Assembly (NCBI GenBank): GCA_028753945.1
Contig: JAPNXP010000001.1
Span: 10,344,501 to 10,408,500 of the forward strand
DNA from: Hexactinellida sp. DTS-2022
Lineage: Eukaryota > Porifera > Hexactinellida
DNA: 64,000 nt
Direction: 5' to 3'
Shown here: piece by piece, positions 1 to 64,000 of the stretch
How the letters are laid out: each line of letters opens with the position of its first letter
Position numbering within the stretch: position 1 is the first letter of the stretch
Notes under the pieces: model-generated
What the model saw: only the letters and a program-made list of their open reading frames with translations
What the model was told of the DNA's origin: nothing
Databases searched by the model: none
Made by a program: the position numbers and the translations under genes

Positions 1-968
1 GCCATGGCTACAGGACACAGTAACACCTGTCTATAAGGCTCAGTTAGAATAGGTCTCCATCAAGGAATTATCCAGGAGCTGGAGACGCTCCTTTTGGAGC
101 ATGATTTTTGTAAAATTTGAATTTATGAGCGCGAAAATTTGGAATCTTCTCCTCTAGCTACCATAACATAAATTTGTGATTTAGGCGCATAATATTGGAT
201 CAGACCAGGATTAGGAGCGTATTTACAAATGGATGTACTATACACTGGTCTCACATGACTTCCTATATTATAATCTACCGGTGTATATGTGTATAGCGGT
301 CAATGCCGGTCATATGTACATTTCGGCCACAGTCCCTTGGGTGGACGTTAGTAACATGTCCTACTATACTATACATATACTAGTACGTATAAGTAATGTA
401 TAATTATACTAATTACAACAAATACTGAGGGAAGAACCATAATATATCAAATTACTCCATACTGTAACTGATGATTATTTGGTATAACTAAAGCAAAAAA
501 CTTTCCTAGAAAATCTATATTTAGCGATGTAATCAGTGTATTGTATCGTGTGATATAATTAGAAATGTATAATTAGTGATTAGAGTCATTAGACGAATCT
601 TTGGTAACATTTTCAAAATGATAAGCAAGGGTTCATTAACTTATGTTAAGATTAATTCACTCGTGAACATATGATTAATTGTACAGTAAGTTTAATGACT
701 AATAAATTAAGTCAATAAGTTATATTTGGAAAGTGATTTAATTATACCAGTAGGTACAGGTATTTCAGCTTATGACCGTGGCTCAAATTAGGCTGAATTT
801 TCCATATTCGTACAAGTATAATTGATAGATATCTACACTTTATTAAATTCGTGTAGTAGAGTGTAGTTATTGATTTGCCGCGATGTAGAAACGAGATATA
901 CTATTCTGGGTCACGAGGAAAAAGCTGAAAATCTCTGATGTTTGCTATAAAAACTCAATTTGTGTTTA
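1..968. other. AT-rich stretch, no gene recognised
   Basis: No coding signal is visible. The motif around 71-110 (GGAGACGCTCCTTTTGGAGC and flanks) recurs in inverted form near 13120-13165, so part of this is dispersed repeat. The missing last exon or exons of DDX23 were looked for here on the minus strand and not found. Confidence 0.5.
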
Positions 969-1323
969 GGCCACATAAAATAAATTACTTGTTTATCATC
1001 CATATTTTTCGAGAAAATTGGGACGGCGGACGGGATTTTATTTTTATTTTTTATTTCTATTAATATGCAAATAACATCATCCTATGCCAAAAAATAAATA
1101 TAAATATTTAATTAAATTAGAAAATAACATGACAATGCCAAATAATTAAAGTAATGCTCTAAAATATAGAACTTATTAAAAATTCATACATAGGTACTTT
1201 ACACAAGTTATTGCTTATATTTTGTACGATTAGGTTCATAAGATAATAATAAAATAGATCCGGACGGGTAGTTAAAATTGGGGCGGAAGGGGATGATAAA
1301 CAAGTTATTTATTTTATACGGCC
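969..1323. mobile_element. Harbinger-like MITE, copy 1
   Basis: A 355-bp element with terminal inverted repeats starting GGCCACATAAAATAAAT and ending ATTTATTTTATACGGCC. It is flanked by the 3-bp direct repeat TTA (966-968 and 1324-1326). A TWA target duplication of three bases is typical of PIF/Harbinger transposons. No transposase is present, so it is non-autonomous. A sister copy lies at 1880-2387. Confidence 0.8.
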
Positions 1324-1574
1324 TTATGCATTTGTTGTCCATAATGAATTTGAAAGATCATAACTCCGCTTATCTACTCAAAAACTGCACAAAATCTTAC
1401 AACTTAGAAGAAAATATTTTATCAGTCCCGAAGTAATCTTATATAGTATATCCAAACTATTCGTTTCGGGAGCTAAATTTTGGGGTTATGACGTAATAAG
1501 ATAGATATTTTAGAAATAACTCCTCCAATAGCGGTAGGATTGAATCCGATTGATTCCAGATTTCATAGAATATG

Positions 1575-1716
1575 TTAACTCAAAACTGGGGATCACGGAC
1601 GGCAGTAGAGGTCCACAAGATCTCAAAATTTGTATTACGGTCAATGGGAGGGGGTCCACATAATGTTAGGTATTTGCTATGGGGGTCCACGGTTGAAAAA
1701 GGTTGGGAATCAATGG
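1575..1716. repeat. hAT-like MITE fragment (GGTTGGGAATCA end)
   Basis: Blocks of GGGGGTCCAC and an end reading GGTTGGGAATCAATGG are shared with 44597-44700, where the opposite end reads GTGGTTCCCAACCTGGGGTC. This looks like two degraded copies of one short inverted-repeat family. The 62-residue ORF over it is not a gene. Confidence 0.5.
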
Positions 1717-1879
1717 GTAAACTCATAGTGCTTATACTACGTCACAGATCAACAAATTAATTTATTCATATAGATGGTTATTTGGGGAGAGTAAGGCCGC
1801 GTAGCAGCCATTAACTAAAATAAGGCGCGTTTGATAATAACTTAGAAATCTCTAATAAATTCAACAAATTTATACATAA

Positions 1880-2387
1880 GGCCATATAAAATAAATAACT
1901 TGTTTATCATCCCCGTCCGTCCCAATTTTACCCCCCGTCCGGATATATTTTATTGTTATCTTATGAACATAATCGTACAAATATTAGATATCAACTTGTG
2001 TAAAGTACACTAATGCATAATTAGTATGTATTTAGGGAATTTTTTTAATTATTTGGGCATTATCATGTGATTTTCTAAGTAAATTAAATACAGTTGAAAC
2101 CGGATATTTTTAACACATTCTTTACACGAAAATTTGTTAAAAATATCCGATTGTTAAAAATACCCGATTTTATAACAGCAACAATAATTAATTATTTACA
2201 AGAAAATGTGTTAAAAATATCCGATTGTTAAAAATATCCGGTTTCAACTGTATTTATATTTATTGTTTGGCATAGGATAATGTATTTGCATAATAATGGA
2301 AATAAAAAATAAAAATAAAATACCGTCAGCCGTCCCTATTTTCTGAAAAAATCCGGATGATAAACAATTAATTTATTTTACATGGCC
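1880..2387. mobile_element. Harbinger-like MITE, copy 2, with nested insertion
   Basis: Same family and terminal inverted repeats as 969-1323, flanked by TAA direct repeats (1877-1879 and 2388-2390). A second inverted-repeat element sits inside it (2091-2252). Its right end is only about 24 bp from the DDX23 exon 5 splice donor. Confidence 0.8.
2091..2252. mobile_element. Nested MITE
   Basis: About 160 bp with inverted ends ACAGTTGAAACCGGATATTT and its complement, and internal copies of GTTAAAAATATCCG. It is inserted in the Harbinger-like MITE 1880-2387, so it is the younger of the two. Confidence 0.7.
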
Positions 2388-2410
2388 TAAAGTGATGTAT
2401 ATGGACTTAC

Positions 2411-5400
2411 TCAGTTTCTCAAGTGATTTGGCTAATACGTCACAACCTTTCTTTTGATTAACGAATATAATGACTGGCGGTTCTAACCCTTTCCCTAAGA
2501 TTTCGCACATCTTCTTCCGCTTTTCTTTCTCCGTAACAAAGTGTACGATCTGCTCCACCCTGTCCACTGGCTTCCCCGCTGAGCCTATGTACACAACAGC
2601 TGGCCTCCGGAGGTAGGTCCTAGCGAGTCTCTCCACTGCAGAGGGCATAGTGGCGGTGTACATTACCGTCTGTCGGTACTTAGCCTTAGCGGAGTGAAGA
2701 TTCCGACGCATCAGCTCCGGGTTCTCGGCCTCGTCCGTGTCCGGCTTTTGGTTGGAAACTGGCAGGAATTCTAGGATCTTATTGACATCCGGTTCGAACC
2801 CGAGATCTATCATTCTGTCAGCTTCATCCAGAACAACGTACGTGCATTGGTTGAGGACCAGATACCTAAATAGCACAGGAGTAATACTACGTACTAACTA
2901 ATTTAATGAGCATACACTGATACTTGGAGTCTCACATTATTAATTTCAATAGTGTACTCTTATACTCATTATTAATCTGGACTATGGTCCTGATTAGAGC
3001 AGCTCTTATGCGCTGAGAAACTATGGTTAATGAGTACAAACACGTTAAAACATTCTAAAGATTAGGAGCAGCATTCAATGATTCCCAATTTGTCAAATAG
3101 AAACTTTCACTTTACTTTGAAAGAATATTCGTTTCGAAAACGAATATTATATTGAAACTGATATTAGATTACTACTTTTCGACGACAATATGACTTGTTT
3201 AGATTGAAGGGATCGTAAATATAAATTCCTACTTAAACTAGGTGAGTATAACTAACTTGTCTCTAAAGCATTTTGTAACTATGATTAAATTCATGAATTA
3301 AACTATTGTAACATAAAATCATTTCGAACGAATACTCGAATATTCGGTATATTCGTTTCAGCACTAAATAATTTCGTGTCGAACGAGTTAAAATAAATTT
3401 ATTCTTCTAACTATATCAGTCCTATCAATACAGCCAAATAGAATCCATAAGAGAAGTGGCATAGATAGACTAGGGTTTAATATTAATAATAATTAATTAG
3501 TAGAGTAAAACGGCAAACGAATTACAGATTATTAAACAAAAGTACAAGTATTGTCAGGACCTCCGTACTGTATTTGACGTAATTTTCGCTACGTTCAGAA
3601 CATTAAACATAAAACATTCGTTTAGAACTATCCAATAGAAATCCAACAAGTAATTGAGATGTGCGTGGATCAAATTACACAAGCCAATAACCAAAACATT
3701 ATATCTCTTTACACTGAATGGCTTGACTGTCCATAACAATACTATTCATAGTGTCTATCTGTAATATAAGGTTAGTTAACTTGGAGCTTGCACTATATAA
3801 TCTAGTTAGTCAGAACTCACTATATAACTGTACCCTGATGAAGTTAACACATCTCGTATTACTACTGGCCCTGGGGTGCGGACAGGTGCTGCTCCTGCCA
3901 ACCAGGCCGCGCGCCTCCAAGGGCGGGAAGTTCGGGAACGAGCGAGTGCACGCGGAGCAGCTGCAGGCAGACCCCGAGTACCACCACGAGCAGTTCGTGG
4001 GGGAGAGCCAGGCCGAAATATACGACCACCTCCCGCCCAGGGCGGCCAAGATCCAGCTGAGCGAGCTGGTCGACAAGATAGACGAGAACGGAGACAGCCT
4101 CGTGACAGAGGAGGAGTTGGTGTCCTGGATAGCGCACGTGAACCGCCGCATGATATTCAACGAAGCAGAGCGGTTCTGGACCGCGTACAAGCAGACAGAC
4201 CCGCAGCTGAAGGCGCTGGAATGGGACGCGTATGTTAAGATCTCATTCGGGGAGGAGATCCATAGGGGGGAGAACCTGGACCAGATGTCGGACGAAGCGA
4301 GGGGCATATCCTTCCGAGAGCAGATTGAGTGGGAGCGGAAGCGGTGGGGGCTGGCTGACCTGAACGCGGACAAACAGCTGTCCTTTGACGAGTTCAAGGC
4401 GTTCCTCCATCCTGACGACTTCCCGCACATGAGGAGCATTGTCATCGAGGAGGCAATCCGGGACCTGGATCAGGACAAGAGCAACTCTATCGACCTGAAA
4501 GAGTACATGCGCGAGATGGTCCGAGACGAGGAGGGTACCACTGAGGAGGGCCGCGAGAGACACGCCGCTGATTTCATGAGATACAGGGACACGAACAATG
4601 ATGGGGTTCTGGACATGCAGGAGGTGGGCGAGTGGGTTATGCCAGAAGGGTTCGATCACGCGGAAGCCGAGGCCAAGTACCTCATTTCAATGTCAGACGT
4701 GGACAAGGATGGAAAGCTGTCGAAACAAGAAATAATTGACAACCACGTTCTTTTCGTGGGGAGTGCCGCTACTGAGTACGGGAAGGTGATTGACGAGTTC
4801 TAGCTGCGGACTACTATACACTATTTGGTTATTCATTCCGTTATAACACTGTATTCTAGGTTTGTAACTTTGTACATGTATTAAACAAGTGTAACGTAAC
4901 GTACTATACCCACCTGTCCTCTAGCACGTCCACCAGCCTCCCGGGGGTGGCCACCACGATCTCGCAGCCCACCCGCAGCAGGAACCCCTGCTCCTCCTTG
5001 GAGAGCCCGCCTATAACGCCCACCGTCCGGATGCCCAGGCTCTGCGCGAACATGTTCGTGTCCGCCACGATCTGCTGCGCGAGCTCGCGCGTGGGCGCCA
5101 GGATCATGGCGTAGGGCCCGTCGTCCGACTCGGTGCCCCGCTCCTCGGGAGGCAGGTTCAGGATCCAGACGAGAAGCGGGATCAGGAACGCGGCCGTCTT
5201 CCCGCTGCCCGTCTCTGCTATCCCGATGACGTCACGGTTCTGCAGCCCTATGGGGATGGCCTGTCTCTGGATGGGCGTGGGCTGCTCGTACTGCAGCTTG
5301 TCGATTACCTCCAGAATGGGTCTGGGAATGACGGACTCCCGCCAGGACCTGATAGGGACCGGGATCCGCCCGCCCTTGGTGGATATGTTGAAGTCCTCTT

Positions 5401-7154
5401 TGAATATCCGCCAGTCTCTCTCGGCCATCTGCTCCAGCTCCTTGTCGGACCAGTGTCTGGCGTCCCACTGAGCCTTCTTCTCGCGGTCCTTCTCCCTTAG
5501 GATCAGCTGCTCCGCGCGCACCTTCTGCTCGTCCGTGCGCCGCGTGCTCAGCATGTCTCCGTAGAACTTGGACTGGTCTCTCTTCTGGGCGTTGATGTCT
5601 ATACCAGCGATGTGTCCGCGCCCAAACAGCTGTAGCGATAGTAACAATTATATAACAATATATCAATAGTATGCTATGAAGCCGTACAAACGTTACGTAA
5701 CGCAAAAATTACAAGAAAAGTATACATCACCCTCCCTAAGTCACATTATTTTTGCCATTTTGTATTAGAAAATAATGATCTGTCACACATAGATTATCCC
5801 CTCCCCTTGGAAGCGTTACATAACGTTTAAGGGCCCCTATAACTACATACCTGCACTTGGTGCTTCAGTTTGTACAGATTGTTATGGTCCACACTGGTGT
5901 CCTCGCTCACGTCCCAGTCAAACACGAACTTACGCTCGTTAAGCCGCCGCATGCGTCTCCGCTTCTTCTCCCCGCCCAGGTACCTGTTCTTGATAGCCTC
6001 CTGCTCCTTGAGGAGGTCCTTCTGCGCTATGTTCTCCTCGCGCTGTCGCCTCCGCTCGTCCGGCTCCTCCGTGTCCGGGCTACCCGCATTGTCGGAGAGG
6101 CCCTTCCTATCGCCATCCAGCTTCTTACGCATCTCCTCCACCTCCTACACACACACACTCATACTACAGTGTACATTGCATTTAACGACACTCGTTAGGG
6201 CAGGTTAAAAAGGTCACTAAATCCGAAGTAGCTTCTAATACTGCTATGGACCACTGTCAAAGAGTAAAGTAACTACTTTACTCTTTGACAGTGGTCTTGA
6301 CAGTGATCTTATAAGCAATGTCATTTGGTGGGTTGACAGTGGTCTTATAAGCAATGTCATTACATCCAGTGTATAATGTACAGTAGAACTAGCTAACAGT
6401 AGGTGGCACAGCTAATGTGTACATTACCTTCTTCCTCTTCTCTAGGGCCTTGAGCGCCCGCTCCTCCTTGGAGACGTACAGGGGTCGGGACTCCTGTTTC
6501 TCCTTCTCCGCCTTTCTCTCCAGCAGCTCCTCCAGGGAGATGGGCTGTCGCTTGGGAGGCGCACTCAGCTCCCCCTCCTCCAGCGTGTTGTCTGCGTTCT
6601 CCTCCCCGCTTAGCTCCATGCACTCCTCTCGCTCCTTAAGACTGCTCCTGCGGGCCCTAACGAGACAGCCAGTTAGACAGGCGCGTAATTCAAAGGAAAC
6701 TTTTCTAGGCGCCAGAAAATCGAGAGATGCTCCCATAGACGTAATACAAATAGAGTAATTTAGACGCGTGTGAGCGACTTCAACTAAATTCGAGCACGCA
6801 GATAATTAGCCTGTGCACAAGGCACTATATGTACCTGTCTCCATTGCGCATAGGAGACGCGTTCTCAGGAGAGGCGCTGTCCCGCCTCCTCTCCCGGCCC
6901 CGCTCCCTCCTCTCCTCCCGCGGGGACCGGGACCTGCTCCGGAAGCCCCGGCCGGTCCTCTCTCTGGAGCGGGACCGACTCCGCCTGCCGCGGTGCGGGT
7001 GTCTGCTCCTGTCCCACGGGGAGAGGGACCTGCTCCGGCTCCGGTGTCCGCGGGGGTTCCTCTCTCGGGAGCGGCTCCGGCGACGCTCGCCCCCCCGCCC
7101 CGCCCTCCTCCCGACCTCCTCCTCCGGGTCTCTCTCCCGATACCGAGAACTCAT
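2411..7154 (-). CDS. DDX23: DDX23/PRP28 U5 snRNP RNA helicase, five exons, 3' end missing
   Basis: DEAD-box ATPase of the U5 snRNP that drives the U1-to-U6 exchange during spliceosome activation. Exons on the minus strand: 7154-6835, 6656-6428 (or from 6647), 6144-5851, 5629-4914 and 2865-2411, all with GT/AG borders and matching phases. Residues 1-107 are an Arg-Ser/Arg-Glu rich tail. Exon 4 carries the Q motif ([12 protein letters not shown]), Walker A (AETGSGKT), PTRELA and TPGRL. Exon 5 carries DEAD (VLDEADRM), the TAT motif and [19 protein letters not shown]. About 671 residues are present; human DDX23 has 820, so motifs V and VI and the C terminus must lie beyond the window's left edge or be lost. 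The exon 4/5 intron is 2 kb and contains a complete gene on the other strand. Confidence 0.93.
3061..3372. repeat. Degraded 'CGAATATTCG' MITE
   Basis: Repeated CGAATATT blocks end in ATTCGTTTCAGCACTAAA, like the right end of the cleaner copy at 24405-24870. It lies in the large DDX23 intron. Confidence 0.5.
3838..4803 (+). CDS. Calumenin/reticulocalbin-like EF-hand protein of the ER
   Basis: A 321-residue CREC-family Ca2+-binding protein of the secretory pathway. I chose the second in-frame Met (3838) because it opens a signal peptide ([16 protein letters not shown]); the upstream Met would put 29 odd residues before it. EF-hand loops are visible as [48 protein letters not shown] and [12 protein letters not shown], with a further degenerate hand around residue 130. 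The end, VIDEF, matches the HDEF-type ER retention signal of calumenin. It has no introns and lies wholly inside DDX23 intron 4 on the opposite strand. TATA-like TATATAA sequences occur at about 3793-3825, just upstream. Length is as expected for the family (about 315-330). Confidence 0.93.
   Translation: MKLTHLVLLLALGCGQVLLLPTRPRASKGGKFGNERVHAEQLQADPEYHHEQFVGESQAEIYDHLPPRAAKIQLSELVDKIDENGDSLVTEEELVSWIAHVNRRMIFNEAERFWTAYKQTDPQLKALEWDAYVKISFGEEIHRGENLDQMSDEARGISFREQIEWERKRWGLADLNADKQLSFDEFKAFLHPDDFPHMRSIVIEEAIRDLDQDKSNSIDLKEYMREMVRDEEGTTEEGRERHAADFMRYRDTNNDGVLDMQEVGEWVMPEGFDHAEAEAKYLISMSDVDKDGKLSKQEIIDNHVLFVGSAATEYGKVIDEF
6250..6360. repeat. Short palindrome and duplication in DDX23 intron 2
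   Basis: ACCACTGTCAAAGAGTAAAG is followed, after a few bases, by its complement, giving a hairpin with arms of about 22 bp. The segment TTGACAGTGGTCTTATAAGC then appears, with TTGACAGTG repeated three times and CTTATAAGCAATGTCATT twice. This is probably a small decayed transposon. Confidence 0.6.
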
Positions 7155-7203
7155 CTATGATAGCTGCTTATAGCACAGGCTAGGTACTTTAATGAATAGA
7201 CTA

Positions 7204-7306
7204 GACTCTCGTTAGTACGGACACGGTTAATACAAATTCCAGATAAGGGGAACACATTTTACGGTCCCCTGGTGTAGGTACTAACGAAGTACTACTGTAA
7301 TAGGAG
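7204..7306. mobile_element. Mariner-like MITE (CCTCGTTAGTACGAACAC family), old copy
   Basis: Ends resemble CTCGTTAGTACGGACAC and the inverted ACTAACGAAGTACTACTGTA. The body holds the family words AATTCCAGATAAGG and GGTCCCCTGGTGT. It fills most of the gap between DDX23 and TP53RK. Cleaner copies are at 33629-33770 and 46368-46533. Confidence 0.6.
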
Positions 7307-7355
7307 TGTGTACAGAACAGATGCATACTAGGTGCTTATTAATCAACACAGCCTG

Positions 7356-8033
7356 CTACCCAATCATGATTCTCTTCCGCCCCCGCTGCCGCACCTCCCG
7401 CAGCTTCCCAAGCGTGCTGGCGGTGCGGGCTGAGTGCTCCGCGTAGGCGCTGAGGATCTGCGGGAACAGCTGGGACATGCGGGGGTGCGAGCTCCCGATG
7501 GCTCTCTCCAGCACGTACAGGTCCACTGCCCGGTCCTCGGACAGCGCCGACACACTGCTCAGGCCGAAGTCAATGAAGTAGCTGGCCCCGCACTGGGTGT
7601 CCACCAGGATGTTCAGGGTGGTGAGGTCTCCGTGTATGAGGTCGTGGTCGTGCATGAGAGCGATCTGTCTGCCCACGTCACTCAGCGTCTCCGTGACGTC
7701 AGCTGTTAGCTGCTGCTGCGCGTCCAGCGAGGAGAGGAGGTCGCTGAGGAGCTGGTGAGGCAGCAGCTCCATGTACAGCTTGTGTGTGTCTAGGTCTGCG
7801 TGGTAGACACAGGGGGCCCGCACCCCGAAGGTCCTGCAGCGGACCAGGGAGCGGGCCTCCTGCACCATCCGCCGGTCGCTCAGCTTCCGGTCCAGGGCCG
7901 GGTGGCGGTAGGACTTCACGAAGCGCTCCTTGACTATGCAGGGCTTGTTGAATATAGAGCTCTTGTAGACCCGGGCCTCTGCGCCCTGTCGGAACAGCTC
8001 CTGGAGAGGGGCGGGGCACTCCACGGATATCAT
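7356..8033 (-). CDS. TP53RK: TP53RK/BUD32 (PRPK), KEOPS complex kinase-ATPase
   Basis: A 225-residue intronless protein matching the small atypical kinase BUD32, which works in the KEOPS complex needed for the t6A37 modification of tRNAs. Visible motifs: glycine-loop equivalent GAEARVYK (17-24), the ATP lysine in IVKERF, catalytic HGDLTTLN near residue 135, metal-binding DFG in YFIDFGLS, and the diagnostic basic tail RGRKRIMIG, like the RGRKR tail of the human protein. Length agrees with the family (about 225-255). The start is the Met directly before the conserved N-terminal segment. DDX23 lies about 200 bp away at its 5' end, on the same strand. Confidence 0.95.
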   Translation of the reverse strand: MISVECPAPLQELFRQGAEARVYKSSIFNKPCIVKERFVKSYRHPALDRKLSDRRMVQEARSLVRCRTFGVRAPCVYHADLDTHKLYMELLPHQLLSDLLSSLDAQQQLTADVTETLSDVGRQIALMHDHDLIHGDLTTLNILVDTQCGASYFIDFGLSSVSALSEDRAVDLYVLERAIGSSHPRMSQLFPQILSAYAEHSARTASTLGKLREVRQRGRKRIMIG

Positions 8034-8159
8034 AGCTATTCATAGAAACAGTACAGCGTAAATACTCAGCAATTGTTAGCTACCTATTGACATTATTCTG
8101 TAACTAGGAATAATAAGCATATATTTTAAATTACTGAGCGCATGCGCCTAGCAGCCTAC

Positions 8160-8430
8160 CTTACTTTACTGACTGACAACAAATTAAAACTTGATTATCT
8201 GTAGATAGTTTATTATTTTCTATAATAAAATCATCGTCATATATTAGTGTTATCATAACACTCAATTAGGAATGGAAATTACTACTATAGAAATCAAAAA
8301 TCAAAAATTGCTGCTGTGCCGACACATCTTCCTTTGAGGGCACTATATTTTGGTGGCTACTTGTTGGGAAATTTAATAGTGCCCCAAAGGAACATGCTGT
8401 CGGCACAGCTGCAATTTTGGATTTTTCGCG
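8160..8430. repeat. Hairpin family (H1) with its left flank
   Basis: 8296-8426 is an inverted repeat: AAAATTGCTGCTGTGCCGAC pairs with GTCGGCACAGCTGCAATTTT around a short loop. The ~130 bp before it (from CTTTACTGACTGACAACAAA) is nearly identical to 23938-24070, which also precedes a hairpin, so the repeat unit is at least 270 bp. Ten hairpins of this family occur in the window. Confidence 0.8.
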
Positions 8431-9000
8431 ATGTCACCATCACGTCAGGGTGATGGGATTTGTCGAGATTTAGCTGAAAATCTTTAATTTTAGGTTTATC
8501 TCGATTAATCTCGTCAAATCCCATTTTAGAGGGTCGATATTTGTATCTTATATATTAAATCACAATGATTTTTTTTTGTTTTGTTCGGAATTGATTGAGG
8601 AACTGGTAAGAGCTACAGACTTGAAATTTGGCAGAGGGGTAGAAAATATTGTTTCTAGGAACAAGTTCTAATATCTAAGAAAAATATTCATATCTTCCCT
8701 TTCAAAAGGTGACAAAACTATCAGCTGTTAATTATGCATTATAGAAAGCCTAACTGAGACTGCAATTTAATCGCCGCTAATACCGGTTAACTGTTACGGA
8801 TTTTAGTGATCAGTTAACCGATATGTTAATATTGCAATTCGAAGTACAATTTTTTGGATAAAAGTGTGAATTTGCACGCATTTTGTTCAGAATATAATAA
8901 TTATTTATCTTATTACCCATAGTAACACGATCTATTTTGGGAACAACAGTGTAGAAGTAACCTGAAGTGATAAACTTGTACCTATTAATTAGTATTAACC
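8431..9000. other. Non-coding, repeat-derived
   Basis: 8545-8660 contains AAATCACAATG followed by a T/G-rich run and TTCGGAATTG, resembling the repeat at 23745-23930 and, inverted, at 35615-35790. I see no exon of RAD51 or any other gene here. Confidence 0.4.
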
Positions 9001-9230
9001 TGTCACGAAATATTCGGTCCGGGGTAAATTTGGTCCGGCCGGACCAAATATATCAGAAATATTTGGTCCGGCCGGACATAAAATTTCCCGGACCGAATAT
9101 TTCAGACATTTTTGGTCCGGGTTTGCAAAATGTCCGGCCGGACTAAATATTTCAGATGTTTTTGGTCCGGCCTAAAATTTTCGGTCCGGCCGGACCAAAT
9201 ATATCAGAAATATTTGGTCCGGGTGGATTC
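9001..9230. repeat. Cluster of GGTCCGGCCGGACC palindromes
   Basis: At least six copies of GGTCCGG or its complement alternate with AAATAT(T)TCAGA spacers over 230 bp. It begins next to CCTGTCACGAAATATTCGG. A related block inside the element at 26752-26850 ends TTTTTCGTGACAGG, so these may be two members of one transposon family. Confidence 0.7.
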
Positions 9231-9657
9231 TTAATATTATTTTAGAAAATAGACATTTAATTGAATTTACTAAAAATTATTTGAAAATCTACTATAGTAC
9301 GTATTTAGTAGGGGTCTTCATACAATGGTTCGCGAGTGGAACGTGGCTCACAAGTATGTTCTGTGTGACTGCATTAACTTGTGTATATTCTTGTTATGAG
9401 TATATAATAGACTAATAGTTAGTGCAGTGCCTCTCAATTTATTTACTAAGCGATGATTGATGTCTGTTTGTCTGTTTGTAGCACAGGTGTCATGTAGCGG
9501 CATGGCGAGATGCGCTACTAAAAGATGAGTCACTCCCAGGAGGCCTAGGTGCTGCTAGAGTCCGCGAGGGACAGGAGCGAGAGCAGACCTAGAGTGTGCG
9601 CTGACGAAGCTGCTAGGCAGCGAGAGAGGTCAGGCACAACGGTCGCAGTGAGCGTAC

Positions 9658-9713
9658 CGAGGGTAGAGGACTGGACCGTCCTCCTGATGAGGCCTGGAAG
9701 GCCGAAACCCTTG
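9658..9713 (+). ncRNA. Type III hammerhead ribozyme in the forward LTR
   Basis: Folded by eye. Stem III: CGAGGGU (9658-9664) with ACCCUUG (9707-9713), 7 bp including one G-U. Cleavage triplet GUA, with the cut expected after A9665. Stem I: GAGGAC (9666-9671) with GUCCUC (9678-9683). Core CUGAUGA (9684-9690). Stem II: GGCC (9691-9694) with GGCC (9700-9703) closing a UGGAA loop. Core GAAA (9704-9707). All invariant core positions of the hammerhead are present, in the type III order. Confidence 0.85.
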
Positions 9714-9791
9714 AGTGGTGGCGACACCACTTGGACCGCCCGCAGTCAGGAACTGTGGCAACTTGATGAGGTCCCAAAGCTTCATAACAAT

Positions 9792-9809
9792 TGGTGCATT
9801 GGCCGGGAA
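9792..9809 (+). other. Primer-binding site for tRNA-Gly(GCC)
   Basis: TGGTGCATTGGCCGGGAA starts two bases after the LTR end. It is the exact complement of the last 18 bases, including CCA, of the usual animal tRNA-Gly(GCC) (recalled sequence, not searched). This makes the element a true LTR retroelement rather than a Penelope-type one. Confidence 0.85.
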
Positions 9810-9991
9810 CGAGCCAGGGTAAGTCCCACGAGATCGGGCGGAAGCTTTGTAGGGGAGAGTGATGTCATGTAGCGGCATGGCGAGATGCGCTACTAAAAGA
9901 TGAGTCACTACCAATTGTTATGAAGCTTTGGGACCTCATCAAGTTGCCACAGTTCCTGACTGCGGGCGGTCCAAGTGGTGTCGCCACCACT

Positions 9992-10047
9992 CAAGGGTTT
10001 CGGCCTTCCAGGCCTCATCAGGAGGACGGTCCAGTCCTCTACCCTCG
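9992..10047 (-). ncRNA. Type III hammerhead ribozyme in the inverted LTR
   Basis: The same 56-nt ribozyme as at 9658-9713, on the minus strand inside the inverted LTR, with the core and stems unchanged as far as I can read. Confidence 0.83.
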
Positions 10048-10276
10048 GTACGCTCACTGCGACCGTTGTGCCTGACCTCTCTCGCTGCCTAGCAGCTCCG
10101 TCAGCGCACACTCTAGGTCTGCTCTCGCTCCTGTCCCTCGCGGACTCTAGCAGCACCTAGGCCTCCTGGGAGTGACTCATCTTATGGTAGCGCATCTCAC
10201 TATGCCGCTACATGACACAGGCTCCAGGGGTGGTGAATCTGCTGTTAACAGCCATTTTGGCTGTTTGCTGTTCCAG

Positions 10277-10699
10277 CTTTTAGTGCATGCTTCCAATATT
10301 CTGTCAAAGAGCCGATACGCACTTCTGGTGGTGGACAGCGCGACTGGTCTCTTCCGGACAGATTACTCGGGGAGGGGAGAGCTATACGCCCGACAAACGC
10401 TCCTGGGCAGGTTTTTGCGCGCGTTGCAAAGAATGGCCGACGAATTCGGAATTGCTGTGGTTCTAACAAACCAAGTCGTAGCGCAGGTGGGTGGCGCTTG
10501 TAGATATACCTCCTTGGATGCGAATATACCCATCGGGGGCAATATTATTGCCCACGCCTCCACCACAAGGCTGTATATTAGGAATGGGAGGGCAGAATCT
10601 CGACTATGCCAAATTACCGCATCGCCGTGTTTGCCGGAAGGCGAAACTGTATTTGCCATCCTCCCGGGAGGGATAGGCGATGTCACAGATTTAAAATAA
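10277..10699 (+). CDS. RAD51: RAD51 recombinase, C-terminal exon only
   Basis: 140 codons matching the C-terminal half of RAD51, the strand-exchange recombinase. The exon starts after a good acceptor (TTTGCTGTTCCAG) with LLVHAS, then Walker [22 protein letters not shown], the L1-region sequence, LTNQVVAQV, and [16 protein letters not shown] near L2, ending with a TAA. The Walker A half, the N-terminal domain and their exons are not visible anywhere upstream to TP53RK; the sequence there is repeat and the hammerhead LTR element. Several residues differ from typical RAD51 (e.g. [12 protein letters not shown] in the L2 loop). It is either the last exon of a gene with distant upstream exons or an orphan fragment; the clean frame argues against great age. 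Confidence 0.8.
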
Positions 10700-11193
10700 A
10701 AAAAATGTAATTTTTTTTTTACTTCTCACTAATTTATTATATTTTTTATAACTGTTACACTGCTTATACAACACAAACTATTGTGATGATTTATTGCTTG
10801 TTGGTTAATTCACGACATTTGAGTTCAATAATATAATCACTGGGCACGGGACTATTCTAAGTGTTTTCATTAAGGAAATTAATAATATTGAATATTTGTC
10901 GAATACTTATTCCCGTTAATTTCGTGTATCTAAAAAATAAATTGTTCCAAATCACGTTAATTTCCTATATAAACTTCTTAGTGAATACCGACCCTGGTAT
11001 TTATTACCTACACCTACATTAGTAAACAGCTGATCAATAATAATTTTGAACAAAAAAAAATGCAAGATGAGTAGTCGAACCCGGCTTTTCTTTGGAGAAT
11101 TCACGGAGCTGCGGCCCACGCTTCATCCATGCACTATAACATAAATTATTCTGATACTAATATTCCTCTAATATTAATTTATGAATATACACT
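10700..11193. other. AT-rich spacer
   Basis: No gene recognised. An A-run follows the RAD51 stop (AAAATAAAAAAAATG), which may be its poly(A) signal region. Confidence 0.4.
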
Positions 11194-12594
11194 AAAAAAA
11201 TCCAAAATTGCAGCCTGTGCCGACGCATGTTCCTTTGGTGGCACTATATTTTGGTGGTGGTTTATTGATAGTGCCTTCATAGGAACATGCTCTCGGCACA
11301 GGCTGCAATTTTGGATTTTTTTCCGCCATGTCATCATCACTATGAAGGTGTTAAATTATTTCAGAAAGGTGTTTCAGAAGGAAACGACCCTTAGAGTCGT
11401 GGAAGTTTCCATTTTGCTCACTTCGTTTCAAAGATATTCAAGTTTCAGTAGAATATAATAAGTGATGAGTCAGCATTTTTTATGTGAGTGTTGGGTCATC
11501 ACCCAAACATCAACTAACCCATTTTAAATATCAGATTAACAAAAGTGTAAAAACACATTTTTTTTAACGATGTCATCATCACCTCAAGGTGTCAAGACCC
11601 ACTTGTATAGGTGGCACGTGCCATAGGGACCAATTGATAAATTGAAATTTTGTTTCTATCTTGTAAGTTGTAACTTCTCTGAGATTAATGAAATTTAGCT
11701 AATTAGTATAAATATTTAATAAATTTATTAATTATTTAACACCATTATTATGTACAGCAAAATAAATTAAGTTCAATTATTTGCAATTATTATTAATTTG
11801 AATTTAATTTCACTATGATATTTGAATTCAGCGCACTCGATAACCCCAATAATCTAATTCGAACCGTCTCTATAAGTTAAACACAGAGCGAATTAATTAG
11901 AATTAACTTCCTCATGTATCCATTGTGCAATAATATTCTGAGCAGAAATAAATATAATCACATAATCTGTCGTTGTTATGGAATGTAAAATCTTAGTTTT
12001 CAATTGGAAAATAGAAGCCTACTCGATTTCACAAGTTGAATCAATATAATTATCGCAAGTTTAAACAATAGTGCAAGATTTAACAAGTCTAATCAATATA
12101 TTTATTACAAGTTGAATCAATGGAAATTGATTTAACAGTTTTACTGAATCTGAAGTGTGAGGAAATACAGGAGATTGGTACCCCAATTAAGGCACAAATC
12201 TAGGCCAAATTGAACATCTTTGATTTGCTAAAAGGTGTAGAATTTAATTCTCTATCCGTATATGTAAATTTTATCAAGCTCAAGATTAATTCTTCCATGT
12301 TATGAGCAATAATTAGTTTAAATAGGTGTTAAAATTAATTGATAAAAAATCGTAACCCCAGGTGCAAATTAGACGGTCACTCCGCTACTACATGCCAAAT
12401 TTCAGCCCTTAATGTATACAGGTGTGGTCAGGGCACCTGCTACGGAGAAATAATAAAAATAATAAAAAAAATCCAAAATTGCAGCCTGTGCCGACGCATG
12501 TTCCTTTGGTGGCACTATATTTTGGTGGTGCTTTATTGATAGTGCCTCCATAGGAACATGCTCTCGGCACAGGCTGCAATTTTTGGATTTTTTT
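11194..12594. mobile_element. Hairpin-bounded non-autonomous element, ~1.4 kb
   Basis: A hairpin (H2, 11194-11322; TCCAAAATTGCAGCCTGTGC with its complement) is followed by a ~380-bp block (CGCCATGTCATCATCACTATG onward), then a ~600-bp block containing ATTTGAATTCAGCGCACTCG and GTTAAACACAGAGCGAATTA, then a second hairpin (H3, 12464-12594). The same blocks in the same order occur at 23938-25240 and, interrupted, at 47224-51700. No ORF of note lies inside. Boundaries and target duplication are uncertain. Confidence 0.6.
12464..12594. repeat. Hairpin family, copy H3
   Basis: Inverted repeat AATCCAAAATTGCAGCCTGT and its complement with a ~50-bp centre including GTGGCACTATATTTTGGTGG. It is followed by the CGCCATGTCATCATCAC block (12595-12770). 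Confidence 0.8.
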
Positions 12595-12773
12595 CCGCCA
12601 TGTCATCATCACTATGAAGGTGTTAAATTATTTCAGAAAGGTGTTTCAGAAGGCAACGACCCTTAGAGTCGTGGAAGTTTCCATTTTGCTCACTTCGTTT
12701 CAAAGATATTCAAGTTTCAGTAGAATATAATAAGTGATGAGTCAGCATTTTTATGTGAGTGTTGGGTCATCAC

Positions 12774-12940
12774 CAGGCCCGGCGGAAGAGGGGCGGTTGG
12801 GGCGGCCTGGGCCGCCCCACTTTTTCTGTGATTTGTATGGTACTTTGAAATTTCGCGGGCGTGGTTCGTAATACTATTATACAAGGCTGCCCCACATCTC
12901 ACAAGGCCGCCCCACCTCTCACGAGCTTCCGCCGGGCCTG
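12774..12940. mobile_element. hAT-like MITE, 167 bp (CAGGCCCGGCGGAAG)
   Basis: Ends are CAGGCCCGGCGGAAG and CTTCCGCCGGGCCTG. It is nearly identical over its full 167 bp to 20878-21044, so both insertions are recent. No clear target duplication is seen for this copy, suggesting a later rearrangement on one side. Confidence 0.8.
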
Positions 12941-12944
12941 TGTT

Positions 12945-13055
12945 GTCCAAAAGTAGTCCACGAATATCTGTTTCAATCTAATATTCGTCCAAACGAATAT
13001 TCATTCAATCATTTCGAACGAATATTCGTATATTCGTTTCAGCCCTAAAAAGTAC
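12945..13055. repeat. CGAATATTCG MITE fragment
   Basis: Words CGAATATCTGTTTCAATC, AACGAATATTC and TATTCGTTTCAGCCCTAA match the right end of 24405-24870. Confidence 0.6.
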
Positions 13056-13294
13056 CATCCAGTTTTCATACTCCTAAATCAAACATTGATGTTACGAACT
13101 TACGGTATAGGAGATTTCCCAAAATCATGCTCCAAAAGGAGCGTCCAGCGCTCCAAGTTAATTAATTCCTTGCTTGACAATGATTCATGATTAATGATTT
13201 TTGCGATGATTATTGCGAGCAAAATTTTTGGTCGGAGATATGAGAAGAAACAGCTGGGGGAGATTTTATATTTAAACGAATGTAGGAATGAATA

Positions 13295-14042
13295 CAGTAA
13301 TACCTCGTTTTACGCGGTTTTTTTTTACGCGTTTTCGTTTTACGCGGAACAATTTTTTATGTCCAAAACTTTTTTTACGCGATCCTCAACTCGTTTTACG
13401 CGGTTTTTCTATGATTTTCATACAATTAATTCTCTTTTTTATGGATATTTTAGATAATTTTTAAGATTTAGTGGTAACAAAGCGGTTCTACATTTCCAAA
13501 AAAACAAAAATGATGATTTAGAGATAGTAGATAGTTAGGGATATGTATTTGTCGTATAGTAAGTTCATCCAAATATATTATTGGTCAAATGAATACATAT
13601 TTGCTTCACTATTCACACTAGAGATACCCAGTTGTGGGAGATACCCGAAGGTGTAGGGTTGCGGTGTGAAGTGAATTTTAATTCCCTTCACAACACAATT
13701 CCCTTTCTGTGGGAATTCCCAAGTATTCTCACAAGTTGGTTTCTATCAGGATTCCCATAGGTAAAAATAATTACCATTCAAAACGATATTGGAAATCCTA
13801 TGGGAATTCCCATGGGATTAACATACACACGGAAACCTTGGCTATCTGAGAGGTCCGGATGTTGGATTTTTTAGTGTTTAAACACTAGGTATTAAAAATT
13901 TTATTCGATGTTTATAATATTTGAAAACGCATCTATTGGTTTAATATGTGTTACTATGAGAATGAACCGTTTTTTTTACGCGATTTCGTTTTACGCGGGC
14001 TTTTCAAGGAACGCATCTACCGCGTAAAAAGAGGGATACCTG
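13295..14042. mobile_element. Pogo/mariner-like element (CAGTAATACCTCGTTTTACG)
   Basis: About 750 bp with ends CAGTAATACCTCGTTTTACG and CGCGTAAAAAGAGGGATACC-TG, flanked by TA on both sides. Repeated TTTTACGCG words lie near both ends. The ends resemble Tigger/pogo elements (CCTCGTTTTA). There is no transposase ORF; the 87-residue ORF over the left end is spurious. Confidence 0.75.
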
Positions 14043-14308
14043 TATATATATAAACCAGCAATAATATACGTTTTATGGACGAAAATAGTGTAAGTTGTAA
14101 CTCGGATACCACTTGTATTTTAGCATGTGGTTGCTTTATAATTAAAAAAAAATTAGAATGTCGCCAATTTGTGATTTTGTAGCCTTTGGGGTATGAAGTA
14201 TATCCCTATTTTAGTATTCCTATTATAAAATTATTAGAAAGTAGGAAGTAACTAAAATTTTATTATATTTGAAAAAATTTCATTTTACCATAAATTGTTA
14301 TCGTTGTC

Positions 14309-14955
14309 CAGGGGCGTAGCTAGAGTTTTTGAACTGGGAGCGCCAACCGGCGCACAACATTAACTGATGGCGCATTTTTTATATTTTTTAACATAGTATA
14401 TTTTACATCTCGGGCTCGTTCTTTTAGGCTCTGATGGATTATCACTTCACATCATTTCACAGTGTAATAATGGTTATTCATTGATTGCAAACATTGTTCC
14501 ACATATCACAAAATTTATTATAGCTTCACACCAATAGATAATAGAGACAATAATTATGAAATTATATCACTGAATATTTAATACCTTAATTAAATGAAAC
14601 TAGCAAAGTTTCCAATATATTTATGGTTACAAGTTCAAATTGTAAATGTTTCATACAGTCGAAATCGGGTTTTTTTGCTTCTCCGGGTTATTTTGCCTCC
14701 TTGCTTCTCCTTGTTTCTTCATAACCTCATAGCACTGTATAATGTTAAATACGGGTTTTTTTGCGTATCGGGTTTTTACCCTCTTTTTCCATGCATTTAG
14801 GGGGGCAAAAAACCCGATTTCGACTGTATTATTTATTTAATATCAAAAACATATCTATTGAATCTATTGATCTATCCCAAATCCAAGTGGGGGCGCCTCA
14901 AGGGGCGCATGGGAACAAAGTGGGGCGCAATGGCGCCCCCCTGGCTACGCCCTTG
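14309..14955. mobile_element. hAT-like element (CAGGGGCGTAGCTAG) with nested MITE
   Basis: Ends CAGGGGCGTAGCTAG and CTGGCTACGCCCTTG, with 8-bp flanks TCGTTGTC (14301-14308) and CCGTTGTC (14956-14963), 7 of 8 matching. It contains a TA-flanked MITE at 14656-14826. Confidence 0.78.
14656..14826. mobile_element. TA-flanked MITE (CAGTCGAAATCGGGTTTTTT)
   Basis: A 171-bp element with inverted ends CAGTCGAAATCGGGTTTTTT and its complement, flanked by TA. It is inserted in the hAT-like element around it. Confidence 0.75.
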
Positions 14956-15184
14956 CCGTTGTCACCATGAAATGGCGCCTAAATAGCTTAACCACAAATC
15001 TCAGATTCTCAAAAGTGGTTCCATTGGACTCGCAATGGTTGTTACCCCATATAGTACAATCTTATAATAAAATATTAATTCAGCATTTAGTACGCTTTAC
15101 ACAATAATAGTCTCAAAGCGTTCACAGTTTGAAAAGAATGTAATGTACCAAATATATACAAAGATGTACTCTGGAGATAATCAA

Positions 15185-15420
15185 GAACATTTACAAAAAG
15201 TGTTTTTTAAATAAGAAAGGTTTGATGTTTTTTTATATAGTTCAATTGATACAGACTTTCTGATATTTCAGGAAGAGAATTCCAGAGACGTGGAGCAACG
15301 TTTGAAAAAGCATGATCTCCATAATGTTTCAACCTAGATCTGGGTATTTGAAGTAAGTTGGATGATGCAGATCGAGCCGACAAAATGTGAGTTGGCCACC
15401 AAAGGGCGATGTTGTGATGA
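15185..15420 (-). mobile_element. LINE 3' end fragment
   Basis: On the minus strand an open frame reads WWPTHILSARSASSNLLQIP, then RSRLKHYGDHAFSNVAPRLW and NSLPEISESL. This is the classic C-terminal tail of CR1/L2/Jockey-type reverse transcriptase ORFs (R-x-RLK-x-YGD-x-AFS-x-x-APRLWNSLP). It is 5'-truncated, as is usual for such insertions. A host gene is unlikely. Confidence 0.75.
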
Positions 15421-16046
15421 AACCTGACTTATTTATTCATCCATTTTAAACTTTAAAAAATAAACATCTTCCCTCCTAAAGGTGACAAAACCTTTAGCCT
15501 ATTAAATTCGAGGATTTCCAGTATGGATTAGCAGCTAGCGTTCAATTAGTATACCAGTGGTGTTCGGATAATAGAATTATCGAGGTTGCACTGTAGAATA
15601 GGCCAATTCCCTGTAGGCTTGGCAGGTATGTCTATGCTCCCAATGAAGGGTACCCCCTGTGTGACGTAGCAAGTGCTATCGACAGTGTGAGTATTCACCT
15701 CGCTGAGAAGGAACCGGGCCTAGCCTCTAACCCATCTTCTTCTTCCCTCAAATGTCCATAGTCCACAGCCTAGAGAGCACCATAGACCTGTTGCTGCGGT
15801 GTGGCGCGGGTGTCAACTCGGCCAGCTATCCGCTGCCCGTTGTGTTCTACCCGGTGCTAGCGGAGACGCTTATGAGCGCTAGGCTCGTTGCCGCGGGCGC
15901 TGACGTGAATGCGAGACTCGGGTCGGAGCACGGGGGCAGCGGGCTACAGCACTTGCTGGCTACGCAGCGAGACGCACTCAGAGCTCTCGAGCTGGTGAGA
16001 CTCCTCCTGGGAGCGGGGGCTGACACCAACACACTCGAGCGACACC

Positions 16047-16214
16047 CAGGGCCGAATTAAGGTCTTCGTAGGCCCTAGGCACTTTGAGGGTATATACCAG
16101 GCAGCAATTAGGCCCCAAATTTTTCGTAGGCCCCAAAATTTCGTTCGTAGGTCCCAAATTTTTCGTAGGCCCTAGGCACAGTGCCTACTGTGCCTATTGG
16201 ATAATCCGGCCCTG
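16047..16214. mobile_element. hAT MITE inside an ANKMY1 coding exon
   Basis: 168 bp with ends CAGGGCCGAATTA and ATAATCCGGCCCTG and a perfect 8-bp target duplication GCGACACC (16039-16046 and 16215-16222). It contains repeats of AAATTTTTCGTAGGCCC. It interrupts the exon three bases before its splice donor (AGG|GTCAGA). Confidence 0.92.
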
Positions 16215-16421
16215 GCGACACCAGGGTCAGACTGCCAATAGCTTTATAGTTAAACCACACCGTACTTACTCGAGTAGTACCCTTCTCTAATTATCGCACC
16301 TATGGAGTTTAAAACTAATTATCGGAATAAATCCTAAATATCCCTACATCTAAGGTCTTGATACTTTGAGATGATGATAACATCGTCAACAATATGTGTT
16401 TTAACGTTTTTCAATTTGACG

Positions 16422-16555
16422 AAAAAGCTAAAATTGCATCTGTCCCGACATCATGTTCTTTTATAGCACTATCATATAGACTGCCACCTAAATATAGTGC
16501 CTCTAAAGGGCTGAGTAAAGGAACATGCTGTTGGCACAGGTGTAATTTTAGATTT
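16422..16555. repeat. Hairpin family, copy H4, in the ANKMY1 intron
   Basis: AAGCTAAAATTGCATCTGTC pairs with the complement ending GGTGTAATTTTAGATTT. Diverged. It is followed by the family's downstream words (GATGTCATCATAATCTCAAG). Confidence 0.7.
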
Positions 16556-18392
16556 CCCCTCAAATTGTAAATTGTAAAAACACGTTTTTGACGATGTCAT
16601 CATAATCTCAAGGTGTCAAGTGCTTGAGGGGAGTTGGTTAACTTGTTAATGATATTTAGCGTACTTCCTCAAATATCTAAAAGTGGTTCAACTCAAATAA
16701 TATCCACCTAGCCCTAGGGCGGCTAAAATTAGTGACTATTCGAGTAATACGGTAAATAAATTATCAGTATCTCATTACCTGCTAACTGCATAGTTTGAGA
16801 AATGGCTTTTTTGCAGCTATTTTAATTTGTGAGTGCTTTTTGATAATGCAACGTTGTGTAACAAATTATTGACATAATTTCTGCTTTTGTTACTAGCTAA
16901 TTTTGAATGATTTAGAGTACCGTATGCGAATAATTAATCATACCACAACTTAGAATAATGACAATAATGACAATAAAGTTGGGTAGACCATTAACACTGG
17001 CCTAGTAACAAATGCATTATCAAATGCCCTTGTTGTAGAAGACGACTCTCTCGGGAATGCGGAGACATGTCTCCAGCTAGCGGCCGGAAGGAACGAAGGG
17101 TTCAATGAGAACTCTCCTCTCCACCTGCTTGCTACCCGCATGTGTGACTCTACACACATTTCCAATCTATCTCGCGTCCTGCTCAGACATGGTGCTAACC
17201 CTAACATAGTGTGTAAGGGCCACTCTCCCCTCTCTCTGGCCATTTTCAACAACAGCCAGCCCATGATAGAGCTGCTGCTGTCCCACGACTCGGACCTCAA
17301 TCTCCCGCTGGGCCCCGGTGTGGGCAGCGCTCTCTGCGTGGCCACTAGTCTGCGGGCCCAGTCACTCCGCCCTGTGCAGCGAAGCGTTAAGCTGATCAGG
17401 AGCCTGCTGGAGGCGGGGGCCAACTTGCTGATGCCTGTACAAGTGAGGGAAGGGATGCCGATGGGAACGATTGTAGATTTCGCGAATGCCGCGTTTCAGG
17501 AGGATAAGCGGTGCTCTGAGTTGGCATTCCATTCCATGACTCGCGTTGAGAGGCAACGGTTCCTGTCTCGGTCCAAACTGCTGAAATTCATAACTAACAC
17601 TTTTCGCAAAAACTGTCCGCGCGAATGGGATGAAGGTTAGTCAGCAAAAGTTGTTTGATTCCCAAATGTCTGTCGATGAGATTATGAAGTTTGACTTCAG
17701 CCAACTAACCAAGGAACACGAGGGAGAAGCAAAGTCTAAGTTTGGAACAAGCAGCAAGAAACGTGGAAGACGGTCTCAGTCCAAACAGCACTGTAAGTTT
17801 AAGCAACAGAATACAGATGGCAGTCCCAGTGGCAAGGTGCCTGAACACAAGAAGGAGAGAATAAACGGAGATTTATTCTCAATAGAAACACACGAGTCGA
17901 GTTGAGAACTTTACAGAGCTGAAACTCTCTATGGAGTTTGTAGCGTTAAAGTTCTGTGAGTACTGCTGTCGCTCTATAGGCGTTAAACTGAAACAGTGCA
18001 ACAGGTGTCACATTGTGCATTTCTGTAGCCGCACTTGCAAACTCAGGGCTTGGGACGGATGGCATAAGCGAGAATGTCTGGTGATAGAAATACTGCGACA
18101 AAAATCGGTTAAATTCAACGAACAAACATCTGTGATACTCGATAATCCTATTTGCTAGTTATATACATTCCATTTGCAATTTGTTGTTGCTAGGATCGAA
18201 CAGAACTCTGAACTCAAGTTACTTAGTTTTATGATCCATTTTCATTTTACGATGCAACTACCCACTTTTGCTTTTTAATGCAAATGAACGTAACTTGCAC
18301 TATTAAATTTATAGCATATACCACTGACACTTTTATAACTTAGTTAATGGGAATAATGATACGGATTCTGAAGTGGTTTCGGAGAAGTTAAC

Positions 18393-19649
18393 TCATAAAT
18401 TAATCCCATCAAATATTTGTAAACCGAAGTTTTCGTTTCGAGAAATACCAACTAATTTAGTGTTGTTGAGGACAGCAATGCCATAAGGGCAGACAAACGT
18501 TCCAGCTTGATGTCCTTTCCGTCCTAACGTGTGTAGGAGGTCTCCTGCTGGAGAGAATACCTTGATATCGTGAGCAGAGTAGTCGCTGATGACAATGTTA
18601 TTGCGTCCGTCTAAACAGAAGAACAATGCTCCTGAAACTTGCATTCCTATTCCTCCTCCGGTAACTAGGGAGCGGGACTTCTCTCCTGATAGTGCAAACA
18701 CGTGGATACAAGGATTGTCTTCACAGCTTAACACAAACATTTCATTCTTTGTGAATTTAACATCAGTAGGTGATGTCATTGTTTGATGTTGTAGCGAGCC
18801 TTGGAAAGCTAGATCTGTAGATAGGATTTGGATTCTGTTGTTGAGTGTATCTGGCACGTAGAGGCGTTGGTTTGGAGAGATATCGAGTTGTCTCGGAATA
18901 TTGAATTCTTTCTTTCCAGATCCTTTCATCCCTAATCGCTTTATCATTGTGAGATCTGACAGCTTGAATTGGAAAATAGCGTGGTGTCCTATGTCCGTAA
19001 CAAATATGCTGTCTTGGTAGGTCAATATGCCCCATGGCTCCTTTAGGTGTTGATCTCCGAATTGGTTGAGAAATTCTCCCGTTTCAGAGAATATTTGGAT
19101 TCGGCTGTTGTATCGATCTGCCAAATAAATGTGTCCAGATATTTGTTCGATTGTAACACCTCTTGGCCAGTTTAACTCTCCAGGAGCTGTTCCTCTCTTC
19201 CCAACAGCAACACTGGGCTGTATGAATGCAGCGTAGTCAGGTACTGCTGGAGGAATATCGATCTGTGCAATCTCTCCGAGACGGAAGATGTGTCCCTCTA
19301 GGTCCCGTGTGTCGCACAGGAACTTCAGGTCTTGAGGAGGCGGGGCATTGGCTTGCATTTCAGCTCGCGTAGCTTCTAACTCTTCCACTATTCTCTCCTG
19401 CATGGAATGGAGCTTATTGTGCATTAGTTGGCCTTCCAAAAGTGAGCGTGTTTCTGCTATTTGTAGCTCGATTTGTTGTCGCGCCACCTGATTGGCTCTC
19501 ATTTCCTCTCGGCTGTCCCTTAAGTCGGTCAACAGCTGGACTCTTCTCTGCTCGAGAGAGCGTATCAACCTGTCTATTGATTGGTTTATTTGTGTCGCTA
19601 TTGGGTCTACGAGTGGCACTGGTATGGGTTCTGGAAACTGTGTCGCCAT
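18393..19649 (-). CDS. NHL-repeat protein with N-terminal coiled coil (family member A)
   Basis: 418 residues, intronless. Residues ~15-110 are a charged, heptad-rich coiled coil (SIDRLIRSLEQRRVQLLTDL and on). From ~145 to the end come NHL-type propeller repeats: GTAPGELNWPRGVTI, HIYLADRYNSRIQIF, EPWGILTY, KKEFNIPRQL, RLYVPDTLNNRIQIL, NIVISDYSAHDIKVF. The build is that of TRIM2/3/71-type proteins without RING or B-box. NHL propellers bind RNA or protein; the target here is unknown. The start is the first Met after the AT-rich leader. Related genes lie at 43075-44334 and 53199-54401, with a fragment at 21048-21605, all without introns. Confidence 0.88.
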   Translation of the reverse strand: MATQFPEPIPVPLVDPIATQINQSIDRLIRSLEQRRVQLLTDLRDSREEMRANQVARQQIELQIAETRSLLEGQLMHNKLHSMQERIVEELEATRAEMQANAPPPQDLKFLCDTRDLEGHIFRLGEIAQIDIPPAVPDYAAFIQPSVAVGKRGTAPGELNWPRGVTIEQISGHIYLADRYNSRIQIFSETGEFLNQFGDQHLKEPWGILTYQDSIFVTDIGHHAIFQFKLSDLTMIKRLGMKGSGKKEFNIPRQLDISPNQRLYVPDTLNNRIQILSTDLAFQGSLQHQTMTSPTDVKFTKNEMFVLSCEDNPCIHVFALSGEKSRSLVTGGGIGMQVSGALFFCLDGRNNIVISDYSAHDIKVFSPAGDLLHTLGRKGHQAGTFVCPYGIAVLNNTKLVGISRNENFGLQIFDGINL

Positions 19650-20586
19650 TTTGTTATTGATGGAGTCCTTTGTTCGTGATTTTATTTTTTAAATATTATT
19701 GAGTATTTTATTTTAAAATACTATTTATAGCTTCTGAACTGGAAAGTTAGGTAGTTTTTCTGTGGTCGCTATCTGCAATAATTACAAGAATTATGTCTGG
19801 CGTATACACTATATTATGGTTTATATCGATTACAACTTTTACTATTAATCATCATTCTAGTATTATCTGATGTTCCAAGTTAACATTATTATTTACGATA
19901 GTTGTCTATCAAATTGGTTCACGCATAATTTAGACACTAGTCCCTTTCTCCTGGGGCGTCCATTTGAAAACCAAACTATTTCGTCGAATTCGTCACATGG
20001 GATAATTGGGTACGACTCAAATCATGGTTATGATTTTAGGCTGCGCCATGGGTTTGGCATTCTTGATTATTACCGTTCCCTATTTGTGCTTCACTTGTTT
20101 TACTTTATGAAGAAGATAAAGAAAGCGATTAAGAATCGGAACTATTCTTTTCTTTCCTTTTTGATTTGATTGAAAAGATGATAAACAACAGATTATAGTA
20201 GAACCTCGTGAATACGAACACCAACGGACGGTAAACATTTGTTCGCTTTACCCGGAGTTCGTATTAACCGGAGTAATACCTATTGAATAGCAATTATAGG
20301 GACCTGATTTTGCGGAACTGTTTCTTCGTCTTATCCGGAAAGACTGCACACTAAATTATTGTTTTATGTAGGTACATCCTTTATATGTAAAATCAGATTT
20401 TCTAAAATACGATTTATTTTGGCAAATCATCACTTCTCGCTACTTCCCTTATCCAAACTTTATTATCTATCAAGATATACAATTTATTAGCAAACTCACA
20501 CTTCATTAACAATAACTATAATACGACACCCTATCCTATTAATCACACACATGTATACTCAAACTGCTTTGTAGCAGAAGGGACCA
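19650..20586. other. Spacer with one degraded mariner-like MITE
   Basis: A 99-residue ORF (19870-20169, +) has no recognisable domain and I do not call it. At 20196-20300 the words TAGAACCTCGTGAATACGAAC and GTTCGTATTAACCGGAG mark an old copy of the mariner-like MITE family seen at 33629-33770. Confidence 0.5.
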
Positions 20587-20877
20587 TTACTGACTATCTC
20601 CCTTCTTACGACGCCAGGCTACAGTTAGTCCCCTCTCCCCCTTCTCTCCCCTCTCCCCCTTAGCCCCTGGGTTCCCAATTGCCCCTACTGGTCCCACCTC
20701 TCCAGGGCGCCCAAAGGGACCAGGGAAACCAATATCGCCCGGATGGCCTATATCACCTTTGGCTCCAAACGGCCCGATATGCCCTCTCGGTCCCAACGGG
20801 CCCTGTGGCCCTGCCTCTCCCCTCTCCCCCTTTATAGCAGGAGATATTCCTGTGCAGGGTGAGCATTGAGTTGTGCA
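20587..20877 (-). CDS. Collagen-like exon
   Basis: About 22 Gly-X-Y triplets in a row on the minus strand ([20 protein letters not shown] onward, then [20 protein letters not shown]), ending WRRKKGDSQ and a stop. Upstream a likely acceptor (CTGCACAG at 20850) would start the exon at 20849; read through, it begins with a Cys-rich stretch (CTTQCSPC) that runs into the hAT-like MITE 20878-21044. No other collagen exon is seen nearby, so it is part of a larger gene or a remnant. A GTAAGA near the end could be a donor. Confidence 0.6.
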
Positions 20878-21044
20878 CAGGGCCGGCGGAAGAGGGGCGG
20901 TTGGGGCGGCCTGGGCCGCCCCACTTTTTCTGTGATTTGTATGGTACTTTGAAATTTCGCGGGCGTGGTTCGTAATACTATTATACAAGGCTGCCCCACA
21001 TCTCACAAGGCCGCCCCACCTCTCACGAGCTTCCGCCGGGCCTG
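20878..21044. mobile_element. hAT-like MITE, 167 bp, twin of 12774-12940
   Basis: Ends CAGGGCCGGCGGAAG and CTTCCGCCGGGCCTG. Flanks GTTGTGCA and ATTGTGAA match at 6 of 8 positions, a possible target duplication. The collagen-like exon and the NHL fragment point away from it on either side. Confidence 0.8.
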
Positions 21045-21047
21045 ATT

Positions 21048-21605
21048 GTGAAATTCAATAGAACTAGTTTGGCAAGAGAATCTCACAAATCCTGTGGTTA
21101 TCGCCTATCAGGAATCTGCACAGACGATACCAGTGTATATGTGGGTGCTTACAAGAGAATGGAGTTAATAGTGCTAACTCATGAATTGATTGAAGAGAGA
21201 CGCATGCCTCTAACCACTCAGTACAAACAAGGAGACACTCTTATCATCGATATCTCACTAGCCAGAGAAGAGTTCTATGTTCTGCTATCTAAATCAGAAT
21301 ATCCAATTCAAACCTTCTCCAAACAAGGCACTCTAAACAGATGCATTATTCACAGAGAGTTGTTGTCGGATAATGTTGGTTGTTTTTGTTTAGATCAACA
21401 ACTGAACATACTGGTAGCAGATAGAGGTAGCAAACAAGTCAAGATATTCTCAAAAGAAGGAAAACTGATAACTCAATTCGGCAAAGAAGGATCTGAGAAA
21501 GGAGAGTTCACTAATCTGACAGGAATAGCAGTTGATAACTCAAGTAATATTATAACAACAGATAGGAAGGGCAATTACAAACTACAGACATTCTCTCCAG
21601 AGTGA
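21048..21605 (+). pseudogene. NHL-repeat gene fragment (C-terminal half)
   Basis: 185 residues of propeller only: SGICTDDTSVYVGAYK, FCLDQQLNILVADRGSKQVK, GEFTNLTGIAVDNSSNIITT. Its full-length relatives in the window have an N-terminal coiled coil and about 150 more propeller residues; here these are absent and the ORF opens 3 bp after a MITE. It is therefore probably a truncated copy. The frame is intact over the part that remains. Confidence 0.65.
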
Positions 21606-22130
21606 GATGAGATAGATCTCCCATAGAACTGAATAAATACCAACAATGTATTTATTAATGCAGTTGTGTCGATTCGATCTATTTACTAAGCGGTTTTATA
21701 AAATTGAACAGTTTAATTTTTCGCTTTCTTCCCAAACATGGAAATATTTAGTACTTATAAACTAGGTTCTGTTTTCGTTCCTAATTTCACCCAAAATAAA
21801 AACCTAGGTCACAGGCTCACAGTTAGATGTGCCGCGTCGATTCATTAACCACACAATATTCGGAGGGCTAGATAAACTGGAGTAATTACAATGGACGAAA
21901 CCAGGCGTAACTGGGAATAAATTAAATTAAATTAAATTTCAGGGTTGTATCAACTCAATTTGAGTTGGCAGAATCAACTCATTTTCTTGAATGAGTTGAA
22001 TAAGTTGGTAGACAAAAAATGAGTTGTTTTACCAACTCAAAATGAGTTGATACAACCCTGAAATTTAATTTTAATTTAATTTAATTTAATTTAATTTTAA
22101 TTTAATTTAGTCTGTCTGGGATAAAAGCAC
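21606..22130. other. Spacer with hAT-like MITE 21940-22060
   Basis: 21940-22060 has ends CAGGGTTGTATCAACTCA and TGAGTTGATACAACCCTG, repeats of CAACTC/GAGTTG inside, and AAATTT on both flanks, within a TTAAA-repeat tract. Nothing else is recognised. Confidence 0.7.
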
Positions 22131-22688
22131 CTCAAGCAGCGAGTTTGGTACTTCAAACTCGTGGTGGGAACCGCGGAGAGGAAAATTCTCCCAAATGAGA
22201 ATGTTCCTCTCTGCGGTTCCCACCACCAGCATGCAGCACCTCCCCCGCCAGATCCATGGTGAACACCTTCTCCGGCTGCAGGTAGGTGGCCGCTTCCTGG
22301 TTCTGTCTCAAGTCCAAAACACGGATCGTCTTATCCCAACTTCCGGTCACGCAACAGCCGAGAACGGGCGAGTAGTTGATGGATTTGATCGCGTCACGTG
22401 TGAGCCTATGACCTCTTGGTGCTGCCGGGAGAGATCGCTGAGAAGAGGCGTCTGCTGAGGCCGCCGCTGAGCACGTGGTTCTCGTCTGTAAACGCGCAGG
22501 TGAGTACGGGGGCGGTGTGGCTGTGCGAGGAGACCAACTTGTTGTGCAGTACGTCATAGAAGTGGACACTGCCGTCCCAGCTGCTGGCCAACAGGTAGCG
22601 CGTGTTAGGATTGGGACTGATGCCAAGTGAGTGGTATCATACCGTCACTAGGTGGGTTGTCCAGTTGGAATTCAATCAGGTCACTCAT
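22130..22688 (-). pseudogene. BUB3: BUB3 mitotic checkpoint protein, N-terminal half, decayed
   Basis: From MSDLIEFQLDNPPSDG (22688 down) through SPNPNTRYLLASSWDGSVHF, HTAPVLTCAFTDENHVLSGG, INYSPVLGCCVTGSWDKTIR and QPEKVFTMDLAGEV to VVGTAERNILIWENF the order of BUB3 WD repeats 1-3 and part of 4 is clear, but it needs three changes of frame (near 22640, 22440 and 22230), too close for introns. Homology stops near 22140 and WD repeats beyond it are missing; a hAT-like MITE lies just beyond. BUB3 is essential in animals, so an intact copy presumably exists elsewhere. Could alternatively reflect several assembly indels. Confidence 0.75.
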
Positions 22689-22734
22689 TGCCTAAAATAT
22701 TGTAATCTCAATTAAATGATTTACTCACCTCATA

Positions 22735-23565
22735 AGTTTCTTTAATTAATTAAATTGAATTTCACTAAATATTTGAATTCAGCGCACTCGATAACCCCAA
22801 TATTCTAATTGGAACCGTCTCTATAAGTTAAACACAGAGCGAATTAAGAAGTATTGCAACGTTATATAAACAGGGTAAACTTATAACAGGGTAAACTTAT
22901 CTACTAGTTAGTATATACTGAATAATGCTGAATCCAGAAAACATGTAATACTTAATGGAATTTTTTTCAAGGCTTGTACATGTTGTCATCACTTTGATTA
23001 AATTATTATTTTTTAAATCTTTACATTAATTAGAATTAATTATGTCAGTGTATCCATTGTGCAAGATTATTCTAGCAGAAATAAATATAATCAGATAATC
23101 TGTCGTTATTATGGAATGTAAAATCTTAGTTTTCAATTTGAGAATAGAAGCCTACTCGATTTCACAAGTGGAATCAATATAATTATCGCAAGTTGAAACA
23201 ATAGTGTAAGTTTTAACAAGTTGAATCAATATAATTTTTACAAGTTGAAACAATGGAATTAGATTTAACACTTTTAATTGAACTGAAGTGTAGTAAACAA
23301 AGGAAATTTGCAAGTCATTTGTGGCATAAACTAAACCAAATTTGAAATTCGTGCACTGTCAAAAGGTGTAGAATTAAATTCTCTATTGAATGCATATAAA
23401 TTGAATATTCGAGCACTGTTATTGTTCTTTTTCCAACATATTAAACAGCTGCAAAAATGTTTCCAAACAAATTTAAACATCTGTAACCCATGAGACACAT
23501 ATCCTGAGAATTTGGGATCTTAGTTAATTAAACTCTGTTCTGTGGAGATGATACGGAAGGAAAAT
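22735..23565. repeat. Second block of the hairpin-bounded element (GAATTCAGCGCACTCG block)
   Basis: Words TTTGAATTCAGCGCACTCGA, CTATAAGTTAAACACAGAGC and ATGGAATGTAAAATCTTAGT match 11815-12120. It leads straight into hairpin H5, as 11700-12460 leads into H3. Confidence 0.7.
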
Positions 23566-23569
23566 AATA

Positions 23570-23690
23570 ATCCAAAATTGCAGCCTGTGCCGAAAATATT
23601 TCCCTTTGGAGGCACTACTACTTACCCAACCACCAAATGTAGTGCCTCCAAACGGAAATGCGTCGGCACAGGCTGCAATTTTGGATTTTT
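23570..23690. repeat. Hairpin family, copy H5
   Basis: ATCCAAAATTGCAGCCTGTG with its complement; loop contains CTACTACTTACCC. It is the most symmetrical of the set. Confidence 0.8.
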
Positions 23691-23744
23691 CAGTACATTA
23701 TACTTATATTATTTATTTAATTAATACTACTCATAACAATCTAT

Positions 23745-23930
23745 ATTATTAAATCTCGATTGTTGCGTGTTTGTTTGTTTGTTTGTTTGTTTGTTTGTTT
23801 TTTGTCCGGAATGTATTAAAGTGATGGGGGAATAGAAACCGCATTAATATATGAGATATAAACTAACAGTAAAATGTTATAATTGGCAAACAAATGTTAT
23901 AATAAGTAACCAAGTATTTTGAACACGAAT
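23745..23930. repeat. Interspersed repeat with (GTTT)n tract
   Basis: TATTATTAAATCTCGATTGT, then GTTT repeats, TTTGTCCGGAATGTATTAAA and GGGGGAATAGAAACCGC. An inverted copy is at 35615-35790 and a distant one at 8545-8660. Class not determined. Confidence 0.6.
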
Positions 23931-23937
23931 TTCGCAC

Positions 23938-24205
23938 TTTACTGACTGACAACAAATTAAAACTTGATTATCTGTAGATAGTTTATTATTTTCTATAATA
24001 AAATCATCGTCATATATTAGTGTTATCATAATATCACTCAATTAGGAATGGAAATTAGCACTATAGAAATCAAAAATCCAAAATTGCAGCTGTGCCGACA
24101 CATTTTCCTTTGAGGGCACTATATTCTGGTGGCTACTTGTTGGTAAATTTAATAGTGCCCCCAAAGGAACATGCTGTCGGCACAGCTGCAATTTTGGATT
24201 TTTCG
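23938..24205. repeat. Hairpin family, copy H6, with left flank
   Basis: Nearly identical to 8160-8430 through the left flank and the hairpin (AAATCCAAAATTGCAGCTGT and complement), then followed by the family's downstream block to 24400. Confidence 0.8.
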
Positions 24206-24404
24206 CCATGTCACCATCACGTCAGGGTGTTTTACACATTTGTCAAGTGGTCATGAGTTACAAGAAACGATTGGTAAATTCGAAGTTTGTTTCTATCTCA
24301 ACCATCTTGAGTTTAATGCCATTGATTAATAATGTATAAATAATATATTCAATAAATAGTTAATTCTTTTAGCAATGTTATCCACGGTGAGTTGAATAAA
24401 ATTA

Positions 24405-24870
24405 GGGCTGAAACGAATGTTCGAAATGTAACGAACGAACCTTTTTTCTAAACGAACGAATATTCGAATATTCGTTCGTTTGGATGACTAAGCATTAAAA
24501 CAATTTCTAGAGAAAAATACATTGGAAAATAGGTTTTGAAAATGTTACAATGGTATAATATTAGTTACAAAGTGTATTATATACAAGTTAACTAATAATC
24601 AACTAGTTTGAGTGGGAATTTAAATTTACGATATCTCTAAGCTATACAAAAGTCTTGTTGTTGTCCAAAATTATTTAACGAAATATCTGTTTGAATCTAA
24701 TATTCGTCTAAACGAATATTCGTTTCGTAACGAATATTCGTTTCGTAACGAATATTCGTTCAATCATTTCGAACGAATATTCGAATATTCGGTATATTCG
24801 TTTCGTAACGAATATTCGTTCAATCATTTCGAACGAATATTCGAATATTCGGTATATTCGTTTCAGCCCT
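24405..24870. mobile_element. MITE with GGGCTGAAACGAAT ends and CGAATATTCG repeats
   Basis: Inverted ends GGGCTGAAACGAAT and ATTCGTTTCAGCCC. The right third is a tandem run of CGAATATTCG, with a ~60-bp unit repeated (CAATCATTTCGAACGAATAT twice). It is nested in the hairpin-bounded element. Fragments are at 3061-3372 and 12945-13055. Confidence 0.75.
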
Positions 24871-25252
24871 AGAATAAATTCAACAAATTCCTTATTTAAT
24901 TAATTTAATTTGATTCAATCCAGTTCGAATTCACAGTTCGAATTCAGAAGTTAAATCAATATAATTGTCACAGTTGTACAGTAGTGTAAGATTTAACAAG
25001 TTGAATCAATATAATTTTTACAAGTTGAAACAATGGAATTAGATTTAACACTTTTAATTGAACTGAAGTGTTAGTAAACAAAGGAAATTTGCAACTTAAT
25101 TGTGGCACAAACGAAGCCAATTTGAAAATTCGTGCACTGTGAAAAGGTGTAGAATTAATTATCTATCAAATGCATATAAATTGAATATTCGGGTACTATT
25201 TATTATTACTTTACACTACTTTTACAAACTCTTCTAATATAAACTTACAGTT

Positions 25253-26082
25253 ATGACTAGCATTACTCGGAATTCGGCAGCTTTGACTGTCAAAGTTCCT
25301 ATCTCAAGGACGTCATCAGCAAATAAACTTTCAAAATGGATTAACTCTCTAAATAACATTACAGAAGAGGATCTGAACCCACTGACCAGTTATGAACTCA
25401 AGTTAATTATCCTCAGTGCTCGGGATAGAGAACATACAATAGATCCAATCTCAATGTCAACACTGGGGATTTAAATCTTCTTCAACCTACTTTAAACGAA
25501 TTAACACAAAACTTAAAACAACTAACAGAGATAGTTGAAGAACAATCTAGGCTGATTGTCCAAAATGCAAATACCAAGAAAACTTACTCTCAAGCTGCAT
25601 GCACTGATCTACCAGTATCATGTGAACAAATGAGAGTATTATTACACGAAGAAAAAACGACTGCAGAGGAAAAGGATAAATTCAAAAGGGAGAAAAATAT
25701 TATTGTCTATGGACTACCAGAGGAAATGATGTTACCGCAAGCAACAGACGAATTCAAGAAAATAGCCCTAGAATTAAACTCCAAACCTAACGTCATCAAA
25801 GCAGATCGTTTAGATAAAGTTAAGAGTGACAACAAACCTCGACCCATCTGTTTTAAGCTCGAATCGAAATATGAGAAACAAAGAATAGTGGCATCTGCGC
25901 ACAAGCTTAAGTCAAATCAACGATTTAAAACAATTTACCTTAAACCAGACCTGACGAAGATGGAGAGGATCTTACAAAAGGAGGCCTGGGAAAATCTAAA
26001 GCAATCAATAACTAAGCACCCAGACAAACGATGGAAAATTAAAAATTTCAATGTAGTCGAAATATCACCTAATGTAGATTGA
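25253..26082 (+). pseudogene. LINE ORF1 (RNA-binding type), one frameshift
   Basis: Two overlapping frames (25253-25474, and an ATG at 25630 to 26082). The second reads NIIVYGLPEEMMLPQATDEF, then KADRLDK, RPICFKLESKYEKQRIVASA and KTIYLKPDLTKMER: the RRM-like core seen in ORF1 proteins of many LINEs (an IVYGLP strand, then a R-P-x-x-F-K-L strand). The first part has low complexity. The frame slips by one base near 25460. Confidence 0.75.
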
Positions 26083-26194
26083 ACTACCCCAGGGGTTGGG
26101 ATATTATCACATGACACTCCACCCCATTCTCTTGACCCGACTTTATCATTACTACCAGACTTTGTAAGCGATTCACAATTTTCCACTAATCCAA

Positions 26195-29100
26195 ATGGGA
26201 ATTAATTTCATGTACACTAACTGCCGTTCACTCAGCAATAAGTACTTAGAATTTGAGCAGTTAATAAATGCAGAAAGAATTCATTTTGCCGCCATTACTG
26301 AAACTTGGTTCAAGCCGGGTTATGAACTACAATTACATGGATACCACGGCTTTATCTGCTCAAGAGAAGACTATAGAGGAGGAGGTGTAGCGCTTTACAT
26401 AGATGACAAAATGACAATAAAGCACTATCCGATAGAATCTAAATCATTTAACCGTATTAACATATTAGTCATCAAGGTGGAATTCATCAAGTCTACCTAC
26501 ATTTGTTTAGTGTATCGACCTCCAAACTCTTCGACCCAAGATACAAAATTATTGTGCGATTACATCAAAACCTTTGAAGGTAAAAATATTATTCTATTGG
26601 GTGACTTAAATCTACCCGGGATTGATTCAGGGTTGCCAACCCTCCCGCTTTTTTGCCTTTTTTCTCCCATCCTCCCGACCTCCCGCCAAACTTTTCAAAC
26701 TCCCGCTTTTTGGGAAATTGTTGTTTTCAAACTCCCGCTTTTTGGGAAATTGTCCGGACCTATTTTAGCAAGCTAGGACCATTTATGGCAGGCCAAAATT
26801 GGTCCCGGACCATTTTTGTTTGGGCCGGACCAACTTTTTCGTGACAGGCCTAATCGACAAGAAATTCCTTGAAATCTCAATAAAAATGTTCATAAATTAC
26901 GAGAACTTTCGAAGATATTTAACTGCTGCTACATCTACGTACACGTATATCTGAAAAAACCCATAATATTTGTAAAAAAATTTATAACTCATTAATCTAG
27001 CTATTTCGTTTTTGTTGTATTATTGCATACATTGGGTGAATATGAGATACGCGGGAATAAATTTGATAGATAGAACTATCAAAATAAGCGCTTCCTAATA
27101 CTAGATATCCAGACATAAAAAATAATCATATTGTATCGTTCTATTCATGATAGATTCAAAGAAATGGCATATATTTTGAGTCTCCCGCTTTTCTCCCGTT
27201 TTTTCATCTTCGACCTCCCGCTTTTTTGGTAAACTCCCGCCAAAATTGGCAAAATCTCCCGCTTTTTGGTTTTCAGAGGTTGGCAACCCTGATTGATTGG
27301 TCCTCTCACCTAGCTTCTGGTTGCCAAAATCAATCGGTTGCAACTGAATTATTAAATGATATTGATGACCTATTCCTCTATCAACATATTATCGAACCTA
27401 CACGTAAGAAGTTTCAACCTATTTGTGCTTCCTATAAAGCCATACTGGATTTAGTATTTACAAATAATCAGTATCAGGTCAGCAAACTAGTATATAGACC
27501 TCCTCTCAGTGGATGCGACCACGATGTTATCTTCTTCAACTACAACACCGCAGTTCCGAAAAGACTAGGAAAAGTGTACCTATACCACAAAATAGATATG
27601 TTCCTAGCTGAACAACTCTTCAAGGACTCGCTACCAGCCTTCACACTTACTCATTCTTTAGATACATTATGGAATAAATTTTTAGATCTATACTCTCGTC
27701 TGCTTTCCCTAGTCCCTACTACTAATCGGAAAGACGTAAAACCATCATATTTAAGATCAATAACCTTCAAGCTTGCTCTGACAGAGAAATTTTCATGTTG
27801 GTCCAAGTATAGAAATAGTCCAAATCTACACAGTCTATCCGCATATAAGAAAACAAAGGATACAGTATCTAAACTTTCAAAAAAATTGAGACTGGATTAT
27901 GAAAATCAACTTGTAAACGATTTTAAATCCCCCTCTTCGGTCCGCAAGTTCTTTAAACATGCCAAACAATACAGAAATTCCAATACTTCTGCTATATCTT
28001 TACTTAAAGATTCTGGAAACCTAACTGTTACTCACTCAGAAACGGCAGATACTTTTATTAAACATTTTGAAACAGTCTATAACAGACCTGTAGCTCGTGG
28101 GAATTACCTAAACACTCTTCCTCGAGTTCTAACATCACTGGACAATGTAATAATCACAGAACAGATACTACTTCAGAAATTGGAACTTTTAGATATTTCT
28201 AAATCACCAGGTCCTGATAATATACATCCCAGATTATTGAAAATGTTCTCCCATCATTTTTCTATCCTACTAACGATCCTGTTTCAAAAAGTATCCTAAC
28301 AGGTGTACTACCTAGTGACTGGAAGAATGCTTACATAATTCCAATTCATAAAAAACTTTCCAAGCAGCATGCAAAGAAGTTCAGGCCCATATCAATCACT
28401 TCAGCAATAATAAAGATATTAGAATCTATCATTAAACCACACATTGTTGACCATCTGATAAAGAATGACATTATCCATCCTGACCAACATGGGTTTGTTC
28501 CCGGCAGATCAACCGTGTCTAACCTACTAGGAGCCCTGGAAAATTGGACATTATCCCTGGATAACAAGTTAGATGTAGATATTGTCTATATTGACTTCGA
28601 AAAGGCCTTTGACAAGGTACAGCATAGTATTCTCTTGGATAAACTAGATTCTGTAGGCATAAGAGGTAAACTTTTTAACTGGCTTGAATGTTTTCTGATA
28701 AACAGGAAACAGAGAGTTAAATTACAGGAAACTCTTTCTAAATGGTCTACTTTAACTAGTGGAATTCCACAAGGATCAGTTCTAGGACCCATCCTTCTCT
28801 TAATATACACATTTGACATCCCATCTAAATCTTTCTATAGCAAACCTCAGCTTGATAACAGTGTTTATATTTCTTCCTTTGCTGATGATACCAAGTATTA
28901 TACTGATGCGCACTTGGATAACAACTGCATTAAACTCGAATCTACATTAACCTCACTACTGAATTGGTCACAAAGAAATTATATGTCTATCAACATGGGT
29001 AAATGTAACTTACTTCACCTTGGTAAAAGACTACACCAAAATTACTCATACTCTATCGACACAATTACTCTTCACCAGACTTCACTAATAAAAGATATGG

Positions 29101-29725
29101 GTGTATTGATGGATGACAGCTCACCTTCACAGCGCATATTGCTAAAATATCGCTTGAAGGAAATAGAGCATTGGGTTTAGTTAAGCAGACTTTTGCCTGC
29201 ATAACGACAAATATATTTAAAATAGTCTATAGATCTCTGATTCGTCCAAAACTTGAATACGCTAGTCAGATCTGGTCACCCTTCCTCATTAAAGATATAC
29301 AGAAACTAGAAAAAATCCAACGGAGAGCCACTAAATGTGTCCAGGGCATGAAACATCTTCCATACCGTGTTAGACTGGAATTATTCTGGTTAACTTGTCT
29401 AGAGATAAGAAGGAAACGTGGCGACCTAATTCTTAAGTGGAAATACATAAATGGCACATCCGGCATTAAGTTTAGTCAACCGAATCTATTCAATCCTTTA
29501 AGCGGTTATCTCCGTGGTAATTCTTTAACTTTATTAACACCTTCAAACCGGCCGCCTAACACAAGAATAATGAATAAATTTTTAACTGAAAGAATTGTGA
29601 GCATTTGGAACAAACTACCAAATGAAATTGTTACAGCTCCGTCTATATCCACATTCAAGGGTAGACTGGACAGTCATTGGGAAGACCCCAAAAAACTTCC
29701 CCCGTGCTCCTGTTACAAACCTTAA
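26195..29725 (+). pseudogene. LINE ORF2: AP endonuclease plus reverse transcriptase
   Basis: Endonuclease: YTNCRSLSNKYLEFE, AAITETWFKPG, GGGVALYI, VYRPPNSS, ILLGDLNLPGIDS, then after the insertion LDLVFTNN and SGCDHDVIFF (the SDH-equivalent region). Reverse transcriptase: SPGPDNIHPRLL, FRPISITSAIIKILESII, GFVPGRSTVSNLL, YIDFEKAFDKVQHSILLDKL, GIPQGSVLGP and the catalytic FADDTKYY. C-terminal tail: RSLIRPKLEYASQIWSP and SIWNKLPNEIV. Interrupted by a hAT-like element at 26628 and by frameshifts near 28290 and 29125, so it is inactive. Confidence 0.88.
26628..27290. mobile_element. hAT-like element inserted in the LINE endonuclease
   Basis: 663 bp with ends CAGGGTTGCCAACCCTCCCG and GAGGTTGGCAACCCT, flanked by GATTGATT on both sides (26620-26627, 27291-27298), an 8-bp target duplication. 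CTCCCGCTTTTTG words repeat at both ends. A GGTCCGGACC-type block (26752-26850) inside may be a further nested insertion. Confidence 0.88.
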
Positions 29726-29809
29726 AATTATATTAAGATTAGATGTGCATAAGCCCACTTACTGGGCAGTACTTTTATTCCTGAACTTCATTCTTGTCAA
29801 CCTGCACTA

Positions 29810-29841
<32 letters not shown>

Positions 29842-29842
<1 letters not shown>

Positions 29843-30010
29843 TTGGTGGTCGTTCGTTCGAAAGTGCCTCTAAAAGAACATGATATCGGCAAAGCTGTTA
29901 TTTTTAGATCTTTTGCAATGTCATCGTAACTATGAAGGTGTTAAACCATTTCAAAAAGGTTTTTCAGACAGAAACGACCCTTTGTGTGTTGGAAGTTTCG
30001 ATTTTCAGCA
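29842..30010. repeat. Hairpin family, half copy H7, and its downstream block
   Basis: Only the right arm of a hairpin (TTTTGGTGGT ... AAAGCTGTTATTTTTAGATC) survives, directly after the LINE's (ATT)n tail, then the block GCAATGTCATCGTAACTATGAAGGTG. The LINE therefore probably inserted into a hairpin copy. Confidence 0.65.
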
Positions 30011-30049
30011 CTAGTTTACATGCATCAAATAATAACATTTTTTAAAAAC

Positions 30050-30360
30050 CCTCAGACGGGATGGGTGTGTGCTTCTTTCTGTTGCACAAGCCGCACCCAA
30101 TATTTGATTTAAATATAATTTCAATATTCAAATTACATATCATCTTAATTTAATATAATTTAATCGGCTTACTTATATGGCGGCCGCCTACAATGTCGGC
30201 TAGCCGACATATTAGCAAATCTCGCCGATATATAAGGAATTCATCTAAATTTGAACGAATTAGAGGAAAAGTCCCTGGAAGATTGAAAATAAATAATCTA
30301 TTATGGAGGACAAAGAAGCGACCGAGACCGAAGGGCTCGTAGTATAAAACTATAATAGGA
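30050..30360. repeat. Interspersed repeat pieces (CCCATCCCGTCTG; GTCGGCTAGCCGACAT)
   Basis: 30050-30165 recurs inverted at 36760-36925 (ends AGACGGGATGGGTGTGTGC and its complement). 30165-30345 (TGTCGGCTAGCCGACAT, GAATTAGAGGAAAAGTCCC, GACCGAGACCGAAGGGCTCG) recurs at 34490-34630. Class unknown. Confidence 0.55.
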
Positions 30361-30835
30361 CTCTACTATATAACGTTTTTTACTAGAAGCACACAAAAAA
30401 TTTGGCTGAAAATCTAGAAAACGAGTGTTTACGCAGAGAACAAAAAATACCAATTCTTCAAAACAGGTATAATACAAGTATTATAAAATATTGTCCATTT
30501 TATGAAAAACATGCAAAAAAGATACAAATCTAATTGTACTAATTCCTAATAGTGATTGCAATAGTTGTAATAGTTAGTTAGCAGTAAACTACTTGAGTAG
30601 TATGCAATCTAAGTAGACACACCGTAGCAGAATTTGAATGTTAGTAGGTAACGAATTCTGTTCTGGCTCTCTTTGTAGATCAGGTATTCGCTCTGACCGA
30701 AATTAGAATTCGAGTAATCGTTTTGATCGATTGGTGTTCCCTGGGGTACAGTCACATCTCGACCATCAAGTTGTATCTTTACATCTTTTTCCATATCTAC
30801 AAAAGTTAATATGCAAAAAACTTGTATAAAAGTTA

Positions 30836-31300
30836 ATACAGTATAACCTCGTTAGTATAAACCAGTGGCGGCGCTAGCCATCCGCCACTGGTGGGGCACA
30901 ATTGCGTCACAGGTGGGGCACAGGCTATTGAACTGGGACATACTTACATTAATTAGATGGGCACAAGTCTCACCCTCGCGCCGCCTCTGGCACGAACACT
31001 GTTAATACGAACACTAGTTCAGTCCCCTTCACAGCCTTTACAATAATAAAATGCTATTGATTAGTACAGTAAAACCTTTATAAAGTGAATACCCCCTAGA
31101 CCAGCGAAAAACGTTCACTTTTGAGAGATGTTCACTTTTCATAATTTATCATAATGTGTGTCTAAACTTAAGCAATGGGGAAAATTTGGGACCGAGGAAT
31201 GGTGTTCATATTTTGGAGGTTTTACTGTACAATTTCGGATAAGGCGAACGAATTCTGAAGGTCACCTGGTGTTCGTACCAACGAGGTTCTACTGTATGCA
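30836..31300. repeat. Mariner-like MITE remnants with a nested hAT-like MITE
   Basis: CAGTATAACCTCGTTAGTA at 30838 and GTACCAACGAGGTTCTACTG at 31276-31295 are the two ends of the mariner-like family. 30862-30988 (CAGTGGCGGCGCTAGCC to CGCCGCCTCTG) is a hAT-like MITE inside, and another short repeat (CAGTAAAACCTTTATAAAG) starts near 31066. All lie in PARP3 introns. Confidence 0.55.
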
Positions 31301-32589
31301 AAAAAAACTCGTACATGCTATTATAATTATAAATAGGAAAATATCCATCATAACTAACCTGGTTCAGTTCTTCCTCTAGCTACTACACTGTCATAACTAG
31401 TGGGTGCTCTCTTGAGACTACTGTCGTCTTTTGTAATAGTATGCTCTTTCCCGAGAGCAACTTCGTTTAAGAACATTATCCCAATATTCTTACTTGAAGG
31501 ACGAACTAAAATAAACAAAAAATTCCAAATAAGTATATAGGCAAATATAGCGCATTTTGGGAAAGTAAGTAATTCCAGTTATAATGAAGTTTTTTATATT
31601 ACCCAGACAGATAAATAGTTGACCTTATTTCCTTAAAACATGGAAAATCATGGAAAAAACTTGAAAAAATCATGAACTGATAGGGTCCAATCCCCGCCCG
31701 CCTCCAATGCTTGTACAATATGTTCAAACATAGAGTACGATAGACACAGCAATAAAATTTGGGATCCGGGATTGAGAAGGGAATCCCGGGAATCAATCCC
31801 GGAGTGAAAACCACTGGGATCCAGGGATTGTGACCCCTAATAGCAATTCATACCATAAGCAGTAGATTTCATTTGTTCAGAAGCAAAGTATATTCCCTTT
31901 CCAACTCTCCCGCCTGTATGTGGCATTATTCTGAGTCCGTCTTTGAGAATAGCTGCCACCGCAGCAAGATTAGTACCGTGCCATAACAATTTCCTATTCT
32001 CTAATTTGTCGTGATATTTGTAGCGCGCAAGAGCAGAGTGTCTGTTAACTTTCCAGATATTCTGAATTAAAGGGATGCCATGAGCGTACATACCAATTGG
32101 ACATCTTGTACTGAATGCATAGATCTCTATAATCTATAAGAAGTTGGTAACACATTGTACGTATAGTAAGAAATTAAGAATTAATAATACCAAATCGAAC
32201 AGCGGAAATTCATTGTAAGTTAATTTGTTATTTCGTGAAGTCATGTAACCACAATGTGTATATAGGTGTTTCATATTGGGTTAACCAGTTCTATGAAATC
32301 TAGAGCCAAACCGATCGAAATTGAAGGAGTTGTATCTAGAACTTATCTTATTACGTCATAATCCCAAAATTTCGCTTCAAAAACGAATAGATCGTTGTCG
32401 GAGTACAAAATTACCCCTGTATACAATTTTCAGCTTTCTAGAAGTTGTAGTTTTTCCAATAAATTTTGAACAAACAAACCAACAACAATTGTGCTTTTAA
32501 TTTTACCTGATTAAGTGGAGAAATCTATTAACAGGCGGCTCTATTAAGCGGAGTCGACTGTATATTATAATTGTGCTTAATCAGGGTTT

Positions 32590-33220
32590 CATCCAAGTGC
32601 GTAAATTTGAAGCAATCTTTTCTAGGCTTGCGAAAATTGAGAGTTTACTCCCATTTACTTAATACAAACTAGCAGTGACCCGTCGCCTTGCGACGAATTA
32701 GTCGCCATAAACAGTCGGAAAACGGGAGGGGTGCGACCCCCAATAATAGACCTTTACAATGTTACGGGTTTCAGCTTGGCTGTAAATACTTCCCGATATA
32801 CAATATTAGTCGTATAGAGCCATTCCCGAGCTTTCTAACCAAATTGTATGGCACTCTTCCCTGCATATCCATTCCTCCCTGCTTCTGCCATCAGCGGTCG
32901 TAGTAACGCCTCCTGGTTTATGACGAACCGGATCGCGTCGGGTCACCAACGCGGGATCCAATCACGTTAACGTAAGCCCTTCGAGGGCATCCATGCGTTT
33001 TGGCCTTTGCATTCGTTTTGCCTTGCGAACTTTTCGATTGATATTTACATCGTCAAGATCGGACAATGTAGCAAAGAGTTACAGGGGCGGACGGACGGAG
33101 GGGCAGACAGACAGACGGACGGACCAAGCTTTCTTAATAATATAAATTAAGTAATTTAGGCGCTTGTGAGCACGTTCAAATTAAATCTAGGTGCAAATAA
33201 ATTTTGGCTGGATGAAAGCC
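32590..33220. repeat. Old repeat split by a ~480-bp interspersed element
   Basis: 32590-32665 and 33165-33220 are the two halves of a repeat also seen at 6690-6820 and 53020-53130 (ends like TTAGGCGC(T/G)TGTGAGC). Between them, 32670-33160 starts CTAGCAGTGACCCGTCGCC and ends with GGACGGACGGAGG-type runs and AAGCTTTCTTAATAATATAA, a style of 3' end seen in some retroposons. Class uncertain. Confidence 0.5.
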
Positions 33221-33525
33221 TGGTGCCAATATAACTTAGTATTTATTTTTGTATAACAAAATGGTCCATAAAGTGTCAGGGTGTAAAGTTTTCATGGAAT
33301 TTTCGCTACGTAACGTTTGAACTGCCCATAGCAGGAATATTTGTAACTCACTCTGTACACAGGTGATGATTTCTCTAACAATTCTAAGTCAGTCTTCAAA
33401 AGTTCGTAATCAACATCAAACGGATGTGGCTCCTCGTCTAGGCTCTCGTAACCCTTGTCTTTATCTTTTTGCATAGCTAGGACCAGTTCAATATCTCCAA
33501 GTACCTGTATAGGAATTGTTTATTA

Positions 33526-33610
33526 CAGTAGATGCCGGATATAAGAACATGCTGGATATAAGAACATCATATGCATTTACCGACGATGTTCTTATAACCC
33601 ACATCAACTG
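33526..33610. mobile_element. TA-flanked mini-MITE (GATGCCGGATATAAGAACAT)
   Basis: 85 bp, ends CAGTAGATGCCGG and the inverted CATCAACTG, flanked by TA, with GATGTTCTTATAAC in the body. A second copy (56190-56270) lies just upstream of the RING gene. Confidence 0.75.
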
Positions 33611-33628
33611 TATATAGCAAACTACATA

Positions 33629-33770
33629 CAGTAGAACTTCGTTAATAGGAACACCAAGGGACCGCCAAAATGTGTTCGCCTTATCCGGACTTCGTATTAA
33701 CCAATGTCATTTGTATTGAAAAAGCTTTGAAGGGGACTAAAATAGTGTTCGTACTAACGAGGTTCTACTG
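33629..33770. mobile_element. Mariner-like MITE (CAGTAGAACTTCGTTAATAG), best copy
   Basis: 142 bp, ends CAGTAGAACTTCGTTAATAG and CGTACTAACGAGGTTCTACTG, TA on both sides. Other copies: 7204-7306, 20196-20300, 30836-31300, 46125-46245, 46368-46533. Confidence 0.82.
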
Positions 33771-34216
33771 TACTTTAGACTCTCGTCAATAGGAACACTG
33801 ATAAGGCAAAGTATTTTAAGTAGTATACTATATGTTTTGATCGGATTAAAAAGGTTTGAATTACTCTGGTTTGGATTATCGAGGTTCTCTTATTATAGAT
33901 CCCAATATAAATGCATTACTTATTGTTAACTAATCTGAACGAATTCACTAAGGGGATTATAAATTAACACCACTGTCCCTATTAACGAGGTTCTACAATG
34001 GTTTAACAGACAATAAACACATTCCAACTGACGTGAGGAATAATTGTAAAAAAGTTAGAGCTAAACTCGTCGAGTTTACTGGTTTTATTCGCATCAGTTC
34101 GGCTTCAATTTTCTCCAAAATATCAAAACCTTTAGCAATCTGTCGCATATTCAGATTTTCTAAAGGCATCTCCTTTACATCTAAATTATTGAGGATAATA
34201 AGTAAGGACTTACTTA

Positions 34217-34346
34217 TAGTGAACTCTCGTTATAACGAAGTGCTTGGGACCTGTAAATCCCTTCGTTATAAGCGGATTGCATTTAGTACTCTGGGGGAAA
34301 ATATCAATTTCGTTATATCCGAATGGATTAAAACTGGAGTTTACTG
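34217..34346. mobile_element. TA-flanked MITE (GTGAACTCTCGTTATAACGA)
   Basis: 130 bp; ends TAGTGAACTCTCGTTATAAC and the inverted AACTGGAGTTTACTG; CTTCGTTATAAGCGGATTGC inside. TA flanks. Confidence 0.7.
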
Positions 34347-34489
34347 TATGTAATGCGGATAATTTTTCATGTTAACTGAAACTCACACTATCAAAGGTAT
34401 TATTGTACATTAATTTGGTCATACAAATGCCACTTATAAAGACCCGAAGCGAATTCGTGGAAATAGGGTAATTCCATGAAATACAATTT

Positions 34490-34640
34490 ATTTCGGCTTA
34501 CTTTTATGTCGGCTAGCCGACATATAAGGAATTCATCCAAAATTGAACGAATTAGAGGAAAAGTCCCAGGAAGATTTGAAATTAATAAGCTACGAGCCCT
34601 TCGGTCTCGGTCGCTTTGCGACAGATCGGTGCTACGCACC
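34490..34640. repeat. Interspersed repeat (copy of 30165-30345)
   Basis: TGTCGGCTAGCCGACAT, GAATTAGAGGAAAAGTCCC and AGCCCTTCGGTCTCGGTCGC; see 30050-30360. The small ORFs here are not genes. Confidence 0.55.
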
Positions 34641-34764
34641 TCAAGTTAACGACCGCTATGCGGCCTTACTCCCCACCGTTGCTACCATGGAAAATGTTAG
34701 AGGAAGTTATATACAACTCTTTCTACCATTTCCATAGTTTTAACGTGTTTACGAATAATTCCCG

Positions 34765-35640
34765 TCTGAAGCAAACATCTAGAATGATTTTGAACTTTTC
34801 GTTAATTTGTTTACATATTTTTGGTAAACAACATAACAACAACAAATATTCATATTTGAAATTAAAAAATGCGAAATTCGTGTTCAGCACACTTGTTTAC
34901 CTATAATACCCTTTGAAAGCAAACTTCTAGGTTGATTTCGAATTTCATTAATTTGTTTACCTATTTTGTGTAGACAACAACAACAACAAATATTCATATT
35001 ATAAATTTATAAACGCGAAATTCGTGTTCAGCACACTTGTTTACCAATAATACCCGTTGAAAGCAAATTTCTAGGTTGATTTTGAATTTCGTTAATTTGT
35101 TTACCTATTTTGTGTAAACAACAACAACAACAAATATTCATATTATAAATTTATAAACGCGAAATTCGTGTTCAGCACACTTGTTTACCAATAATACCCG
35201 TTGAAAGCAAATTTCTAGGTTGATTTTGAATTTCGTTAATTTGTTTACCTATTTTGTGTAAACAACAACAATAAATAATTCATATTATAAATTTATAGAC
35301 GCGAAATTCGTGTTCAGCATAATTGTTTACCTATAATACCCGTTGAAAGCTAACTTCTAGGTTGATTTTGAATTTCATCAATTTGTTTACCTATTTTGTG
35401 TAAACAACAACAATAAATATTCATATTATAAATTTATTGACGCGAAATTCGTGTTCAGCATACTTGTTTACCTATAATCCCGTTGAAAGCTAACTTCTAG
35501 GTTGATTTTGAATTTTCATTAATTTGTTTACCTATTTTGTGTAAACAACAACAAATATTAATATGAGAAATTTATAAACGCGAAATTCGTGTTCAGCATA
35601 CTTGTTTACCTTAATAACATTTGTTTACCTATTATAACAT
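34765..35640. repeat. Tandem array, ~142-bp unit, about six copies
   Basis: Each unit contains CTAGGTTGATTTTGAATTTC, TTTACCTATTTTGTGTAAAC, (AAC)n, and CGCGAAATTCGTGTTCAGCA. Units start near 34770, 34915, 35058, 35200, 35345 and 35490 and become more alike in the middle. Minisatellite. Confidence 0.85.
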
Positions 35641-35727
35641 TTGAAAGTTAGTTTATATTCCAATATTAATTGCGGTTTCTATTCCCCCAATCACTTTAAT
35701 ACAATCCGGACAAACAAACACACACAG

Positions 35728-35764
<37 letters not shown>

Positions 35765-35790
35765 AACAACAATCGAGATTTAATAATAAG
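35615..35790. repeat. Inverted copy of the 23745-23930 repeat with (CA)n
   Basis: GCGGTTTCTATTCCCCC, ACAATCCGGACAAACAAAC, a (CA)n run, and ACAATCGAGATTTAATAATA. Confidence 0.65.
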
Positions 35791-36348
35791 CTATTATGGA
35801 GGGAAAGAACCTAGCGAGTAAAAGGCGAATATAAATGGGCAACGAACCAAAAACCTGAACTTTTAAAGTGAGTATTTTGGAGTATTAGAGGAAAAGTCCC
35901 GAATCAACTCGGCTAAATCCTTATTTGTAGGCTAGCTACAAAAAATATACAGTCGAGTCCGCTTAATAGAGTCACCTCGGGACCAGATTACTTTGACCCG
36001 TTAAGCCAATGGTCGGCAATTATGTTTCACTATTACCCCATTTCAGAGCTCAGCGCATCACCGTTACCCCGAATTCAGAAACTATATTGATAAACACAAA
36101 GAACAAGCTGTCTCATCTATAGACGAGACAACCTGAGTAAAACTACTGAGTTTATTTCTGTTCGTAGGATGTCTAATAGCTAAAGTGGTGCTATCTCATG
36201 TGATTTCTATGACCTTTATTTGTAGACCGTCTATAAATTTTTCGAAATCCCAGTATTCTATGGGATCATAATACTATTTAAGTTACCTATTTACCTTTTA
36301 AATATCCCTTTTTTATATCTGAACATTATGTAACACAATACGACATGC

Positions 36349-37225
36349 CAGGATTGTTTGATTTAAATCATGATTTAAGGGCCACAGGAAGTGATCAAAG
36401 TTGCAAAAGGAAAAAAAGGGTCAAATCTCCAGATATGATAGATAATATAATATATAGTGCGTAAATATACCTAGATTACGATTCCGAAAATTTTTCAAAA
36501 AATTTCACCTTTGAGGTCACTTTGGGATGAAATGTATACTCAATACAATAGAACATATTACATAAGCCTACTATCTGCTAGGATATTGACTGTTATTGAT
36601 TGGTTTGTAAGTGAATATGTGTTTCATACAAGTGCAATTGAAACACTTGGAAGTTGGAATATTTTACAAGTTGATGATGATGATGTCAATTTATTATTCA
36701 AGATAGTAACGTAAATACTAGCACGTATTCCTAATTTCTATTTGTAATAATTAATCTTTAATTAATTTAATTAAACATTTGAAGTCTTCACAATTCAAAC
36801 ATTAATTAAATTGTATTACACTAAGATGAAATGTAATTTGAATATTGAAATTCTAGTTAAATTAAACATTGGGGAAGTGTAATCAGAAGGAGCACACTCC
36901 CATCCCGTCTGTGAGGGGTTTTTTATTAATAAAATCATGATTTAAATAAAAAATATCTGATTTAATGATTTAAATCCGATTCATTGATTTAAATCATATT
37001 TTTTATTCTATAGTTTTTTGCGAAAAGTAAAGAAATACATTGTTAATGAAGTCAAATTACATTGATAATGAGTCATTATCAATGTAATTAATCCATTAGC
37101 AAAATAATATACGTAAGTGTTATATAGATTGCAAAAAAAACAATAAAAATAAAAATTCTTGATTTAAATAAAAAAAATCTGATTTAAATCAATAAAATCG
37201 AATTTTTTGATTTTTACCACCCCTG
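36349..37225. mobile_element. hAT-like element with perfect 8-bp target duplication
   Basis: 877 bp, ends CAGGATTGTTTGATTTAAAT and TTTTTGATTTTTACCACCCCTG, flanked by CGACATGC at 36341-36348 and 37226-37233. Both subterminal regions are rich in GATTTAAATC. The middle holds other repeat pieces (36760-36925). The 67-residue ORF inside is not recognisable. Confidence 0.88.
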
Positions 37226-38347
37226 CGACATGCAATATATTTATGATGCTAGTCATCAATTAATTTTGGTACTTCTAATAGTACTAAAAAGTATCCTGTA
37301 CTGTTTCTTGGAAAATCGGTTTCTCTTGGGGATGATTTTATTCCTTGCATCGCTATAGTATTTCTATCAACATAATCACCACGATGATAACAAGTGATTC
37401 GTACTATAACTGAACAAACACAGAAATTCCAAGTGGGTTAATGGTTACATAGCAATGACCCATGAACCATACCATAGGATGAATATGTGTTGTAACACAT
37501 TACTATCCGTGCTATGGCGTGTTCGATCGTGACAGGGTCGTACAATACAAGTACCACTATATACAGTAGTGTTCGCGTAAAACTAAGTCACATTTGGCAC
37601 GAAATTCGCTTGCTAATGGGCGAACTCGCTATTATAGGAACATAATTAGCAATATCATTAAATACTCACTTCGGAACTTTAAAAAATCTAAAATTACAGC
37701 TGTGCCGACTGCATATTTATTTGGAGGCACTCACTATATTTGGTGGTTCATTGACTAATGCTGTCTACACAGCTATAATTTTAGATTTTACCCCTAGGCT
37801 GGAATGAATATAAATGTAACGACCCCTTTCCTCTCGTCAACTTCGCGATGGATCACTTATCCTTACTACTCATTTAGAAATATTCCCTTAAGTATCTGTA
37901 TTATTTATTTTTCAAATTCACCACAACACACAATAATTATTAATCAATTTCCAGTTAACAAAGTCTTCAGTATATGCATTTACCTGTAATACCCTTTGCC
38001 CTCCATGTACATATAAATTTTCATCGATTTGTATAACAGCATAGGGACGAGTCAAGTGAAGTTCTAATAGAATTTGGAATTTAATGTCAATCTTAAATGA
38101 AATAATAACTGACACCATTCTCAACTAGTTAGATACCTCCAGGGTCTGGAAATAACAAGACAAATATTAAATCAAAATATATTACATGAAGAACGCCGTG
38201 CTTTATTTATAGAAACACTGATATCAGGATGTTATTCACCTTGCAGTTTATCAAAGGTATAGGATGTACAATAGGTAACGACAACTGTGTGGATTAGCTT
38301 GACCTATCTGACTTATCTTATGATTCGGAATCTCACACGAGACAGAA
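37226..38347. other. Spacer with hairpin H8; one possible unassigned exon
   Basis: Hairpin H8 is at 37681-37790 (ATCTAAAATTACAGCTGTGC and complement; the 'TCTAAAATTACAGC' subfamily). On the minus strand about 38075-37986 an open segment (LLELHLTRPYAVIQIDENLY, VHGGQRVLQ) ends at a good donor (CAG|GTAAAT), so it may be an exon; I do not recognise the protein. Confidence 0.45.
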
Positions 38348-38545
38348 ATGGAGCTACGAAATTCTCAGTGTGTGGTCTGTCTACAAAGAAGATGTCACTT
38401 GCATATTTTTCCGTGTAGACACGCGAACAGTTGTCGATATTGCAGTGAACAACAGGGTTAGAGCTGTACTCAAATTGAGAGGATACGCCAATCGGCCAAC
38501 ACCTATTCATATAAAAACCAGGCTTAGTAAAGGCGACTTTTTGTT
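38348..38545 (+). pseudogene. RING-finger-like fragment, decayed
   Basis: From ATG 38348: MELRNSQCVVCLQRRCHLHI, FPCRHANSCRYCSEQQG then a stop. The spacing C-x2-C, P-C-x-H, C-x2-C fits the C-terminal RING of MYLIP/CGRRF1/RNF-type ligases. After the stop the same frame continues SCTQIERIRQSANTYSY, which resembles the usual CPxCRxxIxxxxxxY tail with one Cys lost. So one stop and one lost ligand: probably a pseudogene. Weak call. Confidence 0.4.
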
Positions 38546-38849
38546 GTTAATTAAATAAATGAATTTGCTAGTGTCTGTAAATTATACTAGAAAGGTGTTG
38601 CCCGATATGCAAGTTTTTTAAATTGGAATTTGTTGATGTTATTTGAGTTTTGGAAAGAATAATTACGTAGTAATAAATAAATACTCATAAAAACAACAGC
38701 AAATATGTTTATCTTTAAGCCTGTTTGTTTAGAATAAATACAACAGGTCCTATATAGATAAATAATTAAAATAAGAAACATCATGTGTGATGAGCATGAG
38801 ACACCGTAATATGTATCCCACACTCACCAAGAGCAACGCGTGATGGGTA

Positions 38850-39100
38850 GTGGTTTCGTCCTATCACAAGGACTCATCAGGAGCAGGGGCGCCCGCAGGC
38901 ATACGCACTATACGCACGTGCGTATAGTAAATTTATCTGTTAATTTATTATAACACTCTTTTGTGCTAAGATTTTTTGAAATTAGTCACAAGACTCATGA
39001 GTTTGGAAAATGGATACAGAAACTGCCTGAAAAAACCTATTGTGCGTACATTATTTTTTTACCTGCGGGCGCCCCTGATCAGGAGGGAACCCTCGACCAC
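38850..39100 (-). ncRNA. Type III hammerhead ribozyme, interrupted by a MITE
   Basis: Minus strand. Upstream part (39100-39086): stem III GUGGU, cleavage triplet GUC, stem I GAGG with CCUC. Downstream part (38883-38850): CUGAUGA core, stem II GUCC with GGAC, GAAA core, stem III ACCAC (38854-38850). The hAT MITE 38884-39077 has inserted between stem I and the core, duplicating CTCCTGAT. All three stems and the core are readable on either side of it. Confidence 0.8.
38884..39077. mobile_element. hAT MITE (CAGGGGCGCCCGCAGG)
   Basis: 194 bp, ends CAGGGGCGCCCGCAGG and ACCTGCGGGCGCCCCTG, perfect 8-bp target duplication ATCAGGAG (38876-38883 and 39078-39085). Inserted in the hammerhead of the solo LTR. 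Confidence 0.93.
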
Positions 39101-39610
39101 ACTACAACTGGTCTACTCCAGTTCTAGTTACCAGTGAGCCATGCCGTTCTCCTACCACAGGTACTAAGCATAACTCACCTACACTAGGATCCCTCTAGTG
39201 CACTCCTGTCAGCCCGTCATCACACATGTGCAACATAATCTCCAAAATTTCTCCCAATAACACAATTCCAAACAGGGGTGTATGTATCATATATCAAATT
39301 CCTTCTTGACATAATTTTCTCCACATGGTTACAAGAAAAGAATGTAATCTATAGTTTGGTGAATTCTACACAAATATCAATTTATATTCAGTGTACTAGT
39401 GCATATTTACTATCACTATCATAGTATGCATGCTAATAGAGCAATTGCTATTGACAACGCCACTGTAAATATAGTACACAATCTACATACACTTCATATT
39501 ATAATACACCCATATCACTAATGTACAGGTTTACAACAATAACCAATTTTGAATAATTATTTATATAAAACTTCACCATTCACCTTATTCCTTGATTATT
39601 CTAACATTTC

Positions 39611-41506
39611 ATGTTTCTATCGATCCTATCGATTCCTATTTTCCTGCTACTCTGCAGTTATACTCCTGTGGTACACGGAATTTGCGATGAGGCAGAATTC
39701 ACTTGTTATATTTATACTACCTACATTTCCTGTATAATCAGGTCATCTAACGGAACCAGGACAAGCTACCTTATAGCTAAGTGTTCGGGAGAAATAGCTG
39801 AGACTGGAAGAACCTCTATTCTCTTTACTGTGTATTTGACGGTGAGTAATGGAACTATCACACTGGATATAGCTGTAGGTATAATCATGTTCTATTTGCG
39901 TGCTTATGATACAATCTCAATTGAATTCAACAAGACTCAAATTGACCTCCGATTTCTAACTTTATATGCATTCAATGCGGCTGTTATATATTGTCCTTAT
40001 GATTTCTTTAGCTATTTCCCAAGTGTTACATACCTCTTTACAGTGAATGTTGTATTCGATCGCTTTCCACACTTTAACTCGACAAGTTTAACACAACTGA
40101 GTCTGTCTCTCGACTACCTCACGCTACCTAATGTCGCAACCATTCTGCCGTCAATGCTTATTCTACCTAACATGTATGAGTTAAGATTGTATCAAACAGA
40201 AGACGCACAGTGGTATCATGCTATTCCCAGCAGTTTCGATAATACTCGTATTGAGCTTTTAACTCTGGAAGGAATACAACACCTCTATAGTTACCAGTTT
40301 GCTAACCTGACACGTTTGATAAGTTTGAATTTGCTCAGTTTTTTCATTAATTTCACATTTGAAGAGAACGCACTATCCGGATTGGATGGATTGACACATT
40401 TATATACTCGGAACTTGCAAACAAATTTAGATTTGGTTTCCAAAGAGACCTTTCCTAGTCTAACACAATTCTATTTACGCTATTCTTCTATAACTACACT
40501 AGAACAGAGATTTTTTGAAAGACAAAAACTATTGGACACACTATTGGTTACTTCTAATCCATTCTATTGTAACTGTGACATGGCATGGGTTAGTCATGTT
40601 GCTAATAATCTTGGTTGGACAGTCACTGGCACTTGTGAAACCCCTTCTAACTTGAATGGGAACTCAATTGCTGATAGTTCCAATTATGTTGACTGTCCTA
40701 ATAATCAATCCTATCATTGCTTCAATGATACTTTCATTTGTCCTTCGGAGAGCATCTGTGTTAACACAGCAGACAGTGCGTACTGTGAATGCATAGATGG
40801 ATACACACTAAATGCAACCAACAACTTATGTGTGGATACAAACGAGTGTATTGATAGCAACATTTGTGAACAGAACTGTATAAATACAATAGGTTCCTAT
40901 ACATGTTACTGTATGTCTGGATACACACTAAATGCAACCAACAACTTATGTGTGGATACAAACGAGTGTATTGATAGCAACATTTGTGAACAGAACTGTA
41001 TAAATACAATAGGTTCCTATTCATGTTCCTGTAAGTCTGGATTTACTCTTTATCCCCCTCACTCCTGTGAAGATACAAACGAATGTTCTACTCCCAACAA
41101 CTGTGAACACAACTGTACAAACACCATCGGTTCCTATACATGTTACTGTATGTCTGGATACACACTAAATGCAACCAACAACTTATGTGCGGATACTAAC
41201 GAGTGCACTGGTACCAACAACTGTGAACACAACTGTACAAACACCATCGGTTCCTATACATGTTACTGTATGTCTGGATACACACTAAATGCAACCAACA
41301 ACTTATGTGCGGATACTAACGAGTGCACTGGTACCAACAACTGTGAACACAACTGTATTAACACAATCGGTTCCTATACATGTTCCTGTATGTCTGGTTT
41401 CACGCTACAGTCAGATATGTCATCCTGTGTATCAGGAGTTAGTCAGCTGACGGCTCCAATACTTCTTGCACTCCTCTCTCTACTGTTACAAGCCTCACTT
41501 CTTTGA
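39611..41506 (+). CDS. LRR-EGF surface protein, probably GPI-anchored
   Basis: 631 residues, no introns. Signal peptide 1-23 (MFLSILSIPIFLLLCSYTPV). Residues ~95-315: leucine-rich region with irregular repeats and many N-glycosylation sites; ~318-365: LRR C-terminal cap (NPFYCNCDMAWVSHV ... YVDC). Then one EGF (CPSESICVNTADSAYCEC) and five Ca2+-binding EGFs starting DTNEC, each with the NTIGSYTC core. The end (VSQLTAPILLALLSLLLQAS) is hydrophobic with no cytoplasmic tail, as in GPI-anchored proteins. Role is probably adhesion or recognition; no specific orthologue recognised. The EGF units are nearly identical at DNA level in pairs (40800-40919 with 40920-41039; 41097-41216 with 41217-41336), showing recent 120-bp duplications. 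The start is the Met of the signal peptide; an overlapping ORF from 39549 is in another frame. Confidence 0.88.
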   Translation: MFLSILSIPIFLLLCSYTPVVHGICDEAEFTCYIYTTYISCIIRSSNGTRTSYLIAKCSGEIAETGRTSILFTVYLTVSNGTITLDIAVGIIMFYLRAYDTISIEFNKTQIDLRFLTLYAFNAAVIYCPYDFFSYFPSVTYLFTVNVVFDRFPHFNSTSLTQLSLSLDYLTLPNVATILPSMLILPNMYELRLYQTEDAQWYHAIPSSFDNTRIELLTLEGIQHLYSYQFANLTRLISLNLLSFFINFTFEENALSGLDGLTHLYTRNLQTNLDLVSKETFPSLTQFYLRYSSITTLEQRFFERQKLLDTLLVTSNPFYCNCDMAWVSHVANNLGWTVTGTCETPSNLNGNSIADSSNYVDCPNNQSYHCFNDTFICPSESICVNTADSAYCECIDGYTLNATNNLCVDTNECIDSNICEQNCINTIGSYTCYCMSGYTLNATNNLCVDTNECIDSNICEQNCINTIGSYSCSCKSGFTLYPPHSCEDTNECSTPNNCEHNCTNTIGSYTCYCMSGYTLNATNNLCADTNECTGTNNCEHNCTNTIGSYTCYCMSGYTLNATNNLCADTNECTGTNNCEHNCINTIGSYTCSCMSGFTLQSDMSSCVSGVSQLTAPILLALLSLLLQASLL

Positions 41507-41789
41507 TTCTCGTATAGGACTAACTCTATTTATTCTTATTTATTTCCTAAACTTATTTTATAGTTACTATTCTTTTCGAATTTAAATCTTTCTTCATTTC
41601 AATGATTTCATTGACCCCTCTCTTTCTAATATTATTATTGTCTCTTTTTATTTGTTTCATTTAGCTGTAACTAAACTCACTAATATTCGATAATAAATCT
41701 CTATTTGCTATTTGTTACTTTTATATTCAGATATTATTGGGATACTTGGGATATATCTCATGCAGGGAATGAAAGGTTCACGAACGAAC
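41507..41789. other. 3' flank of the LRR-EGF gene
   Basis: AT-rich; possible poly(A) signal AATAAA near 41692. Nothing else seen. Confidence 0.4.
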
Positions 41790-42790
41790 TTATTGAACTT
41801 GAACTGAACGCAGGGCTTTTGTATTTATTCCTGCTAATACGTTTAGCTTTGGTGGTGCTATTAGGTCCTCTCGTTGTTCCAAAACTTGAATTAATCTCTG
41901 TAACTCGGTGTCATTGTCTGATATTATGTTATCTAAGTATGCTATAAACTTCCAGACATTAGGATGAGGCGTTTTAATAATCGAATTTAAAGTTTTATGA
42001 TCCGATTCTGCACCGTTATTAGTTGCATCTTGATAAATAAACACTGGTATATGCTCGTATCCAATTAACCATGTACGATGGAAATACTTCCGAAACTTTG
42101 AAATCAACTCTTTCAGCTTCATTTATACCAATTGATGGTATCTCTAAAGAATAAACAGATGCAATTTCCTCTTCTGGAAGGAAAGGCAAAGCCATTATTT
42201 TCCGGATCCACATTGAAAAGTCATGATTTCGCATGTACAATTTAGATAAACCAAGCTTCTGGACATTTTCATAAATTGCTTTAGTAAAATGAAACCAACA
42301 CCCAATTATGGTTATTGAAGGAAAGACGGCTGTCATTGCATTCCTTGCTCTCTAAAGATTTGAAAGTAACTGAAGACGCTTCATTTAGTCCACGGCAGGT
42401 ATCATTAAATACTTCTCGGAGATTAGCTGATGATACTTCAGCTTTCCTTTTAATAGTATGCTAACAATAATCTTTTCAGATCTGTGCATCGCAGCATTGT
42501 GGTTATGTTGGGCGTTTAATTCGAGAAGATTTGTCTGTCAATTTTGCCAGTGCAAGCACAAGAGTTGCTTTGAAATAATGCACACTTGGTGTAAATGGAA
42601 TTGCCGTATTCTCCGGAATTTACATACCGAAAACATCGACATTCGTAATTAGTTGAATTCAATTTCTTGCCTTCAATTATAGAATATTCCATGATGAACG
42701 AAAATGCAAAAGGAATTGAGGGAATAAATTTAAAACTACAATATATACTGTTTTCAATCGACGTATGAATATGCACCCATATTAGTTAGT
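41790..42790 (-). mobile_element. Mutator-like transposase with FLYWCH-type finger, decayed
   Basis: Minus strand. Upstream: IIEGKKLNSTNYECRCFRYV and YTKCALFQSNSCACTGKIDR, a FLYWCH-like zinc finger. Then the MULE core: FPSITIIGCWFHFTKAIYEN, VQKLGLSKLY, MRNHDFSMWIRKIMALPFLP and, in another frame, NNGAESDHKTLNSIIKTPHP. At least two frameshifts and missing parts between. Cut-and-paste DNA transposon remnant; such FLYWCH-MULE proteins are common in invertebrates. Confidence 0.75.
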
Positions 42791-42849
42791 GTTTGGTAAG
42801 AAACAAATACCACAAGAAACCATAATAGCTAATATTCAATAAGAAACAA

Positions 42850-42990
42850 ACACATATCGGTTTTCAATTTTTAGGACAAATTCCAATTTTGATATTTAGG
42901 ACAAATTCCGATTATATTGAGGACAGAATCCAATTTAAATATTTAGGACAAATTCCGATTTTATTTAGGACAAATTCAGGTTTACCACTA
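42850..42990. repeat. Degenerate short tandem repeat (TTTAGGACAAATTCCGATT)
   Basis: Five or so copies of TTTAGGACAAATTCC with 10-20 bp spacers, just before the NHL gene at 43075. Could lie in its promoter. Confidence 0.65.
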
Positions 42991-43074
42991 TAAGTAATGC
43001 TACTGTCTCTACTCACACAATTATACACACAGCAACCTAACAGTCTACGCAACCAACCTAACTACAGAACACAA

Positions 43075-44334
43075 ATGGCAGAACGTACCCAGAAGTTCCC
43101 CTCCCCATGGACCATGGACCCGATCGAGGCTCGCATTCACGCGAAATTCGATCAGCTGATCGTCTGTCTCAACCGCAGACGGGAACAGCTGATCGCTGAG
43201 CATCGAGAGAGACAGGAGGAGAGACGCGCCGCGACTACAACTCGCGTTCGGACGGTAAGAGAGCTGGCCGACACGAGAGCTAATCTCCAAACCCAAATGA
43301 AGGAGAACCTGCTCCACTCCATGCGGGAGAGAATGGTAGAGGAGATCGAGACTCGGATGGCACAGCTGGAGGTGCCGGGGAGAGAAGTGGAGGTGTTGTT
43401 TGAGTGCCACACTCGACAGCTGGAGGAGACCATCTCTGCACTGGGACAGCTGGCAGAGAGGGAGATAGTTCCAGTTCCAATTCCGAACTATCCCGCACTC
43501 CTACAACCTCATATCTCAGTCGGGGAGATAGGAACAGGTCCGGGAGAATCTATCTCCCCTAACGGAATAGCTTTTGATGAGCGAACTCAGCTCATATACG
43601 TAGCGAACGGAAATTCATCATTTTCAACCAATAATTGTATTAGTGTATTCTCTGTTACCGGAGAATACATTAATACATTCTGTAAGAGACAAGTTGAGGC
43701 GCCAGAAGGCATAGCCATTAATGGGGATGATGTGTATGTGAGCGACTCAGGCCTGCATTCCATTCTCCACTTTAAGTTGCCAGGTTTCCGGTTAATAACT
43801 AAGGTAGAGAAGCTAGGAACTGGTAACGGAGAGTTCAATTATCCTCGACAACTCACAATAGCGGCTAACGGGTCTGTGTTCGTAGCAGATAGGAATAATA
43901 ACAGAGTAGTAGTAATAACAAATAAACTCGAATTCCAACTGTCCATCTCGCATGCCAGCATGACAGGGCCATCTGACGTCAAACTACTGGGCAATGAGGT
44001 GTTTGTTCTCAGCTGTAGTGACAACCCGTGTCTCCATGTGTTCTCACAATCTGGTGAGAAACTCCGCTCCCTCATAACACGTGGCAGTTGGGGAAACGAA
44101 CAAGTTGAAGTAGGATACTTCTTCTGTTTCGACAAACAGCAGAATATCCTAATTAGCGACTATGCAGCTAATTCCATTAAAGTATTCTCTCGAGAAGGAG
44201 CACTGCTACACACACTGGGAAATACGCAGGAAGAAGATAGGAAAATAATACCCAGAGGAATAACAGTGACTGGCAACAACAAGATTATTTGTACTTCTAT
44301 TCATTCTAAGTTTTGCTTGCATATTTTCTATTAA
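43075..44334 (+). CDS. NHL-repeat protein with N-terminal coiled coil (family member B)
   Basis: 419 residues from the Met at 43075 (MAERTQKFPSPWTMDPIEAR); an earlier in-frame Met at 42997 would add 26 residues with no counterpart in the relatives. Coiled coil ~15-115 (LNRRREQLIAEHRERQEERR). Propeller from ~150: GTGPGESISPNGIAFDE, GEFNYPRQLTIAANGSVFVA, DRNNNRVVVI, NILISDYAANSIKVFSREG, RGITVTGNNKI. No introns. Same plan and length as 18393-19649, clearly a paralogue, but diverged through most of the chain. Confidence 0.88.
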   Translation: MAERTQKFPSPWTMDPIEARIHAKFDQLIVCLNRRREQLIAEHRERQEERRAATTTRVRTVRELADTRANLQTQMKENLLHSMRERMVEEIETRMAQLEVPGREVEVLFECHTRQLEETISALGQLAEREIVPVPIPNYPALLQPHISVGEIGTGPGESISPNGIAFDERTQLIYVANGNSSFSTNNCISVFSVTGEYINTFCKRQVEAPEGIAINGDDVYVSDSGLHSILHFKLPGFRLITKVEKLGTGNGEFNYPRQLTIAANGSVFVADRNNNRVVVITNKLEFQLSISHASMTGPSDVKLLGNEVFVLSCSDNPCLHVFSQSGEKLRSLITRGSWGNEQVEVGYFFCFDKQQNILISDYAANSIKVFSREGALLHTLGNTQEEDRKIIPRGITVTGNNKIICTSIHSKFCLHIFY

Positions 44335-44596
44335 AAGTTTAATTAAACTGAATGCTGCTTAAAATGGATGCTAAGACTTTATTTAAAATCGAATCTACAT
44401 ATTAATTGTTCATTTACCCTGAAATATAAATTCTAATTATGAAACATTATTTGGTTCCCTTTATAGTTCTAATTAGCTCTACAGAATGGGTCAGCTTTTG
44501 AAAGCTATGAGAGAAGGATATTCCGGGACTCCGGGCAAAGTAGATATATTCGTAGATTTCGAAAGTAAGTGAGTTTAGTACACACAAACCCTAGAA

Positions 44597-44720
44597 CAGT
44601 GGTTCCCAACCTGGGGTCCACAAATAGCATAATTTGTATTACTGGCAATGGTAAGGAGTCCACATAATGTTTGTATTTGCTATAGGGGGTCCATATAATG
44701 TATAATACTGTATTGCTTTG
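44597..44720. repeat. hAT-like MITE fragment (CAGTGGTTCCCAACCTGGGG)
   Basis: CAGTGGTTCCCAACCTGGGG then GTCCAC blocks; partner of 1575-1716. Confidence 0.55.
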
Positions 44721-45023
44721 AATAAGCGCCCGCCGCTTATTGTTTTCGTGGGCCAAAATTGTCCTGAATTTGTTTAGAAAATCCAGAAAATAATATTTAG
44801 GTCGCGGTCGGTTCTAATGGTTCTCACAGTATACAATCGAAGTTGCCAAAATCAATGTAATTACACTCCAGTGATCAACTAATGTTTTGAATTTGATCAT
44901 ACCAATGTCATTGTTATTTACCCGGTGCTTATTCGGGAAATACGGTATTGCAATATAGCAGCACTATATTGCTACAATGGTTGTATTATAGTAGTCCAGC
45001 GTCATAGCCATAAATTTCACAAG

Positions 45024-45914
45024 ATTGTTCATTTTTTTGATAAAAGCACCAAAATTTGTACACATGTACTTTGATGTAGTGCGAACATTTTTGGATATTG
45101 AGGCAATTGAAAGAATGTCTATATCGGCCATGACAGCTCGCCAAAGTAACCACGTCCGATAGTGTTCGCCGGACGTGTTTCCCATAAAAACTTGTTCAAA
45201 TTAGGTTATATCGTCTTTCTATTGTTGAATTCGGTTTCGAAGTGAAATTTCCGAAAATTTGATATATCACATGACCATATTTGGAAGAATTTTTTTCCAT
45301 AGCAACGCTGGAATGTATCAGGAATGTGTCAAAAATTCCTTTCTCCAATTGTGTCCTTACCCAATCGAGTTGACCCCTCTTTCGACTCCGCTCAACTACC
45401 CGAGTATACTTATGCACATACCGACCCTGTAAAACGTGATTTGATAAAATTATTCGATATTTATGGTAAATCACGGTGAATATTGAATAATTTTATCAAA
45501 TCACGTTTTACAGGGTCGGTATGCGCATAAGTATACTCGGGTAGTTGAGCGGAGTCGAAAGAGGGGTCACTCGATTGAGTAAGGACACAATTGGAGAAAG
45601 GAATTTTTGACACATTCCTGATACATTCCAGCGTTGCTATGGAAAAAATTCTTCCAAATATGGTCAAGTGATATATCAAATTTTCGGAAATTTCACTTCG
45701 AAACCGAATTCAACAATAGAAAGACGATATAACCTAATTTGAACAAGTTTTTATGGGAAACACGTCCGGCGAACACTATCGGACGTGGTTACTTTGGCGA
45801 GCTGTCATGGCCGATATAGACATTCTTTCAATTGCCTCAATATCCAAAAATGTTCGCACTACATCAAAGTACATGTGTACAAATTTTGGTGCTTTTATCA
45901 AAAAAATGAACAAT
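45024..45914. repeat. Large palindrome, arms ~435 bp
   Basis: ATTGTTCATTTTTTTGATAA at the left edge is matched by its complement at the right edge, and the two arms correspond base for base, with a handful of mismatches, down to a ~17-bp centre at 45460-45476. Small mirror-image ORFs appear on both arms and are not genes. It lies within CYRI intron 1. No target duplication found. Either a foldback-type transposon with very long inverted ends or a recent inverted duplication. Confidence 0.9.
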
Positions 45915-46058
45915 TATATGGTTGTGCCGCTGCACTATAGATGCTAAGCCGACTGATAGCGAAAAGGGAGTATACGAGGAGGTTCTCGGTATTCTAAAAA
46001 TAGCTCCTCGGCTTATGGAGGATATGAAGGGGCCAGTGCAGAGATTAGAGAAGTGAGG

Positions 46059-46059
<1 letters not shown>

Positions 46060-46095
<36 letters not shown>
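46060..46095. repeat. (GTT)n microsatellite
   Basis: About 12 GTT units right after CYRI exon 2. Confidence 0.9.
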
Positions 46096-46097
<2 letters not shown>

Positions 46098-46124
46098 CAG
46101 TTGAATCTGTTTAACGGCCACAGT

Positions 46125-46533
46125 ATAGTAGAACCTCGTAGTACGAACACGGTTAATACGAAGGCTATTTAATTCCCTTGAAAGCCTTTTCAATACAAAT
46201 GATATCGGTTAGTACGAATTCCGGAAAGGCGAATACATTAATTAAGACATAAATACAGTGGTGTTCGCGTAATAGCAAATCGCATTTTGCGTTAATTTGC
46301 TTGCTATTTGAGGATCGTGCTATTAATCAACCTTGTTGCAGGATAAACCTTTTTATAGGTAAATATACAATAGAACCTCGTTAGTACGAACACCAGGGGA
46401 TCGTCAAAACGTGTTCGCCTTATCCGGAATTCGTATTAACCTACGTATATATTATTTGTATTGTAAAGGCTTTGAAGGGGACTGAAATAGTGTAGGAAAT
46501 TCGTATTAACCGTGTACTAACGAGGTTCTACAG
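46125..46533. mobile_element. Two mariner-like MITEs in CYRI intron 2
   Basis: 46125-46245 begins TAGTAGAACCTCGTAGTACG but lacks a clear right end. 46368-46533 has both ends (CAATAGAACCTCGTTAGTAC; GTACTAACGAGGTTCTACAG) and TA flanks. Same family as 33629-33770. Confidence 0.72.
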
Positions 46534-46566
46534 TATTATAATTGTGTTTGCAGGCGATACAGAATC

Positions 46567-46856
46567 ATGGTACGTGGTATACCGATGGTATAATTAGGTA
46601 TAATTAATTATACCAAATTAGGAATTGTTCGGTATAACATTCTAAACTTCCATTACACATTTAATATACCTACATCTATACTACCTTAAATACTCGAAAT
46701 TATCGTGGAAAATTATTGTATAATATTGGTCTAATCTAGGTGCAATCTAGGTAATATTTAATAAATATTAAGCAGAAGGTAGTATACCGAAACTAGACAC
46801 TAACTTGGTATAATTGGTTATACCTAATTATACCATCGGTATACCACGTACCGTGT
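46567..46856. mobile_element. MITE inside CYRI exon 3
   Basis: 290 bp, ends ATGGTACGTGGTATACCGAT and ATCGGTATACCACGTACCGT-GT, with an 8-bp target duplication ACAGAATC (46559-46566 and 46857-46864). The long inverted ends run on through GGTATAATTAGGTATAA. Confidence 0.9.
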
Positions 46857-47223
46857 ACAGAATCCCTCGGATAACGACAGACAGGACAAGGCATGGGAGG
46901 TTATTCTCTGCTCCGTTAAGACTCTGAAAACCTTCTGGCTCTTCTCGGAGGACCTGGCCCAGGTTGTGATCCCCCGGCTCCTCTCGGGGCTCTGCAACAC
47001 CTCATGAACCCACAGGAATCCTAGTAGGAGTAGTAGCCTGACAACCAGGCTGGGTAATAGGAATCTCAGAATACCACCACGTAATATTAAAGCGAGAGAA
47101 CTAATAGTAAATAATTAATTATATAAATCCGTCCTATAAACCCTGTGAAATTTTGACCCGATTAACTATTAACTGGTAGCTCTATTAAGCGGAGTTGACT
47201 GTATATAAGTCAAACTTGGTTTT

Positions 47224-47740
47224 AAAATCCAAAATTGCAGCTGTACCGACGCATTTCCCTTTGGTGGCTACCGGTTGGGTAATTGATAGTGCCTCCAAGG
47301 AAAATGCTAACGTCACAGCTGCAATTTTGGATTTTTTCGCCATGTCATCATCACTATGAAGGTGTTAAATTATTTCAGAAAGGTGTTCAGAAGGCAACGA
47401 TCCTTAGAGTGGTGGAAATTCGTTTTAGCTCACTTCATTCTAGAGCTATTCAAGCTTCAGTAGAATATAATAGGTGATGACTCAGCATTTTATATGTACG
47501 TGTTAGGTGATCACCCAACACCAACCAACCCATTCGAATTATAGAATTAACAAAATTGTAAAAACACATTTTATTGACGATGTCATCATCACCTCAAGGT
47601 GTCAACAGTCTCAACACCCATTTGTAGAGGTGTTATGTGGCATAAGGATCAATCGATCAATTTGAAGTTTGTTTCTATCTTGTATCATCTCTGAGATTAA
47701 TGGTATTTAGCAAATTAGTATAAATAATAATTATAATAAT
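47224..47740. repeat. Hairpin family, copy H9, with downstream block
   Basis: Hairpin 47224-47337 (AAATCCAAAATTGCAGCTGT and complement), then the ~400-bp block with CGCCATGTCATCATCACTAT and AACCCATTCGAATTATAG. It leads into the PHD-finger LINE; the family's second block resumes after that LINE (51420-51640). Confidence 0.75.
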
Positions 47741-47878
47741 TATAATAATTAATAATTGAGATGTTGGGGACTTTAGTAAGTTACCACTACTTTTACAAAC
47801 TCTTCAAATAAAAACTTACAGCATAATTATAATACATATAGTCTACACTCTCTACCAGGAGGTGGGATCCACAGAGCA

Positions 47879-48541
47879 ATGAGTGAACCAACCGAAGAGT
47901 ATGTCTCTGAAGAGGTCACTCGCTGCATTTGTGGGTTTACACATGATGATGGGTACATGATCTGGTGTGACGGCTGCTCGGTGTGGCAACATATGGCCTG
48001 CATGGAGGTGGATCAGACTGATATCCCGGAAAAATATTATTGCGAGACATGCGATCCCAGACCAGTCAATACAGAAAGTGCCAAAAGGATCCAGACACTC
48101 CTTTCTGAATCGGAACTTAGTGGAGAAGATATTGGGGCAGCCCTATGCCCAATAGTAGTGCCCAATAAGCTTTCACCCGAAGGAGCCCCTCTAACCCAAG
48201 GAGTAGTTCGGGCCCCAGGAGCATCCTTATCTGAACGAGATGCAGATGTCGAGGTAGTTCGAATAATATTGCCAATCCCTGTTGAAGATAAAACCAAACA
48301 TAATCCAGTATCTTGGGTTAAAAACATTCCCAGGAACAGGACTGAAGGTCGTCCAATGGATATGGTTTGTACTGTATGCAATCGCGAAATCGCCGTCAAT
48401 GCATCGGGATTAGTCCGAACACACGGACCGATTTCGAGCCGGTGTCCTGGTTCGTGGAAAGTAGCGGCATTTTTGGTCCCTCCTCTCGATCTGCTAAACA
48501 GCCCTCAGTTGACCATCACCCAAATCAAGAGAACCAAGTAA
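47879..48541 (+). CDS. PHD finger and CCHC protein, first part of the LINE
   Basis: 220 residues. The PHD finger (15-60) reads [20 protein letters not shown] then [20 protein letters not shown], with Cys4-His-Cys3 ligands. It is strikingly like the PHD of KMT2E/MLL5 and SETD5 ([19 protein letters not shown] as I recall it), which reads H3K4me3. Near the C-terminus [20 protein letters not shown] and SSRCPGSW form a C-x2-C-x-H-x-C knuckle. It probably helps the element find open chromatin or bind nucleic acid (inference). The next ORF overlaps it in another frame and was probably fused originally. Confidence 0.8.
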
Positions 48542-50433
48542 ACCTTACAAAATCGCAAGCCAAAACTATCAAAAGAATACCCCGGGCTTCCAGGAATAAT
48601 GCTGCGAGAAAATTAGCCTCGATTATCGAAGAGGTTGTGGCGCACAACGATCTTACCTCGTGGAATCGTCTTTTCCTCTTTCCTTCCCGCTGCCTTCGGG
48701 CCCCACCGAGAGGAGGGAGACGATGGAATGTTACTAAGGCAATCAACAACCAGATCAGAGAGGAAACTGACCCACCACCAATCCCAAACAGGACAAACAG
48801 TGCAAGACAGAAGAAAATAGACCACCCAGACCTAATGGACGCTCTAGCTACCCGCGTAACCGAGAAGCTGGAAGATGGAGACTTCAGAGGGGCAATCCGT
48901 ATCGCTTGCTCACTGGACTCAATAGCGGAAAAGAACGAAGTAACGTGGAGAAGTCTACAGGCGAAACACCCGGAACAACAGCAAGACACCCTTATTCCAA
49001 CAGCTCCGTCCGAAGATGATGTTTCCTCTTCGATTGTTGTCACGGAGGCCAATGTAGTTCAGGCGATTCAATCATTCCCAAACGGGTCAGCCGCTGGCCC
49101 AGACGGCCTACGTCCCCAACATCTCAAAGACATGACACATGCGTCAGCGGGGGAAGGAGGACTCCAGCTCCTCAAAGCTCTAACATCTTTGACAAACCTA
49201 GTCCTAAATGGTTTTACTCCGCATTCAATCCGCCCTTTATTTTTCGGAGCCAACCTCATTGCCCTCGAGAAACCGGAAGGCGGGATAAGGCCAATTGCTG
49301 TTGGCTGTACTATCCGACGCTTATCAGCAAAACACGCCGTAAAAAATGTTATTTCGACCATTGGTCCGCTCCTTGCACCACAACAATTGGGGTTCGGTAC
49401 TCCACATGGGGCTGAGGCGGCGGTACACGCAGCTCGCTGTTACCTGAAAGATATGCCGGATACACATATCCTTTTGAAGCTGGACTTCAAGAATGCCTTC
49501 AACAGTATCCGTAGAGACAAAATGTTGGCAGCAGTGAGGGATAAAATTCCAAACATTTTCCCTTTCGTGTACTCAAACTATTCAGAACCATCCCACCTAT
49601 ATTGGGGAGACAGATATCTGGAATCGGCCGAGGGAGTGCAACAGGGGGATCCTCTGGGGCCTATGTTGTTCTGTTTATGCATCCACCATATAACATCATA
49701 TCTAAAATCCGAGCTATGCCTACTATATTTGGATGACTGGATGGTAGGAGGCGATGCTAAAGATCTTGTCTCTGACCTATCAACTATCGAAGTGGCCGCA
49801 AATGAACTAGGACTACACCTTAACCGAAAGAAGTCTGAAGCCATCTCTTTTGGTAGAAATGCGCTTGACTTAATAACCTCTATAGTTCCAGATATAAAAA
49901 TCACCCACCCAGATCAAGCGACACTTATCGGCTCGCCTCTAGGCAACCTGGGTAGTATTTCATTAGCAATTCGGGAGAAAGTGAGCAAACTACAGATAAT
50001 AGGAGAGAGGCTCAAGTATTTCCATTCCCAGGATGCCCTATCTCTCCTCAGGCACTCCTTCGCACTACCCAAAATGCTCTACATTCTTCAGACTTCTCCC
50101 TGTTATGAATCTGATAACCTTTCTATCTACGACGACCTTTTGAAGTCATTAACCAGCAGGATATTGAATATATCCTTTCGGGATAACGAGTCTGCATGGA
50201 CCCAGGCAACTCTTCCAGTTGGGTCTGGCGGGCTAGGAATCCGGAGTGCAGTGCAGCTTGCGCCGTCTGCTTTTATAGCATCTGCTGCTGCCTCCTCCGA
50301 ACTAGTCCAACAGATCTTGCCACCCCGATTACGCCATTTGCACAGACTCTGTCTAGACAATTCTATACGCCATTGGGAAAATATACACGAAAAACCAGCA
50401 CCATTACCCCACTCAATACATATCCAGAATTAG
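48367..50433 (+). CDS. Reverse transcriptase of the PHD-finger LINE
   Basis: Usable coding begins at about 48470; the ATG at 48367 is just where the frame opens. RT motifs: [75 protein letters not shown] (motif A), [20 protein letters not shown] (motif B), [11 protein letters not shown] (motif C, catalytic DD), then thumb-like [18 protein letters not shown] and [12 protein letters not shown]. It ends at a TAG in frame with the next ORF, so the original protein continued. Confidence 0.85.
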
Positions 50434-50466
50434 AAGGCATGGGATACCCTAGTCTCACACAAGAAG

Positions 50467-51234
50467 ATGACTGCATTAATCACCAACGCGCCAGATGATC
50501 TCGCACGTGCACGTCTAAGGGCTGCATCTGCCAAGGAAACTGGTGCATGGTTGAGCGCGCTCCCAATCTCCAACCTAGGACTCCGCATGGACGACGAGAC
50601 CATAAGGATTGCCGCCGGACTACGCTTAGGCGCCCATCTCTGCCGCTCCCACTTATGCCATCACTGCGGCACAGAGGTTGATCAACAAGCAACCCATGGC
50701 CTCAGTTGCCGATACAGCGAAGGTCGTCATGCACCCCACGCAGCGATCAATTCTATCATACACCGGTCTCTAGCTTCAGCCAAAATGCCATCAAGGCTGC
50801 AACCTACAGGGCTTAGCAGAACTGACGGAAAAAGGCCAGATGGGGTTTCTCTCATACCCTGGCAATCCGGGAAGATCCTAGTCTGGGATGCCACATGTCC
50901 CGACACATTCGCCCCCTCCCACAGAGCAGAAGCGAGCAGGGGAACCGGGTTAGTGGCAGCTAAAGCTGAAACTTTAAAAAGGTCAAAATATTACAATCTC
51001 TTATCGACACACTACTTCGCACCAGTGGCTATCGAAACAACTGGTTGCTTTGGGCCAGATACTGCGTGCTTTATTCAAGAGCTAGGAAGGAAGGTAAGAC
51101 AAGAATCAAAAGACCCCAAATCGTACACATACCTAGTCCAGCGACTCTCAGTAGCTATACGAAGGGGAAATGCCGCTTCTGTGCTAGGTACCATGAGCGT
51201 ACATGGAGATGAGGAGGATGACCCTTTCCAATAG
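50467..51234 (+). CDS. C-terminal endonuclease-like domain of the PHD-finger LINE
   Basis: In the same frame as the reverse transcriptase and separated only by the stop at 50431. SHLCHHCGTEVDQQATHGLS is a C-x2-C-x-H-x-C knuckle. GKRPDGVSLIPWQSGKILVW then DATCPDTFAPSH has the (P)D...x-WD pattern of a PD-(D/E)XK nuclease; VQRLSVAIRRGNAASVLG is near the end. This knuckle-plus-nuclease tail is what site-specific R2-like LINEs use to nick DNA. The ATG is not a true start; it is the first Met after the stop. Confidence 0.75.
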   Translation: MTALITNAPDDLARARLRAASAKETGAWLSALPISNLGLRMDDETIRIAAGLRLGAHLCRSHLCHHCGTEVDQQATHGLSCRYSEGRHAPHAAINSIIHRSLASAKMPSRLQPTGLSRTDGKRPDGVSLIPWQSGKILVWDATCPDTFAPSHRAEASRGTGLVAAKAETLKRSKYYNLLSTHYFAPVAIETTGCFGPDTACFIQELGRKVRQESKDPKSYTYLVQRLSVAIRRGNAASVLGTMSVHGDEEDDPFQ

Positions 51235-51350
51235 ATTTGGATCCACCTTAATTAACACTAATCTTTGGAATATATTTTACACTGGGACAAATGTATGCAC
51301 TTGTATATTTAGACATTGTCGGAACGTATTAAATAATCACTCGACTATAA

Positions 51351-51953
51351 AAATTAATAATATTTAACACCAATTTCAGTCCAAACTTAAATTTATTTTG
51401 TTTAAACATTTGTTATAAATACTAAATTAAAATTTATTTGGATACCATATTTCAATTCCGTACACTCGATGCGCATCTATTTAAGTCAAACTAAGACTGA
51501 ATTAATTATAATTAATTACGTCAGTATATTAACAGTGCAAGAGTACTATTCTCGTATTACAGTGTAGTATCTAATTATAGCAGAACTGGTGTAATCTGAT
51601 AGGAAATTATTCTAGGAGACCCACAGTAGATTCATCTTGTGCCACTTACAGTATATTGTAATCAGTGTAATGGAATATTAATTTAAACAAATTGAATAAC
51701 GTATTTGTGCCAAACAACTAACAAACAACAACAACTACAACAAATTCTTGTTAATTGAAACACTATCGAATTATTGGTGAGTTTATTGATTATTCGTAAA
51801 TATATTTAAATATGTACGTACTAATATATTGATGAGTATTTATTTATATTACTTATTTACAATATTAATAATTACTTTAAGTTTTATTCATGAATCATGA
51901 CGAAAAGTATGGGTCCTTACGTTAAAATAGCTGAATAAATATAGTAAATCTCG
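51351..51953. repeat. Second block of the hairpin-bounded element
   Basis: ATTCCGTACACTCGATGCGC, GTCAGTATATTAACAGTGCA and CTAATTATAGCAGAACTGG align with 11820-11960 and 22765-23080. Diverged. No gene. Confidence 0.55.
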
Positions 51954-51961
51954 GTTACAAC

Positions 51962-52251
51962 CAGGGGCGGCGCCAGGAATCGAAGAACGGAGGGGCTGGG
52001 AATGCCGAAACTCTTTTGAGCGTACGCTTCAAATTGACATTTAATTATTTCGAGTCATAAGAATGCACGTACTGAAAAACAAAAGCAAATTGCAAGACAA
52101 ACAAACTTTAAAACATAAGTTATCGTACTCAAATTACAACTTTTTTGTCCAATTCAAAGAATGCGCGGAGGCTTACCCAAAATTACGGGGGGGCTCTCTA
52201 AGATTACGGGGGGGCTTGAGCCCCCAAAAATTTGGGCTGGCGCCGCTACTG
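51962..52251. mobile_element. hAT MITE (CAGGGGCGGCGCCAGG)
   Basis: 290 bp, ends CAGGGGCGGCGCCAGG and CTGGCGCCGCTACTG, perfect 8-bp target duplication GTTACAAC (51954-51961, 52252-52259). Confidence 0.93.
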
Positions 52252-52355
52252 GTTACAACATACCCCCTCGGGAAGGAATAAGTATATATGTATTGTCCGA
52301 ATATGCATAATAACCGAGTTCACCATACATACAAATACATAATACTTTATTGGGT

Positions 52356-52466
52356 AAAATCTAAAATTACAGCTGTGCCGACAGCATTTTATTTTAGAGG
52401 CACTATATTTGGTGATCGAGTGATAGGTTGTCTATGTCTACACAGCTGCAATTTTTAGATTTTTTC
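52356..52466. repeat. Hairpin family, copy H10
   Basis: AAAATCTAAAATTACAGCTG with its complement; same subfamily as H8 (37681-37790), shorter loop. Confidence 0.75.
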
Positions 52467-53198
52467 ATTACCTTGGGCGGAATATAATGAATGCTGACAC
52501 ATTTTGTGTAGATTCGTAAGGTAAAAGGTAGATAGAAAAAGTAACAATATAGTATGTAGTTAGGAAATTGTATCCTAGTGTGTGTTGAATTATAGCAAAT
52601 CTACCTTCGTTAATCAGTGAAACTATTTCAAAGAAATTCCAAAGTAATCCAATGGAGCCCTGTAGGGTTTATAGGAACACTGTGGAATTATAATCAAGTT
52701 AATCCTCCAAAACTTTTAAAGCAGTAACTTTGGGTTAATTTTATGCAATTGGAAAGGATGGCAGGCCTGAAAAACAGGAATTTTACACATCCAACATCGT
52801 ATGGATCCTGCAAAACTGGCGACGAATATATTTATTGTCGACAACAAGCAAACGATCGTACGAGCATCTTAGAATTCGTAGGAAGCACAAAATTTGGTTT
52901 ATACTTTTGGAATTTTTCCCGACGAAGGTAGTATGGCATCCAACGTAGGGGTATTTTCCCCTATGTTTTTTTCCTACAAAGTATTTGGACAGGTGAGTAA
53001 TTTTGAAATGAAACATCTTAATTAGGCGCGTGAAAATCGAAAGATAATTCCATAAACGTAAACCAATTGAGAAATTTAGGCGTGTGAGCGAGCTCAAACT
53101 AAAACTAGGCGCACATAAATTTGCCTGTTGAAAGCATGGTCGCGTGAGTAATATTGAGACCTGTATAGGATCTGCATTGTATTCACTTTATAGAAGAG
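52467..53198. other. Spacer upstream of an NHL gene
   Basis: 53020-53130 (TTAGGCGCGTGAAAATCGAA, TTTAGGCGTGTGAGCGAGCT) is a copy of the repeat at 6690-6820. Otherwise nothing recognised; the 62- and 104-residue ORFs are not supported. Confidence 0.45.
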
Positions 53199-54401
53199 AT
53201 GGCTAATAGAGATGCACTGAATATCGATGCTAAGCTAGAAGCTCTGAAACTGGAAATCGAACGGACGTTTGATGAGCTGGATTTGCTTCTGGCGGAGAAG
53301 AGAAGGAATCTTCTGGGAAGACTAGCGAGAATGAAGGAGGGACACGATAGGAATGTTGAGTTGGATGCGGCAATGGAACAGCTGAGAATCGTGAGAGATA
53401 ATGCGGTGAATGTGATGACTAGCAATATTCTAGGCGGGGAATTAGACTCAATGAAGGAAGGAATTGATGCGAAAATAATCGCGAAAAACGAATTGAAGGT
53501 AGTTGTTGAAAATCTGGAGTTAATTGAGTTTCGTTGTTTCTCTGGTAAGATTCGAAAGGCAATCGAAGAGACTGATTTGATAAAACTGATACCAGAGTAT
53601 GTGGGGAGAGTAAACCCTATTCTTAAGAGGTGTAAGAGGGGTAGAAGAAATGGAGAGTTTCATAATCCCAGAGGAATATCAATCGATAGAAACACGAATG
53701 AAGTTTTCATTTCGGATTCTACTAACAGTCGTATTCAAGTAGTGAATACAGAAGGAGAATACCTGCGTTCATTCGGAACTGACCACTTGAAAGAGCCACG
53801 TGGAATCTGTGTGTCACAAGATGGGGTGTTTGTGACTGATTATGCCAGAGATTGTTTGTTGAAGTTTAGTATAGCCGGACAGTTCATTAAGGAAACGGGC
53901 TCTAGAGGTATTGCACCAGGATGCTTTAATGGAATAGCAGGATTGTGTTATGAAGCGGGATTCGTATATGTCTGTGATTTTAATGTACAACGAATCCAAG
54001 TATTTAACTTAGATCTTCAATTTGTAAAACAGTTCGGTTCTGGAGAAATCAAATTTCCCACTGACATCGCTATACACGCAGACACTCTCCATATTATATC
54101 TCAAAATCAGAATACTATCTACTGCTACAACAGAGACGGTACTTATCTGAGGAAGATAGAATTAAGAGGACAGGAACAACAGATGACAACAGCCTTCTTC
54201 TTCACAATAGATAAGAGAGGAAACTTCCTAATTACTGACGAATCAACTAACGAAATCCGCATCTTCTCGCCTGACGGAGTACTCAAGCATACTCTAGGCA
54301 AAGGCCACCTCACATCCCTATACGGTATTCTACTAGACAACACAGATAATATTATCTGTGTATGTAATGGCATTGAAAATGACTGCTTCCAGAAATTCTA
54401 A
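53199..54401 (+). CDS. NHL-repeat protein with N-terminal coiled coil (family member C)
   Basis: 400 residues, intronless. Coiled coil ~8-110 (DAKLEALKLEIERTFDELDL). Propeller from ~140: GRRNGEFHNPRGISIDRNTN, EVFISDSTNSRIQVV, LKEPRGICVSQDGVFVTDYA, FVYVCDFNVQRIQVFNLDL, NFLITDESTNEIRIFSPDG. Starts at the first Met after the leader. No RING, B-box or filamin domain, so it is not a full TRIM protein. Function unknown; by family, RNA or protein binding. Confidence 0.88.
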   Translation: MANRDALNIDAKLEALKLEIERTFDELDLLLAEKRRNLLGRLARMKEGHDRNVELDAAMEQLRIVRDNAVNVMTSNILGGELDSMKEGIDAKIIAKNELKVVVENLELIEFRCFSGKIRKAIEETDLIKLIPEYVGRVNPILKRCKRGRRNGEFHNPRGISIDRNTNEVFISDSTNSRIQVVNTEGEYLRSFGTDHLKEPRGICVSQDGVFVTDYARDCLLKFSIAGQFIKETGSRGIAPGCFNGIAGLCYEAGFVYVCDFNVQRIQVFNLDLQFVKQFGSGEIKFPTDIAIHADTLHIISQNQNTIYCYNRDGTYLRKIELRGQEQQMTTAFFFTIDKRGNFLITDESTNEIRIFSPDGVLKHTLGKGHLTSLYGILLDNTDNIICVCNGIENDCFQKF

Positions 54402-55178
54402 TCTAAACATACCTAATCCTTTCCCAAGAACTAACATTATTTGCTAACTATAAAGTCCTAAACCCTCTCCTTGTTAAACTGTATTCTGTATATGAATTGT
54501 TTAATTGAATTAAATTAAATGATAATATTGTCTATTTGCAAAGGAGAACTGGTACAGATCTTAGCATAGCTAAGTACTGGTACTCTGGTAGCTTTGTATT
54601 GGAACTGAAACCTATTTAATAATGATGGGATTAACCAAGATTTCATCCTGGGTTAATTTGAAAGTTCGCCTAGACGACCAATAAAAATTTCTTGAGTTAC
54701 GCATCCCATGGTTCCAAATATATTCGTAGACTAAAGATAGGCTTGATAGCAGTTTAATAAACAAATCCAGTGCAAGCCTCCATTATGGTGGATTTGTATA
54801 GATTTCAAAGAACGAAAGCCGCGGTTCTAAAAGTAGCAAGATAACTTCCTAAATATTAACTATTTGTAATTTATCATGTGGATGTGAAAACACCATTCAC
54901 TTCAGTAAAAGTTCCAGAGTGTGTGAGTCTTTCGATTGAGATTATTTTGGTCAATTGAGGCATCCCCTTATGCAACTACTATTTCTAACTCCTGTTTTGA
55001 TATGTAAATTAAATATACGTATAGAGGCGCATGCGCTCAGAAATTTTAAATATCTCATAATAAGTAACCTCTGCAATAAATGTGTAATTCTTCAAAGAGC
55101 AATAATAGTAAAATAGATTATATTCCATTAATAAATTATAAATCGTATTTAAAACAATAGTTAAACTACTCGAATAAA
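54402..55178. other. AT-rich intergenic, no gene seen
   Basis: Marks the change from the transposon-rich middle to the GC-rich gene cluster. AGAGGCGCATGCGCTCAG at 55023-55040 also occurs inverted near 8135, a short shared word. Confidence 0.45.
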
Positions 55179-56162
55179 TCATAAAACCCTTGCGCAGAAC
55201 TGGCATCTCTTAGAGCCCGCCACATTGAACCGATCGCAGTGCAAACACTTCAAAAACTCCGGGTCAGGCCTCATCTGCGGAAACACAAACATATCATTAC
55301 GATACTCTATGACGTCATCAGGCTCGTACAGCTCCACATCTGGGTCCCCTGCGTCCTCCCTCACGTGGTCCTCGTACACGGAGAAGCGCACGTTCCTCTT
55401 GGGAGGGGTGTTAGGTTCCGCAGGCGCCGCTGGCGGCATCTGCTGTCTGGTCAGAGCGATGTCTATACGGAGAGACTCGGTCATGTCTGCCTCGTCGATC
55501 AACAGAGAAGCGTAGTCCTGCGCCGGGGGCGGGGCGTGTCTCAGTGGGGGGGCGTAGCCAGTGGGAGAGGAGTTGAGGACATCCTGCTGAACATACTCCA
55601 TCTGGTTCCCGATCCAGTTGAGCTGCTTCTCCTCCTGGTAGGCCGCGGCCTCGCACCGGCTGTTCATGCTGGTGACGAGCTCCGCCAGTCTGTCCACGCG
55701 TCTCTCCAGGCGGCCGCTCTCCTCCGCCACGTCCGAGACGTGCGACTGTATGGCCTGCATCCAGGCGCGGAGCATGGGGCTGATGTGCGGACACACGGAG
55801 AAGTGCCCGGCGAGGCTGGACAGACACCCGGCCCACTTACAGCGCTCGCTGTATGGACAGGAGAGGGAGGAGTCCGCCACGCGCCGGGCCAGGTGCGCGT
55901 CCGGTACGCAGTCCTCTCGTCTCACGGGGGCGTGGCATTGGGGGCAGGGCTGTCTCGGAGTGAGGATGTTGGTGAGCAGACAGTCCTGGCAGAATATGTG
56001 TCCGCAGGGCACGCGCTGCGGGTCCCGCGGGACCTGCTTGCAGCAGCCGCAGAGCTGCTCCACCGGATTGAGGAAGCAGCGGGACCGGTACCCGCCGAAC
56101 TCCCCGCCGGGGCTCCGGGACAGAACCACCGCAGTGAAGATATTGTACCTGCCTCCGTGCAT
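55179..56162 (-). CDS. RING/TRAF-like zinc-finger protein, probable E3 ubiquitin ligase
   Basis: 327 residues from the Met at 56162 (MHGGRYNIFTAV); the in-frame Met at 56213 lies in a MITE-derived leader. RING C3HC4 ~36-76: CGCCKQVPRDPQRVPCGHIF, CQDCLLTNI, CPQCHAPV. TRAF/SIAH-type fingers follow: LSCPYSERCKWAGCLSSLAG then HFSVCPH. Coiled coil ~150-200. The extreme C-terminus CLHCDRFNVAGSKRCQFC is a RanBP2-type C4 finger, which in other proteins binds ubiquitin or RNA. RING plus TRAF finger plus coiled coil is the RNF41/TRAF plan, but I see no TRAF-C or USP8-binding domain, so no symbol is given. Intronless. Confidence 0.82.
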   Translation of the reverse strand: MHGGRYNIFTAVVLSRSPGGEFGGYRSRCFLNPVEQLCGCCKQVPRDPQRVPCGHIFCQDCLLTNILTPRQPCPQCHAPVRREDCVPDAHLARRVADSSLSCPYSERCKWAGCLSSLAGHFSVCPHISPMLRAWMQAIQSHVSDVAEESGRLERRVDRLAELVTSMNSRCEAAAYQEEKQLNWIGNQMEYVQQDVLNSSPTGYAPPLRHAPPPAQDYASLLIDEADMTESLRIDIALTRQQMPPAAPAEPNTPPKRNVRFSVYEDHVREDAGDPDVELYEPDDVIEYRNDMFVFPQMRPDPEFLKCLHCDRFNVAGSKRCQFCARVL

Positions 56163-56189
56163 ACAGATATTGTAGTGTGTATGGCTATA

Positions 56190-56270
56190 CAGAGATGTCG
56201 GATATAAGCACACCGGTTATAAGAACATCAAGTGCAAACCCGACGATGTGCTTATAACCGGCATCCACTG
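56190..56270. mobile_element. TA-flanked mini-MITE, second copy
   Basis: 81 bp, ends CAGAGATGTCGGATATAAGC and its approximate complement GCTTATAACCGGCATCCACTG; TA flanks. Sister of 33526-33610. It sits at the 5' edge of the RING gene. Confidence 0.78.
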
Positions 56271-56712
56271 TACTAGCATATTAAAAAAAGAACAGAGTAC
56301 ATGCGAGTTAGGTAGATAGTGCATGCGCGTTTTAATACCACATACTTAGGGTGACCAGAGAATTTGGGCCAAAACCTGGACATTTCACAAACTTTAGACA
56401 AAAAAATCCGCGAAAATCCAGGACACAGGTTATAAAAAACTGGACACTATTAGTTTAATGTGAACGAATCGGAGACAATTGGATGATAATAAAAAATACC
56501 TGCAAAAAATACCTGGACAATTTAGAAAATTTCTGTACATCGCACAATAATTGTAAAAAAACTGGACTGTCCAGGCTACAAATTGGACAATGGTCACCCT
56601 TCACTTAGCTTACTAGCAGATAGAGGGATTGGAATGTCTGTATTACAGAGTGTTTCTAGAAGAGAGAGTAATGTGATGTGGCCATAATAACAATAACAAT
56701 ATAAGTGACCAG
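56271..56712. other. Intergenic, repeat-like block
   Basis: 56350-56600 carries AATTTGGGCCAAAACCTGGAC near the left and TTGGACAATGGTCACCCT at the right, with CTGGACA words in both orientations; the ends AGGGTGACCAGAG / CAATGGTCACCCT are inverted, so it is probably another MITE (about 56349-56600). Confidence 0.5.
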
Positions 56713-57708
56713 TTACTTCTTGAGCACATCCTCCACATAGTCCAGGTCCCCTAGACTGACGGCTGAGGTGGTGTGGTCAGTGGTCTCGTTGGACTGACTC
56801 ACGAGAGTGGAGTCCAGTCTGAGCTCCTCTACGCTCTCGCCGCTGGGCTGTCCGCCGCGCGGCCTCCTGGCCGGACGCGGGGGGCTGGGGTCCCGGAGCA
56901 CAGACTTCAGCTCCATCTCCAGGTGTGTGGAGGGCCCGCTGAGCGGAGGGGCGCCCTGCAGAGAGGAGAGGGCGGGGGCCGGCCTGCCACTCCCCCGCGC
57001 GCTCCTGGGCCGATCCTGCTCCCTGCTGTGGGGGACCAGGTCCTTAACGTTGAGGAGGTGCTGGGAGAAGCCAGCCCCGCCCAGGCCGGAGAAGAAGTCG
57101 TCCAGGTCGCTCTGACTGTTCCTGTCGGACACATCGTCAGCTGGGGCCAGGATGTCGCTGTTCTCGTTCGTGATGTCATACTCGCTGACAGCCTCCACGG
57201 CAGCGGAGACGGAGGCTGTTGTCTCCGACAGCTCTCTGATCTGGGAGGGGCTCTCTGCTCTCAGGGGACCCTTGTTGTTGTTGTTGTTGTCTTCTGTAGC
57301 GGACTGAGCGGGGGTATTAGGGAGTGGTGAGCTGTTGAAGATAATGTTGTGCAGGAGAGGACGGTCCCCAGCCGAGGCCCGCAGACCCAGGTCCTGGGAG
57401 AGCTGCTCCCGCGAGTGGGAGAGGTCCTCTATGCTGCTCTCGGGCTCGAACACAGCCAGCGAGTACTCCAGCTCGTAGAACTGCAGGAACTCTCTGATCA
57501 GCCCCAGCACTATGGCCCCCTCGCGGGTCCGCACGTACCTGGCTACCCTGGGCTCCTGCAGAGTGGCCCCCGCGCCCTCCTCCTCCTCCTGCTGCTCCAG
57601 CGCCAGGAACACGTTAGCCCGCACCTCGGCCCGGCACTTGTTGAAGACCCCCTTGGAGCCCAGCGAGGACACCAGCACGTCGCGGAACTCTGCTTCCTCG
57701 TCAGCCAT
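56713..57708 (-). CDS. CEP43: FOP/CEP43 centrosomal protein
   Basis: 331 residues matching FGFR1OP/FOP. N-terminus MADEEAEFRDVLVSSLGSKG with RAEVRANVFLALEQQEEEE, then the LisH-type dimerisation region EGAIVLGLIREFLQFYELEY and SLAVFEPES (human: LVAEFLQFFNLDFTLAVFQPE). The long middle is acidic, Ser-rich and disordered; the tail SLGDLDYVEDVLKK matches the short conserved end (DVADYLEDVA). FOP works at centriole distal ends and in ciliogenesis with CEP19/CEP350. No introns. Its start is 78 bp from the COG6 stop; same strand. Confidence 0.9.
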   Translation of the reverse strand: MADEEAEFRDVLVSSLGSKGVFNKCRAEVRANVFLALEQQEEEEGAGATLQEPRVARYVRTREGAIVLGLIREFLQFYELEYSLAVFEPESSIEDLSHSREQLSQDLGLRASAGDRPLLHNIIFNSSPLPNTPAQSATEDNNNNNKGPLRAESPSQIRELSETTASVSAAVEAVSEYDITNENSDILAPADDVSDRNSQSDLDDFFSGLGGAGFSQHLLNVKDLVPHSREQDRPRSARGSGRPAPALSSLQGAPPLSGPSTHLEMELKSVLRDPSPPRPARRPRGGQPSGESVEELRLDSTLVSQSNETTDHTTSAVSLGDLDYVEDVLKK

Positions 57709-57786
57709 AGCTAGTGTGTTAATTAATACGTATAATAACAGCTATGTAGTAAGTAGTGTGTTAAAATATACAATACTGGTCACAGG

Positions 57787-59715
57787 TCAGAGGAGGAGGT
57801 GCTCTATCTCGCTGGGAGGGTGCAGCTTCTCCGAGAGGTCTCCGTATCCGTTGCCAGGGTCTGCAATGCTGGAATGCAGACTGGCATAGAAGTCGCACAC
57901 GAGCCGCATTCCCTGCGCCATTACGCAGTCGCGTATCCGCTTGCTGCGGAGACAGTCCAGCTGTGGGATGGGGTGCTGGTCCGGCCTGGCGAGCAGCTGC
58001 TGCAGACTCAGCAGCGCCTGCAGCAGCGGCCCCGCCTCCAGCCCGGGGCAGAGGGAGAGAGCCCCCTCGTGGCTCCTCTGGGCCTCCAGGTAGAGCGCGT
58101 GCGTCGCGTCCAGCTTAGCTCTGCAGAGGAAGAAGGAGGCCTGCTCCTGTACGAGTCGGTCCTGGTGCGCCTGCTGCTGCGCTAGGAGTCGCTCTATGCC
58201 GGTCTCCTCCCCGGTGCGGTAGTAGAGCGCGAGGCCCTGGTGCAGCCGGTCGCAGCAGTTGACCAGGTATATGAGCAGCTCCGCCTGCGAGAGCGTGCTG
58301 TCCAGCGAGGCGGAGATGCTCGCGTAGTCTATGAGCGGGGCCACCAGAGACTCGTATATGGTGTGTAGCAGGGGCCGGTTCCCCTCGAGGGGCGCCACGG
58401 AGGTGTTCTCGAGAGAGAGGATGCTGCGCAGCAGGGTGAGCGTCTCTGTGAACTGGAGCGTGGGCTCCAGGTCGAAGGGGGGCCCGGTGACGCCCTCCAG
58501 GAGCTTGGAGGCGTGTCCGTTGAGGTGCTTAGCGAACAGCTTGAGAGAGAGCTCGTACATATCAGACACGAACTTGAGGAGCTCCGAATCTGCCCCCAGG
58601 AATCCATGGTACACGTTCTGGTAGAAACGTATGTTGTTGGATATTTTGAAGAGGTCCATCGAGTCGATTACGTTAGACAGGATCTGTTCCAGTCTCACCT
58701 TCACCATGTGACTAGCTCCTTCGCAGATACGGTTGAGGAGCATTGGCATTTCCAGCTTTTCTACAGGAGCAGCAGAGTCCTCGCCCTGCAGGAGAGCCGC
58801 GAGCAGCTCGTTCTCAGAAGCCATCGCCTGGTGCAGCCAGCCCAGGAGGTCGCTGGCGTATCGGACCGGGTCGTGACTGTGCATTTCTATCGGCTTGGGG
58901 TTGCCCCCCGGGCCCCCCAGCGTGAGGGAGTCTATGAAAGAGCGCACCAGACTAGAGCGGCGCGTGGTGACGTAGTCGTCCAGCACGTACCCCCTGAGGG
59001 CGTCCCGCTGCGACACGATGCGCAGGGCGCTCCTGAGCTCGGGCGAGAAGAGCGGGAACTCCCCGCTGCAGGCCCGACAGGCGCGCTGGCACCAGCGGAA
59101 CAGGTTCTCGTAGCCGCGCTCCTGCAGCGCCGCCATGCTCTCCATTATCTCCAGGCCCGCGCGCAGCTCCGAGGAGCGGATGAGCGTCTGGCAGTCCGAG
59201 TGGATCTGTCGCGCCTTCTCTAGCGCCCGGAAGAAGGCGGGCCCCACCTCCTCGGCCTGTCCGAGCAGCCGCGACTCCTCGGGGCACAGCTGGAACTTGT
59301 GCGTGAAGGCGTCCAGCAGGAGCGCGCGCTTCTCCACCTGCTGCATCTCCCGCTGCAGGGCGGCCGTCTGGTCCAGCACCTCGGCGCAGCGGTCCCGGGT
59401 CTCTCCCAGGCGCGCGCGCATGTCCAGGTAGCAGCCCTCCACGCCGCGCACCTCCGCCGACAGCTGCTCCAGGGCGGAGCTGACGGCCGCCAGGGAGGAG
59501 AGGAATTCCTCGTTCAGTCGGAGTCCCCGAAGCTCCGTGTCGCTGCGCAGCTTGCGTCTGGAACGGACGTTGTTGTCCGGGAAGAAGTCCGAGAGGGCGA
59601 GGAGCGCCTCCTGCGTCTCGCTGTCGGAGAGGAACTTGGGGTTGAGGATCTTCTGCAGCTTCTTGTTCAGAGGGTTCTTGTTGTGTCCCGTGTCACCTTG
59701 GTCCAGTGACGTCAT
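57787..59715 (-). CDS. COG6: COG6, conserved oligomeric Golgi complex subunit 6
   Basis: 642 residues, intronless. Start chosen at 59715 (MTSLDQGDTGHNKNPLNKKL) because COG6 proteins begin shortly before the NPLxxKLxKIL motif; the upstream Met would add 35 unrelated residues. Matches the family: ALLALSDFFPDNNVRSRRKL, LDAFTHKFQL, GLEIMESMAALQERGYE, SLVRSFIDSLTLGGPGGNPK, PIEMHSHDPVRYASDLLGWL, and the C-terminal helices. COG6 is part of lobe B of the tether that keeps Golgi glycosyltransferases recycling. Length agrees (human 657). It lies between FOP and PSMA7 on the same strand. Confidence 0.95.
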   Translation of the reverse strand: MTSLDQGDTGHNKNPLNKKLQKILNPKFLSDSETQEALLALSDFFPDNNVRSRRKLRSDTELRGLRLNEEFLSSLAAVSSALEQLSAEVRGVEGCYLDMRARLGETRDRCAEVLDQTAALQREMQQVEKRALLLDAFTHKFQLCPEESRLLGQAEEVGPAFFRALEKARQIHSDCQTLIRSSELRAGLEIMESMAALQERGYENLFRWCQRACRACSGEFPLFSPELRSALRIVSQRDALRGYVLDDYVTTRRSSLVRSFIDSLTLGGPGGNPKPIEMHSHDPVRYASDLLGWLHQAMASENELLAALLQGEDSAAPVEKLEMPMLLNRICEGASHMVKVRLEQILSNVIDSMDLFKISNNIRFYQNVYHGFLGADSELLKFVSDMYELSLKLFAKHLNGHASKLLEGVTGPPFDLEPTLQFTETLTLLRSILSLENTSVAPLEGNRPLLHTIYESLVAPLIDYASISASLDSTLSQAELLIYLVNCCDRLHQGLALYYRTGEETGIERLLAQQQAHQDRLVQEQASFFLCRAKLDATHALYLEAQRSHEGALSLCPGLEAGPLLQALLSLQQLLARPDQHPIPQLDCLRSKRIRDCVMAQGMRLVCDFYASLHSSIADPGNGYGDLSEKLHPPSEIEHLLL

Positions 59716-59918
59716 GTCTACAGCTGAGACTAGTAACAAAGGTAACCAGCATCCATGGTGAACTGTAATACTATCTGTAAGCTGTGTCTGCCTGAAGTTT
59801 ATACAATAACTGAAATTCAAAACATGACAGCGCTACTAATGTGAACGCAATACATATATATCTAAGGAATCTCAGACCAATTATTGATGAACTAGCTACA
59901 CCTACTAACGTATGCATC

Positions 59919-60677
59919 CTACTGTTTGGCTGTGATAGTATCTTTTTTTGTCTTTTCCGTTTTCTCCCTGTCCTCCTCTACCTCCTTCACCAGAGCCTCC
60001 AGCTCGTCCATAGTAAGCACGGTCATGGGTCTCCCGTACTCCAGCACCACGAGCTCCATGTTCTGTGCGCCGGACTGCACCACTTCCTGCAGGGCGCGGA
60101 TGGCGAGCTTCACGCACTGCTTGTTGTCCGCCGCTATCTCCTCTGTGTAGTTCTTCTCCAGGTACTCGAGCACGGTCTTGTCGCTGCGACCGACCGCGTT
60201 GGCTTTCCATGCCATGTACACGCCCGCGGGGTCCGTGGTGTAGAGGTGGGGGGAGCCGTCGTCGTTGAAGCCTGCCACCAGAGTGGAGAGTCCGAAGGGA
60301 CGCACGCCCGTGCTCTGCGTGTGGCGCTGTTGGACGTTGGCCACATACCGAGCCAGGTTCTCAACCGTTATCGGATCCTCCAGGACCAGCCGGTGGTCCT
60401 GGCACTCCTCTCGGGCCCAGTCGATGAGAATACGCGCGTCAGCTGTCAGCCCCGCGAACGCCATCACGATGTGGTCATCCAGCTTGCAGATCTTGCGAAT
60501 GGTCCGAGGGTCCTGCAATTTGGACACAGCCCGCTTCTCCACCGCCAGGACTAAGATCTTATTTCCGCGAACACCGACAGCCGCGCTCCCCTTCTTCACC
60601 GCTTCCTGTGCGTACTCCACTTGGAAGAGATGTCCGTCTGGCGAGAATATCGTAATAGCTCGATCGTACCGAGACAT
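59919..60677 (-). CDS. PSMA7: Proteasome subunit alpha type-7 (alpha4)
   Basis: 252 residues. The N-terminal alpha-subunit signature [20 protein letters not shown], then [20 protein letters not shown], is exactly alpha4. Later [20 protein letters not shown] and the Lys/Glu-rich tail [13 protein letters not shown]. Alpha4 is part of the outer ring of the 20S core; it is non-catalytic and gates the channel. Length matches (human 248). No introns. First gene of the four-gene minus-strand cluster, with 203 bp to COG6. Confidence 0.97.
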
Positions 60678-61403
60678 GGTTTCCGATTATAAATCTGATA
60701 ATATTATTATTGGGATAATTATTATAATTATTACTTTATCAGACTCCTCGATTCGGTGAAAGGAAATAATAGTCCCTTTTTGACAGTAGGAATAGAAGCA
60801 ATACAAATTTGTTATTTGCGTATAATACAATAAATTTACCAATCAATGTTAGATCATACAATACAATAAACAAGAACAAATGACAACTCAAAAGTGACAT
60901 TAATTAATTAAATATTATAAGTGAGCTGGCTCGACTAGACAAGTCGTGTTCGGTAAGGTCATAGGTGTAGGCTCCGGTCGGGTTGGTGAGGACATGGCCC
61001 TGTTTTGACAAAAACTGTCCCCCCTACAAAACTTGTCCGGGGGGACACTTTTTGACACATATCCATGGTGCATGTCAAAAACTGTCCCCCCTACAAAATC
61101 TGTCCCCCCTCTATTTTTATTGATTAGTCATATCGTGAAGTTTAAGGTTTCTATTTGCGATCGAATTGTTTTGGTAAATGTAATAATTACGCAAGCTATT
61201 GCGCGATTATGGTTACGCAGTTATTGCACGAGTTATTGCGCGAGTTGTTAGGCGTAGGTTGACTTCCAATACGTTATGGTATTGTAGTTTCTCTAGTAAG
61301 AGTACTATTTAATTACATAATTAAAGTTGGCAGCTGCAAATTTATTCTAATCTAAACACTAACTCGAATTACCGTACTTCTAAGTTCTAACGCTACAATA
61401 TTA
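60678..61403. repeat. Intergenic with CAAAAACTGTCCCCCCTACA repeats
   Basis: GACAAAAACTGTCCCCCCTA occurs near 61006 and similarly near 61077, with an inverted GTCCGGGGGGACACTTTTTG between; a short palindromic repeat of 61005-61115. The rest is AT-rich and featureless. Confidence 0.6.
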
Positions 61404-64000
61404 TGGATCCCCTCGAATACGAGTCGATTTCAGCATACCTCACTTCTGACAGATATCCACTAAATTTCACCAAAGATCAAAAGAGAAATTTACGCAGAAA
61501 AGCGTCAAAATACCGCATCTTTGGGGAGAAACTAGTTTTAAGCCCTTCGAAAATCAACATTTGATCGTAATAATGCGAACCGAGGTGGGGGCCATTCTCA
61601 CAGAAATTCACGACAACTCTGGCCATCAATGCATTCGGTACACTCATAGCATTGCAAAAGATCGGTACTATTGGCCCAGTATGCTCAAGGATATCGAGCT
61701 CTATGTACAAGCCTGTGCCCGTTGCATCAGAAATCAGCCCAGTTTGAAAAGTCCCACGGTTCCTCTACAACCGCTTCCAGTAATCACCAAAGTTTGGTTC
61801 CGCGTTGGTATGGATCTGACTGGGCCTCTGATAGAATCGAATGGGTACAAGTACATATTAACCGTTATCGATCATTTTACAAGATGGATTGAGACGCGCC
61901 CTCTTCGTACGAAAGAAGCTATCGAAGTAGCCAGAGGTTTGTTTTCTATTTACTGCAGACAAGGAGCACCTGTTCAAATAATTAGTGACAATGGCACTGA
62001 GTTTACTAACAAGTTACATAAATCTTTACACGAAGCATATGATTGCAAATTAATATTCTCAACGCCATATCACCCTCAGACCAATGGGCTAGTAGAATCG
62101 TCGCATAAAGCTTTGAAGCGATCCCTTGTAAAAACTTTAGATGGAAAAAAAAGAGAATTGGAGTGACTATCTGGAAGAGATAACTTTTTCATTGAATATT
62201 CGACCTCGACATACAACACAGTTCTCTGCCTTTGAGTTGATGCACGGCTCTCGTAAACCTCGACTTCCAATCCAAGCTGAGAATCTTGCGGCTCTATATC
62301 CTGATGCTGGTACCTTAGACCTGGACGAATGGGCTGGAGAGGAGCAAATAAATGAATTCATCGACACTATGCAAGAAGCTCATATGCATAACCAAGAAAT
62401 TGCCGGAGAATCTCTTAAACATTCTAAAACATTGATGAAAAGGCAATTTGATAAAAGATTGAACCCGGTCACTTTAAACACAATCGAAAAAGGAGATGAA
62501 GTTCTTATAGAAAATGTATATAATAGGAAAAAAGGAGGCAAGCTAGAAGATAAGTGGATTGGCCCATATCTTGCAGATGAAGTAAATCCTACTAATGTCC
62601 GTGTAAGCCGAAATAAATCAATCCAACGTGTGAAGAAATCTAAAACAAAGCTCTGGAAAAAACGATCATTACCACTTCCAGATTCACCTAACAGCAAACG
62701 TTTACGTTTAGATGGAGATTTCGATTCAAACGAAGAGGAAATTATTGCCTCTCCTTTTCTTGGGCAAGAAGAAATCATACCTGTTTCGTCAAACAAATCT
62801 AACAGAAATCGAGAAGAAATTTTGCAAGTGCTAGTTTCATTCAAGAGTAAAATCATAAACTCCATTCTAACTTCAACTCCTTTATCCCCACTTCACTCTC
62901 AACTTCATATCAGAAGCCACTTTGATTTTAGAGATCTAATGGATTGGAGATATGCTCACTATCCTTCAATCAACAGTGAAGAGTTTGAAATGGATCTCGA
63001 TACCACGCAAGAGATAACTGAAGTACTAACACAGTTTTATTTGGAGAGCTATAAGGTTAAAATTCCAGAGTACCAGTACACCTCTCAAGACTTTGAATTC
63101 TCCACTAAATGGGCCACGGATAGTATGAATTATGCAACAAAAGTTCTACTACCTGTGGTCAAGGAACTTCTGGCCGCACACTTTGAACCTTCGGTAGCTT
63201 CAGAATATCAAAAATTACCACCACTTCAAAGATTTTCTAATTCAGGAGCTTCATTTGAAGAAATGTGCCCCACTTGGGGAGGTCACTATGATGGAGTAAA
63301 ATTAACTAACACGTGTTCAATCGATAATTTTATCACATTATTCAGTCTACACAAAGAGGCCATACTAGCAGCATTCGATCTAACTGGAGATTCGCCAAAT
63401 CCTACACTTCGATCTATCTTCTCAATGGTTGATGAACAAAATTTTGACAAACTTAGACTGTGGACAGCTCCTAAGCTAGGAATGTCAATTAGCGACTCTG
63501 AATGCAACATGTTAGGATATGAGGGGAAAATGGTCAAATTCTTGCAAGATAACAATTTTTGTCAAGACATTTATAGAATTGTATTTCAATGCTGGAGTTG
63601 TTGCTGTGAGTCAGAGAAAAGACTCAATCTAAATTCAGTCTTGGAATTTAAAACCAATTGTCAATCTTCAATCGAACACCAAATCAATTCAGCTTATAAC
63701 TGTTTGAAGTGTCGAGAGCCTAATGCCAACATAGAGAGCTTGTCAAAAGAATTTTCTTCAGTGCCTCCTCTTATTATCCTTGAAGTTGGACATCTTAACA
63801 CTAGTACTATCCGTGAGAGCAGTATTGAAGATCATATTAGGATCACTCATCAAGAGAAGCTACTGCATTACTCACTCCTCGCTTACACAATTCATTCTGG
63901 AATACACTTCCATATGAAGACCAAGTACCGTGATATCTGGTATGTATATGATGGAATGGAAAGGCCGAAATTAAAGCAAGCGGAAAGGATAATCCATGAT
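61404..64000 (+). mobile_element. Integrase-bearing element (gypsy/GIN-type) with cysteine-protease-like region, fossil, runs off the window
   Basis: Treated as a fossil. From 61404 an N-terminal segment; 61561-62166 carries the zinc-binding H-C2 region (HSIAKDRYYWPSM, CARCIRNQ) and the integrase core (GMDLTGPLI, VIDHFTRWIETR, ISDNGTEF, HPQTNGLVES), i.e. the DDE pattern of gypsy/Ginger/KRBA2-like integrases. Downstream, to the window edge, an open stretch encodes a basic linker and a region with NTCSIDNFITLF and, near the end, HYSLLAYTIHSGIHFHMK then WYVYDGM: the Cys and His boxes of a USP-like (C19) peptidase fold. The upstream part is broken (about two or three breaks). No LTR seen within the window. 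Confidence 0.75.

Follow-up and report, generated by a model that had tools for sequence, protein, structure and literature searches.

LTR retrozymes have been described in plants, and the retrozymes reported from metazoans are non-LTR elements with type I hammerheads, according to the portions of the literature that were available (PMC7229834, PMC7761336, PMC4918200, PMC10886601, PMC11721086, PMC7936874, PMC11722881, PMC6155905). In these same partial texts, complete LTR retrozymes are placed in dicots only, with hints in early land plants and algae, and they are proposed as a source of viroids; those of distant plant species share only the hammerhead and the end boxes (PMC4918200). Type III hammerheads have been described in animals in other settings, namely in HDV-like RNAs and in dipterans (PMC7936874, in part) and, according to partial texts, as an atypical split motif associated with mammalian Clec2. 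No LTR retrozyme of an animal was found in the portions of the open-access PMC literature examined.

Here we describe an insertion at 9488-10217 of the window (the whole 64,000-nt stretch of DNA that was analysed) which, judging from its sequence, likely works like an LTR retrozyme. It is probably an animal LTR retrozyme of the non-autonomous kind, whose circular unit would measure ~375 nt and which would be moved by Ty3/Gypsy-type enzymes. As it stands, the copy is an incomplete member of that class: its direct LTR pair is incomplete and paired hammerheads are missing.

Layout and LTR signals of the insertion

The whole element measures 730 bp and consists of two inverted arms of 308 bp separated by a 114-bp spacer, with a 4-bp duplication at its ends. 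Its features are as follows.

9484-9487, no strand: left target-site duplication CAGG, which recurs at 10218-10221
9488-9789, plus strand: LTR of 302 bp, TGTCATG...CATAACA, 58.9% GC (from the sequence)
9658-9713, plus strand: type III hammerhead, predicted cleavage at 9665/9666, stems III, I and II of 7, 6 and 5 bp (RF00008, fold and descriptor)
9790-9862, plus strand: interior of 73 bp, apparently non-coding (sequence and frame list)
9792-9809, plus strand: primer-binding site of 18 bases, exact complement of an animal tRNA-Gly(GCC) 3' end (tRNA tables of PMC7555719 and PMC11277137)
9851-9859, plus strand: purine tract AGGGGAGAG, then TGA (3 bases) to the next LTR start (by eye)
9863-9909, plus strand: second direct LTR, first 47 bp only, identical to LTR 1 (sequence comparison)
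9910-10217, minus strand: complete LTR in inverted orientation, with 6 nt from the primer-site region attached; it differs from the left arm at 5 sites, 4 of which lie within the first 47 nt
9992-10047, minus strand: second, identical copy of the hammerhead (Rfam match)
10218-10221, no strand: right target-site duplication CAGG (flank comparison)

An initial sequence-only reading had claimed a 302-bp LTR, a purine tract and nothing coding between one LTR and the next, and these claims were borne out by the TG...CA repeat at 9488-9789, by the tract at 9851-9859 as read by eye, and by the frames, the longest plus-strand stop-to-stop frame across the 375-bp unit being 107 aa. The GC content of the LTR compares with 34% and 40% in the 1-kb flanks. 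The same reading had placed the next LTR ~375 bp further on, and this is right as far as its start is concerned, since the LTR restarts at 9863, exactly 375 bp past the first LTR start and with the very base at which the insertion begins; the direct repeat does not extend beyond 47 bp, where the inverted LTR takes over, and a full direct LTR pair is therefore absent from this copy.

The primer-binding site begins two bases past the CA end of the LTR, and its 18-mer is unique in the window even when up to three mismatches are allowed (0.01 expected). Its tRNA partner was sought in two published tables, the first of which is presumably from mouse, going by the title of its paper. In the part of this table that was available (PMC7555719), the site is complementary at every base to the tRNA-Gly-GCC-2 3' fragment, in agreement with the 18-base tRNA-Gly(GCC) complement claimed initially, and the tRNA-Gly-GCC-1 fragment differs from it. 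Among the entries available in Table 1 of PMC11277137, two of the five animal tRNA-Gly match exactly (zebrafish and sea urchin, both given without CCA), and those of lamprey, elephant, marmoset, Arabidopsis, Medicago and five archaea do not match. On these sequences, the primer site fits some animal tRNA-Gly and neither of the two plant entries compared. The primer-site pattern was absent from viral contigs, in collections that hardly represent animals. Its single prokaryote match, in Methanogenium cariaci, was taken as chance, no tRNA gene being called in the 8-kb locus.

Further copies of the 375-bp unit were not found in the window, which holds short weak matches only, one of them being the second locus described below. 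Two other patterns, for the hammerhead and for the LTR start, gave no match in viral contigs, and blastn of the 375-bp unit gave none in plasmids or phages, these collections being other than animal genomes. No LTR helper was recognised among the nine protein stretches scanned with Pfam, in a window that contains 64 frames of at least 120 aa. Two reverse-transcriptase frames match the general RVT_1 model only, and we take them to be non-LTR. A reverse transcriptase frame at 48349-50430 (plus strand; RVT_1 by Pfam) lies beside a PHD-finger-like frame, the PHD assignment being by eye. Also, an integrase frame at 61453-62163 (plus strand) carries H2C2 and rve domains by Pfam and is followed by coding-looking sequence, with no LTR seen by eye.

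Hammerhead, RNA folding and the head-to-head structure

The segment 9658-9713 matches RF00008 over the full model at 39.8 bits with an unbroken core, the E-value being 5.6e-7 on 901 bp and 4e-5 on the whole window. The match falls below the Rfam gathering score of 48.5, so that a default scan lists nothing. In the whole-window Rfam scan up to an E-value of 5, there were 23 matches, of which three were to Hammerhead_3, 16 to microRNA models and four to others; since four of the matches to microRNA models had E-values below those of the hammerhead arms, the hammerhead E-value alone is not clean proof. The isolated 56-mer is predicted to fold exactly into the hammerhead, stem III having 7 bp, stem I 6 and stem II 5. 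The claimed type III form and intact core are upheld and the predicted cut position agrees with the cleavage that had been proposed at 9665/9666. A strict descriptor of type I and type III hammerheads found two places in the window, which are both arms of the element, and none in 30 dinucleotide shuffles searched on both strands. The hammerhead match is more than chance.

Folded as a circle, the 375-nt unit reaches -151.3 kcal/mol and is more stable than 100 shuffles (z -3.6); the linear LTR alone gives a z of -2.4 (200 shuffles). The best circle fold blocks the hammerhead, and forcing the hammerhead to form costs 3.4 kcal/mol. All five differences between the arms fall on unpaired bases of the circle fold, with a chance of 0.004 under independence, 2 in 1000 random draws, and 0.011 when the four close differences are moved as a block, and the right-arm variant retains all 125 pairs of that fold. 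The energy test is weaker, as 4.4% of 1000 random sets cost as little as the real changes. With no more than five changes to go by, their placement suggests that RNA folding is under selection.

The right half, 9910-10217, corresponds in reverse complement to the entire LTR and the 6 bases that follow it, at 98.4% identity, and on its sequence the insertion reads as a head-to-head rearranged insertion between CAGG duplications. Both of its outer ends are U3 ends, each flanked by CAGG. Four of the five arm differences lie within the first 47 nt (P 0.0026), in the very stretch where LTR 2 is identical to LTR 1, which suggests that the right arm was probably derived from a second source copy; if true, the family would be a multicopy one. 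We also considered that one plus strand had simply folded back on itself, which is disfavoured, since the right arm differs at 4 of the 47 sites where LTR 1 and LTR 2 agree.

Two plus-strand DNAs could instead have been joined head to head during reverse transcription. The first would have run from the LTR through the interior into the start of the second LTR, and the second, resembling strong-stop DNA, would have comprised an LTR and 6 nt and come from a source copy that differed slightly; a plus-strand strong-stop product would gain just such 6 extra bases as it enters the primer site. The joined product would then have been inserted by integrase via its two U3 ends, and we infer that the structure preserves the trace of two plus strands joined in an unusual way and of an integrase that acted on two U3 ends. 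Inspection by eye showed no bases in common at the junction of the inverted half, and a rearrangement after insertion may also have been its source.

There is one hammerhead per DNA strand in this copy and no same-polarity hammerhead dimer, and the copy therefore cannot free the 375-nt unit by two cuts; its full transcript is predicted to pair as a long hairpin. The retrozyme cycle would belong to intact parents, whose transcripts (LTR-interior-LTR) would self-cleave in both LTRs to give the 375-nt unit. Once released, the unit would circularise, be primed by tRNA-Gly and be reverse-transcribed by a Ty3/Gypsy-type helper, whose integrase would insert the reverse-transcribed product.

Alternatively, the insertion could be an animal TRIM-like LTR element, whose LTR hammerhead is vestigial or serves only to trim a linear transcript, with no circular stage. 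The single hammerhead per strand would be in keeping with this, and animal Helenus TRIMs are known that have 4-bp duplications and Gypsy-like primer sites (PMC10886601, in the part available). However, cleavage within the LTR would strip the repeated ends needed for linear LTR copying, as can be gathered from the available text of PMC4918200, and both the stability of the circular fold and the confinement of the arm differences to its loops speak against it, so we regard this alternative as unlikely. It is much less probable that the head-to-head form is itself functional, as an inverted-dimer retrozyme with a hammerhead on both strands and a rod-like RNA; if true, it would be a natural step, in an animal, between retrozymes of a single polarity and viroid-like RNAs with cleavage in both.

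A second hammerhead-bearing locus

The third Hammerhead_3 match of the window, at 38849-38909 on the minus strand, is a weak one of 27.5 bits (E-value 0.12 on the window and 0.0019 on 1001 bp), and it led after the fact, through the whole-window Rfam scan, to a second locus with the following features.

38786-39224, minus strand: solo-LTR-like unit, 237 bp without its insert, with 8-bp inverted ends TGTGATGA...TCATCACA (ends and duplications)
38849-38883, minus strand: 3' half of a split type III hammerhead, with core, stem II, GAAA and stem III (RF00008)
38884-39077, no strand: 194-bp hAT-like insert splitting the hammerhead core, with an 8-bp duplication CTCCTGAT at 39078-39085 and 38876-38883
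39078-39100, minus strand: 5' half of the split type III hammerhead, with the GUC cleavage triplet and the stem III and stem I strands (sequence without the insert)
39225-39228, no strand: target-site duplication CATG, the other copy at 38782-38785

For the 194-bp insert, the family name hAT is presumptive. The Rfam alignment takes in insert bases up to 38909, and the hammerhead descriptor misses the locus while the insert is in place. With the insert removed, a type III hammerhead with a GUC triplet is obtained, stems I, II and III being 5, 5 and 4 bp by simple pairing, and it forms in the best fold of the 237-bp unit with a stem I of 4 bp; the fold of this unit has a z of -3.9 (200 shuffles). 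A search of the window for TGT..CA termini with 8/8 inverted ends, a 4-bp duplication and a length of 180-500 bp returned the second locus only, and nothing in 25 shuffles. At 7/8 the same search returned one further place (397-685) and 17 in the 25 shuffles, and since 7/8 ends are that common in shuffles, the strict 8/8 form alone is informative.

Compared with the first LTR, the second locus aligns over the hammerhead (26/33, E 7e-4), and outside it there are chance-level pieces and a loose match at the ends. No primer site was found behind the unit. From its sequence, the locus looks like a solo LTR with CATG duplications, a hammerhead-bearing and seemingly unrelated remnant 29 kb from the first element, and as a second LTR-like type III hammerhead locus in the window, with a 4-bp duplication, it also backs the LTR-retrozyme reading.

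The comparison of the two loci bears on a further alternative, a foldback or MITE-like DNA transposon whose ~308-bp inverted repeats carry the hammerhead, with coincidental LTR features. The size of the first insertion, its long inverted arms and short spacer and its 4-bp duplication would be in keeping with such an element, but large inverted arms of that kind were not seen at the second locus, and coincidence would have to account for an exact 18-base tRNA-Gly site two bases past the CA, for the purine tract and for an LTR that restarts at the terminal base, which leaves this explanation a slim chance.

Host, origin and comparison with known systems

The genes of the contig are animal-like, which on sequence grounds makes an animal host likely. 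Among the chains compared with the proteasome alpha-7 gene, the best ones, which we take to be mammalian, score 349-340, three others 293-304 and yeast PRE6 288. At 59 bp to the right of the element, past a likely splice acceptor, lie the C-terminal 140 aa of RAD51 in a single open frame (10277-10696, plus strand). This piece reaches 185 bits to RAD51 homolog 1 chains and ~160 bits to lower-scoring chains, which we presume to be mammalian and yeast RAD51, respectively. No Walker A motif of RAD51 was found in the window by a simple pattern, and the 140-aa stretch may be an orphan piece or may belong with distant exons. Pfam also recognises COG6, a DEAD helicase and calcium-binding EGF domains in the window, with the DDX23 model below its cut-off, and a search of the PDB with COG6 gave no match. 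The NHL and EGF proteins may hint at a sponge.

Several repeats were also observed in the window. An array of GGTCCGGCCGGACC-type palindromes with ~50-bp spacing occupies 9007-9227, just left of the element, and a satellite of 144 bp is present in ~6 copies at 34746-35616. An inverted-repeat MITE-like family has several copies (11194-11735, 12465-12774, 47224-47743 and others), and one of them is matched by a microRNA model of Rfam.

Assembly and libraries are known to give rise to foldback chimeras, and the inverted half of the first insertion could be one; this is very improbable, as the arms differ at 5 sites, the inversion breaks off precisely where the LTR ends, and both ends of the insertion are bordered by CAGG.

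The initial claim of an LTR-type retrozyme in an animal is supported in part, by the LTR anatomy, the type III hammerhead inside the LTR, the animal-fitting primer site, the 4-bp duplication and the animal-like genes, and it falls short at the paired direct LTRs. An LTR retrozyme in an animal lineage, with a primer tRNA to match, would mean that the RNA-circle strategy arose or spread more widely, and with a unit of viroid size, circle-templated reverse transcription could be tested directly in a system other than plants.

Among the systems already described, metazoan non-LTR retrozymes share with the present element an animal host and a small hammerhead unit (170-400 nt), but they differ by their type I hammerheads, low GC and tandem repeats, and they are described without LTR, primer site or purine tract and with longer duplications where these are present (PMC7229834, in the part available). 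Instead of the type I hammerhead and the lack of LTR and primer site that define those retrozymes, 9488-10217 has a type III hammerhead, an LTR and a primer site. The animal TRIMs Helenus and Ajax are, like the element, tiny non-coding LTR elements with a primer site and a purine tract, and Helenus likewise makes 4-bp duplications; unlike the element, their LTRs carry tRNA- or 5S-like sequence, according to the available text (PMC10886601). The word hammerhead occurs once in that paper, in its reference list (PMC10886601).

In regards to other hammerheads of animals, the type III motifs of HDV-like RNAs and dipteran genomes are of the same type as here, and in their extended forms helices I and II are long and their loops pair; the part of PMC7936874 that was available does not mention an LTR setting for them. 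Penelope-like elements and Terminons carry hammerheads in the terminal repeats of animal retroelements, as is the case here, but these are minimal type I motifs as opposed to type III, as far as the partial accounts go. To our knowledge, Penelope-like elements and Terminons have no tRNA primer site.

Finally, the closest likeness is with plant LTR retrozymes, again as given in partial texts. Shared with them are a type III hammerhead inside LTRs of 300-400 bp, a primer site and a purine tract, as well as the 4-bp duplication, the non-coding character and a hammerhead that is blocked in the predicted circle (PMC4918200), and the GC content of 58.9% is comparable to the >55% of the plant elements (PMC7229834). 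Helix I, with 6 bp and a 6-nt loop, has the shape given for plant retrozymes, whereas helix II has 5 bp and a 3-nt loop here and 4 bp and 4 nt in plants (PMC7936874). The primer is tRNA-Gly instead of tRNA-Met, the interior is 73 bp instead of 300-700, the unit is 375 nt instead of 600-1000, and the host is animal-like and the copy head-to-head where the plant elements have paired direct LTRs (PMC4918200). Although the architecture and GC agree with those of the plant elements, contamination from a plant, or the recent transfer of a plant retrozyme into an animal, is barely credible given the different primer tRNA and unit size, a primer site that fits the tRNA-Gly entries of two out of five animals and of neither of two plants (PMC11277137, in part) and the presence of animal-like genes on the one contig. 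As for the LTR retrozymes of an animal that we favour, the two loci in the window are alike only at the hammerhead and loosely at the ends, in the same way as the plant retrozymes of distant species (PMC4918200, in part).
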